This document shows positions 1-44,274 of a stretch of DNA of 44,274 nucleotides, one piece after another. The position numbers and the translations under genes are program-made. The first letter of the stretch is position 1. Every line of letters begins with the position of its first letter. The notes under the pieces are model-generated. The model made no database searches. It was given only the letters and a program-made list of their open reading frames with translations, and was not told the origin of the DNA. This DNA comes from an uncultured Methylococcaceae bacterium (lineage in GTDB: Bacteria; Pseudomonadota; Gammaproteobacteria; Methylococcales; Methylomonadaceae): NCBI GenBank assembly GCA_903927955.1, contig CAIYOW010000076.1, forward strand, positions 1 through 44,274, given 5' to 3'.

Positions 1-137
1 AGGTAATTCAATTCGATGATCTGCCCGTCTTCCGGCAAGGGCAGCAGGGCGTTCAGGAAGTCTTTCAGCAACAGCGGGTGTTCGCCGAAGATTTTCTTGA
101 ACACCAGGTCGTTCTTGGGGTCTAGGTAGCGGGGCAT
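1..137 (-). CDS. Rpn family recombination-promoting nuclease / PD-(D/E)XK transposase-like protein, N-terminal part
   Basis: Only the first 45 codons are present; the gene runs off the left edge. The peptide begins MPRYLDPKNDLVFKKIFGEH and continues with a DFLNALLPL segment. This is the characteristic start of the Rpn / PF12784 family, in which the D of DxVFKxIFG is part of the nuclease region. Family members are PD-(D/E)XK-like DNA endonucleases, often mobile and multi-copy, linked to RecA-independent recombination and in some cases to phage defence. The start ATG (complement of 135-137) is the first Met of the motif, but I see no strong ribosome binding site ahead of it. The function of this copy cannot be judged from the fragment. 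Confidence 0.8.
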   Translation of the reverse strand, partial: MPRYLDPKNDLVFKKIFGEHPLLLKDFLNALLPLPEDGQIIELNY

Positions 138-421
138 GGGGGTGGCCTAGGGGAGATGGGGCTTTAAGATTATCAACAAATTCAATTATATCAAAAAAAC
201 CCAATCTCAATTAAACAACTCCCCTTGCGCTCCGGGCAACGGGCCGACAGTTTCTAGGGAGGTTTTTCGAGATGCCCTTAAATTTTACTTCATTAACGGT
301 AGCATCCACCCTTCTAATTAGGGAACATTAAAAAACGTCATTCTACAAAAACGACATATTTATGAATCAATAACTTAAAAATCTATTTTTCATGAAATCA
401 GTGGTTTTTTCGAGCTTCCCA
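138..421. other. AT-rich intergenic region, no gene seen
   Basis: These 284 bases lie between the start of the Rpn gene and the 3' end of the dehydrogenase gene, both on the minus strand. The stretch is markedly more AT-rich than its neighbours and holds no open frame of credible length. It should carry the promoter of the Rpn gene and the terminator of the speA-dehydrogenase unit, but I cannot point to a convincing example of either. Confidence 0.5.
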
Positions 422-1279
422 CTATTCCAGACGCTTTAGCCGATACAAAGCGGAAATGTCTTCTTCGCCAAAACCTTCAGCCATTAATTGCTGATATGCC
501 AATACCGTGGCATCGGTCAGTGGTAGCGGCAACCCTGCCTGTATAGCCATTGCTTGGCAAATTTTTAAATCTTTATGGTGTAAGGCCAGCTTGAAACCGG
601 GGGCAAACACGCCATTAGTCATGCTGGCACCACGGTGGTCTAGAAACCAATTGCCCGCCGCACCACCGGCAACCGCTTCCAGCACTTGTGCCATCGGCAA
701 CTGCTGTGCCGCTGCAAAAGCCAGTGCTTCGGTGACGGCCTGATTAATGCCCGCACACATCACTTGGTTGACCGCTTTAGCCGCTTGCCCCGTGCCGGTA
801 GGGCCAATGTGGATAATCCTTGCGGTCATCGCCTCAAGCACCAGCCGCACTTTTGCCAATGCTTGTGCATCGCCACCCACCATCATCGACAAGATGCCGT
901 TTTTGGCCCCTTCCACGCCACCGGACACAGGGGCATCCAAAAACGCCACTTGCCGTGTCGCCAATAACGCCGCTGCCTGCACAGCGGTTTCGCGACTGAC
1001 TGTTGACATATCCACCACCACTGCACCGGGCCTGATGCTTCCGGCGATAGCTTGCACTAACGACAATACATCGTTATCCGCCGATACGCACAACAGCACC
1101 ATGTCAACTTGGGCTGCCAATTGTTCCGGTTTTTCGTAAACCGCCACTGCGAAGGGTTGTGCAAAGTCGTGGGCTTTGGCGGTGGTACGGTTATAAACCG
1201 CCGCCAAATAGCCTGCTCTGGCAAGATTGGTCGCCATGCCTTGGCCCATTGCCCCCAACCCTATCATGCCTGCCCTCAT
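422..1279 (-). CDS. NAD(P)-dependent beta-hydroxyacid dehydrogenase (3-hydroxyisobutyrate dehydrogenase / glyoxylate reductase family)
   Basis: The 285-residue protein has the full family layout. A Rossmann glycine motif GLGAMGQG lies at residues 7-14, an NRTTAK segment follows the second beta strand, the substrate loop DAPVSGG is at about 115-121, and the helix GTGQAAKAVNQ carries the conserved catalytic Lys at about 168. The NRT...K segment is more typical of NADPH-using members. A longer frame opens 19 codons earlier at 1336, but that would overlap speA by 55 bases. The ATG at 1279 has a GGAGA motif 6 bases upstream and starts 2 bases after the speA stop, so it is chosen. Family substrates include 3-hydroxyisobutyrate, tartronate semialdehyde, glyoxylate and succinic semialdehyde. 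Sequence alone does not decide among them; coupling to speA makes an aldehyde-reducing role conceivable, which is inference. Confidence 0.85.
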   Translation of the reverse strand: MRAGMIGLGAMGQGMATNLARAGYLAAVYNRTTAKAHDFAQPFAVAVYEKPEQLAAQVDMVLLCVSADNDVLSLVQAIAGSIRPGAVVVDMSTVSRETAVQAAALLATRQVAFLDAPVSGGVEGAKNGILSMMVGGDAQALAKVRLVLEAMTARIIHIGPTGTGQAAKAVNQVMCAGINQAVTEALAFAAAQQLPMAQVLEAVAGGAAGNWFLDHRGASMTNGVFAPGFKLALHHKDLKICQAMAIQAGLPLPLTDATVLAYQQLMAEGFGEEDISALYRLKRLE

Positions 1280-1281
1280 GT

Positions 1282-3120
1282 TTATTTCTCCAAGTAAGTG
1301 TAAGCACCCAGGCCTGCCAACAATTCTTGCTCGCAAAACTGTTGTTGTGCCAAGCTCAGTGTACTGTTGGCCAGTTTTTCGCGGTAGGCAACCATCAATT
1401 CTGCACTGCTGATATGCACATAGTCGAGCAATTCGGAAACATCCTCGCCTTCTTGCAAATCATAGAAATGATAGCCCTGATCGTCGAGCTTAATGTTGAT
1501 GGAATGGGTATCACCAAACAGGTTGTGCATATCGCCCAAGATTTCCTGATACGCGCCGACCATAAAAAACCCGATCAAATAATGGTCGTCTTTGCTGATA
1601 CGATGGATAGGCAAGGTTTTTTCCAGATTTTGCCCTTCTATATATTGGTCAATACGCCCGTCCGAATCACAGGTCAAATCTTGGATGACGGCGCGGCAAG
1701 TGGGTTGTTCATTAAGACGGTGGATGGGCATGATGGGGAATATCTGGTCGATGCCCCATATATCGGGCAACGACTGGAACAGCGAGAAATTGCAGAATAT
1801 TTTGTCCGCCAACTTTTCATTCAGCTCTTGCAAAATCTCCGCTTCGCTTTGGTTGTTGGGGTTAAGCTGGCTGTGGATTTGCTGGCAAATGATGGCATAG
1901 CTGTTTTCTGCCTGCGCCAATTCGGTGATGCCCAGTTTGTCACGGGCAAATTTAGCGCGGGCTTCGGCCAGCAAAAAATGGGCATCATGATAGCCTTCCA
2001 CCAAATTATAAGCCTCCGGCAAGGGCTGTAATGCCGATTCGTTGCTGTACACCGATTCTATATCGGTGACATTGGTGATCAGCACGGCATGATGGGCGGT
2101 CAAGGCACGGCCCGATTCGGTGATAATATCGGGTTGCGGCACTTGTTTTTCGGCACAAATATCGGCAAAACTGCGGACAATATTATGGGCATATTCATCC
2201 AAGCTGTAGTTGATTGACGATTCGCGGCGCGAACGGCTGCCGTCGTAATCGACCCCTAGGCCGCCACCGGCATCGACCACTTTGATTTTTGCGCCTAAGC
2301 GGTGTAGTTCCACATAAAACTGCCCTGCTTCCTTAAGGGCAATTTTAATGTCGTGGATATTGGCAATTTGCGAACCCATGTGAAAATGCATCAGTTGCAA
2401 GCAATCCAGCAAATCAGCCTGTTTTAACCGCTCCAACAATTGCAGCACTTCATAGGCATGTAGCCCAAATTTGGATTTTTCCCCGCCGCTGTTTTGCCAT
2501 TTGCCAGCACTGATGCTAGACAAGCGCACCCGTAAACCCAAGCAAGGTTTGATGTCCAAACGGGCGGCCTCTTCAATAATCAGCTCCAATTCCAAGGGCT
2601 TTTCAATCACCAAATACAATTTTAGCCCCATTTGCTGGCCAATCAGAGCCAAACGGATATAGGCACGGTCTTTGTAGCCGTTACACACCACCACCCCGTG
2701 TTTAGACAAGGCCATAATGGCCAGCAACTCAGGTTTGCTGCCAGCCTCAAGGCCGATATTGTCAGCCGCCAAAATACCCTCCACCACTTGCCGTTGCTGG
2801 TTGACTTTAATAGGATAAACGGGCGTGTAATGGCCTTGGTAACCCAAATGGGCACAGGCTTTTTTAAAGGCGTGGTCCAAGCGGGTGACACGGTCTTTTA
2901 AAATATCGGTGAAGCGCACCAGCACCGGCAACGACAATTGCTTGTCTTTCAAAGACTCGGCAATTTCAAACAAATCCAACGCCACATCTTGGCCTTGGCT
3001 GGGCTGTACGCACACATGGCCGCTTGAATTAATGGAAAAATAGCCGTCGCCCCAGTTTTCTATGGCGTACAGTTGCGCGGATTGTGCCGTTGTCCAAGTT
3101 TTATCTGCAGTCAAATTCAT
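1282..3120 (-). CDS. speA: biosynthetic arginine decarboxylase
   Basis: A PLP-dependent fold-III decarboxylase that converts arginine to agmatine, the first step of agmatine-based putrescine and spermidine synthesis. The 612 residues are within the usual range for SpeA (about 630-660). Visible landmarks are YPIKVNQQ with the PLP-binding Lys105, GLEAGSKPEL, the GLRVRLSS...GGEKSKFGL stretch, and the phosphate-binding DAGGGLGVDYDGS motif. It is divergent from speE, with an 86-base shared intergenic region, and is followed after 2 bases by the dehydrogenase gene, so the two are probably cotranscribed and translationally coupled. No agmatinase or agmatine deiminase gene is in the window, so the route from agmatine to putrescine must be encoded elsewhere. 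Confidence 0.95.
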   Translation of the reverse strand: MNLTADKTWTTAQSAQLYAIENWGDGYFSINSSGHVCVQPSQGQDVALDLFEIAESLKDKQLSLPVLVRFTDILKDRVTRLDHAFKKACAHLGYQGHYTPVYPIKVNQQRQVVEGILAADNIGLEAGSKPELLAIMALSKHGVVVCNGYKDRAYIRLALIGQQMGLKLYLVIEKPLELELIIEEAARLDIKPCLGLRVRLSSISAGKWQNSGGEKSKFGLHAYEVLQLLERLKQADLLDCLQLMHFHMGSQIANIHDIKIALKEAGQFYVELHRLGAKIKVVDAGGGLGVDYDGSRSRRESSINYSLDEYAHNIVRSFADICAEKQVPQPDIITESGRALTAHHAVLITNVTDIESVYSNESALQPLPEAYNLVEGYHDAHFLLAEARAKFARDKLGITELAQAENSYAIICQQIHSQLNPNNQSEAEILQELNEKLADKIFCNFSLFQSLPDIWGIDQIFPIMPIHRLNEQPTCRAVIQDLTCDSDGRIDQYIEGQNLEKTLPIHRISKDDHYLIGFFMVGAYQEILGDMHNLFGDTHSINIKLDDQGYHFYDLQEGEDVSELLDYVHISSAELMVAYREKLANSTLSLAQQQFCEQELLAGLGAYTYLEK

Positions 3121-3161
3121 GTTCCACTCGGTATTTATGCCAAAATTAGGGCAAATTCTAA

Positions 3162-3167
3162 TATAAT
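3162..3167 (+). promoter_or_regulatory. candidate -10 box for speE
   Basis: A perfect TATAAT lies 40 bases before the speE start, inside the 86-base divergent speA-speE region. No hexamer close to TTGACA is found 16-18 bases upstream, so the promoter is either weak or activator dependent. This is a candidate only. Confidence 0.4.
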
Positions 3168-3206
3168 GGCTTTTTATTTATCCGTTTATTTTTCTGGAAC
3201 CCCATC

Positions 3207-4055
3207 ATGAACCCATCCGAATGGTTCACCGAGCAAGTACCCGGTGCCGAATCTGCATTTTCCCTAAAAATCAAGAAAAAATTGCACGAGGAACAATCCC
3301 CGTTCCAATTTCTGGAAATTTATGAGACCGAAACCTTCGGCAACTTGATGGTGATTGACGGCTGCACCATGGTGTCCACCCGCGACAATTTTTTTTACCA
3401 TGAAATGATGAGCCACCCTGCCGTGTTCAGCCACCCTGACCCTAAACGGGTTTGGATTATCGGTGGCGGCGATTGCGGCACGCTAAAAGAAGTATTAAAA
3501 CATGGCAATGTTGAGCACGCAGTGCAAATAGACATTGATGAACGGGTCACCCGTTTGGCGGAAATTTATTTCCCTGAATTGTGCGAATCCAATAACGACC
3601 CGCGTGCCGAATTAAAATTTATTGACGGTATCAAATGGGTCAAAGATGCTGCTCCTAATTCTGTTGATATTATCATTGTTGACAGCACCGATCCGGTCGG
3701 CCCTGCAGAAGGTTTGTTTGGCGAAGCTTTTTATCGTGATTGTTTCAATTGCTTGTCAGAAAACGGTATATTGGTACAGCAAAGCGAATCGGCCTTGTTC
3801 CATCTTAAACTGATTGGTGAAATGCGGGCCGCTATGGGCAATTCCGGTTTAAGCCATTTGCAGACCTTATTTTTTCCGCAATGTTTGTACCCGTCGGGTT
3901 GGTGGAGCGCCACGTTGGCGGCAAAAAACCCATTGCCTGTCTTTAGGGAACAAGATTGCCTTGATAAAGCCTTCGATACTGTTTATTACAATGCCGATAT
4001 CCATAAAGCGGCAATGGCGCAACCGGAATTCTTTAAAAAGGCCTTTTCATTATAA
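3207..4055 (+). CDS. speE: spermidine synthase (polyamine aminopropyltransferase)
   Basis: The 282-residue protein transfers the aminopropyl group of decarboxylated S-adenosylmethionine to putrescine. It shows the family nucleotide motif IIGGGDCGTLKEVLKH (residues 84-99), the acidic residues of the VQIDIDERV strand, and the active-site segment IIIVDSTDPVGPAEGLF. Length and N-terminal beta-barrel region match the bacterial SpeE group. The gene is divergent from speA, which supports a shared polyamine role. Its TAA stop is directly followed by the ATG of the MarR-type gene, so the two are coupled. No speD (SAM decarboxylase) is present in the window. Confidence 0.95.
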   Translation: MNPSEWFTEQVPGAESAFSLKIKKKLHEEQSPFQFLEIYETETFGNLMVIDGCTMVSTRDNFFYHEMMSHPAVFSHPDPKRVWIIGGGDCGTLKEVLKHGNVEHAVQIDIDERVTRLAEIYFPELCESNNDPRAELKFIDGIKWVKDAAPNSVDIIIVDSTDPVGPAEGLFGEAFYRDCFNCLSENGILVQQSESALFHLKLIGEMRAAMGNSGLSHLQTLFFPQCLYPSGWWSATLAAKNPLPVFREQDCLDKAFDTVYYNADIHKAAMAQPEFFKKAFSL

Positions 4056-4625
4056 ATGGACGTATTGCTGACCTTTAGGCTTATTGAGCGCATTAGCAAC
4101 CTGCTGCGCTCGGAAGAGCGTAAAAAATTTGCCGCTCTTGGCTTACATCCCGTGCATATCCAAGTTTTGGAATATTTGGCGGTTTGTAACCGCTTTAGCG
4201 ACACCCCAGCATCGGTGGCGGAATATTTGGGCTTGACTAAAGGCACAATATCGCAATCGATACAGGTGCTGGCACGCAAAGGCTATCTGACCAAAAACCC
4301 AGATAGCGAAGATGGCCGCGTCGTCCATTTGGCCTTATCCGCCGCTGGCGCAAAACTGCTGCATGATACCAAGCCTTTGGATGTCTTTAAAATGGCGGAA
4401 CAAGCATTGGCCCAACAAGAGTTTAGCCATATCGACGCGGCTCTTGGCGCTATCTTGGCTGAACTGCAAAAGGCCAATAATGCCAAAAGTTTTGGTGTCT
4501 GCCATAGCTGCGTCAATTTTATTGTCCATGATGATGCTTATTTGTGCAACCTCACCCAATTGCCGCTAAGCGCTACAGATTCACAGCAAATATGCCGTGA
4601 ACATGTTTTAATGCCGAACGCCTGA
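4056..4625 (+). CDS. MarR-type winged helix regulator with a C-terminal cysteine cluster
   Basis: The 189-residue protein has a MarR-like winged-helix core at about residues 5-135. It includes the recognition-helix segment SVAEYLGLTKGTISQSIQVL (53-72) and the wing KNPDSEDGRVVHLAL (80-94) with the DxR motif typical of MarR. After the dimerisation helix comes an extra tail of about 45 residues with Cys149, Cys152, Cys164 and Cys180 plus His183, arranged C-x2-C-x11-C-x15-C. Ordinary MarR proteins (about 140-150 residues) lack this. The tail could bind a metal or Fe-S cluster or act as a thiol redox switch, which is inference. The start is the ATG immediately after the speE stop, so it is translated from the same message and may sense polyamine or redox state. 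Confidence 0.85.
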   Translation: MDVLLTFRLIERISNLLRSEERKKFAALGLHPVHIQVLEYLAVCNRFSDTPASVAEYLGLTKGTISQSIQVLARKGYLTKNPDSEDGRVVHLALSAAGAKLLHDTKPLDVFKMAEQALAQQEFSHIDAALGAILAELQKANNAKSFGVCHSCVNFIVHDDAYLCNLTQLPLSATDSQQICREHVLMPNA

Positions 4626-4685
4626 CCCAGCCAACCGTTACTTGAGCGTTTGCTGTTTTCCGATACCCCAACCAGAGAGCCCGAC

Positions 4686-4967
4686 ATGTTTGACCCTAAA
4701 TCGATTGATGATATTGCCAACCGTTTAGCCGGTGCAATCCCGCCCGGATTAAACCATTTAAAAGAAGATATGGAAAAAAACTTCCATGCCATTTTACAAA
4801 GTGCATTAGCCAAACTGGATTTGGTGACCCGCGAAGAATTTGAAGTGCAAAAACTGGTGTTGGCCAAAACCCGTTCTAAACTGGAAGAATTAGAAAAACG
4901 CGTCGCCCAAATGGAACAAAACATCACCGAAGACCAGCCACCCAGTGACCCACAAGTCGAACTGTAA
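4686..4967 (+). CDS. ubiK: ubiquinone biosynthesis accessory factor UbiK (BMFP family)
   Basis: A short (93-residue) protein of the BMFP/YqiC family. It begins MFDPKSIDDIANRLAGAIPP, then has an amphipathic region, and ends in a coiled coil at about residues 50-80 (REEFEVQKLVLAKTRSKLEE and onward) with an acidic tail. UbiK assists the soluble Ubi complex in aerobic ubiquinone synthesis and associates with UbiJ and lipid. The frame is open further upstream to 4650, but the ATG at 4686 has a GAGAG motif at suitable distance and begins exactly at the family's conserved N-terminus. The gene sits 60 bases after the MarR-type gene and 58 before comM; the pairing with comM/yifB is common in gammaproteobacteria. 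Confidence 0.9.
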   Translation: MFDPKSIDDIANRLAGAIPPGLNHLKEDMEKNFHAILQSALAKLDLVTREEFEVQKLVLAKTRSKLEELEKRVAQMEQNITEDQPPSDPQVEL

Positions 4968-5025
4968 TGGTTTTGATGGTGCAGCGGCCCAACACGGCTG
5001 ATGGCTGTCGTCCTATTAGACAACG

Positions 5026-6537
5026 ATGCCGTTAGCGGTGCTGTTCAGCCGTGGGCGTTCCGGCATTGCCGCGCCATTGGTGACAGTTGAAGTGCATGTC
5101 GCCAATGGCCTGCCCGCCCTATCCATTGTTGGCCTACCAGAAGCAGCCGTTAAAGAAAGCAAAGACCGCGTCCGTGGTGCCATCATCAATGCCCATTTTG
5201 AATTTCCGGCCCAGCGTATCACCGTTAATCTTGCCCCAGCGGATTTGCCCAAAGAAGGTGGTCGCTACGACTTGGCGATTGCCTTGGGCATACTGGCCGC
5301 TTCAGGGCAGATCAGCAACCAGCAGCTAGACCAGTACGAATGTGTCGGCGAGTTGTCATTGAGCGGCGCATTGCGCCCGATTGTCGGCGTGTTGCCGGTG
5401 GCCCTGCAAGCCCGTGACCACGGACGCAAGCTGATTTTGCCGAGGCAAAATGTTGCCGAAGCGGCTTTGGTCAGTGGCATAGAAATTATCCCCGCCAACC
5501 ATTTATTGGAAGTTTGCGCGCATCTGTGCGGGCAACAGCCGATTCCTATTGAACACCAGCATATTGCCAACCAAGAACACCATCCTGACTTGGATTTTGC
5601 TGATGTGCAAGGGCAATACCATGTCAAACGCGCGTGTGAAATTGCCGCTGCCGGAGCGCACAACTTATTGCTGATTGGCCCGCCAGGCACGGGCAAATCC
5701 ATGATTGCCTCGCGCTTGCCAACCATCCTGCCAAAACTGACCGAACAACAGGCGCAAGAAACCGCTGCCATTGCTTCCATCAGTGACCAAGGCTTGGATG
5801 TTGGCAACTGGCTAAGGCCGCCTTATCGGGCACCGCACCATAGCGCTTCCGCCGCCGCACTGGTGGGCGGTGGCAGCAACCCGCGTCCAGGCGAAATATC
5901 ACTGGCCCATAACGGCACGTTATTTTTGGATGAACTGCCCGAATTTGACCGCAAGGTGTTGGAAGTGCTGCGCGAACCCTTGGAAACCGGACACATCACC
6001 ATTTCCAGGGCGGCACGGCAAACCGACTTCCCCGCCCGCTTCCAGCTGATAGCAGCGATGAACCCCTGCCCGTGCGGCTATTTGGGCGATGCCTCTGGAC
6101 GTTGCCATTGCACTGCCGAGCAAGTGGCGCGCTATCGGGCAAAAATATCCGGCCCGTTGCTGGACAGGATAGACATGCATTTGGAAGTGCCGCGCGTCAG
6201 CCATGAAATTTTACGCAAAGGTTCGCCCGACGGCGAAGAATCCAGCACCCAAATCCGCCAACGGGTGGTTGCTGCGCGTAACCTTGCCTTGGCAAGGGCG
6301 GGCAAGGCCAACGCGCTGTTGTCCGCTAAAGAGGTCAAACAGTTTTGCGGCTTGTCAGAATCAGGGCACCAACTGCTGGAGCAGGCAATGGACAAATTTG
6401 GCTTATCCAACCGAGCTTATCACCGTATTTTAAAGCTGGCGCGCACTATTGCCGATTTGGCCGGTTGCGAGTCGATAGGGCTGGTGCATTTGGGCGAGGC
6501 CATCGGCTACCGCAAACTTGACCGGCAAAGCCAGTAA
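5026..6537 (+). CDS. comM: YifB/ComM family Mg-chelatase-like AAA+ ATPase
   Basis: The 503 residues match ComM/YifB in length and order. An N-terminal ChlI-like domain (VEVHVANGLPALSIVGLPEA, residues 21-40) is followed by an AAA+ core with Walker A GPPGTGKS near residue 219, Walker B LFLDELPEF near 303, and the family signature MNPCPCGYLGD followed by a further CHC. A C-terminal Mg-chelatase helical domain closes the protein. In naturally competent bacteria ComM is a hexameric helicase that promotes branch migration when incoming DNA is integrated; the gene is also widespread in non-competent species. The ATG at 5026 gives the conserved family N-terminus. No competence gene lies nearby, so a transformation role is only possible. 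Confidence 0.95.
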   Translation: MPLAVLFSRGRSGIAAPLVTVEVHVANGLPALSIVGLPEAAVKESKDRVRGAIINAHFEFPAQRITVNLAPADLPKEGGRYDLAIALGILAASGQISNQQLDQYECVGELSLSGALRPIVGVLPVALQARDHGRKLILPRQNVAEAALVSGIEIIPANHLLEVCAHLCGQQPIPIEHQHIANQEHHPDLDFADVQGQYHVKRACEIAAAGAHNLLLIGPPGTGKSMIASRLPTILPKLTEQQAQETAAIASISDQGLDVGNWLRPPYRAPHHSASAAALVGGGSNPRPGEISLAHNGTLFLDELPEFDRKVLEVLREPLETGHITISRAARQTDFPARFQLIAAMNPCPCGYLGDASGRCHCTAEQVARYRAKISGPLLDRIDMHLEVPRVSHEILRKGSPDGEESSTQIRQRVVAARNLALARAGKANALLSAKEVKQFCGLSESGHQLLEQAMDKFGLSNRAYHRILKLARTIADLAGCESIGLVHLGEAIGYRKLDRQSQ

Positions 6538-6581
6538 AATCAATTGCCCTAACGGCTATTAGCGTAAATTTCACGTTCAGG

Positions 6582-6587
6582 TATAAT
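6582..6587 (+). promoter_or_regulatory. candidate -10 box for the miaB operon
   Basis: TATAAT lies 82 bases ahead of the miaB ATG in the 131-base gap after comM. The hexamer 17 bases upstream (TTAGCG, 6559-6564) matches the -35 consensus at three positions only. It is the best candidate for the start of the miaB-ybeZ-ybeY-corC transcript. Confidence 0.4.
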
Positions 6588-6668
6588 GAAATGCAATGGC
6601 GGATACGCTTGCTAATAAATTTTGCCTGAAAATCGGCACAATTTAGTTTAAAAACACTTAACGGAACT

Positions 6669-8024
6669 ATGGCACAAAAACTTTATATTCAAACCAATGG
6701 CTGTCAGATGAACGAATACGACTCTGACAAAATGCGTGATGTGTTACATGCTTCGCACGGTTTTGAATTGATCGACGACCCCAAGCTAGCCGATGTGCTG
6801 CTGCTCAACACCTGCTCTATCCGCGAAAAAGCCCAAGAAAAGGTCTTTTCGGCACTGGGGCAATGGCGCATTATTAAAGAAAAACGCCCAAATGTGATTA
6901 TTGGCGTGGGCGGCTGTGTCGCCAGCCAAGAAGGCGCGGATATACAAAAGCGCGCGCCTTTTGTTGATATGGTGTTCGGCCCTCAAACCCTGCACCGCTT
7001 GCCGCAATTGCTTGACCAAGTGCGTGACAAACACCGCCCCGTGGTCGATATTTCGTTCCCTGAAATCGAAAAATTTGATGCTATGCCGGAACCCCGTGCC
7101 GAAGGCCCCAAAGCCTTTGTGTCGGTGATGGAAGGTTGCAGCAAATATTGCAGCTTTTGTGTGGTGCCTTACACGCGCGGCGAAGAAATCAGCCGGCCCT
7201 TAGATGATGTGTTGGCGGAGATAACCGCCTTGGCCCAGCAAGGTGTGCGTGAAGTCAACCTGCTTGGGCAAAATGTCAATGCCTACCGTGGCATGATGGA
7301 AGATGGTGACATTGCCGATTTTGCCCTGCTGTTGCATTATGTCGCCGCCATTGACGGCATCGGTCGCATCCGTTTCACCACCTCGCATCCGGTGGAATTT
7401 ACCGACAGCCTGATTGAAGCGTTTGCCGAAATACCGCAATTGGTCAACCATTTGCATTTGCCAGTGCAAAGCGGTTCGGACAGCATCCTTAAAAAAATGA
7501 AACGCGGTCACAGCCAAGCCGATTATCTCGAAATAATTAGAAAATTACGCTTAGTACGCCCCGATATTTGCCTATCTTCTGATTTTATCATTGGTTTTCC
7601 GGGTGAAACTGATGAAGAATTTGAACAAACCCTATCATTTGTTGAAAAAATAGGGTTCGACTTATCTTTCAGCTTTATCTACAGCCCCCGTCCCGGCACA
7701 CCCGCTGCCGAGTTGCCGGACACCGTACCTATGGCGGTCAAAAAACAACGGCTGGAACGCTTCCAAAACCTTGTCAACGGCATGGCGGCAGCAATTGCCC
7801 AAAGCATGATCGATACGGTGCAAACGGTACTGGTGGAAGGGCCGTCCAAAAAGAACCCACTGCAAATGCAGGGCCGCACCGAAAATAACCGGGTGGTCAA
7901 TTTTATTGGCCACCCACGGCTTGCCGGGCAATTTGTCGATGTGCTGATCACCGAAGCCCAGCCCAACTCATTGCGCGGGCGCATGATATTAGCCGATGCC
8001 GCACAACTAACCGCCCAGCAATAA
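6669..8024 (+). CDS. miaB: tRNA-2-methylthio-N6-dimethylallyladenosine synthase MiaB
   Basis: A radical-SAM methylthiotransferase that converts i6A37 to ms2i6A37 in tRNAs reading UNN codons. The 451-residue protein has the N-terminal UPF0004 domain with Cys12, Cys49 and a third Cys in GVGGCV, which together bind the auxiliary Fe-S cluster. The radical-SAM motif C-x3-C-x2-C follows at residues 157-164 (GCSKYCSFC), then the SHPVEF and [10 protein letters not shown] segments, and a C-terminal TRAM domain from about residue 380. It heads the conserved miaB-ybeZ-ybeY-corC set and is 9 bases from ybeZ. Confidence 0.97.
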
Positions 8025-8033
8025 AGCATCATC

Positions 8034-9011
8034 ATGATTTCACAGGAAATAGCTTTAATTCCCGACGACAACCACCGGTTATCTAATTTTTGCGGCCAAC
8101 TTGACAGCCATTTGCGCCAAATAGAAATCCGCTTGCAGGTGGAGATTGCCAACCGTGGCAATCAGTTTAAAGTGACCGGACTAGACCCGGCCGTTAAGGC
8201 CGCTTGTGTGGTGATGCAAAAACTGTTCGACAGCACCGCCCAAGAGCAACTGACCGCAGAAGCCATTCACCTTGCCATGCAAGATGCCTCGATTGAACAA
8301 CTGCTTAATGATGCCCCCCCGGACAATAGCCCCTCCCTGGTATCGATCAAAACCAAGTTTGGGCTGATTAAAGGCCGTGGCCCCAACCAGCAGGAATACC
8401 TTAAAAAAATTATGTCCCACGACATTAATTTTGGTGTCGGGCCGGCCGGTACCGGTAAGACTTATCTGGCAGTGGCCTGTGCCATAGAAGCTTTACAGAC
8501 CGAGCGGGTCAGAAAAATTATTTTGGTGCGCCCTGCCGTTGAGGCTGGCGAAAAACTGGGCTTTTTGCCGGGCGATATGGCGCAAAAAGTCGATCCGTAT
8601 TTGCGCCCCCTGTATGATGCCCTGTACGAAATGCTGGGCTTTGAGCGGGTGGAAAAAATGATTGACCGTGGCATTATTGAGGTGGCGCCATTGGCGTTCA
8701 TGCGCGGGCGCACTTTAAACGATGCCTTTATCATCTTAGATGAAGCGCAAAACACCACGGTCGAACAAATTAAAATGTTCCTGACCCGCGTCGGTTTCGG
8801 CTCAACCGCTGTGGTCACCGGCGATGTCACACAAATTGACTTGCCCAACGAAAAAATGTCCGGGCTACGCCATGTGCTGGAAGTGCTAAAAGACATTGAA
8901 GGCATCAGCTTCACCTTCTTTAATGCCCGTGATGTCGTCCGCCACCCGCTTGTGCAGCGTATCGTGCTGGCCTATGAAGCCTACGAACAATCGGCAAAAT
9001 CCGCCTTATGA
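8034..9011 (+). CDS. ybeZ: PhoH-like ATPase (YbeZ)
   Basis: A 325-residue PhoH family protein with Walker A GPAGTGKTY near residues 137-145, the IILVRPAVEAGEKLGFLPGD segment, and Walker B-like FIILDEAQNTT. The N-terminal 60-70 residues resemble a KH-like single-strand nucleic acid module, as usual for YbeZ. The protein works with YbeY in RNA and ribosome metabolism and is an NTPase with probable RNA helicase activity in some relatives. Its TGA stop overlaps the ybeY ATG by 4 bases (ATGA), which indicates translational coupling. Confidence 0.95.
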   Translation: MISQEIALIPDDNHRLSNFCGQLDSHLRQIEIRLQVEIANRGNQFKVTGLDPAVKAACVVMQKLFDSTAQEQLTAEAIHLAMQDASIEQLLNDAPPDNSPSLVSIKTKFGLIKGRGPNQQEYLKKIMSHDINFGVGPAGTGKTYLAVACAIEALQTERVRKIILVRPAVEAGEKLGFLPGDMAQKVDPYLRPLYDALYEMLGFERVEKMIDRGIIEVAPLAFMRGRTLNDAFIILDEAQNTTVEQIKMFLTRVGFGSTAVVTGDVTQIDLPNEKMSGLRHVLEVLKDIEGISFTFFNARDVVRHPLVQRIVLAYEAYEQSAKSAL

Positions 9012-9487
9012 ACCTACTGGACATTCAGCTGGCAAGCCAGTCCGCAAATTTGCCCGAGACTAGCCAAATCCAGCAGTGGGTTGATGCCGCCTTGGCAGAT
9101 TATGCCCACGACACTGAAATTGTCGTACGTATTGTCGATACTGAAGAAAGTGCTGAGCTAAACAGCCAATACCGACAAAAACAAGGCCCGACCAATATCT
9201 TGAGTTTTCCGTTTGAATTGCCCGAAGCACTGGCAGACATGGAAGACATGCCCATAAACCTACTGGGTGATCTGGTCATTTGTGCGCCAACATTACGAGA
9301 CGAAGCCCAACAACAGCACAAGCCCTTGGCAGACCATTGGGCGCATATTATAGTCCACGGCGTGTTGCATTTGCTGGGCTATGACCATCTGGACGATGAT
9401 GAAGCTGACATCATGGAACACAAAGAAATCAGTATCCTGCAATCCTTAAACATCAAAAACCCATATATTCAGGTGACAAACCCATGA
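9008..9487 (+). CDS. ybeY: endoribonuclease YbeY
   Basis: The 159-residue protein carries the zinc motif of the family, HGVLHLLGYDH, with three His ligands, followed by an acidic DDDEADIMEH tail. The segment PTNILSFPFE is also conserved. YbeY is a single-strand endoribonuclease needed for maturation of the 16S rRNA 3' end and 70S quality control. It overlaps ybeZ upstream and corC downstream by 4 bases each, so all three proteins come from one tightly coupled message. Confidence 0.96.
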   Translation: MNLLDIQLASQSANLPETSQIQQWVDAALADYAHDTEIVVRIVDTEESAELNSQYRQKQGPTNILSFPFELPEALADMEDMPINLLGDLVICAPTLRDEAQQQHKPLADHWAHIIVHGVLHLLGYDHLDDDEADIMEHKEISILQSLNIKNPYIQVTNP

Positions 9488-10326
9488 GCGACGGCCAACC
9501 TCCTAGTAGACACTCCCCACAGAAAAGCTGGGTTGATAAAATCACCCACTTACTGACAGGGGAGCCCCAAGACCTTGATGACCTTTTGGAAATATTAAGG
9601 GAAGCGCGTGAAAAACGTCTATTAGAAACCGATGCCTTATCAATGATTGAAGGGGTGCTGCAAGTGTCGCAAATGCGCGTTAGGGACATCATGATACCCC
9701 GCGCGCAAATGGTGGTGGTGCCACAAAACGCGCCATTGGTTGACATTTACCCTTTAGTCATTGAATTTTGCCACTCCCGCTATCCGGTAATTGCCGATGA
9801 CCGCAGCAACGTGGTAGGCGTATTGCTTGCCAAAGACTTGCTGGCTCAGGTGCTGCAAAACAAGATTGCCACCGTGCAAGCCATCATGCGCCCTGCCACC
9901 ATCGTACCCGAAAGCAAGCGCCTGAACGTATTGCTGAAAGAATTGCGCACCAATGGCAACCACATGGCTATCGTTATTGATGAGTACGGACAAGCCTCCG
10001 GCTTAGTCACAATCGAAGACGTGCTGGAGCAAATTGTCGGCGAAATTGAGGATGAACATGACGACCACGATGATGAAAGCTACATTATCCAGCGTAATGA
10101 ATTCGAGTATATGATCAAGGCGTTAACGCCCATCGAAGAATTTGACGAACATTTTTCAACCACATTCACTTCAGATGATTACGACACCATCGGCGGCTTT
10201 ATAGTCAGCGAACTGGGGCACATGCCCAAAAAAGGCGAAATCCTGGTGGTGGGCAACCTGCGCTTTGAAGTGATCCGCGCCGATAACCGCCGTGTGCATT
10301 TATTAAAACTTAAAATCAACAAATAA
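9484..10326 (+). CDS. corC: CorC/YbeX family protein with CBS pair and CorC_HlyC domain
   Basis: The 280-residue cytosolic protein lacks the membrane DUF21 domain of larger CNNM transporters. It has a CBS pair at about residues 65-190 ([13 protein letters not shown]..., then [25 protein letters not shown]) and a C-terminal CorC_HlyC transporter-associated domain ([20 protein letters not shown]). In enterobacteria YbeX/CorC is linked to Mg/Co efflux and to ribosome metabolism together with YbeY. In many gammaproteobacteria apolipoprotein N-acyltransferase lnt follows; here galE follows after 17 bases instead. Confidence 0.93.
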
Positions 10327-10343
10327 ACCTGACGGAGGCAAAC

Positions 10344-11393
10344 ATGAACAAGCAGACGATATTAGTGACCGGTGGTGCAGGCTACATAGGCAGCCACGCC
10401 TGCCTGGAATTGCTGCAGGCAGGCTTTGAGGTGGTGGTTGCCGACAACCTGTGCAACAGCAAATACGAATCACTGGCGCGGGTGCAACAAATCACCGGCA
10501 AAACCCTAAAATTTTACCAGGCCGACATCCGTGACAAAGCCGCATTGACCGCCATTTTCCAAGAACAAGCCATTGACACAGTCATCCATTTCGCCGGTCT
10601 GAAAGCCGTGGGCGAATCTTGCCAGCAACCTTTACGTTATTTTGAAAACAATGTTTACGGCAGCATTGTACTGATCGAAGCCATGCAGCAAGCCAATGTC
10701 AAACAAATAGTGTTCAGCTCCTCGGCAACCGTCTATGGCGAACCGCCTTCGACCCAATATGTCGAACATTTCCCAATGGCGGCGGTCAACCCTTATGGGC
10801 GCACTAAAGCGATGGTTGAAGATATTTTGCGCGATGTATCGGCAGCCGACCAACTGGCGCAAGCGGAAAATCCGTGGAAAATTGCCCTGCTACGTTATTT
10901 TAACCCCATTGGTGCCCATGACAGCGGCCTGATCGGCGAAGACCCCAATGGCATCCCCAACAACCTGATGCCTTATGTATCGCAAGTCGCCATAGGCAAA
11001 CTGGCTCAATTATCAGTGTTTGGCGACGACTACCCCACCCCTGACGGCACCGGTATCCGCGATTATATTCATGTGGTGGACTTGGTCAAAGGGCATATCA
11101 AGGCCATTACCGCATTGCAAGGCGAATTGTTCAGCGGGGGTGCTTGCAAGGCTTATAATTTGGGTGCTGGCAAAGGCTATAGCGTACTGGAAATTGTCAA
11201 CGCCTTTGAGCGGGTGACCGGACAAACAATCAATTACAAAATCGCCTCCAGACGGGCGGGCGACTTGGCTGAGTTTTTTGCCGACCCTGCTTTGGCCCTA
11301 AAAGAACTGGGCTGGCAAGTGGAAAAAAGCTTGGATGACATGGTTGCTGACACTTGGGCTTGGCAGACCAAAAACCCACAGGGTTATAACTGA
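10344..11393 (+). CDS. galE: UDP-glucose 4-epimerase
   Basis: An extended short-chain dehydrogenase that interconverts UDP-glucose and UDP-galactose using bound NAD. Over 349 residues it shows the Rossmann motif [10 protein letters not shown] (residues 9-18), DNLCNSK, the catalytic SSSATVYG segment and the Y-x3-K pair in NPYGRTK, plus the [13 protein letters not shown] motif. Length is close to the E. coli enzyme (338). A strong GGAGG ribosome binding site lies 8 bases before the ATG. It follows corC by 17 bases and is probably read through from the same operon. The product would serve exopolysaccharide or LPS sugar supply. Confidence 0.96.
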
Positions 11394-11511
11394 TTGATGT
11401 ATTGGTCGAGTCGGTTGTCCCGAATCGCACTGCCTAATCAATTTTTCAGGGTGAAATTGTCTATAAAATCGGCTATGATTCAAGCAATAACCGATTAGCC
11501 CAATAACAACT

Positions 11512-11895
11512 ATGCCCCAGAAAAAAACCATAACCGACAAAACCAAACTAAACGAGATTGTTGCCGAGGCTCGGCGCAACCAAACCTTAAGGGAACAATC
11601 TTATCGTGGTCAGGCATTAAAAATGTACCCGTGGATTTGCGGTCGCTGCACGCGGGAATTCACCCATAAAAATTTGGTTGAATTGACCGTGCACCATAAA
11701 AACCACGACCATGACTTTAACCCAGCCGATGGCAGCAACTGGGAACTGCTGTGCCTTTATTGCCACGACAACGAGCATCAGCGTTACGAAGAAACCCGTT
11801 ATGGCATTAGCAGCCAAACCGCCAAAGCTACAGCACCGGAGGCAAAACATAACCCGTTTGCCAACTTGAAAACCCTGTTGGACAGCAAAAAATAA
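11512..11895 (+). CDS. YajD-like HNH nuclease domain protein
   Basis: A small 127-residue protein resembling E. coli YajD. It contains a treble-clef HNH module: CGRC near residues 43-46, the catalytic VHHKNHDHDFNPADGSN stretch, and a second pair CLYCHDNEH. The Cys pairs would hold a structural zinc and the His residues the catalytic metal. YajD has no settled function in the literature I know. The gene stands alone between galE and convergent rnhA, whose 3' end is 9 bases away. A charged N-terminus (KKTITDKTKLNEIVAEARRN) is typical of the family. Confidence 0.88.
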   Translation: MPQKKTITDKTKLNEIVAEARRNQTLREQSYRGQALKMYPWICGRCTREFTHKNLVELTVHHKNHDHDFNPADGSNWELLCLYCHDNEHQRYEETRYGISSQTAKATAPEAKHNPFANLKTLLDSKK

Positions 11896-11904
11896 AGCCA
11901 GTTA

Positions 11905-12348
11905 TTAACGGTTATTCAGCGAAGCAATGGCAACATTGGCCAAAGCATCGGCGCGTTCATTGCCTTGATTGCCGGAATGGCCTTTGACCCATTTCCATTC
12001 AATTTGATGACCGGACATGGCGGTATCCAACCGGCGCCATAGGTCTTCATTTTTGACAGGCGTTTTGGCGGCGGTTTTCCAGCCGCGCTTTTTCCAATTG
12101 GGCATCCATTCGGTAATGCCTTGCAGGACATATTTTGAATCGCTGTTAAGCTCGACCCGACAAGGCCGTTTTAGTGATTCGAGTGCCACGATTGCCGCCA
12201 TCAGTTCCATACGGTTGTTGGTGGTGAGCACTTCGCCACCAAACAATTCCTTGGCTGTGCCGTTGTGGCTCAGCAAAACCCCCCAACCGCCCGGGCCAGG
12301 GTTGCCCTTGCAGGCACCATCGGTATAAATAATAACGGCTTCAGTCAT
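11905..12348 (-). CDS. rnhA: ribonuclease HI
   Basis: The 147-residue enzyme cleaves RNA in RNA-DNA hybrids. All catalytic residues sit at the E. coli positions: Asp10 ([16 protein letters not shown]), Glu48 (NNRMELMAA), Asp70 (LNSDSKYV), His124 (VKGHSG) and Asp134 (ERADALA). The basic handle region [15 protein letters not shown] is present. Its start overlaps the end of the upstream methyltransferase gene by 8 bases. The yafS-rnhA order beside mltD matches E. coli, although gloB and dnaQ are missing here. Confidence 0.97.
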
Positions 12349-13072
12349 ATTGCTTGGTGTGTTGTTTGCTAGGTGCAGCCGTGCGGTGCATACTGTTTGC
12401 CATAACTAGACGCGGCTTGGCATCCGCCACTGGCGTTAAAGGGATAAGATTATAGCGCCGCTTGATGGCTTTAATGGCATAAGCGGTTGAAGCAATCGGG
12501 TTGCCTATGGCAATATACTTGCCATTGCGCGTGGTCACCTTCTCCAGCATAAAATCTGAAGATTGCACCACTTCAAAATTTAACAGCTTAAGCCAATCCA
12601 AAATGCGCGGGCGACCAATAAAATGGCCTTTCCAAGAATCGGCAAGATGCCTGTCCCATAAATATTGGCAACGTATCCACAGACACCACGGGTTAAAATT
12701 TAACACCAAGAAAATGCCTTCGGGTTTTAACACCCGCTCAATTTCGCGCATGGTCTGAAAACGGAATGCATCAAATTCAAGCAAATGTGGCACAATGATC
12801 ATATCCACGCTATCGCTTTGCAAAGGCAAGCGGTAAGCTTTGGCCTGTATTTTTCTGGCATCGTCACAGCCTAGATGTTTGGCATCCAAGATTGTATAAT
12901 TTTTATAGAGCAAACAATCAACAAATTCATGCTCCCAACCCAATCCACCAATCTGCAAAACCGTCTGCTGGCAGCTTACGGTGATTGATTTTTGCAGATA
13001 TTGGCATTCCAAATCCCGCAATAGCTTGCCTCTTGGGGTTTGGTAACAGGCAAACAGAAAATTTCGTTTCAT
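12341..13072 (-). CDS. SAM-dependent methyltransferase, YafS-like
   Basis: A 243-residue class I methyltransferase of the Methyltransf_11 type. It has a degenerate motif I ([10 protein letters not shown]), the acidic end of strand 2, the [11 protein letters not shown] strand-4 segment, and [20 protein letters not shown] after the post-motif helix. Position next to rnhA and divergent from mltD is the position of yafS in E. coli, which supports orthology. The substrate is not known to me. It overlaps rnhA by 8 bases, so the pair is cotranscribed. Confidence 0.85.
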
Positions 13073-13170
13073 TAATTATGCTCGATAAATCATACATTAA
13101 TGTATAACATTAAAATAAAACACGTTATACTTAAATCGTCCCCCACGCAGAACAGATCATTTGGCCCATT

Positions 13171-14943
13171 ATGATGACGCATGTTAATTTTAACAGGCTA
13201 GTTAATCACTTTTTAGTTTTGCTTGCCCTGTTTGTGACAGGATGCTCCGAAGCACCTAAAGAAAGCTTAAACTTAGCCGAAGACACCGCAGTTACTAATG
13301 ACGAAGGTCTTTACCCGCCTCACAGCGGCCATAATAAACTTAAATTCAATACCCATCATAGCCACGCCAAGGATCAATACCAAACCGTTTGGGAGCGGCT
13401 ATTTTCGCTCTACGCGCTACCTGAGATACAAAACCCACGCATTGACCGTGCCATCGACTGGTATCTGCAACATCCGGCCTCACTGGCTATTATCCAGCAA
13501 CGGGCAGAGCCTTATTTGTACCTCATCCTTGACGAAATTGAGGCCAAAGGCATGCCCGGCGAACTGGCCTTGCTACCGGTTGTGGAAAGCGCTTTCGTGC
13601 CGGATGCCTATTCTAGGGCGGATGCCAGTGGGCTATGGCAATTTGTCCCCGGCACAGGCGAAGATTATGGCCTTGAACAAAACGAGTGGTATGACGGACG
13701 GCGCGACATTTACGCCTCCACCCAAGCAGCCACCACTTACCTAAAAGAATTGAGCGAAATGTTTGATGGCGACTGGTTGCTTGCCCTTGCTTCTTATAAC
13801 TGCGGACAGAATAAAGTCAAAAGAACCATCGAAAAAGATGATGGACAATATCAAAATCCCGACTATTGGACATTGGATTTGCCTGAAGAAACCCAAGACT
13901 ATGTGCCAAAGTTATTGGCCATAGCCAGAATTTTTGCCCATGCCGAAGACTATGGCATTGATTTAAGATACATACCTAACAAACCTTATTTGCAAATGGT
14001 GGACATCCAATCGCCATTGGACTTAAAAAAAGCAGCCCAATTGGCGCATACCCCGTTTGATAAATTCAAAAAGCTCAACCCAGGCTTCAACCGCTCTTGC
14101 ACCGCACCGCAAGGCCCGCACCGGTTATTGGTGCCAGCTGATAAAGCGGAACTTTTCAAAAACAGTTTAGCTATATTGCCGTTTAATGAAAGGCTGGACA
14201 TCAACCAATACTTTTATGAACAACGCATGGCAAGCGCCGAGCAAGAACAGGCGCAACAATCGCCCCCCCGTTTAAACCGTGAGCAAGAAAAAAGCAAGCC
14301 AGCCGATGTTACCCGCAACCGTAACGCCAATTCCGCCAGCCCAAAATATACTGTGAAGCGCGGTGACAGCTTAACGTCTATCGCCAGTAAAACCCATACT
14401 ACTGTTAAAGACTTACAGGCCTTCAATAAGCTACCTAAGCCTAGCGTGCGTTACGGCATGACTTTGCTGTTGCCTGTCGCCCCAACAAAAAGTTACAGCC
14501 CTGCGCCATTAGCCGCAAAATATACTGCCCCTACTGCTAGTGTCGCGGGCAACCCTATTGCCGCTATGAAGAAAACCGGCACGACGAAAACCAATGCCCA
14601 AGCAGCCGCCACTACCCACAGTCCCGCGCCTTTGGTGAGTAAAACAGTAGCCATTAGCAAAGCTAATAATACTGAGCATAACACTAAGTTTATTAACAAA
14701 GTGTTGACCACTGCAAACCGCAAATCAGCTAGCAAAGCCAGCACAGCACAACTAGCCAGCTCTGCAGCCACTATCAAACTGCTCCGTTACACCGTGGGCA
14801 AAGGCGATTCCCTGACCCATATTGCCAAGAAATTTAATGTGCCGTTAAGCGAACTGCAAAAATCTAACGCTGACTTATCGGCTAAAAGCTTACGGCCGGG
14901 CCAGACGCTAAAAATCTTAGTGGATGGGCAACCAAGAAGCTAA
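13171..14943 (+). CDS. mltD: membrane-bound lytic murein transglycosylase D with two LysM domains
   Basis: A 590-residue outer-membrane lipoprotein that cleaves peptidoglycan glycan strands with formation of 1,6-anhydro-MurNAc. The signal peptide ends in lipobox VTGC with Cys25 as lipidation site. The SLT catalytic domain (about 115-260) has catalytic Glu139 in LPVVESAF, then SGLWQFVPGTG and the LALASYNCGQNKV motif. LysM modules lie at about 393-435 (YTVKRGDSLTSIA) and 540-585 (YTVGKGDSLTHIA), joined by a long Ala/Thr/Ser/Lys-rich linker. Two LysM repeats is the usual MltD number. The first of two adjacent ATG codons is taken as the start. Confidence 0.95.
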   Translation: MMTHVNFNRLVNHFLVLLALFVTGCSEAPKESLNLAEDTAVTNDEGLYPPHSGHNKLKFNTHHSHAKDQYQTVWERLFSLYALPEIQNPRIDRAIDWYLQHPASLAIIQQRAEPYLYLILDEIEAKGMPGELALLPVVESAFVPDAYSRADASGLWQFVPGTGEDYGLEQNEWYDGRRDIYASTQAATTYLKELSEMFDGDWLLALASYNCGQNKVKRTIEKDDGQYQNPDYWTLDLPEETQDYVPKLLAIARIFAHAEDYGIDLRYIPNKPYLQMVDIQSPLDLKKAAQLAHTPFDKFKKLNPGFNRSCTAPQGPHRLLVPADKAELFKNSLAILPFNERLDINQYFYEQRMASAEQEQAQQSPPRLNREQEKSKPADVTRNRNANSASPKYTVKRGDSLTSIASKTHTTVKDLQAFNKLPKPSVRYGMTLLLPVAPTKSYSPAPLAAKYTAPTASVAGNPIAAMKKTGTTKTNAQAAATTHSPAPLVSKTVAISKANNTEHNTKFINKVLTTANRKSASKASTAQLASSAATIKLLRYTVGKGDSLTHIAKKFNVPLSELQKSNADLSAKSLRPGQTLKILVDGQPRS

Positions 14944-15057
14944 TGGCATTAATGGGTCAGGACACCATCAAAACCGTTGTCTTACCCCAATATTGGCTAT
15001 AAAAACGCATTGGCTTTGCACTTTCATAAGACTTGCCTTAGCCTTGCCTTAAGCATT

Positions 15058-15086
15058 TTTACAGTTAAATTATGTTGTGTTATGCT
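15058..15086 (+). promoter_or_regulatory. sigma70-type promoter of the formate dehydrogenase operon
   Basis: TTTACA (15058-15063) and TATGCT (15081-15086) are separated by exactly 17 bases, 76 bases ahead of the fdsG ATG. Both hexamers match consensus at five of six positions. It is the best-formed promoter I find in the window. A short direct repeat of CCTTGCCTTA occurs at 15033-15052, just upstream of the -35, and could be part of an upstream regulatory site. Confidence 0.6.
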
Positions 15087-15162
15087 AGCTCAAATTTATA
15101 GCCACCTAGCCATTATAGGTTAGGGCTATTTCTAAGCAAGGACTCATCATAGCGAGACAATA

Positions 15163-15654
15163 ATGACAGCAGCCGTCAACACGCAGGCACTAGTGAACGA
15201 TATCACTAGCGCATTAAAAGACAAACCCGGGGCACTTTTGCCGATATTACATGGTATCCAAGACGCTATTGGCTATGTACCGCCTGATTGCGTGCCGGAC
15301 ATCGCCAAGGCACTCAGCCTGTCGCGGGCGGAAGTTCATGGGGTGATCAGTTTTTATCATTATTTCCGCACCACACCACCCGGTCAGCACACCATCTATC
15401 TGTGCCGCGCGGAATCTTGCCAAGCCTTGGGCAGCGAAGACCTCGAAACATACGCCAAAGAAAAGCTAGGCATTGATTTTCATGAAACGACAGCGGATGG
15501 TAAATTTTCCCTCGAACCCGTTTATTGTTTAGGCAACTGTGCCTGCTCGCCCGCCATGCAAATTGGCCACGACATTTATGGGCGGGTGTCAGCTGACTCA
15601 TTTGACGCCGCCCTTGCAGAATTGCAACAAGCCGAATTGGAGCCATCAGCATGA
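15163..15654 (+). CDS. fdsG: NAD-dependent formate dehydrogenase gamma subunit
   Basis: A 163-residue NuoE-like subunit with a thioredoxin-fold [2Fe-2S] domain. The cluster Cys residues are in [10 protein letters not shown] and, after a gap, CLGNCACSP. The N-terminal helical part ([19 protein letters not shown], then [16 protein letters not shown]) is standard for the NuoE/HoxE/FdsG family. In the complex it passes electrons near the FMN site of the beta subunit. Its TGA overlaps the fdsB ATG by 4 bases. Confidence 0.93.
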
Positions 15655-17204
15655 CCATCACCGTTTATGTCCCCAATGATTCCAGTGCCGTCTCCTTAGG
15701 TGCCGACCGTGTTGCCAAAGCCATCGCTGCCGAAGCCGAACAGCGCGGCATCAGCATCAATTTAATCCGTAATGGCTCTTTTGGGCTGTACTGGCTGGAA
15801 CCCTTAGTTGAAGTAGCCACCGAGCAAGGCCGTGTCGGCTATGGCCCGGTACAGGCCAGCGACGTGTCCAGCTTATTTGATGCCAATTTTCTGCAAGGCG
15901 GCACACATGCCTTATCACTGGGCATTGTTGAAGACCTCCCTTACCTTAAAAAGCAACAACGGCTCACTTTTGCGCGTATCGGCAAAACCAGCCCCACCGA
16001 CCTAAATGACTACTTGGCCAATGACGGTTATCGCGGCCTTGCCAATGCCTTGGCGATAAGCCAAGCGGATATTGTCAAAGCAGTGACTGATTCGGGTTTG
16101 CGTGGTCGTGGTGGTGCCGCCTTTCCAACCGGCATAAAATGGAACACCGTTTTAAACACTCAAGCAGAGCAAAAATATATTATCTGCAACGCTGATGAGG
16201 GCGATTCCGGCACTTTTTCTGACCGTATGGTCATGGAAGGCGACCCGTTTGTGTTGATTGAAGGCATGACCATAGCCGGTATTGCAGTGGGCGCCAGCCA
16301 AGGCTATATCTACTTGCGGGTTGAGTATCCCCACGCCCATATTGCCCTGAACACCGCCATTGCCAACGCGTATCAGGCCGGTTATCTGGGCGAAGACATC
16401 CAGGGCAGCGGCAAAACCTTCCATCTGGAAGTCCGCCTGGGTGCTGGCGCTTATATTTGTGGTGAAGAAACCTCGTTAATGGAAAGCCTGGAAGGCAAAC
16501 GCGGCCTAGTCCGCTTTAAGCCGCCGCTACCTGCCATCAGTGGCCTGTTCGGCAAGCCCACCGTAGTCAACAACGTTATCTCGCTGGCTTCCGTGCCCAT
16601 TATCCTCGATAAAGGCGGCGACTATTACCGCGACTTTGGCATGGGGCGTTCGCGCGGGACTTTGCCGTTGCAATTGGCCGGCAACATAAAACAGGCTGGC
16701 TTGGTCGAACTGGCATTCGGGCTGACTTTGCGTGAACTACTGTATGATTTTGGCGGCGGTTCAGCCTCAGGACGGCCCATCAAAGCCGTGCAAGTGGGCG
16801 GGCCATTAGGTGCTTATCTGCCTGAATCACAGTTTGACACCCCCTTGGATTACGAAGCTTTTGCGGCACAATGGACAGTGCTGGGACACGGCGGCGTGGT
16901 CGTTTTTGACGACACCGTAGATATGGCAAAAATGGCAAAATACAGCATGGAATTTTGCGCCATAGAATCTTGCGGCAAATGCACACCCTGCCGCATCGGT
17001 TCCACCCGTGGCTATGAAGTGATGGATGAAATCATCAACGGCCACAATGTCGAGCAAAACACCAAACTATTGCGCGACCTTTGCAACACCCTGCTCAACG
17101 GCTCGCTTTGTGCATTAGGCGGCATGACACCCTACCCTGTCCTGAGCGCTTTAAATCACTTCCCGAAAGATTTCGGTATTGATGAGCCTGCCCAGGTGGC
17201 CTGA
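15651..17204 (+). CDS. fdsB: NAD-dependent formate dehydrogenase beta subunit (FMN/NAD-binding)
   Basis: A 517-residue NuoF-like flavoprotein where electrons from formate reduce NAD. An N-terminal thioredoxin-like extension (about 1-105) is typical of FdsB and absent from NuoF. The core has the FMN/NAD glycine motif [12 protein letters not shown] at 150-161, [14 protein letters not shown], and [13 protein letters not shown]. The [4Fe-4S] motif [10 protein letters not shown] lies at about 440-448, with the fourth Cys in [10 protein letters not shown]. It is followed by fdsA after 22 bases that include a GAGGAA ribosome binding site. Confidence 0.96.
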
Positions 17205-17226
17205 ACTATGACGCGAGGAATCAATC

Positions 17227-20079
17227 ATGAGCATTAATAAAGAACAAGATTTTGGCACCCCCGCCAGTGCCGCAAGCCAAACGGTAGCACTGGAAATTGA
17301 CGGATTTACCGTCACCGCTCCGGTGGGCACTTCTATCATGAGGGCGGCAGCCAGCATTGGCATAGACATACCCAAGCTGTGCGCCACTGATAGCATCGAG
17401 CCATTCGGCTCGTGCCGCCTGTGCGTGGTACAGATTGAAGGCGGGCGCGGCATGCCCGCCTCTTGCACCACACCGGTTGCCGAAGGGCTTAAAGTCTGCA
17501 CCCAAAACCCCAGGCTGGCTGATGTCCGTCGGGGCATTATGGAACTGTACATTTCCGACCACCCGTTGGACTGCTTGACCTGTTCCGCCAACGGTGACTG
17601 CGAATTGCAAGATATGGCCGGGGCCGTCGGTTTGCGGGAAGTGCGTTATAATCCCGTTGAAACACATCTGCAGGCCGTAAAAGACGAAAGCAACCCCTAT
17701 TTCAGCTTTGACCCCAGCAAATGCATCGTCTGCTCCCGCTGTGTCCGCGCTTGTGAAGAAACCCAAGGCACGTTTGCACTCACCCTAGATGGTCGTGGCT
17801 TTGACTCCAAAGTGTCACCCAGCCAGAACCAAGCTTTCATGGACTCCGAATGTGTGTCCTGTGGTGCCTGTGTGCAAGCCTGCCCGACTGCCACCCTAAT
17901 GGAAAAGTCAGTCATTGACCACGGCCAACCGGAACATGCCATAGTCACCACTTGCGCCTATTGTGGTGTCGGCTGCTCTTTCCGAGCCGAAATGAAAGGC
18001 GAACAAGTCATCCGCATGGTGCCGCATAAAGACGGTAAAGCTAACCACGGCCATTCTTGTGTCAAAGGCCGTTTTGCCTTCGGTTATGCCACCCATAAAG
18101 ACCGCATCACCAAACCGATGATCCGCGCCAGCATCAAAGATGCTTGGCAAGAAGTCAGTTGGGAAGAGGCAATCAACCACGCCGCGTCAGAATTCAATCG
18201 CATCCAAGCCAAATACGGCAAAGATTCCATTGGCGGTATCACGTCTTCACGCTGCACCAATGAAGAGACTTATCTGGTGCAAAAACTCATCCGTGCTGGT
18301 TTTGGCAACAATAACGTGGATACTTGTGCCCGCGTTTGCCATTCACCCACCGGCTACGGACTAAAACAAACTTTTGGCGAATCATCAGGCACCCAAGACT
18401 TTGACTCAGTCATGCAATCGGATGTCATCATGGTGATTGGGGCCAACCCCACCGATGGTCATCCGGTGTTTGGCTCGATGATGAAAAAACGTCTGCGCCA
18501 AGGGGCCAAGCTGATTGTTATTGATCCTCGCGAAATTGACTTGGTCAGTAACAGCCCGCACATCAAAGCTGATTTCCACCTAAAATTGCGCCCTAGCACC
18601 AATGTAGCCGTAATAAACGCGTTGGCGCATGTCGTCATCACCGAAAACCTGGCTGACGATGCCTTTGCCCTTGAGCGTTGCGACGTGGCCTCTTTTGAGA
18701 AGTGGAAAACTTTCATTGCCCAAGACTACCATTCACCCGAAAACAGCGAAGCCATTACCGGTGTACCCGCTGCTGATATACGGGCTGCGGCACGACTTTA
18801 TGCCACCGCCAACAACGGCGCCATCTATTATGGCCTGGGCGTAACCGAACACAGCCAAGGTTCCACTATGGTCATCGGCATAGCCAATTTGGCTATGGCA
18901 ACCGGTAATCTGGGCCGTGACGGCGTAGGCGTTAATCCATTGCGCGGCCAAAACAATGTGCAAGGCTCTTGTGATATGGGTTCGTTCCCGCACGAATACC
19001 CTGGCTACCGCCATGTGTCAGATAGCGACACCCGCAATCTATTCCAACAAGCGTGGCAAGCGGAGCTTAGCCCAGAACCCGGCTTGCGTATCCCCAACAT
19101 GTTCGATGCCGCCATGGACAAAACCTTCTTAGGTTTGTATGTGGAAGGCGAAGACATTGCCCAATCTGATCCCGATACGCAACATGTCCTTGCCGCCTTA
19201 AGGGCTATGGAATGTGTGGTGGTGCAAGACATCTTCCTCAACGAAACCGCCAAGTTTGCCCATGTGTTCTTGCCCGGTGCTTCATTCCTTGAGAAAAATG
19301 GCACCTTCACCAATGCCGAACGGCGCATCTCACCGGTCAGAAAAGTCATGACCCCACTGGCGGGCTACCAAGACTGGGAAGTGACCCAAATGCTGTCCAA
19401 CGCTATGGGTTATCCCATGAACTACAGCCACCCATCAGAAATCATGGCAGAAATTGCCAGCCTGACGCCAAGCTTCCAGGGTGTCAGCTACGAAAAGATT
19501 GATGAATTGGGCAGTATACAATGGCCTTGTAATGAACAGACTCCCAGCGGCACACCGATTATGCATAGGGAAACTTTCATGCGTGATAACGGCAAGGGGC
19601 TGTTTATGTTGACCGAGTTTGTGCCGACTGCGGAACGCACCAACCAAAAGTTCCCGTTGATTTTAACCACCGGACGCATTTTGTCGCAATACAACGTGGG
19701 CGCACAAACCCGCCGCACCGCCAACAATGCTTGGCATTCGGAAGACCGATTGGAAATACACCCCCATGATGCCGAAGACCGTGGCCTAAAAACCGGTGAT
19801 TGGGCGGGCATAAAAAGCCGCGCCGGTGAAACCGTGTTGCGGGCGCTGATCAGTGAGCGGGTACAACCGGGTGTGGTTTACACCACTTTCCATTTCCCAG
19901 AATCGGGTGCCAATGTCATCACCACCGACAACTCAGACTGGGCAACCAACTGCCCTGAATACAAAGTGACCGCTGTACAAGTCAGCAAAGTCAGCCAGCC
20001 TTCTGAATGGCAACAGGAATACCATAAGTTTTCTGAAAACCAATTGGAACTGCTTGAGCAAGGCATGGCTAATGGCTAA
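17227..20079 (+). CDS. fdsA: NAD-dependent formate dehydrogenase catalytic alpha subunit (Mo-bisMGD)
   Basis: The 950-residue catalytic subunit oxidises formate to CO2. An N-terminal [2Fe-2S] domain has Cys52, Cys63, Cys66 and Cys80. A His-Cys3 [4Fe-4S] site follows at H112-C116-C119-C125, then two ferredoxin-type clusters (CIVCSRCVRAC near 166-176 and CVSCGACVQAC near 209-219). The molybdopterin domain starts with its own cluster CAYCGVGC (243-250). The metal ligand is Cys371 in VDTCARVCHSPTG, followed by catalytic His372, so this is a Cys and not a selenocysteine enzyme. The C-terminal molydopterin-dinucleotide-binding domain is complete. Length agrees with characterised FdsA proteins (about 950-960). 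Confidence 0.97.
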   Translation: MSINKEQDFGTPASAASQTVALEIDGFTVTAPVGTSIMRAAASIGIDIPKLCATDSIEPFGSCRLCVVQIEGGRGMPASCTTPVAEGLKVCTQNPRLADVRRGIMELYISDHPLDCLTCSANGDCELQDMAGAVGLREVRYNPVETHLQAVKDESNPYFSFDPSKCIVCSRCVRACEETQGTFALTLDGRGFDSKVSPSQNQAFMDSECVSCGACVQACPTATLMEKSVIDHGQPEHAIVTTCAYCGVGCSFRAEMKGEQVIRMVPHKDGKANHGHSCVKGRFAFGYATHKDRITKPMIRASIKDAWQEVSWEEAINHAASEFNRIQAKYGKDSIGGITSSRCTNEETYLVQKLIRAGFGNNNVDTCARVCHSPTGYGLKQTFGESSGTQDFDSVMQSDVIMVIGANPTDGHPVFGSMMKKRLRQGAKLIVIDPREIDLVSNSPHIKADFHLKLRPSTNVAVINALAHVVITENLADDAFALERCDVASFEKWKTFIAQDYHSPENSEAITGVPAADIRAAARLYATANNGAIYYGLGVTEHSQGSTMVIGIANLAMATGNLGRDGVGVNPLRGQNNVQGSCDMGSFPHEYPGYRHVSDSDTRNLFQQAWQAELSPEPGLRIPNMFDAAMDKTFLGLYVEGEDIAQSDPDTQHVLAALRAMECVVVQDIFLNETAKFAHVFLPGASFLEKNGTFTNAERRISPVRKVMTPLAGYQDWEVTQMLSNAMGYPMNYSHPSEIMAEIASLTPSFQGVSYEKIDELGSIQWPCNEQTPSGTPIMHRETFMRDNGKGLFMLTEFVPTAERTNQKFPLILTTGRILSQYNVGAQTRRTANNAWHSEDRLEIHPHDAEDRGLKTGDWAGIKSRAGETVLRALISERVQPGVVYTTFHFPESGANVITTDNSDWATNCPEYKVTAVQVSKVSQPSEWQQEYHKFSENQLELLEQGMANG

Positions 20080-20926
20080 CGATCCTGCAATCTTGCAGTC
20101 GTTAGCAGCAGATTTAGGTTGGCCGAGTTACTTGCAAAGCACGGTGGAACGTTGGCACAGTGGTCAACGTTCCATTGAGCAGGACTTTATTGCCGAAGAA
20201 GTGCCCATCTCGTTAATTTATAACGGCAGCCCGCATGTGGTTATGCTGGCTTCGCCGACTAATCTGGAAGAATTTGCCTTAGGTTTCAGTTTGACCGAAG
20301 GCATTATCCAGACACCGCAAGAGCTATTGTCCAGCCGTTTATATAACCGTTCTAACGGCATTGAAATACAGATTAAAATACCTGAGGAACGCTTCCAATG
20401 CATGGCCGATAAAGGCCGTAATTTGACCGGCAGGACGGGCTGTGGCTTATGCGGGGCAAGCACTCTAAAACAAGCCATACGCCAGCCCAATGCCGTGTCC
20501 GGTGACCTTAGCCTATCGTCAACACAATTGCGGGGCGCACTTAATACCCTTAAACAGCACCAACGGCTGAACCAATTGACCGGCTCTGTCCATGCCGCCG
20601 CTTGGGCAACCCCCCAACAGGGTGTCAAGCAATTGCGCGAAGATGTCGGTCGGCATAATGCACTGGATAAACTGATTGGCTGGCTGAGCCACAACGACGA
20701 AGATTTGGCGGGTGGTTTTATTATAGTCACCAGCCGTGCCAGTTACGAAATGGTACAAAAAGCCGCTTTTGTCGGCGTGACATTGTTAGCCGCCATATCC
20801 GCCCCCACAGGCTTGGCTATTCGCTTGGCCGAAGAAGCAGGATTGACTCTGATTGGCTTCGCCCGCGAAGAGCAACACGTCATCTACACCCACCCACAAC
20901 GCTTGACCCACTCCCCTACCCCATAA
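20072..20926 (+). CDS. fdhD: formate dehydrogenase accessory sulfurtransferase FdhD (FdsC)
   Basis: FdhD carries sulfur from IscS to the molybdenum cofactor and is needed for formate dehydrogenase activity. The protein shows the CxxC loop in RTGCGLCGAS and conserved segments EEVPISLIYNG, ALGFSLTEGII, REDVGRHNALDKLIG and SRASYEMVQKAA. The frame extends to a TTG at 20054, but the ATG at 20072 has an AAGG motif 8 bases upstream and overlaps the fdsA stop by 8 bases, so a 284-residue product is preferred. Placement between fdsA and fdsD is the normal fdsGBACD order. Confidence 0.94.
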   Translation: MANDPAILQSLAADLGWPSYLQSTVERWHSGQRSIEQDFIAEEVPISLIYNGSPHVVMLASPTNLEEFALGFSLTEGIIQTPQELLSSRLYNRSNGIEIQIKIPEERFQCMADKGRNLTGRTGCGLCGASTLKQAIRQPNAVSGDLSLSSTQLRGALNTLKQHQRLNQLTGSVHAAAWATPQQGVKQLREDVGRHNALDKLIGWLSHNDEDLAGGFIIVTSRASYEMVQKAAFVGVTLLAAISAPTGLAIRLAEEAGLTLIGFAREEQHVIYTHPQRLTHSPTP

Positions 20927-20942
20927 TTTTTAAAAGCGCAGC

Positions 20943-21170
20943 ATGAACAAAATAGACAATCTTATTAAAATGGCTAATGACATCAGCAATTTTTTTAACG
21001 CCGACCCTGATAAAGAATTGGCAGCCGACGGTGTAGCCAAACATATCATGAGAGGCTGGGAACCCAGAATGCGCCATGACATTATCAACCATTACCAGCA
21101 AGGCGGCAGTGGCCTAAGCGACCTGGCAAAAATGGCCATTGCCAAGCTAAGCGAACAAGCAAAGGTTTAA
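20943..21170 (+). CDS. fdsD: NAD-dependent formate dehydrogenase delta subunit
   Basis: A small 75-residue protein. It matches the FdsD family with the N-terminal IDNLIKMANDISNFF helix, the motif GVAKHIMRGWEPRMRHDI and a short Ala/Lys-rich end. FdsD is a small component of the soluble Fds complex, with a role in assembly or stability that is not well defined. It begins 16 bases after fdhD and ends the operon. A GTAGGGTGG inverted-repeat element starts 18 bases downstream and may help end transcription. Confidence 0.93.
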   Translation: MNKIDNLIKMANDISNFFNADPDKELAADGVAKHIMRGWEPRMRHDIINHYQQGGSGLSDLAKMAIAKLSEQAKV

Positions 21171-21188
21171 TAGGCTGGTGAGTAAATT

Positions 21189-21306
21189 GTAGGGTGGATT
21201 CGCCGCTAGGCAATCCACCACAACGAAGCCAATGCGGTGCGGATTATTACGGTTTTAATAAGCCAAACCGTCAAAAAGGTGGTTTGCTGGCGCGAAACCA
21301 CCCTAC
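21189..21306. repeat. dispersed inverted-repeat (MITE-like) element, copy A
   Basis: A 118-base element bounded by GTAGGGTGG and its complement CCACCCTAC. Its right end contains the hairpin GGTGGTTT-loop-AAACCACC; this 31-base stretch is identical to the right end of copy B at 30707-30808. Weaker similarity runs through the middle of both copies (ACAACGAAGCCAA against ACAAGGAAGCCAA, and the ACGGTTTT stretch). No open frame is contained. It lies between fdsD and the decayed DUF433/DUF5615 module and covers the last bases of the DUF433 frame. Confidence 0.75.
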
Positions 21307-21557
21307 ATTTGCCCCATCTTACGGGCTGGCCACCCGATGCTTGGGTAATTGCGCATCAACCAGAAACTTAGTTCAATCCTTTTCACCCTCACTATCTTGG
21401 ACGCAAATGCCAGCACGACCAAAATATCTTCCGTAGTCATACCAGCACCCAACCATTCCAAAATAGTTTCTACCGGATAGCGTAAACCTCGGGTACAAGG
21501 TTTGCCGTGGCAAATATCAGCATCCATCGTGATTCTTGAAGCTTGTATTTCAATCAT
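21303..21557 (-). pseudogene. DUF433 antitoxin-like protein, probably internally deleted
   Basis: The first 44 residues are a good DUF433 match: ITMDADICHGKPCTRGLRYPVETILEWLGAGMTTEDIL. Intact members then continue with a conserved segment of roughly ten residues (typically ADYPDLEREDI-like) before a short final helix. Here the reading jumps straight to VVLAFASKIVRVKRIE, as if that segment had been deleted in frame. The tail after IELS is read from what looks like the neighbouring toxin gene in another frame, so the natural stop is also lost. An AAGG ribosome binding site precedes the ATG, which lies 23 bases after the hybrid kinase stop. Intact DUF433 proteins pair with DUF5615 PIN-like toxins. 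A shortened but still expressed protein cannot be excluded. Confidence 0.6.
21319..21369 (-). pseudogene. remnant of a DUF5615 PIN-like toxin gene
   Basis: In a frame different from the DUF433 frame, the minus strand reads KFLVDAQLPKHRVASP and then a TAA stop. KFLVDAQLP is the hallmark N-terminus of DUF5615 (PIN-like) proteins, which normally follow DUF433 genes immediately. The start codon appears lost and the rest of the gene is missing; the repeat element at 21189-21306 begins right after the break. I read this as the stump of a decayed toxin gene. Confidence 0.6.
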
Positions 21558-21580
21558 TTAACATTACCTTAAAGCAGTTT

Positions 21581-24373
21581 TTAGCTCAATTCAGCCGGTT
21601 GCCCACCTAACTGCAACTTAAGCATAGCCACTAACTGATCGGAAACTATCGGTTTGGTTAAATAATCATCCATGCCGGCCGCTAAACATTTATCCCGCTC
21701 GCCTTCCATAGCGTTGGCGGTCAGTGCTATCACGGGTTGATGGGACAAACCTTGGTGATTTTCCATCAGGCGCAGTGCACGGGTCGCTTCATAGCCATCC
21801 ATCACCGGCATGTGACAATCCATGAATATTAAATCGTAGCCGCACAGTGCCAACTTATCTAGGGCAAGCTGACCGTTTTCCGCCACTTCCGGCACAATAT
21901 CGAATTTGGCCAGCTTAGCCATAATTACTTTTTGATTGATTTTGTTGTCTTCCACCACCAATACTTTCTTGCCCTGATAACTGGGCAGTTGGGTTTCGGG
22001 CTGGGCCATCTTAATAATTGCAGATGGTTGACCCTGTAGGGCATTGACCATAGCATCGTAGAGCTGCATTTGCCGCACCGGTTTCTGTAATTGCTGGACA
22101 ATCCCCGTGCCTTGAAAATCGCCCGGGTCAAACTGGTCACCCGATGATAATAAAATAATCGGCAAGTTGGCTAACGCGAGTATTTGGGCGAGATATTTTG
22201 CCAAGGTTAAACCATCCATTCCCGGCATTTGCATATCCAGCAGCATTAAATCGTAGCCCGTTTCCTTCAGCGCTAAGCTTTGCAAGTGTATCAGCGCGGC
22301 ACTACCACTATCAAGCTCGCTGACCTCCAGCCCCCACAGCCCTAAATAAGTGCTAAGGATTTTACCGTTGGTGGCGTTATCATCAACAATCAGCACGCGT
22401 TTACCAGACAGATCGTACGAGGCTGGCAAACCCAGCTTGCCTTCAACCGGCATAACTGGCAAGGTAAACCAAAAACAAGCCCCTTGACCGGGAATGCTGT
22501 CAACACCAATAGCACCGCCCATCAGCTCCACCAATTTTTTGCTGATCGACAAACCCAGCCCGGTGCCGCCAAAGCGGCGTGAAGCATCACTATCCACCTG
22601 ACTAAAGCGCTTAAACAAAAGCTGCTGAGCTTCTGGCGAAATGCCGATACCGGTATCACGGACTTCAAAGCGCAGCATATCCATAGCATCACCATCAACA
22701 ATTGGCGACTGGCTGATGCTCACGGAAATCTCGCCCTGTTCGGTAAATTTAATGGCATTACCGATTATATTAGTCAGCACTTGCCTGATGCGTAGGGGAT
22801 CGCCCTGCCAGCACAACGGCATGGGCATAGGTACTAAGCAATTTAACTCTAGTCCCTTGGCATGGGCCCGGTTGGCCAGTAAAGCACAAATATCTTCAAC
22901 CAGCTCAACCAGATTAAAGGCAACCTGTGCCACTTCAAATTTACCCGACTCTAGCTTGGACAAATCCAAAATATCGTTAATGATTGCCAGCAAAGCCTCA
23001 CCCGAGTCATGGGCTGTTTCCACCCAATTGCGTTGGTTAGGTGTCATTTTTGTTTCGCGCAGCAAATCCAACATGCCCAGTACGCCATTCATGGGGGTGC
23101 GGATTTCATGGCTCATATTGGCCAGAAAGGCCGACTTTGTGCGCGTGGCTGACTCGGCCAACTGCTTGGCATGGATCAGGGCTTGGGTGGCTTGGTGTTC
23201 CAGAGTAATGTCATCAATAATCACAACCAGACCGTTTTCAGGTGCTTCACTATACAGGGTTTTTCCTGAAAACCGGGCCCAAAACAGACTGCCGTCCTTA
23301 CGGATGAACTGTAGCTCGGTGCGTTGCAACTTGCCTTCCGTGATTGCCCTATACACGGGTAGAACATCTGTTTCATAGGTGCTTTGATCGGGATACCAAA
23401 CACTCGCTGGTTTGCCAATGAGTTCCCCTATGCCATAACCAAAAATCTCATCTAGCTTGCGGTTGCAACGGTGGATTAGACCCTCCTTAATAAGCACAAT
23501 ACCGGATGTTGCAGAATCGAAAATGGCGTGTTCTTCGGCACTGGCAAAGCGCAATATTTCCTCCATCTGCCGTTGTATTTCCAATTGCCGGAACAAATTA
23601 TTGCGTATTTCCACTAGCTCGGTGATGTCATAAAACCAAGCTAGTTTGGCTGCATTGCCATGGAACTGCATCTGCATAAAGGACGCTAGCGTCCATACCC
23701 TTACACCGTTTTCTGGATTTAAAAATTCAATCTGGCGATTGGTGATGGCATTACCGCTCGCCAGTTCCGCCTGTATCTCGTAGTAATCTTCCCTGTTGGC
23801 ATAAAATGCCGATGGATTGCCATCCATTGGCTCAAAAGACTTAAATAGATTGCTGTAAGCTGAGTTAAAAAACACTAACTCGCTGCCCTGATGACGGGTG
23901 ATTCTGATGGCAATAGGACTCAGGTTGAGAACATCCAGCAACTGCTGCTCATTGTTGCAGAGTGTGCGGAACAACCTGTACCGCTCGATAGCGTTCTCCA
24001 CGGTGCGTACCAGACTTTCCGGATTCATCCAGTTTTTACTGATAAAATCTTGCGCACCCAGCTGGAGCATGTTCGGTCCATCAAGACCACCGGCAACACC
24101 GGTCACCACCACTACCGGACAAGCCAGCAAGTGTGGCGCACCCAACGCCTTTAGAAAGTCCGGTGCATCGTAGTCAGGCAGATGATAATCGAGCAGGATA
24201 CAATCGGGCAGCCCTGCCCCGCTTTCTAGGCAGGCGCGTAATCCGGCAGTACCTGTTTCTGCGGTTTCGAAGCGGAAGCGTTGTTGCGCACCATTGTGCA
24301 ACAACCGCTGCATGATCTCCCGGTCTTCCGGGCTATCATCAATGATAAGTACGCGTAAGCTGTCACTTTTCAT
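21581..24373 (-). CDS. hybrid sensor histidine kinase, REC-PAS-PAS-HisKA-HATPase-REC-REC
   Basis: The 930-residue cytosolic protein has no membrane segment. An N-terminal receiver (about 5-125) has phospho-acceptor Asp62 in ILLDYHLPDYD. PAS domains lie at about 142-255 and 283-393, the second with the ITEGKLQRTELQFIRKDGS motif. HisKA has phospho-His422 in NMSHEIRTPMNG, and the HATPase has NIIGNAIKFTEQG, DTGIGI and GGTGLGLSI. Two receivers follow: KRVLIVDDNATN with LLDMQMPGMDG, and KKVLVVEDNKINQ with IFMDCHMPVMDG. No Hpt domain is present. It is 21 bases downstream of bphO, so it is cotranscribed with the heme oxygenase. The N-terminal receiver could take phosphate from the phytochrome kinases upstream; that is inference. 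Confidence 0.93.
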   Translation of the reverse strand: MKSDSLRVLIIDDSPEDREIMQRLLHNGAQQRFRFETAETGTAGLRACLESGAGLPDCILLDYHLPDYDAPDFLKALGAPHLLACPVVVVTGVAGGLDGPNMLQLGAQDFISKNWMNPESLVRTVENAIERYRLFRTLCNNEQQLLDVLNLSPIAIRITRHQGSELVFFNSAYSNLFKSFEPMDGNPSAFYANREDYYEIQAELASGNAITNRQIEFLNPENGVRVWTLASFMQMQFHGNAAKLAWFYDITELVEIRNNLFRQLEIQRQMEEILRFASAEEHAIFDSATSGIVLIKEGLIHRCNRKLDEIFGYGIGELIGKPASVWYPDQSTYETDVLPVYRAITEGKLQRTELQFIRKDGSLFWARFSGKTLYSEAPENGLVVIIDDITLEHQATQALIHAKQLAESATRTKSAFLANMSHEIRTPMNGVLGMLDLLRETKMTPNQRNWVETAHDSGEALLAIINDILDLSKLESGKFEVAQVAFNLVELVEDICALLANRAHAKGLELNCLVPMPMPLCWQGDPLRIRQVLTNIIGNAIKFTEQGEISVSISQSPIVDGDAMDMLRFEVRDTGIGISPEAQQLLFKRFSQVDSDASRRFGGTGLGLSISKKLVELMGGAIGVDSIPGQGACFWFTLPVMPVEGKLGLPASYDLSGKRVLIVDDNATNGKILSTYLGLWGLEVSELDSGSAALIHLQSLALKETGYDLMLLDMQMPGMDGLTLAKYLAQILALANLPIILLSSGDQFDPGDFQGTGIVQQLQKPVRQMQLYDAMVNALQGQPSAIIKMAQPETQLPSYQGKKVLVVEDNKINQKVIMAKLAKFDIVPEVAENGQLALDKLALCGYDLIFMDCHMPVMDGYEATRALRLMENHQGLSHQPVIALTANAMEGERDKCLAAGMDDYLTKPIVSDQLVAMLKLQLGGQPAELS

Positions 24374-24394
24374 GATTATTGGCTTGATATTTGG

Positions 24395-24991
24395 TCAGGC
24401 AGGATGGATAGTGGCGGAACACAGCCAGTGTTCCAATGTGATAAAGGTCTCGCAAGCGGCATGGATCATCGATGCCTCATCCACTGTGTCTATTGTCGTA
24501 GCCATCAGCACTTCCCTAAACGTTTGCCACATCGCCCCTGTTTGTTCACCGTAGCCGATGAAAAAGGCGGCGCCGTTTTCGGCATTAAGATTGAGCAGCA
24601 TTTTAAAATGACGGCTGATCAACTGCCCGCCCAAGGTCGAGCCTTCCAGCACATAAAGGCAGCCCAAGGCGGCGGCAAGGTCAGTGCAAGACGGTAGAAC
24701 GGTGCAAATGGGCAGCTTATCCAGCGCATCATAATCTACCCCCAATACCTGAAGGTCTGCCGCCAATAAGGGCAATTTGCTACGCTTGGCGATATCCGGT
24801 AGCCAGTCATGCAATGCGCTGACACCGCTAATGCGCGCTTCAATGGGGCGGTAATAACCCCAGAACGCCTTCATCAGACGCAGGTAATCCGCCGGAGAGA
24901 AACTGGGGGCCAATAAATTTAAATTACCCTCAAGTCGCCTATGCAGGGGAGCTGTAGCATTTTTAAGTGCGGTCAATATGTCAGGCTTCAT
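24395..24991 (-). CDS. bphO: biliverdin-producing heme oxygenase (BphO-like)
   Basis: The 198-residue protein belongs to the bacterial heme oxygenase family. The probable proximal heme ligand is His17 in TAPLHRRLE, and the distal helix has the glycine-rich LGCLYVLEGSTLGGQLISRHF segment. The FWGYYRPIEA and YGEQTGAMWQTFREVL regions are also family-typical. It opens heme to biliverdin, the chromophore of bacteriophytochromes, with release of CO and iron. Position in the same-strand cluster with two bphP genes supports a role in chromophore supply and not only iron recycling. The ATG is 23 bases from a perfect 18-base palindrome. Confidence 0.93.
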   Translation of the reverse strand: MKPDILTALKNATAPLHRRLEGNLNLLAPSFSPADYLRLMKAFWGYYRPIEARISGVSALHDWLPDIAKRSKLPLLAADLQVLGVDYDALDKLPICTVLPSCTDLAAALGCLYVLEGSTLGGQLISRHFKMLLNLNAENGAAFFIGYGEQTGAMWQTFREVLMATTIDTVDEASMIHAACETFITLEHWLCSATIHPA

Positions 24992-25014
24992 GGTATCGTG
25001 AATACGTCAGGTAA

Positions 25015-25032
25015 TATATTTTTAAAAATATA
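25015..25032. promoter_or_regulatory. 18-base perfect palindrome upstream of bphO
   Basis: TATATTTTT followed directly by AAAAATATA is a perfect two-fold palindrome without spacer. It sits 23 bases before the bphO ATG on the minus strand, within a strongly AT-rich stretch. It could be an operator for a dimeric regulator or merely AT-rich promoter DNA. Confidence 0.4.
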
Positions 25033-25130
25033 CAACATTATTACTGTTGATTAAAAGTGCCGACGGCCAATTGGTTTGTTAATGCTAATTAATATTCTTA
25101 AATTGCTAATTTTAGCAAGCATGGCTTGTC

Positions 25131-25258
25131 GGGTTACACCCTCCGGGGTGCAAGCGCTGCGCTTTTATGCCCCAGAGCATTAATGAAACTGCTAAAGTAA
25201 TGGGGGATGTTAACTCCGGGGTGCAAGCGCTGCGCTTTTATGCCCCAGAGGGTAAACC
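25131..25258. repeat. tandem 37-base hairpin repeats inside a larger inverted repeat
   Basis: An identical 37-base sequence occurs at 25141-25177 and 25214-25250, 73 bases apart. Each copy can fold: the ends pair (CTC-GGGG with CCCC-GAG) and the middle contains AAGCG-CTG-CGCTT. The pair is flanked by GGGTTACACCCTC (25131-25143) and the near-complementary GAGGGTAAACCC (from about 25248). The block lies between bphR and bphO and could act as a terminator or processing site between the two halves of the phytochrome cluster. Confidence 0.7.
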
Positions 25259-25266
25259 CGATCTAC

Positions 25267-25410
25267 ACGAGACTTCGCTCAGAGAGCGTCAGCAATGTAG
25301 CCCGTATGCAGCACAGCGTAATACGGGGCAATCGTGCCACGATGTCCCGGATTCCGCCCGCCTCATCCAGGCTACTTTAAAAGCAGCACGTTGGCTGCGC
25401 AAAGTCGAAG
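25267..25410. repeat. nested inverted-repeat elements between bphR and bphO
   Basis: Two elements appear nested. The inner one (25297-25375) is bounded by GTAGCC and GGCTAC and has internal stems such as CCCGTAT/ATACGGG; it resembles the common dispersed GTAGCCCGGAT-type repeats of proteobacteria. The outer one has arms at 25267-25289 (containing GACTTCGCTCAG) and 25388-25410 (ACGTTGGCTGCGCAAAGTCG...). These match the two arms of the element at 35921-36019 with few differences (20 of 23 for the latter), but in swapped order. An open frame across this stretch (25167-25493) is judged non-coding. Confidence 0.55.
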
Positions 25411-25449
25411 CCTTGTATGGCTGCCCTTATTCTGAGTCAGAACAGTTGG

Positions 25450-25914
25450 CTAATCCCCCCCCCCCGCGCATTCAGGCAGCAGGGCGGTATTGAACCAATA
25501 GTCCTCCAGTCCTCTTATTTTTTCTAGATATTCCTCAAGTTTAAAGGGTTTAAGTATATAACCAGCCGCTCCAAAACGATAACAGGCTTCAACATCTAGA
25601 GGGTTATTAGAAGTGGACATAACCACGATGGGAATCGCTAGTAACGGCTTAGTCTGCCGTATCTCCTTAAGCATCTGTAAACCATTTATCCCCGGCAAGT
25701 TAAAGTCGAGCAGCACCATGCACGGCGACTCATCAATGCCGCCTAATTGTGGCAAGCCCGGAAACAAACGTGACAGAGCCTCTTCGGCACACGCTGCTCG
25801 GATAATGGGATGGGTAAAACCCGTCTTATGCAAAGCCCAACAGAGCACCTCATAATCTTCGTCGGAATCCTCTACAATCAGCAGGGGAGACATTTTTTTC
25901 AGGAGATTTATCAT
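25450..25914 (-). CDS. single-domain response regulator of the phytochrome cluster (BphR-like)
   Basis: The 154-residue protein is a stand-alone receiver. The acidic pocket is in LLIVEDSDED, the phospho-acceptor is Asp70 in VLLDFNLPGING, then comes VVMSTSNNP and the conserved Lys in YILKPFK. No output domain follows. Such CheY-like partners normally follow bacteriophytochrome kinase genes. It begins 2 bases after the bphP1 stop, so it is coupled to it. The last codons are three Gly codons within a run of 11 G on the coding strand, then Asp and stop; slippage there would change the C-terminal tail. Confidence 0.93.
   Translation of the reverse strand: MINLLKKMSPLLIVEDSDEDYEVLCWALHKTGFTHPIIRAACAEEALSRLFPGLPQLGGIDESPCMVLLDFNLPGINGLQMLKEIRQTKPLLAIPIVVMSTSNNPLDVEACYRFGAAGYILKPFKLEEYLEKIRGLEDYWFNTALLPECAGGGD
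25455..25465. repeat. homopolymer run of 11 C at the 3' end of the response regulator
   Basis: Eleven consecutive C (G on the coding strand) encode the terminal Gly residues of the response regulator. With 11 G the protein ends GGGD-stop. With 10 the tail would read GGG-ISQLF, and with 12 GGGG-LANCSDSE, before the next stop. The tract is of a length known to slip in phase-variable genes, but the change would affect only the tail. Confidence 0.6.
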
Positions 25915-25916
25915 CG

Positions 25917-28232
25917 TTAGCCCGTTTCGTCTGCACGCTCGGGCGTCAGCGTGAAATAAAAGGTCGAACCCTTGCCCAGTGCCGATTCAACCCAGATGCG
26001 TCCGCCTTGTCGCGTAACGGCTTTATGGGTGATCGCAAGGCCAACACCGGTTCCGCCACCAAATTCTTTTTGCCCGTGCAGGCGCTTAAAAGGCTGGAAG
26101 ATGTATTCGTAAAACTCGGGCAGGATGCCTATGCCATTATCCTGAACGAAAAACACCGCTATGCCGTTAGTTGTGTGGCAACCTATTTTAATGGTTTTCA
26201 CCGCTTCGCGGTTGTACTTTATGGCATTAATAATGAGATTTTGGAATATAATTTTCACAGAGGTGGGGTTACACAGCATGATCGGCATAGCGGGCTGAAT
26301 GTCGATAGTTATGCAGTCATCGGGGTTGGCTTTTTTTAGCATATCGACGATATCTTCCACCAGGCTATTGATCGGGCATGTGAGCAAATCCAGATCGGTA
26401 TGGCCAATATGGGAATATTGATGCAGTGCTTCCAAAAAGTGATGCATCCGTTCTGTCAAATAGAGAATCGTCCCTAGCCATTGCTGCCCCTGCCCTGACA
26501 AATGCCCTTCTTCTTCCTGCTGTAGCAGCTCAGTATAATTGTGTATGCCGCGTAACGGCTCTTTTAAGTCATGGGAAGCTGCGTAGACAAAGCTGCTGAG
26601 TGCTTGGTTGCTGAACTCCAGCTCCGTATTGAGCCGCATCAACTGGAAGACCCGTTCAACGAGGATGTCCTGCAAGCTTAGCCGCAGTTTGTTTGCATAG
26701 TCAATTTCACAGTCCTGCCAAGGCTGGGAATGGCCACGCACGGCTTCTGTCCACAACGCGAAAGAGGTGCGCGGCTGCAACCGGCTGGCTTGACCGTCCC
26801 TGTCAATGATGACCGGTTTGTTCGGGTCGCCAGCCCAATGCGTTTCCGATAACACCTCCGCGCGAAACCACATTACCCATGTGGCACTCGTTCGGGACAC
26901 GCGAATGGCCAGCAAGCCGCTCGCCACCTCAGAAAAATCTTCGGCAGCCGGGCAATCATTGGGCAAACCATGGGTTGCCAACACGTCGGCCTCCTGTTGC
27001 GCAAGCCATTCCACCAGCAGGCCGACTTGATGTTCCGATGGGGTTATGCCCATTAGCGTCACTTTGCCACCCTCAAGCAGTGCCGCCCCATCGGCATCAA
27101 TCCCGTTAAGCAGGTTTATGTGCTGCCCGAATAAGGCTTCGTGGTGGGTATCAGCCCGCCCCATCACACTAATGAGTTGGTTATGCACTTGGTCTAGCCG
27201 GGTACGATAGGCGTAGTTATCCAAGTTTTCCAGATCGCCAATCCGCAACGATATCATCCGCGACAATAACTCAATCGGAAAACGTTGCTCATAACTTAGA
27301 TATTTCGGCTCGCTATGGTGCATACAGGAAATAAGGCCCCACAGCGTGCCAGACTTCAGCAAAGGCATGACCAATGTGGCTTTCACCCCCATATTGCGCA
27401 GATAACCGGTATACATTTCCGACACACTCCGTAAAAAGGAGTGGCTAAGATCAACCGGATGTCCGTCAGCCAACGGCGATAGCTCTGGAAACAGGGACAC
27501 AGGCACATAGTCCACATTGGGAAGGTGTCTTAGCGGGCTTAACGCGAATAGCCGCCGTGCCGGTTCCGGCACATCACTGGCCGGATAATGCAAGCCAAGA
27601 TAGGCTTCCAGAGCCGCATCTTTAGCCTCGACAATCACCTCTCCGCTGCCCTTCCTATCGAACCGGTACACCATAACCCGCTCGAAGCCGGTCAAAATGC
27701 GTATCTGTTCAACCGCAACAGACAGAAAGCTGAGTAAACCGGTGCCACCATACAATTGCTGGATGGTGTCCTGCAACCTGGAGCAATAACCGTAAGCGTG
27801 ATTCATTTCTACTGTGCTGGTGGTACGCTCAAATTCCAGTAACAATAAGCCATCAATGCGGTTGCCAGATATATGCAGCACACCCTCCCGATGCAATGGG
27901 CAGGGCACGGAAATCAAGTGACTAAGAACACCGGTCAGTTTTTTTTCAAGTAGTTGGACACGCATAGCCGCACTGTTTTCGTCGCCCAATAAACCGTCAA
28001 GGCATTGTCCTACCAGCTGTTCGCAGGGAATACCCAAAAAATCAGCCGTGTTGGTGCTTGCCTGAACGATTCGAAGGGCGGGCTCTTGCAACACCAGCAG
28101 CGCGCCATGAGGCTGAATCGCTCCGACAAGATGCACCTGCTCGCGGTCGCAACTGCTTAAGTCCACGTTGTTTGCTGTCACCAGAATGGCTTCTCGGTTT
28201 GTTGCGGTGCTTGGGATAGGGGCTTCAGGCAT
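25917..28232 (-). CDS. bacteriophytochrome histidine kinase BphP1 (PAS-GAF-PHY-HisKA-HATPase)
   Basis: Of an open frame starting at 28334, the ATG at 28232 is chosen: it overlaps the bphP2 stop by 8 bases, has a GGGGG motif just ahead, and gives a 771-residue protein of normal size. The N-terminal Cys28 (DLSSCDREQVHLVGAIQPHG) is where biliverdin is attached in bacteriophytochromes. GAF (about 150-330) has YPASDVPEPAR with the conserved Asp220; PHY has the tongue motif PRTSF (488-491). HisKA has His554 in ASHDLKEPLRG, and the HATPase has NAIKYN and GGTGVGLAI. Unusual residues: the SPxH motif is SEMY (Tyr274 in place of the His), and the usual CHH is CMHH (Met304 aligns with the first His). Confidence 0.93.
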   Translation of the reverse strand: MPEAPIPSTATNREAILVTANNVDLSSCDREQVHLVGAIQPHGALLVLQEPALRIVQASTNTADFLGIPCEQLVGQCLDGLLGDENSAAMRVQLLEKKLTGVLSHLISVPCPLHREGVLHISGNRIDGLLLLEFERTTSTVEMNHAYGYCSRLQDTIQQLYGGTGLLSFLSVAVEQIRILTGFERVMVYRFDRKGSGEVIVEAKDAALEAYLGLHYPASDVPEPARRLFALSPLRHLPNVDYVPVSLFPELSPLADGHPVDLSHSFLRSVSEMYTGYLRNMGVKATLVMPLLKSGTLWGLISCMHHSEPKYLSYEQRFPIELLSRMISLRIGDLENLDNYAYRTRLDQVHNQLISVMGRADTHHEALFGQHINLLNGIDADGAALLEGGKVTLMGITPSEHQVGLLVEWLAQQEADVLATHGLPNDCPAAEDFSEVASGLLAIRVSRTSATWVMWFRAEVLSETHWAGDPNKPVIIDRDGQASRLQPRTSFALWTEAVRGHSQPWQDCEIDYANKLRLSLQDILVERVFQLMRLNTELEFSNQALSSFVYAASHDLKEPLRGIHNYTELLQQEEEGHLSGQGQQWLGTILYLTERMHHFLEALHQYSHIGHTDLDLLTCPINSLVEDIVDMLKKANPDDCITIDIQPAMPIMLCNPTSVKIIFQNLIINAIKYNREAVKTIKIGCHTTNGIAVFFVQDNGIGILPEFYEYIFQPFKRLHGQKEFGGGTGVGLAITHKAVTRQGGRIWVESALGKGSTFYFTLTPERADETG

Positions 28233-30576
28233 TAATCCCCCCGTCACTAGCAGATGGAAACGCCTGGCAGGAAGCCAGTGTAAAGTAAAAGGTAGAGCCT
28301 TGTCCCGGCACCGATTCCAGCCATATACGACCACCGTGCCGTTCTACATGTTTGCGCACTAATGCGAGCCCCGCCCCAGTGCCACCGTGATAGTCGTTGC
28401 GGCCATGCAAACGGCGAAAAATCGTGAAGATGGCATCATGGAATTGCTCGGGGATACCGATGCCGTTGTCCCGGACGAAGAAGGTAAGCGTTGGGGTTTC
28501 GGAAAAGCCGATCTCGATGTGCTTTTCGGGCTGATCATTATATTTTATGGCATTGGTGATCAGGTTGCTAAACACGGAAGTCGCCCGAATCGGATCACAG
28601 CTTAGCGTTGGCAAGGTTTGCGGGATGTCAATTTGTGTTTGCGTGTCCTTGATAAGGGCGGACAAGCTGTCAAGAACACTGCCCAACAACAGATTGATAT
28701 CCACTAACTGCAACGCCATTTGTTGTTGGCTGGCGCGTGAATATTGCAACAGGGCGTTAATTTGATCACTCATCTTGCCAGTTAGCCTAACAATGGTATT
28801 GAGCCAATTTTGTTCTTGCTGCCCGAATTGCCCGCTGCTACTATCCAGTAAAAATTGGGCGTAATTAGCAATGCCACGGAGGGGTTCTTGCAGGTCATGG
28901 GAAACAATGTAGGCAAATGCTTCCAGTTCGATGTTACTTTGCGCTAAGCGTAACTGTAAGGTGCGCTGATTGTCGGCGTACTGCAATTGGATAACTGTGC
29001 GTTGTAGATCGATTAGCGCTTCGGCCTGATAACTTTGCCAGGCGCGTGCCGTGCCGCGCATGTCCTGTTTCCAAACCTCAAAAGAGCCGCGCGGCGTAAA
29101 ACGTTCCTCACCGCTGACAGCATCCACCTCAACTTGCTTGAGAGGATCACCTGCCCAGTTGACTTCATAGACCTGTTCAGGCCGAAAAGCCAGCAAATAC
29201 TGGCCCGGTTCCTGCAAACGCGCGGCGAGCAGCCCGGTTGCCTGGGCTTGGCATTGGGCGGCGGCCTCGAACAGTGCAGGCAGCCGGTCAGTTATAAAAA
29301 AGGGCGAGGGCTGTCCGTCCAGCCAGGCAATCAGCGCTTGGATAACCGTTTCTTCTGGGGTAACGCCTGCACAGAGAATTTGGCCATCCAAGCAGAGCGA
29401 TGCGCCGGTGCTGTCGAGAGGGTCGAGCAGTTGTTGCGGTAACTGGCCCAACGCGATTGGCAACACTTCGGCAGAAGATAGCTGGGTAGTGATTTGGCTT
29501 ATGCTGTGCTTGGCCCGTAGCGCGGCTTGCAACTGCTCGCCCCGTTCTTTTTCCACCAATAACAGTGCCGACATTTCGGCAAATAATTTAAAAGCCAAGC
29601 GGTCGGAGTAGGTCACATGGCGAGGTGCCGTGTTTTTGCAACTAAAGAAGCCCCACAGCTCCCCTTTATCCACCAAACTTATAACCATGCGTGATTGCAC
29701 ACCCATGTTGTTATAAAAGCGGCGGCACATCGGCGATATACTACGCAACACCGCCAGACCAAGGTCTATCTGCAACGGGTTTTGGGTCTGATCGGCCAGA
29801 ACCAAGGGTACTGGCTGGTAGTCCAAGTCCAGGGCATACTGCAACGGCATCAACAGCATTTGTCGGCGGGCGGATTCTGGGATGTCGGAGCGTGGAAAAC
29901 GTTTGTCGAACACTGAAAGAAAATGCGCTTCGCACGCTTCAGCAATAGCATGGAAGGAGCCATCCGTAAGAAAACGGAGGCCTACCACCGAATCGAAACC
30001 GGTCAACCGTTTCAATTCACGGACACCGATAGCCATGCCTTCCTGCCAGCTTTCAGCGCTGTGCAAATTGCTGACACAGTCGGTGATCTCGGCAATGCGC
30101 CCCGTCGGCCAACTTTCTGCCACTTCAGCGGTTATGGCTTCGAACTCCACAATGAAAAAATCGCCAGAGCGGTGCGCGAAAACATCAAACCGATGGCTGC
30201 CTTGCAAAGTCAGAAAACTGCCCAGATAGCGGGGCAACTGGGGTTCGGTGATGAGTGCCAGACTGGTCTCCAAGGTCTGGCGGATGTCTGGCGCGAAGAT
30301 ACGGTCAAGATGGCCATGCAAAAGCTGTGCTGCATCGCTACCGAACCAAGGCAGGGTGTTCGCGCTGGCCCCCTGAATGCGATACTCGTTCAACGTTAAG
30401 AGCAGCAACACCCCATGCGGCATAATACCCCCCGGAAATTGCACCGGTTCATGGTCACAGTGGGTCAAATCCACCGGATCCGCTGAAACGTGGTTGCCCC
30501 CTTGATAGATCCCTTGATTGGCCCCTAAATTGACAAAGGGTGTCGATGAAGATGCCCAAACTTGCGAATGATCCAT
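28225..30576 (-). CDS. bacteriophytochrome-like histidine kinase BphP2 with atypical chromophore pocket
   Basis: The 783-residue protein has the same PAS-GAF-PHY-HisKA-HATPase layout as its downstream neighbour. Cys40 in VDLTHCDHEPVQFPGGIMPHG is at the biliverdin attachment position (IMPHG replaces the usual IQPHG). GAF keeps FPRSDIPESAR with Asp231, and PHY keeps PRGSF (495-499). Kinase His560 is in VSHDLQEPLRG. Several pocket residues deviate: the SPxH motif is SPMC (Cys284 replaces His), the later Tyr is Phe287, CHH is CKN (Lys314), and the DRVMxYxF stretch reads DSVVGLRF (Leu200 in place of Tyr). It may bind biliverdin with altered spectra, or act as a partner of BphP1. It is first in the cluster; an AGGATTCGG sequence precedes the ATG. 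Confidence 0.9.
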   Translation of the reverse strand: MDHSQVWASSSTPFVNLGANQGIYQGGNHVSADPVDLTHCDHEPVQFPGGIMPHGVLLLLTLNEYRIQGASANTLPWFGSDAAQLLHGHLDRIFAPDIRQTLETSLALITEPQLPRYLGSFLTLQGSHRFDVFAHRSGDFFIVEFEAITAEVAESWPTGRIAEITDCVSNLHSAESWQEGMAIGVRELKRLTGFDSVVGLRFLTDGSFHAIAEACEAHFLSVFDKRFPRSDIPESARRQMLLMPLQYALDLDYQPVPLVLADQTQNPLQIDLGLAVLRSISPMCRRFYNNMGVQSRMVISLVDKGELWGFFSCKNTAPRHVTYSDRLAFKLFAEMSALLLVEKERGEQLQAALRAKHSISQITTQLSSAEVLPIALGQLPQQLLDPLDSTGASLCLDGQILCAGVTPEETVIQALIAWLDGQPSPFFITDRLPALFEAAAQCQAQATGLLAARLQEPGQYLLAFRPEQVYEVNWAGDPLKQVEVDAVSGEERFTPRGSFEVWKQDMRGTARAWQSYQAEALIDLQRTVIQLQYADNQRTLQLRLAQSNIELEAFAYIVSHDLQEPLRGIANYAQFLLDSSSGQFGQQEQNWLNTIVRLTGKMSDQINALLQYSRASQQQMALQLVDINLLLGSVLDSLSALIKDTQTQIDIPQTLPTLSCDPIRATSVFSNLITNAIKYNDQPEKHIEIGFSETPTLTFFVRDNGIGIPEQFHDAIFTIFRRLHGRNDYHGGTGAGLALVRKHVERHGGRIWLESVPGQGSTFYFTLASCQAFPSASDGGINA

Positions 30577-30655
30577 AACCGAATCCTGAAATATAAATTA
30601 AGCGCCCAGCCCGTAAGATATGTCAGCGGCATATCGGAAAGGGTAGCATTGGTAG

Positions 30656-30682
30656 GTTGGGTTAGCAATAACGTAACCCAAC
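30656..30682. repeat. short palindromic hairpin
   Basis: GTTGGGTTA and TAACCCAAC pair perfectly around a 9-base loop, just after a GTAG. It lies immediately upstream of copy B of the dispersed element and resembles the widespread GGTGGGTTA/TAACCCACC repeat class. In this position it may be part of the terminator between zapE, which ends at 30841, and bphP2. Confidence 0.6.
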
Positions 30683-30706
30683 ACCCGTGGCAACGTAGCC
30701 AGTCAT

Positions 30707-30808
30707 GTAGGGTGAAACCCACCACAAGGAAGCCAACCGGGCGTGGGTTTTTGCGGTTTTTATAGAACGCACCGGTAAAGGTGGTTTGCTGGCGCGAAAC
30801 CACCCTAC
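30707..30808. repeat. dispersed inverted-repeat (MITE-like) element, copy B
   Basis: A 102-base element bounded by GTAGGGTG and CACCCTAC. The right-hand 31 bases, including GGTGGTTT and AAACCACC arms, are identical to copy A at 21189-21306. Copies A and B bracket the whole phytochrome/hybrid kinase island: A is at its downstream edge and B at its upstream edge. No protein is encoded. Confidence 0.75.
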
Positions 30809-30840
30809 GAGCCCAAGTTTGATTTTACCACTATCCCTGT

Positions 30841-31977
30841 TCATAGCCACAAACCACTGACCACGCTACCCGCCCAATAACTTTGCGACTGCATTTCCAT
30901 CAACCGCGACATGGTACGCCTAAACTCAAACGCACCATCACCTTCCACATAAAGCTCCGACACCGCCACCTCGGCACTGCATATCAACTGTACATGATGT
31001 TCGTATAGCGCATCAATCAAGGTGACGAAGCGTTTTGCCTCATTGCGTTTTTCCGCTGTCATTTTAGGGATGCCAAACAAAATAAGCACATGAAAACGCT
31101 TGGCGATTTCCAAATAATCCGCAGCCCCTAATGGGTGTCCGCACAGCTCGTCAAAACTGGCGCGCATCACCCCGTCAGCAATCGCTGAAACCGGCAATTT
31201 ACGCCCAAACACCTCCAAAACAGGCGTGGTAACGGCAGCATTGCTGGCTAATTGCTGATAACTGTCGCGGATAAAAGCAGCGCTGCTGGCATCTAATGGG
31301 AAACGGTAGTTGGCACGGTGAACAACAACCATTGCCTGACGGTAATCTTGTTGGGCAGCCAGTTCAATAATTTCAGCCGATTTCCTTAATACATTGATGA
31401 AAAACAAAAATTGTTCACGCTGCAAGCCACCCTGATAAAGCTCATTGGGATGGCGGTTGGAGGTCATGACTATGCTGATATTGGCCTCGAACAATTTGCT
31501 GAACAAGCGCCCTAAAATCATGGCATCGGCAATATCGGTCACATGAAATTCATCGAAACAGAGCAGGCATACCGAAGCGCTGATTTTTTCAGCCAGCGCA
31601 CTTAGCGCATCCTTATTGTTCTGTTGCCGATAGTGATGGATAAAGTTATGCACTTCCAACATAAAGGCGTTGAAATGGACGCGGCGCTTTTCTTTAATGG
31701 GACAGGCTTCAAAAAACAACGCCATCAACATGGACTTGCCCCGTCCCACATCGCCAAATATATACAGGCTAGGAAAACTGACTGGAGCGGGGGCCAGCCA
31801 TTTGCGTAAGGCTGATTGTTGTTGCTGTCGGCGGGCATACAACAGTTGTTCAAGTACACGCTGCAACTGTTTTACCGCGTTAAATTGAACTTCATCAAAT
31901 TGGATGTGCCGCAAGTCAACCTGGCGGCGATATTGTTTTTCCAGCAACAGGTGCACGTTATCTTGCGGGGATTGCAT
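30841..31977 (-). CDS. zapE: cell division protein ZapE (AFG1-like ATPase)
   Basis: A 378-residue P-loop ATPase of the AFG1/ZapE family. It has Walker A in YIFGDVGRGKSMLMALF and Walker B in LLCFDEFHVTDIADAMILGRLF, the sensor segment IVMTSNRHPNELYQGGLQRE, and the family motifs RVHFNAFMLEVH and SFDELCGHPLGAADYLEIA. ZapE acts at the division septum on FtsZ and has also been tied to ubiquinone synthesis; mitochondrial AFG1 handles membrane-protein quality control. The frame includes a TTG at 31980, but ATG at 31977 is taken as the start. It is on the same strand as secA, 149 bases downstream of it. Confidence 0.94.
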   Translation of the reverse strand: MQSPQDNVHLLLEKQYRRQVDLRHIQFDEVQFNAVKQLQRVLEQLLYARRQQQQSALRKWLAPAPVSFPSLYIFGDVGRGKSMLMALFFEACPIKEKRRVHFNAFMLEVHNFIHHYRQQNNKDALSALAEKISASVCLLCFDEFHVTDIADAMILGRLFSKLFEANISIVMTSNRHPNELYQGGLQREQFLFFINVLRKSAEIIELAAQQDYRQAMVVVHRANYRFPLDASSAAFIRDSYQQLASNAAVTTPVLEVFGRKLPVSAIADGVMRASFDELCGHPLGAADYLEIAKRFHVLILFGIPKMTAEKRNEAKRFVTLIDALYEHHVQLICSAEVAVSELYVEGDGAFEFRRTMSRLMEMQSQSYWAGSVVSGLWL

Positions 31978-31982
31978 CAATG

Positions 31983-32086
31983 GAATGGGTTTGCATCAGA
32001 TTCAGATAACGGTAAAAACAGCGGCTACGCTTGTCGCGTGGGCATAAACAGCCTTCCCACCCGCGAAAAAACGCGGTGCGAACCCA
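31983..32086. repeat. imperfect inverted repeat in the secA-zapE gap
   Basis: ATGGGTTTGC (31983-31992) and GCGAACCCAT (32077-32086) pair at nine of ten positions across about 100 bases. The enclosed DNA contains further short complementary parts. It may be another dispersed palindromic element or contribute to termination after secA. No other copy was found in the window. Confidence 0.35.
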
Positions 32087-32126
32087 TACGCATTTATCCT
32101 TACCGAAAGTGATTTATGGCCTTTCC

Positions 32127-34856
32127 TTAATTAATTTTCCCATGGCACTGCTTGTATTTTTTGCCTGAACCACAATGGCAGGGGTCGTTACGGCCAATTT
32201 TGTTGCCCGCACGCACATAAGGCTGTTCAGAAGATGCCAGGGTATTGTCGGATTCTTCCTCAGCGGAATGGGCCTCATCATAGGCCGACAAAGTGGGCGA
32301 TGCCGCATGTTCAAAATGCATTTCCCTAGGTGCTTGCATTTGTTTGTCCAGCTCTTCGACATCTTCTTCTTGGCGCACTTGCACTTTAGCTAAAATACTG
32401 ACCACTTCGTGCTTAATGTGATCCAGCAAGTCGGTGAACATTTCAAAGGCTTCGCGTTTATATTCCTGTTTAGGGTCTTTTTGGGCATAACCCCTAAAAT
32501 GGATGCCCTGACGCAAATAGTCCATTGCCGCCAAATGCTCTTTCCAACTGGTGTCCAGCACCTGCAACATCACTGATTTTTCAAAGTGCTGCAATACCTC
32601 AGTAGTAATTTGTTGTTCTTTTTCTTGGTAATTTTCAGTCAATAAGTCAACAATGCGTTGGCGCAAGGTTTCTTCGTGCAGCTTGTGGTCTTCCTCGAGC
32701 ATTTTTTGCACAGGGATTTGCACATTGAACTCCTGCAGCAGGTGTTCTTCAAGCCCCTGCAAATCCCATTGTTCAATCATTGACTTGGCAGGGATATAAC
32801 CGGAAATCATCTGGTTGACCACATCGCTGCGGATAGCTGCTACAATGTCGGAGACATCTTCCGCCGCCATCAGTTCATTACGTTGTGTGTAAATGACTTT
32901 GCGCTGGTCGTTGGCGACATCGTCATAGGCTAAAATTTCTTTACGTATGTCAAAGTTGCGGCCTTCCACCTTGCGTTGGGCATTTTCAATGGAACGGGTC
33001 ACCCACGGGTGTTCAATCGCCTCGCCATCGCCCATGCCTAGTTTTTTCATCAGCCCTGCAACCCGGTCGGAAGCAAAAATACGCATCAGATCATCTTGTA
33101 GTGACAGATAAAAACGGGTCGAACCAGGATCACCCTGACGACCAGAACGACCGCGCAACTGGTTGTCGATACGGCGTGACTCATGCCTTTCAGAACCAAT
33201 CACATGCAAGCCGCCGTTAGCAACCACTTGGTCATGGCGGGCTTGCCATGCGTCGCGCACAGCTGCCTTGTCGGCTTCGCTGGCATCCGGCCCTAAGGCG
33301 GACAATTCGGCATCCAAACTACCGCCCAAGACAATGTCCGTACCACGACCCGCCATGTTGGTGGCAATGGTCACCGCGCCCGGCTTACCCGCTTGTTCAA
33401 TGATATGCGCTTCCCGCTCGTGCTGTTTGGCATTCAGCACTTCATGGGGGATGGCCATTTTCTTCAGCAAGGTGGAAACCCGTTCAGAATTTTCAATTGA
33501 GGTGGTACCCACCAACACCGGCTGACCTCGGCTGACACAGTCTTTAACGTCCTCGGCAACGGCTTGGTACTTTTCATCAGCGGTCAGGAACACCACATCG
33601 CCAAAATCTTTACGCACCATATTACGGTGGGTAGGGATAATCACCACTTCCAAATTGTAGATTTTGTTTAATTCAAACGCTTCGGTGTCGGCCGTTCCGG
33701 TCATACCGGACAATTTTTCGTACAGGCGGAAGTAATTCTGGAAGGTGATTGATGCCAGCGTCTGGTTTTCGTTTTGGATAGCCACGCCTTCTTTGGCTTC
33801 AATCGCCTGATGCAGACCTTCCGACCAGCGTCTGCCCTGCATCACACGACCGGTGAACTCGTCAACAATAACCACTTCATTATTACTGACAATATAATCC
33901 ACATCTTTTTTGAACAACACGTGGGCACGCAATGACGCGTTCAGGTAATGCATCAGGCGGATATTGGCTGCATCGTATAAGCTGCTGCCCTCAGTCATCA
34001 GTCCGTATTCCAGCATCAGTTGCTCGACACGCTCATGACCGCCCTCGGTCAAATAAACTTGACGGATTTTTTCATCAACCGTGTAATCGCCCGGCTGCTC
34101 CTCTTCTTCCTGCTTGGTCAGGAATGGGATAATTTGGTTAGCCTTGATATAAACTTCGGTGCTTTCTTCGGTGGGGCCGGAGATGATCAGAGGTGTCCTG
34201 GCTTCGTCGATTAGGATGGAATCCACTTCGTCAACAATGGCAAAATGCAAGTCACGTTGCACTTTTTGTTGCAGATTAAAGGCCATATTGTCGCGCAGGT
34301 AATCGAAACCAAACTCGTTGTTGGTGCCGTAAGTGATGTCGGCGGCATAAGCATCACGACGTTCGGCCTGCCCGAGTTGGCTAATAATAACCCCTGTAGT
34401 CATGCCTAAGAAGCCATACAACCGCCCCATCCATTCGGAGTCGCGCTTGGCCAAATAATCATTGACCGTCACTACATGCACACCCTTGCCGGGCAAGGCG
34501 TTAAGGTAAGCCGCCAGCGTTGCCATCAGGGTCTTGCCTTCGCCGGTTTTCATTTCAGCAATTTTGCCGTCATGCAAAATCATGCCGCCAATTAATTGCA
34601 CATCAAAATGACGCATGGCAAACACACGGGTGGAAGCTTCGCGCACGGCGGCAAAAGCTTCCGGTGCCAAGCTTTCCAAGGTTTCACCTTGTGCCAGGCG
34701 GTCACGGAATTCTTGCGTTTTGGATTTCAGTCCGTCGTCGGACAATTTTTCATAGTCCAAAGCCAAAGCATTGATCTTTTTGACCAGCTTCCTTTTCTTC
34801 CTGATGATCCTGTCATTACGACTACCTACTGTCAATTTGACTAGCTTACCCAGCAT
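32127..34856 (-). CDS. secA: preprotein translocase ATPase SecA
   Basis: The 909-residue motor drives secretory proteins through SecYEG. Walker A is [14 protein letters not shown] near residue 103-110, and the DEAD-like box is [14 protein letters not shown] near 207-220. Later landmarks are [25 protein letters not shown] and the arginine-finger segment [14 protein letters not shown]. The C-terminal zinc tail [16 protein letters not shown], which binds SecB, is intact. Length equals that of E. coli SecA (901) within normal variation. No secM-like gene is found upstream; the next gene on that side is divergent DUF502. Confidence 0.98.
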
Positions 34857-35289
34857 GTTTTTTCCGATGTGAAATTAGTAAATGTTTAAAACCCAGAATC
34901 CGGTAGGTGACGGGGCTGAGCTGTTTTGCAAACTGTTTTGCAAGCAGCCAAGCACACGTCGCTAACTTGACGGATTACATCCGGCTGTTAAGTGCAACCA
35001 TTAACAAAAGTGCCAATTATATACGTTCTACTTTATAAGTGACAGTTAAAACAGCCCATAACCGGCAATGCCCGCATCATCCGTGCAACGGCAAGCCGTT
35101 GGCTTAAGCGATTTGCACCCGAACGGCAAGCTTGCGCCTCTGTGTCAAACCCGTATGCACTTCCTTAAACTGGCTTATAATTCGCGCTGGAAGGATACCT
35201 TGCAGGGATTGGCAGAAACTAAGAAGAACGGCGCCGATGTTTCATCGGACACCTTATGCACCATTATAACTATAAGAGTAAGGATCAAC
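34857..35289. other. divergent secA / DUF502 regulatory region
   Basis: No separate gene is supported in these 433 bases. For secA, a TATAAT reads on the minus strand at 35021-35016, without a good -35. For DUF502, TATAAT occurs on the plus strand at 35176-35181. Potential hairpins are CAACGGC/GCCGTTG (35086-35101) and CCGATG-TTT-CATCGG (35234-35248), the latter in the DUF502 leader. ACTGTTTTGCAA is nearly duplicated in tandem at 34921-34943. The frame of DUF502 is open back to 35068, but the extra 74 residues lack family character. Confidence 0.45.
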
Positions 35290-35883
35290 ATGAAAGAACT
35301 ATTTAAGAAATTCTTCAACTACTTTCTAATCGGCAGCTTTTCGATCATACCTATTGTGGTTGTGCTGCAAATTATATTTTTTGTTAAACAATTGGTCGCA
35401 GATTTGTTCCAAATCGTCTACGACTTTTCCGACAGTTACACCTACACCACACTACTGTTTCTGGTTAGCTTTGCCATTTTGGTGTCTATCGGCAACACCA
35501 TTGTCAAAAAAGGCGGGTCTTGGATTATCAGTGCTTTTGAGTTTGTATTTGACAAAATACCGGTGTTGAACAGCATTTATCGGGTGCTTAAAAAAGTCAT
35601 CCAAATGTTTTCTTCACAAGCTTCGGGCATCGCCAAAGAGGTGGTTTATGTGGAATATCCCAAAGAAGGGGTATGGGTGCCCGCTTACATCACCAACCGC
35701 CATGATAACTGGTATGTGCTGTTCATACCCACCTCGCCCAACCCCACCTCTGGCTTCACGGTAATTGTCGAAAAATCTAAGGTGATCAAATCTGATATGA
35801 ACATCGAAGAAGCCACCAGCTTCATCATCAGTGTCGGGGTTGATTTCAATAAAGCGGAAGAAATGAATTCGTTAGGCAGTTAG
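35290..35883 (+). CDS. DUF502 family inner-membrane protein
   Basis: The 197-residue protein starts at the ATG preceded by an AAGGA motif, which puts the first membrane helix near the N-terminus as in the family. Helices are at about 9-34 (YFLIGSFSIIPIVVVLQIIFFV) and 50-70 (YTTLLFLVSFAILVSIGNTIV). The conserved DUF502 parts FDKIPVLNSIYRVLKKVIQMF and FIPTSPNPTSGFTVIVEKSKV follow. Family members are uncharacterised in bacteria; a plant homologue (LCV/COV group) affects vascular patterning. The gene stands alone, divergent from secA. Confidence 0.9.
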   Translation: MKELFKKFFNYFLIGSFSIIPIVVVLQIIFFVKQLVADLFQIVYDFSDSYTYTTLLFLVSFAILVSIGNTIVKKGGSWIISAFEFVFDKIPVLNSIYRVLKKVIQMFSSQASGIAKEVVYVEYPKEGVWVPAYITNRHDNWYVLFIPTSPNPTSGFTVIVEKSKVIKSDMNIEEATSFIISVGVDFNKAEEMNSLGS

Positions 35884-35920
35884 CCCGCAACCCAAGCTTT
35901 GCTATCTGATGTTGCGCAGC

Positions 35921-36019
35921 ACGTTGGCTGAGCGTAGTCGAAGCCCCCGGCCACAGCCCGTTGGCTTGCCTGACTATTGTGCCTAATTGCAATTCCCTTC
36001 GACTTCGCTCAGGGAACGT
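35921..36019. repeat. palindromic element with GACTTCGCTCAG arms
   Basis: A 99-base element whose 23-base ends, at 35921-35943 (ACGTTGGCTGAGCGTAGTCG...) and 35997-36019 (...GACTTCGCTCAGGGAACGT), are imperfect inverted copies. The type is common in proteobacterial intergenic DNA. Diverged copies of both arms occur at 25388-25410 and 25267-25289. It fills the gap between convergent DUF502 and the AlbA_2 gene and may act as a bidirectional terminator. Confidence 0.7.
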
Positions 36020-36113
36020 ATGGCATTATCTTGACCGCCTGTTCTTTGCGTAACATCAATGACTAGTCGTCGCTGACCTGGCCTGCCCTTAGCCAAAGCA
36101 AACACCGGTATCG

Positions 36114-37334
36114 CTATCGGTATAAAGTGGTTTTTAGGTAATCATCGGTCACCACAAATTTGGGGTCTTTACCGGTCAGTGCGCGGGTCAGTGGAATAAT
36201 TTTAGTCCTAACCCCCATGCCCCGATAATCGACATAACCGTAATCCCGCAATACTTCCATAATCAGGGTATTGCGTGGTGAACGCTGTCCTGCTTTCATT
36301 TTTTCTATGGTCATCGCATTGGTTAGGGAGCCTGGGCTTATCACCTCCAATCGGTCGGCATACAAAGCCACTTCAATTTCCACAAACCGCGTCCAATCCC
36401 TGTGCGCCAAGGCATTAACCAAAGATTCCCTAACTGCTTCCAGTGGATAGAACCACTGCGTTTCCCGCCTCAAGCCTTCGTCTATGCCGCTGGCTTGTTG
36501 CGAAATAAAAGGGCCGATTGCATCCATAAAGCGTTCTATTATGCCTCCATCAATAAGCCTTTTACCTGAGCCATCAATATCCCAACGCCCCACCATTGGC
36601 CCATCTAAAATCTCATCCAGTGCCGCCTGATACTCTTTATCTTGGGCATTAAATGCCAACACACGCAACCCGGCCTGTTTCAAATATCGACGTGGAAACT
36701 TGCCAAACAACACTAATCCAGCAATCGTGCAATAACGGTTACCCGCAACTTCAGTAAGAAAGCCCAGCCCTAATAAACGGGTTTGCCATGCTTCGGGCGA
36801 AGCGGGGATTTCGGGGTCTCTTAAAATATCCCTTAAGTAATTAATCAACCTCGCTTCATCTAAGCAACTGCTATCGGTGCGGGGCACTGGCATAACTTCT
36901 GTATGCAACAAACCGCCCAACTCAAACAAACGCATCTGCTGTTCTCGGGTTGCCAGCCTGGAAGTCGAACCGACACGGATATAGATTTCCTCCCTGCCTC
37001 GATCGCGGACCACATAAGGCTTTGAGATACCTTGCGGGAAACTGATAAGTGCAACGACTTTAGCATCATCCAGTTTTATTTCTTCGTAGAAGGGCAACAT
37101 CATCGGATGAATTTTATCCTGCATGACATTCATCACCCACTCTTCAAGGTTTGGACGTTGGATACCCGTTATGGTGCCGTCGTCTTCAACCCCCAATAAC
37201 AACTTACCCCCTTGGAAATTTGCCATTGCAACCACTTCTTTAGCCAGTTGTTCGGGTCGGATGTCATCTCGCTTAAACTCAACGCCGGAATTTTCTCCAT
37301 TAGCAATAATTTCCAACAACTCCGTTTTCAGCAT
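36114..37334 (-). CDS. AlbA_2/Schlafen-domain ATP-binding protein, putative regulator
   Basis: The 406-residue protein has an N-terminal AlbA_2 (Schlafen-like) domain at about residues 10-130, seen in ENSGVEFKRDDIRPEQLAKE, then GGKLLLGVEDDGTITGI and IYIRVGSTSRLAT. The middle is less recognisable. The C-terminal part resembles the HATPase_c_4 ATP-binding domain: AVRESLVNALAHRDW, LEVISPGSL and a GMGVRTKII segment. Such proteins are usually annotated as transcriptional regulators or ATP-binding proteins; relatives with this domain pair occur as accessory genes in variable regions, some next to restriction or defence systems. Here it stands alone beside a palindromic repeat, so no partner can be named. 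Confidence 0.85.
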   Translation of the reverse strand: MLKTELLEIIANGENSGVEFKRDDIRPEQLAKEVVAMANFQGGKLLLGVEDDGTITGIQRPNLEEWVMNVMQDKIHPMMLPFYEEIKLDDAKVVALISFPQGISKPYVVRDRGREEIYIRVGSTSRLATREQQMRLFELGGLLHTEVMPVPRTDSSCLDEARLINYLRDILRDPEIPASPEAWQTRLLGLGFLTEVAGNRYCTIAGLVLFGKFPRRYLKQAGLRVLAFNAQDKEYQAALDEILDGPMVGRWDIDGSGKRLIDGGIIERFMDAIGPFISQQASGIDEGLRRETQWFYPLEAVRESLVNALAHRDWTRFVEIEVALYADRLEVISPGSLTNAMTIEKMKAGQRSPRNTLIMEVLRDYGYVDYRGMGVRTKIIPLTRALTGKDPKFVVTDDYLKTTLYR

Positions 37335-37479
37335 CCGGCACTCCTAAGTTGACAAAACAGAAACCTTGCGTTGAGCAATAAATAGAACTGCCCAATAGGC
37401 CGGTATATTGCGTTACTGGTTTGCTCCGCTACACTTTGCTGAACTGACTTAAGCAAAGGGGAATGGCATTCTAAGCGCC

Positions 37480-38520
37480 TCAATCTATGCCATTGGCAGT
37501 TTCTGTGCCCTTGGCATCGGCTTCTTGGTGGTAACGGATAATGCGTTCCACTTCTTTTTTAGAACCCAAGATAACCGGTACACGCTGATGCACACCAGTG
37601 GGCTTAATGTCCAGGATAGGCTCGCGCCCCGTGGAACAAAGGCCGCCCGCTTGCTCAACAATAAAAGCCATCGGGTTGGCCTCATACATAATACGCAGCT
37701 TGGCGGGACGGTCGGGGTCGCGCAAATCGCAGGGGTACAAAAACACTCCGCCGCGCGTCAAAATACGGTAGACATCCGCAACAAATGAGGCGACCCAGCG
37801 CATATTGAAATCTTTTTCACGCACCCCTTCCACGCCTTGCAAGCACTCATCTATGTAGCGCTGCACAGGCGGCTCCCAAAACCGCTGGTTGGACATATTA
37901 ATGGCAAATTCGCTGGTCTCTTCAGGAATCCGCATGTCAGGATGGGTCAAAATAAATTCGCCCACATCTTGGTCCAAGGTAAACGCATTGACACCATGCC
38001 CTGTGGTCAACACCATCATGGTTGATGGGCCGTAAATCACAAAACCGGCACACACCTGTTCCGCGCCTTTACGCAAAAAATCCTCAATATCCGGCTCCAC
38101 CCCTTCACGGCAACGCAATATTGAAAAAATAGTGCCCACCGCCAAATTGATGTCAATATTGGATGAACCATCGAGCGGGTCAAATAAAGCCAAATATTTG
38201 CCCCTAGGGTATTGCGGGGGGATGGTTATCAGGTCATCGTCTTCTTCTGATGCCATACCCGCCAGATGCCCCGTCCAATTTAGGGCATTGATCATAATGT
38301 CATTGGTGATGATATCCAGTTTCTTTTGCACTTCGCCTTGGACATTTTCGGTGCCGGCACTGCCCAACACGCCAATCAGGTTGCCACGGTTGACTTTATG
38401 CGAGATTTGCTTACAAGCCGTGACGATATTATTCAGCAATAGTGTAAAAGTACCTGATGCATCGGGGAGACCACGTTGCTGCTCAATCAGAAACTGGGTC
38501 AAAGTCACTTTGTTATTCAT
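37480..38520 (-). CDS. fbp: class I fructose-1,6-bisphosphatase
   Basis: The 346-residue enzyme hydrolyses fructose 1,6-bisphosphate to fructose 6-phosphate in gluconeogenesis and, in autotrophs and some methylotrophs, in sugar-phosphate cycles. The metal and substrate motif [13 protein letters not shown] is complete. [19 protein letters not shown] and the C-terminal active-site region [20 protein letters not shown] with GREPILDI are also present. A GAGAG ribosome binding site precedes the ATG. It is monocistronic as far as visible. In a ribulose-monophosphate-pathway methylotroph it would serve gluconeogenesis, which is inference. Confidence 0.96.
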
Positions 38521-38590
38521 TCAAAACTCTCAAAATTGTTACCATCATTAAGCTGGACGGCTTGGGGGGGCAATGACCGGCAATGTTATA

Positions 38591-38614
38591 GCCACGGGGC
38601 GCAAACGCCGTGGC
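38591..38614. terminator. GC-rich hairpin downstream of the SemiSWEET gene
   Basis: GCCACGG and CCGTGGC pair perfectly around a 10-base loop that can itself extend the stem (GGCGC/CG). It lies between the 3' end of the SemiSWEET-like gene and fbp, both on the minus strand. No clear run of T follows, so it is a candidate terminator or REP-like hairpin only. Confidence 0.4.
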
Positions 38615-38670
38615 TTCGCCGCACTTTAGGGTAAAACTAACCCATAATGCTCAACTTTACCACACTCGGC

Positions 38671-38952
38671 TTATTCCTTTTTGGTGAAGCTATTGTAGAG
38701 CTTACAGGCCAATATTGAGGCAGCCAACAATAAAGTGATTGAATTTGCGAATATTATTGCCTTGTCATTAATAGATATGCCATACACCAACCAACAAAAC
38801 ACACCCAGTGTAAATAGACTATACATAGATAAGGACAGCGACTGGGTGTCGCGGGTTTTAATTGTCATGATAGCTTGCGGCAAAAATGACGAGGTTGTCA
38901 GAAAAGCCGCCAAGTAACCGATATATTCAAAGATCATTGCCATAACATCCAT
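38671..38952 (-). CDS. SemiSWEET-type PQ-loop transporter
   Basis: A small 93-residue membrane protein with three helices, the size of bacterial SemiSWEET. The PQ motif is in FLTTSSFLPQAIMTIKTRDTQSLS (helix 1 to loop); helix 2 is MYSLFTLGVFCWLVYGISI, and helix 3 is AIIFANSITLLLAASILACKL. SemiSWEETs are dimeric sugar transporters. The open frame continues upstream into hemF, but starting there would add a hydrophilic extension and a 38-base overlap. The ATG at 38952 (or a second at 38943) gives the normal N-terminus. The ribosome binding site is weak. It follows hemF by 52 bases. Confidence 0.85.
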   Translation of the reverse strand: MDVMAMIFEYIGYLAAFLTTSSFLPQAIMTIKTRDTQSLSLSMYSLFTLGVFCWLVYGISINDKAIIFANSITLLLAASILACKLYNSFTKKE

Positions 38953-39004
38953 TAAAGTTAAATTGCAAACCCGTTGGCGGCAAGCAACAAGCCGCGTGAA
39001 ATGA

Positions 39005-40282
<1,278 letters not shown>

Positions 40283-41293
40283 ATGCACGTTGTTACATTA
40301 ATTAAAGGTGATGGCATCGGCCCATCAATCATGGACGAAGCTGTCAAAGTCATCGACGCCTCGGGTGCAAAAATCACTTGGGAAGAAGCCTACGCGGGGT
40401 TGTCCGCATTTGAACAGTTCGGCACGCCATTGCCCGAAGCTACCCTGGCCTCGTTTGACAAAACCCGCGTGGCATTTAAAGGGCCATTGACCACCGTGGT
40501 CGGCACAGGATTTAGAAGCATCAACGTTGCCTTGCGCCAACAATACGACCTGTATGCCAACGTTCGCCCTGCCAAAAGCTGGGCCGGCATTAAAACCCGT
40601 TTTGAAGACGTGGACATTGTCATTGTGCGCGAAAACACCGAAGGCTTGTATGCCGGACTGGAACACTATTTGACCCCGAAAAAAGACATCGCTGAAAGTT
40701 TGGCAGTAGTGACCCGTGCCGCATCAGAACGCATTGTTGACTACGCTTTCCAATATGCCCGCGACAACCAACGTGAAAAAGTCACCGTTTGCCATAAAGC
40801 CAATATCTTAAAATACACCCAAGGGCTGTTCTTGGATGTGGCAAGGGAAATAGCCAGCCACTACCCTGAAATCAAATTCGATGAAAAAATCATTGATGCC
40901 GCGTGTATGCACATGGTGATGAACCCCAAACAATTTGACGTGGTTGTGACCACCAATATGTTCGGTGACATTTTGTCTGACCTGACGGCTGGGCTGGTCG
41001 GCGGTTTGGGCCTGATACCGGGCGCCAATATTGGTGCCAACGCAGCACTGTTTGAAGCAGTGCACGGCAGCGCCCCTGACATTGCTGGCAAAAACCTAGC
41101 CAACCCGATAGCGGTGATTATGGCCGGTGCCATGATGTTAAGCCACTTAGGCGAACAAGAAGCCGCCGACCGCGTGATAAAAGCCGTTGAATCAGTAGTC
41201 AATGAAGGCAAATTTGTCACCCCCGATTTAAACCCCGATTCTAAAGCAGGCACTATCGAAATGGGCAACGCTATTGTTGCCGCCTTGGCCTAG
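40283..41293 (+). CDS. NAD-type isocitrate dehydrogenase
   Basis: A 336-residue member of the isocitrate/isopropylmalate dehydrogenase family. It is much shorter than the NADP enzyme Icd of E. coli (416) and of the size of the NAD-linked mitochondrial-type subunit. Seen are GDGIGPSIMDEAVK, the substrate region FRSINVALRQQYDLYANVRPA, VRENTEGLYAGLEH, the metal-binding NMFGDILSDLTAGLVGGLGL, and AVHGSAPDIAGKNLANPIA. Ser/Arg residues of FRSINVALR suit isocitrate better than isopropylmalate. No leu genes are nearby. It would make 2-oxoglutarate for biosynthesis. A strong hairpin follows at 41313. Confidence 0.88.
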   Translation: MHVVTLIKGDGIGPSIMDEAVKVIDASGAKITWEEAYAGLSAFEQFGTPLPEATLASFDKTRVAFKGPLTTVVGTGFRSINVALRQQYDLYANVRPAKSWAGIKTRFEDVDIVIVRENTEGLYAGLEHYLTPKKDIAESLAVVTRAASERIVDYAFQYARDNQREKVTVCHKANILKYTQGLFLDVAREIASHYPEIKFDEKIIDAACMHMVMNPKQFDVVVTTNMFGDILSDLTAGLVGGLGLIPGANIGANAALFEAVHGSAPDIAGKNLANPIAVIMAGAMMLSHLGEQEAADRVIKAVESVVNEGKFVTPDLNPDSKAGTIEMGNAIVAALA

Positions 41294-41312
41294 CCAATAA
41301 CCCGCCCTAAAC

Positions 41313-41345
41313 GCCGCCAACATCCTTGCCGATGATGTTGGCGGC
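41313..41345 (+). terminator. hairpin terminator after isocitrate dehydrogenase
   Basis: GCCGCCAACATC and GATGTTGGCGGC form a perfect 12-base stem with a 9-base loop, 20 bases after the stop codon. The following bases (AGCTAAGCTTGCCCTT) lack a real T run. It is a strong structure that could stop or stabilise the message. Confidence 0.65.
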
Positions 41346-41471
41346 AGCTAAGCTTGCCCTTCCCCAAGTCCCCTTGCCACCGCCAGTTTTTCAACAAATG
41401 CCCCAACTATTAGGTAATAATCGCCGATAGGCATAAAATATGCTGCTTTAATAGCTTGCCGCTCAAGGACT

Positions 41472-43130
41472 ATGGCTAATAGACAACTGTTTTTGCTTGC
41501 CCTGATGATACCCGTGTTATTGGCGATCGCTTGGTTTTTAAAACCAACCGCCAGCGGGACACCCGCACTTAATCCACCAGGCACACGTCCTATTGCACAA
41601 GATGAAGTGGCCAGCATCGAAAAACCCTGTTCTAACGAACATCCTGAATGGCGTTCAGCACAAAGCATTGATGGCGTGGCAATAGCCGCCTCGTTGGCCT
41701 GTGAACCGGATAATCCGTTCGAGATTGCCGCTGCCGTAAAAGGCACTAATAATATAGGCATGGCCACCCTGATGCAGACCGATTTGGCGCAGGATGCACT
41801 GGAAATGTCCGATGACCTGGACCACGATGGCGACCCCGATATTATCCATATCAAATTGGAAGTGGTGGAACTGAACGGCTTCAGCCCCGATGGCGACTAT
41901 CTCATCAACACCTTTGCCATTGCCCCCGGCATTCAACCTGGACTTTGGGCGTATGCCCCCAAATCGCGCGGCATGGGCGTTAAAAACTTCAATTCCCGTA
42001 TTGCCAACCCACTGTTACGCGCGCCCTCCCCCAGCATCCGCGTGGAACAAGGCGACCACGTCACCATCACCTTAGAAAACACCCACTACTTGCCGCACAC
42101 CCTGCATTTGCACGGCGTAGACCACCCTTGGCAGAACAGTCGCGGTGAGGACAATGACGGCGCCGAAGAACACCCCGTTTTCCCCGGCACCCAGCACAGT
42201 TACGAAATACAGCCCCGCCATGCCGGTACCATGCTTTACCACTGCCATGTGCAAACTGCCCAACATATTATGATGGGCTTAGGCGGGCTGTTTATTGTGG
42301 AAGAAAACCGCCCCAACAATTGGCTGCAAACCTTCAACATCGGGGCCGGGCAGGTGCGCCACTCCTCGGAGGCAGTCAAGCAAGCTTATAACCAAGAGTA
42401 TGATCTGGTGTACCAGTCACTGGATAAAAAACTATCCGGCATCATCCAACAAGCCAACGACCCACGGCTGATCAGCCAACACATGGCGCGTGATTACAAC
42501 ATGACCGAGTCGTTTGAAAATTATTTTCTGCTGAACGGGCATTCTTTCCCGTATACCCTGCGCGATGGCATGATCATCGCCGCCGAAAACGAGAACATCA
42601 AGCTACGCGTTGCCAATCTGCAACGCTCCGCCGTTGCCCTGCATATCCACGGGCATAAAGTGACCATCACCGCTTATGATGGCGTTGATCAGCCTGAAGG
42701 CCAACAACTGAGCCGCGATGTGGTGGACATTGCCCCCGCGCAACGGGTGGATCTGAGCCTACGGACACAAGATGACGGCCTGCACAGTTACGGCCCAGGC
42801 TTGTGGATGTTCCATGACCATGTACCGACCGGCACCACCAGCGATGGCATGGAACCCGGCGGCAACATGGCCATTTTGGCCTACCAAAGCTTAGTCGATG
42901 GACAAGGGATGCCCAAAATGCATGAAGATATGCTAGGCGAGCTGTTCAGCCCTGATTATTACGCGAAAAAAATACCGGTTTGGCATACCGGCGATTTTAA
43001 ACAGCTGCTCGGCGACGCAGGCAAAATGCCTCCTACTTACTGGCAAATCATCATTTTTGGTTTACTGATAGGTTTGGCCTTAGGTTTACTGATGTTCATC
43101 ATTGTGGCAACAACCAGGAAGCGTCCATGA
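41472..43130 (+). CDS. membrane-anchored multicopper oxidase, type-1 copper in the first domain
   Basis: A 552-residue protein with membrane helices at both ends (about 5-23 and 524-546); the main part should face the periplasm. Domain 1 has HTLHLHGVDHPW (His209, 212, 214) and YHCHVQTAQHIMMG, in which His257-Cys258-His259 and His265 fit type-1 and trinuclear ligands. Domain 2 has ALHIHGHK (391-395) and FHDHV (448-450) but no Cys, so the type-1 site is only in domain 1. An EF-hand-like DLDHDGDPD (115-123) precedes the copper domains. An AAGGA ribosome binding site lies 5 bases before the ATG. It overlaps the cupredoxin gene by 4 bases. The substrate is unknown; copper, Fe(II) or Mn(II) are options. 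Confidence 0.88.
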   Translation: MANRQLFLLALMIPVLLAIAWFLKPTASGTPALNPPGTRPIAQDEVASIEKPCSNEHPEWRSAQSIDGVAIAASLACEPDNPFEIAAAVKGTNNIGMATLMQTDLAQDALEMSDDLDHDGDPDIIHIKLEVVELNGFSPDGDYLINTFAIAPGIQPGLWAYAPKSRGMGVKNFNSRIANPLLRAPSPSIRVEQGDHVTITLENTHYLPHTLHLHGVDHPWQNSRGEDNDGAEEHPVFPGTQHSYEIQPRHAGTMLYHCHVQTAQHIMMGLGGLFIVEENRPNNWLQTFNIGAGQVRHSSEAVKQAYNQEYDLVYQSLDKKLSGIIQQANDPRLISQHMARDYNMTESFENYFLLNGHSFPYTLRDGMIIAAENENIKLRVANLQRSAVALHIHGHKVTITAYDGVDQPEGQQLSRDVVDIAPAQRVDLSLRTQDDGLHSYGPGLWMFHDHVPTGTTSDGMEPGGNMAILAYQSLVDGQGMPKMHEDMLGELFSPDYYAKKIPVWHTGDFKQLLGDAGKMPPTYWQIIIFGLLIGLALGLLMFIIVATTRKRP

Positions 43131-43801
43131 AAAAATTGCCCCTTATTGTTGTGCTGGCGATTGCTATGCAAGCCTTGACTTATTGGCCCGCCGCTTTGGC
43201 TGACATGAGCCACCACCACATGCTAATGGACGAGCGCGGCATGGTGATGAATGCCAACAGCGATAAACTGCCGCAAGACTGCCAAGCCATTTCTGAAACC
43301 GTTGACCTGACCATCCATGCCGGACAGAAACACGCGCTGGCCTTTAACGGCAAAATGTTTGCATTTGACCAGCAGCAATGGGATGTCAAACCATGCGCCA
43401 AAATCAACATCACCTTTATCAATGATGATCACATCCGCCACCAGCTGATGATCCACGGCTTACCTGGCTATTTATACCCGGACGGTATGTTCCATCTTGA
43501 ACTCTATGGCGCGGGTGAGCTAAAAGCCTCTTTAATTGTCCCTAGCCAGAAAAAAACTTATTTGGTGCATTGTGAACTGCCGCAACACATGGAAAAAGGC
43601 ATGAAGGCACAATTAAAAGTGGCGGGCGGCGATGGTGACTTGCCCAGCATCCCGGGCATTAGCGCCCCCATCAAAGCCGACCACTATGCTATCGACTGGC
43701 AACAATCGACGCTGTTCATCCTGCTGGTATGCATAATAGCTGGGCTATTGCTGCCATTTATAGCCGTTACCCTTATCAAATCAAAAAGCAAACCGCTATA
43801 A
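43127..43801 (+). CDS. membrane-anchored type-1 copper cupredoxin
   Basis: The 224-residue protein has a Sec signal peptide (residues 1-26, cut near ALA-DM), a His/Met-rich stretch (MSHHHMLM), and a cupredoxin domain of about 60-165. Likely type-1 ligands are His105 (DDHIRHQLMIHG), Cys149, His154 and Met159 in VHCELPQHMEKGM. A C-terminal helix (195-216, STLFILLVCIIAGLLLPFIA) anchors it to the inner membrane. Its ATG overlaps the multicopper oxidase stop, so equal expression and a direct electron-transfer partnership are plausible. A copper-sensing role of the HHHM segment is speculation. Confidence 0.88.
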   Translation: MKKLPLIVVLAIAMQALTYWPAALADMSHHHMLMDERGMVMNANSDKLPQDCQAISETVDLTIHAGQKHALAFNGKMFAFDQQQWDVKPCAKINITFINDDHIRHQLMIHGLPGYLYPDGMFHLELYGAGELKASLIVPSQKKTYLVHCELPQHMEKGMKAQLKVAGGDGDLPSIPGISAPIKADHYAIDWQQSTLFILLVCIIAGLLLPFIAVTLIKSKSKPL

Positions 43802-43827
43802 CTGAAGTCTAGACAGGGTAAGTGATT

Positions 43828-43882
43828 GCGGTTTTTAAGGGCAATCGGTAAAAAGTGCTGTGCTGGTACGGAACTACCCTAC
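43828..43882. repeat. degraded copy C of the GTAGGGTGG element
   Basis: The right half of the element is recognisable: GCGGTTTTTA, then GGTAAAAAGTGCTGTGCTGG, then ACTACCCTAC at the end. It aligns base for base with copy B except for scattered changes, and the stem is weakened. The left half is lost or too diverged to see. Confidence 0.55.
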
Positions 43883-44145
43883 TCAACTATGCTGCATGAT
43901 CATCCGCCATATATGGAATTATAAATATATGACAGACAACAAAAAAAATCTTGCTGTAATGATTTTGTAACATTATAATGGGCAGTAGTAAATACCTAGT
44001 TATATGCTCAGTATTTGCCATTATGGATAACCTGCTTGACAGGCTATTCGAATATGTCATAGCACTTGCTCGGCCGTTACACGGGATGTAGACAAGCTGG
44101 GCATCTGGGGCTTTATTTATAATAATAATTAACGGAGGATACATC
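43883..44145 (+). promoter_or_regulatory. leader region of the right-edge gene
   Basis: This AT-rich stretch has no credible gene on either strand. TTGACA at 44036-44041 is a perfect -35 box; about 17 bases later ATAGCA is a poor -10. The ribosome binding site GGAGGA lies 9 bases before the ATG at 44146. The leader would be about 75 bases long. Confidence 0.45.
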
Positions 44146-44274
44146 ATGATTGCTCCTACTACTCTTACTGCTCTCAATGCCTTGGCCTACGCCAAAACAT
44201 CCGGCAAGCCCATTGCCGTGTCGGACAGCGGCTACGCCATTGCCAACGCCGCCCACGCGCTGGCGGCCTTGGGC
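44146..44274 (+). CDS. N-terminus of a probable large repeat-containing (RTX/adhesin-like) protein, truncated by window end
   Basis: Only 43 codons are visible, beginning MIAPTTLTALNALAYAKTSG, and the frame is open to the last base. The segment PIAVSDSGYAIANAAHALAALG resembles the tandem VSDTAANIAANLDAL-type repeats found in very large secreted or surface proteins of aquatic proteobacteria. There is no classical signal peptide, which suits type I secretion. Strong ribosome binding site GGAGGA. Identity beyond this is guesswork. Confidence 0.55.
   Translation, partial: MIAPTTLTALNALAYAKTSGKPIAVSDSGYAIANAAHALAALG

Follow-up and report, generated by a model that had tools for sequence, protein, structure and literature searches.

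A compact phytochrome island in the genome of an uncultured, methane-oxidising Methylococcaceae bacterium encodes two tandem bacteriophytochromes, one of which, BphP2, carries a rebuilt chromophore pocket that recurs in each of the 14 genomes in which it was found, always beside a near-normal twin, BphP1. The hybrid kinase at the other end of the island is a chimera, in which a conserved input domain sits on a swapped body. We consider it somewhat probable that BphP1 serves as the light sensor, BphP2 as a partner kinase that is either retuned or blind to light, and the first receiver of the hybrid kinase (REC1) as an input feeding interchangeable outputs.

Gene content and conservation of the island

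The window (the whole contig analysed, 44,274 nucleotides) was searched for open reading frames, and their products were compared with Pfam. The five genes of the island and the repeats around them are as follows:

30716..30808, minus strand: second direct copy (79%) of a ~95-base repeat, upstream of bphP2
28225..30576, minus strand: bphP2, PAS-GAF-PHY-HisKA-HATPase (Pfam: PAS_2-GAF-PHY-HisKA-HATPase), 783 aa
25917..28232, minus strand: bphP1, PAS-GAF-PHY-HisKA-HATPase (Pfam: PAS_2-GAF-PHY-HisKA-HATPase), 771 aa from ATG
25450..25914, minus strand: bphR, single-domain response regulator, 154 aa (Pfam: one receiver)
25105..25450, no strand: repeat-rich stretch between bphR and bphO, with dispersed repeats and two exact 37-mers
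24395..24991, minus strand: bphO, heme oxygenase, 198 aa
21581..24373, minus strand: hybrid kinase, REC-(PAS?)-PAS-HisKA-HATPase-REC-REC, 930 aa
21212..21306, minus strand: dispersed ~95-base repeat copy, adjoining the 3' end of the island

The reading frames and Pfam matches agree with the gene set, single strand and spacings given in a preliminary description: bphP2 and bphP1 overlap by 8 bases (as seen on the sequence), bphP1 and bphR are 2 bases apart, and bphO and the hybrid kinase gene 21 bases apart. A 458-base gap between bphR and bphO, absent from that description, compares with -11 to +144 bases in five g10 relatives and 787 in L052. The ATG of bphP1 sits within a longer GTG-initiated frame starting at 28334. 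Chance is ruled out by the length of the frames, the domain matches and the conservation across 14 genomes taken together.

BphO matches heme oxygenase family PF01126 (48.1 bits against a cut-off of 23) and is the sole match in the genome to this family, the one heme-oxygenase family searched; from the sequence, the island would thus have its own biliverdin supply, as had been proposed. BphR is of the Rcp1/BphR type, with one intact receiver and no output domain, and adjoins a phytochrome kinase. In the five island proteins Pfam detected neither a DNA-binding domain nor GGDEF/EAL or Hpt, consistent with the earlier view that no output domain is encoded here, and the genome's two Hpt matches sit on other contigs.

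Methylococcales conserve the tandem: 311 genomes were searched, scoring the best three candidates per genome (an earlier draw comprised 201 genomes of the order). Full-length BphP2 was found in 14 of the 311, every one adjoining a BphP1, and all five genes occur in order in seven of these 14 islands. In five (L055, L049, L047, L048 and L170) the stretch compared has no REC-first protein after bphR. As L051/L167, L053/L054 and L047/L048 are near-identical pairs, independent lineages number fewer than 14. With BphP2 adjoining BphP1 in 14 of 14 and the full order kept in seven, relatives do not bear out a separation of these genes, and the description of the island as one signalling unit is sustained.

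Sister genome G158, which has no PHY match, aligns with the window as far as position 30837, next to zapE, and differs from there on; the other flank was unmatched within the G158 stretch compared, and with one flank matched an insertion of the island cannot be claimed. Scans for promoter-like elements (17, versus 10.8 with sd 3.2 in shuffles) and terminator-like elements (9, versus 12.3 with sd 4.0) decided nothing, and an Rfam search returned 0 matches.

The chromophore pockets of BphP1 and BphP2

Pocket residues were compared across 14 BphP2, 17 BphP1, 5 BphP3 and 8 other sequences, hand-picked from the loci. BphP1 passes the PAS-GAF-PHY-HisKA-HATPase architecture test (Pfam), and the window copy retains the N-terminal biliverdin Cys, Tyr176, Asp207 and Tyr263. 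The conserved His260 is replaced by Tyr, which is found in 16 of the 17 BphP1 rows, and Tyr176 is present in all 17. Near the His290 site BphP1 has His-His preceded by one inserted residue, where the alignment is uncertain. BphP1 looks usable as a photoreceptor. Both proteins score below the cut-off (1040 bits) of the NCBIfam BphP equivalog NF041576 (BphP1 308.7 bits, BphP2 168 bits), which says solely that they lie outside that group, as the model describes one equivalog group.

BphP2 passes the PAS-GAF-PHY-kinase architecture and fold tests (Pfam; predicted structure against PDB). In the window its pocket carries Leu in place of Tyr176, Cys in place of His260, Phe in place of Tyr263 and Lys-Asn where the His290 pair would be, the Cys being encoded here:

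29725..29727, minus strand: Cys284 codon of BphP2 (the His260 position), by alignment to 8uph

Cys replaces His260 in all 14 BphP2s, Tyr176 is lost in all 14, and none has a His in the alignment at the His290 pair; that is, 0/14 have any of Tyr176, His260 and His290, the residues by which a photoactive bacteriophytochrome was recognised. The N-terminal Cys, Asp207, Arg254, the PRxSF tongue motif and the kinase residues are retained in 14/14. With the pocket changed throughout, the proposal that light is sensed in the usual manner by BphP1 and BphP2 alike was not upheld: ordinary phytochrome photochemistry is unlikely in a pocket of this composition. BphP2 also falls outside the FiDCB type of dual-Cys phytochrome, which combines a GAF Cys at 259 with a retained His260.

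The PAS-GAF regions of BphP2 and BphP1 have similar dN and dS (0.125 and 0.92; 0.121 and 0.87; 15 pairs each), which argues that BphP2 is not decaying; its PAS-GAF dN/dS is ~0.14, in a selection test made rough by dS near 1. The AlphaFold model of BphP2 has a mean pLDDT of 81.3 and a pTM of 0.62, and its predicted photosensor fold matches solved phytochromes in PDB. Because the N-terminal Cys, Asp207, Arg254 and tongue are kept within a phytochrome-like predicted fold, BphP2 may bind biliverdin and answer light of another colour. In the available part of a study of Agp1 (PMC12961729), His250, the counterpart of His260, matters for proton reuptake and is not critical for release, suggesting that His260 is dispensable for some steps.

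Both BphPs could be working photoreceptors of different spectral types that share one response regulator, the BphP2 pocket merely shifting the colour, a reading that we regard as possible but not probable. The residues retained in 14/14 and the BphP1-like dN and dS are in its favor, as is the fact that tandem BphPs are already in print (Yang 2015, by title). Moreover, to judge from the titles of 6bao and 6bap, in which a T289H mutant was solved beside the wild type, a wild-type Stigmatella phytochrome seems to lack a conserved pocket His. Weighing against this reading, the joint loss of Tyr176, His260 and the His290 pair in 14/14 is wider than a one-residue colour shift, and the REC-HD-GYP proteins of G118, G130 and G233 have a kinase of the BphP2 type but no phytochrome sensor.

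In a tree of kinase domains, those of these REC-HD-GYP proteins nest within the clade of BphP2 kinases (100/100, 18 rows), suggesting that the BphP2 photosensor is replaceable; support inside that clade is moderate (95/83 with 11 rows, 90/63 with 9 rows), in a tree from which L058 rows were excluded (same contig as L067) and in which identical rows were merged. The proteins were also considered as BphP2 ancestors, and their placement inside the clade makes a swap of the photosensor appear more likely than ancestry. In the phytochrome tree, the BphP2 clade is sister to the BphP1 clade (100/87) and has a long stem (1.14 against 0.17). This tree was built without 9 of 69 phytochromes, those with frames >1,000 aa (L034-L039, L041, L045 and L046), and, owing to an earlier length filter, without the L054 BphP1 and the split L065 copy; L167-L170 were added later and are not included.

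A conserved receiver head on a swapped kinase body

Pfam assigns to the hybrid kinase HisKA, HATPase, three stretches of receiver and a single PAS (PAS_9, residues 291-390). Of the two PAS inputs previously ascribed to it, this one stands, while the first (residues ~146-265) is without a Pfam match even at E 5 and may be a diverged PAS. The protein has no Hpt (Pfam) and hence not the C-terminal Hpt that follows the receivers in BarA/TorS-like kinases, and it does not reach the cut-off for any of the 25 NCBIfam families listed (of 156 matched). Its two parts are:

23939..24373, minus strand: REC1 head, residues 1-145, GC 0.54
21584..23179, minus strand: kinase-REC2-REC3 body, residues 399-930

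In five g10 genomes the island kinases are 78-81% identical in REC1, though their bodies differ. Across the proteins of nine relatives the identity of REC1 is 55-81% despite the change of body, which is HK, HK-REC, PAS-HK-REC with or without Hpt, or PAS-GGDEF-EAL. Such conservation is compatible with input from any kinase, not BphP alone. Among the kinases compared, the nearest to the body in the window are two hybrid kinases of its own genome, C115 and C123; the C123 kinase carries an Hpt domain and has a REC-SpoIIE phosphatase as neighbour. At the DNA level, the kinase gene is 82% identical to L051 over bases 1-429; past this point the matches are three scattered ones, 29-49 bases long. The hybrid kinase is thus a chimera. 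Among 265 receiver domains (window included), 19 of the 20 best REC1 matches fall in phytochrome loci, a count biased by the gathering of loci with phytochrome-type queries.

It is quite improbable that the hybrid kinase is a mere neighbour, with REC1 answering another kinase and the island proper stopping at bphO. In favour of such an arrangement are the PAS of the body itself, the kinship of that body, closest among the kinases compared, to two further hybrid kinases of the genome, and those islands in which the REC-first gene is upstream, divergent or not seen; it sits poorly with the identity of REC1 in five g10 islands, with the (biased) concentration of its best matches in phytochrome loci, with the REC-first kinase that lies ≤3.5 kb downstream in 20/29 named phytochrome loci, and with Ramlibacter genetics (PMC6848086, in part). 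The earlier suggestion that the REC-first kinase accepts phosphate holds as a likely reading.

Proposed mechanism and known systems

For the photochemistry, the joint action of the two kinases, the phosphotransfer and the output, we infer the following. The whole island would form the front end of a light-input phosphorelay, in which BphO would supply biliverdin and BphP1 would be a red/far-red sensor kinase of the Tyr260 type. BphP2 would be its tandem-duplicate partner kinase, with photosensory fold and catalytic residues under selection; as its pocket is unlikely to support ordinary photochemistry, it may serve as a regulatory kinase that is blind to light, locked or shifted in colour and that shares its receivers with BphP1. 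Both BphR and REC1 would receive phosphate. REC1, a putative conserved input socket, would govern the activity of the domains behind it, here a hybrid-kinase body of a type native to this genome, and REC3 would hand phosphate to an Hpt protein elsewhere. That BphP2 is instead a decaying duplicate without a role is hardly credible, and its status as a pseudogene was rejected: key pocket residues are lost and an extra BphP2-like copy in G166 (L065) is broken into two frames, but the frame is open, kinase residues are intact and Cys260 is invariant in 14/14, PAS-GAF dN/dS is low, and BphP2 adjoins BphP1 in every genome with a full-length copy.

Conceivably, though this is less likely than not, BphP2 might be the founder of a class of obligate partner phytochromes, with a pocket rebuilt after tandem duplication (Cys for His260, neither Tyr176 nor His290). 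Such partners would form a hetero-oligomeric kinase with a Tyr260 phytochrome and read a further cue, be it redox state, the supply of biliverdin or a Cys260-bilin adduct, and both kinases jointly would set how far a portable receiver socket, connected to c-di-GMP or Hpt outputs, is phosphorylated. As a natural experiment, BphP2 can show which residues of the pocket are indispensable to a phytochrome, one kept by selection and not made by mutation, and the constant receiver head with changing bodies bears on how evolution rewires light input to c-di-GMP, Hpt relays and local kinases. Phytochrome light sensing in methane oxidisers seems to be little described: among open-licence PubMed Central papers, the narrow searches returned none on the subject by title, and of the 397 found more loosely, none of the 8 listed contains the word bacteriophytochrome.

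RpBphP2 and RpBphP3 of Rhodopseudomonas palustris are both photoactive and are said to share one response regulator; a Cys260/Tyr176-less partner is not known. The likeness to the island lies in two adjacent bacteriophytochromes.

A REC-first kinase behind bphP, previously considered unrecognised, proved to be known. Searching with this phytochrome family as query (best 80 of 571) yielded 29 named loci (L067-L094 and L137), mostly cyanobacterial, of which 20 have a REC-first kinase ≤3.5 kb downstream of the phytochrome, 18 of these being cyanobacterial. Similar to the island, these loci have a phytochrome, usually a single-domain regulator and then a REC-first kinase on one strand; they differ in that those 20 are without a tandem phytochrome partner and that most have His260. 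FiDCB (9jry), a cyanobacterial phytochrome that is dual-cysteine by title, carries its GAF-domain Cys within the segment that also holds the one of BphP2, but in the alignment its Cys is at 259 with His260 kept, whereas BphP2 has Met/Ile at 259 and Cys for His260.

The available part of a study of Ramlibacter tataouinensis (PMC6848086) describes a putative operon, hmuO-bphP1-RR(cheY)-atypical hybrid kinase, and a hybrid-kinase mutant that shares the phenotype of bphP mutants, and its authors propose cooperation of the two BphPs. The same four gene functions are co-linear in the island, order aside; as far as that account goes, Ramlibacter differs in its second BphP, which is unlinked and photochemically active, and in placing the heme oxygenase gene first. 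Given this operon and the 20/29 named loci, an unprecedented gene order was rejected. The general layout, a phytochrome followed by a REC-first kinase, is already known and recurs elsewhere; what is new beyond the preliminary description is that BphP2 is not an ordinary second light sensor and that the hybrid kinase is chimeric.

Gene set, conservation and setting of the island

The five genes bphP2, bphP1, bphR, bphO and the hybrid kinase lie in this order on the minus strand (21581-30576) of the window, which is contig C76 of a draft genome of 2.94 Mb (completeness 99.63%), and open reading frames and sequence bear out the positions and spacings given in the preliminary description. Its domain assignments also hold as stated, except that just one of the two PAS domains claimed for the hybrid kinase (930 residues) has a Pfam match (residues 291-390); the stretch before residue 291 gave no Pfam match even at E 5. 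The Asp and Lys residues of the receivers and the His residues of the kinases are present. The best named phytochrome match, among the matches listed, was from an uncultured Methylococcales bacterium (locus L067, 55%).

A BphP2 profile was run on 311 genomes of the order, with the best three candidates per genome scored; 24 of the 311 match at E <= 1e-90, and 14 encode a full-length BphP2 (at least 1,100 bits). BphP1 adjoins BphP2 in all 14, at a distance of at most 155 bases. The complete order, ending in a receiver-first (REC-first) kinase, is found in seven (the window, L050, L051, L052, L167, L168 and L169), and in several of the 14 a contig end falls inside the island. A REC-first protein immediately follows bphR in L053 (truncated at the contig end) and L054; L047 and L048 have BphP1 and BphP2 in reversed order with a divergent REC-first kinase, and L170 likewise has a divergent REC-first kinase. 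In the stretches fetched, the REC-first protein of L055 lies upstream and bphR is not visible, and L049 has no REC-first protein. A second BphP2-like gene of one genome, G166, is split over two reading frames (L065, 9505-11822), with no BphP1 in the stretch.

The gap between bphR and bphO is 458 bases in the window, with dispersed repeats inside, compared with -11 to +144 bases in five relatives of group g10 and 787 in L052. The repeats in and around the island are as follows:

25105-25450: repeat-rich stretch in the bphR-bphO gap, with one segment that has eight other genomic matches of at least 80 bases, and two exact 37-base copies
21212-21306 and 30716-30808: direct copies (79%) of a dispersed repeat of about 95 bases, bracketing the island

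The repeat-rich stretch may uncouple bphO and the hybrid kinase from bphR. A run of 11 G lies at the 3' end of bphR (25453-25463), where slippage would alter the final residues, and a small DUF433 gene (21303-21557) lies between the island and formate dehydrogenase genes.

The bracketing repeat has five further matches of at least 90 bases elsewhere in the genome. A PHY search of 12 other genomes of the genus returned nothing, and a family search of 19 found no full BphP, one genome (G273) matching through its kinase part only. Because no phytochrome turned up in these congeners and direct repeat copies lie on both sides, we suggest that this genome acquired the island. Acquisition is not proven: identity between this genome and g10 is 80-83% for SecA and 68-79% for BphP1.

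The altered pocket of BphP2

Pocket positions follow the Cph1/DrBphP numbering, with which the Cys-His at 259-260 of the Cph1 sequence agrees. Tyr176, His260, Tyr263 and His290 are named as Cph1 residues in PMC11924222. Alignment to solved phytochromes (8uph) shows that in the window BphP2 Tyr176 is replaced by Leu and His260 by Cys, and that Lys-Asn takes the place of the His-His pair at His290. All 14 BphP2s have the N-terminal Cys, Phe203, Asp207, Arg254, Cys260, the tongue-motif Arg and Ser, and the kinase His and Asn. None has Tyr176 (Ala in five, Val in four, Thr and Asn in two each, Leu in one) or a His aligned to the His290 pair, and position 263 is Phe in ten and Tyr in four.

Among BphP1s, Tyr176 occurs in 17/17, Tyr260 in 16/17 (His in L050) and Tyr263 in 16/17. 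BphP3, the third phytochrome encoded in this genome, falls in a separate Tyr260 group (5/5), with neither bphO nor a single-domain bphR beside it on contig C30:

L004 (contig C30), 5910-11552: BphP3, Tyr260 type, then a REC-PAS-PAS-HK-REC kinase and a REC-PAS protein

Most phytochromes compared outside these three groups have His260. L030 and L074 depart from this with Tyr, L061 with Cys, and the cyanobacterial L077, L081 and L093 with Cys-Cys at 259-260; these last three have Asp at 257 and lack an N-terminal Cys.

In the tree, the clades of BphP1 and BphP2 form sister groups (100/87), and the BphP2 stem is long. Substitution rates were compared as means over 15 pairs of six orthologues, a rough measure with dS near 1.

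Mean dN and dS by region
PAS-GAF: BphP2 0.125, 0.92; BphP1 0.121, 0.87
PHY: BphP2 0.194, 1.00 (14 usable pairs); BphP1 0.161, 0.92
Kinase: BphP2 0.132, 0.95; BphP1 0.142, 1.14

Most of the photosensor is well predicted in the BphP2 AlphaFold model, and the 50 PDB matches listed for it are all phytochromes or phytochrome chimeras. BphP2 is conserved despite its combined pocket changes.

In Cph1, a Tyr176-to-His exchange makes the protein strongly fluorescent and combines a Pr-like chromophore with a Pfr-like tongue, a state interpreted as photochemically inactive; fluorescence also rises when Tyr263 is changed to Phe (PMC11924222). The Agp1 counterpart of His260 is important for proton reuptake (PMC12961729), and in engineered phytochromes biliverdin becomes blue-shifted on capture by a Cys put into the GAF domain (PMC5114657). 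The Cys of the dual-Cys FiDCB lies one residue earlier, with His260 kept, whereas in BphP2 the Cys replaces His260. Several changes thus coincide in BphP2 at sites where one change alone disturbs photochemistry in studied phytochromes, and we infer a partner kinase that is light-blind, locked or colour-shifted; less probably, BphP2 is a normal light sensor.

A BphP2-type kinase can adjoin BphP1 without any phytochrome sensor, because in L057 (genome G118) and L058/L067 (one contig, judging by its length) a REC-HD-GYP-HisKA-HATPase protein occupies the place of BphP2 beside BphP1. A protein of this type also lies close to a contig end in L173 (G233), with no BphP1 seen. The kinase parts of the REC-HD-GYP proteins are 55-61% identical to that of BphP2 and nest inside the BphP2 kinase clade (100/100, 18 rows). 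Their HD and HHExxDGxGYP motifs, the mark of an active c-di-GMP phosphodiesterase, are intact. REC-GAF-HK proteins with a phytochrome-type kinase adjoin large HK-REC-REC proteins at L178 (10048-11931) and L182 (7974-9746), with no phytochrome near them in the stretches fetched.

The hybrid kinase and candidate output routes

The hybrid kinase is a chimera of an island head on a local body. Its first receiver, REC1 (residues 1-145), shares 78-81% identity with the island kinases from five g10 genomes, and 55-65% with four proteins encoded by three genomes of group f4. In the kinase block, identity is 63% with the C115 kinase, encoded in this same genome, versus 43-48% with g10. Against the C115 kinase, REC2 is 48% and REC3 73% identical; against g10, whose kinases have a single C-terminal receiver, the two reach 30-43%. 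In nucleotide sequence, the first 429 bases of the gene (1-429) are 82% identical to L051, and past them matching is confined to three scattered segments of 29-49 bases; G+C is 0.54 in REC1 versus 0.485 in the remainder.

In relatives, the REC1 head precedes HK (L050), HK-REC (L051, L167), PAS-HK-REC-Hpt (L052), PAS-HK-REC (L054) and PAS-GGDEF-EAL (L054, L055) bodies, and receiver heads 36-48% identical to it lie behind BphP3-type genes (L004, L056, L086, L137). A REC-first kinase lies at most 3.5 kb downstream of a phytochrome in 20 of 29 named loci, mostly cyanobacterial and drawn from a search with the phytochrome family as query (best 80 of 571). Because the same head sits on varied bodies, and REC1-like heads and REC-first kinases stand behind phytochromes, REC1 is best read as a putative phytochrome-linked input socket.

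Hpt was matched twice in the genome, each time within another hybrid kinase. Two loci carry paralogues of the island kinase body:

L014 (contig C115), 6032-9591: hybrid kinase, then a REC-AraC regulator
L015 (contig C123), 10164-13294: hybrid kinase with Hpt, cut by the contig end, beside a REC-SpoIIE phosphatase

REC3 of the island kinase is 67% identical to that of the C123 kinase, and this Hpt kinase is a candidate output route. Relatives contain three kinds of fusion: REC1 joined to GGDEF-EAL, REC1 joined to an Hpt-terminated kinase, and a BphP2-type kinase joined to HD-GYP. These point to c-di-GMP or Hpt relays.

Comparison with known systems

In the open-licence PubMed Central literature searched, we found no account of a phytochrome class that has Cys260 but lacks Tyr176 and His290, nor of a head-swapping receiver. 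Tandem bacteriophytochromes are already in print, as a paper title attests, and the operon of phytochrome, regulator and hybrid kinase is also known. According to PMC6848086, a putative operon of Ramlibacter tataouinensis comprises genes for a heme oxygenase, for BphP1 and a CheY-like regulator, and for a hybrid kinase described as atypical; the kinase mutant shows the same phenotype as each of the bphP mutants. Like this operon, the window island combines a heme oxygenase, BphP1, a regulator and a hybrid kinase.
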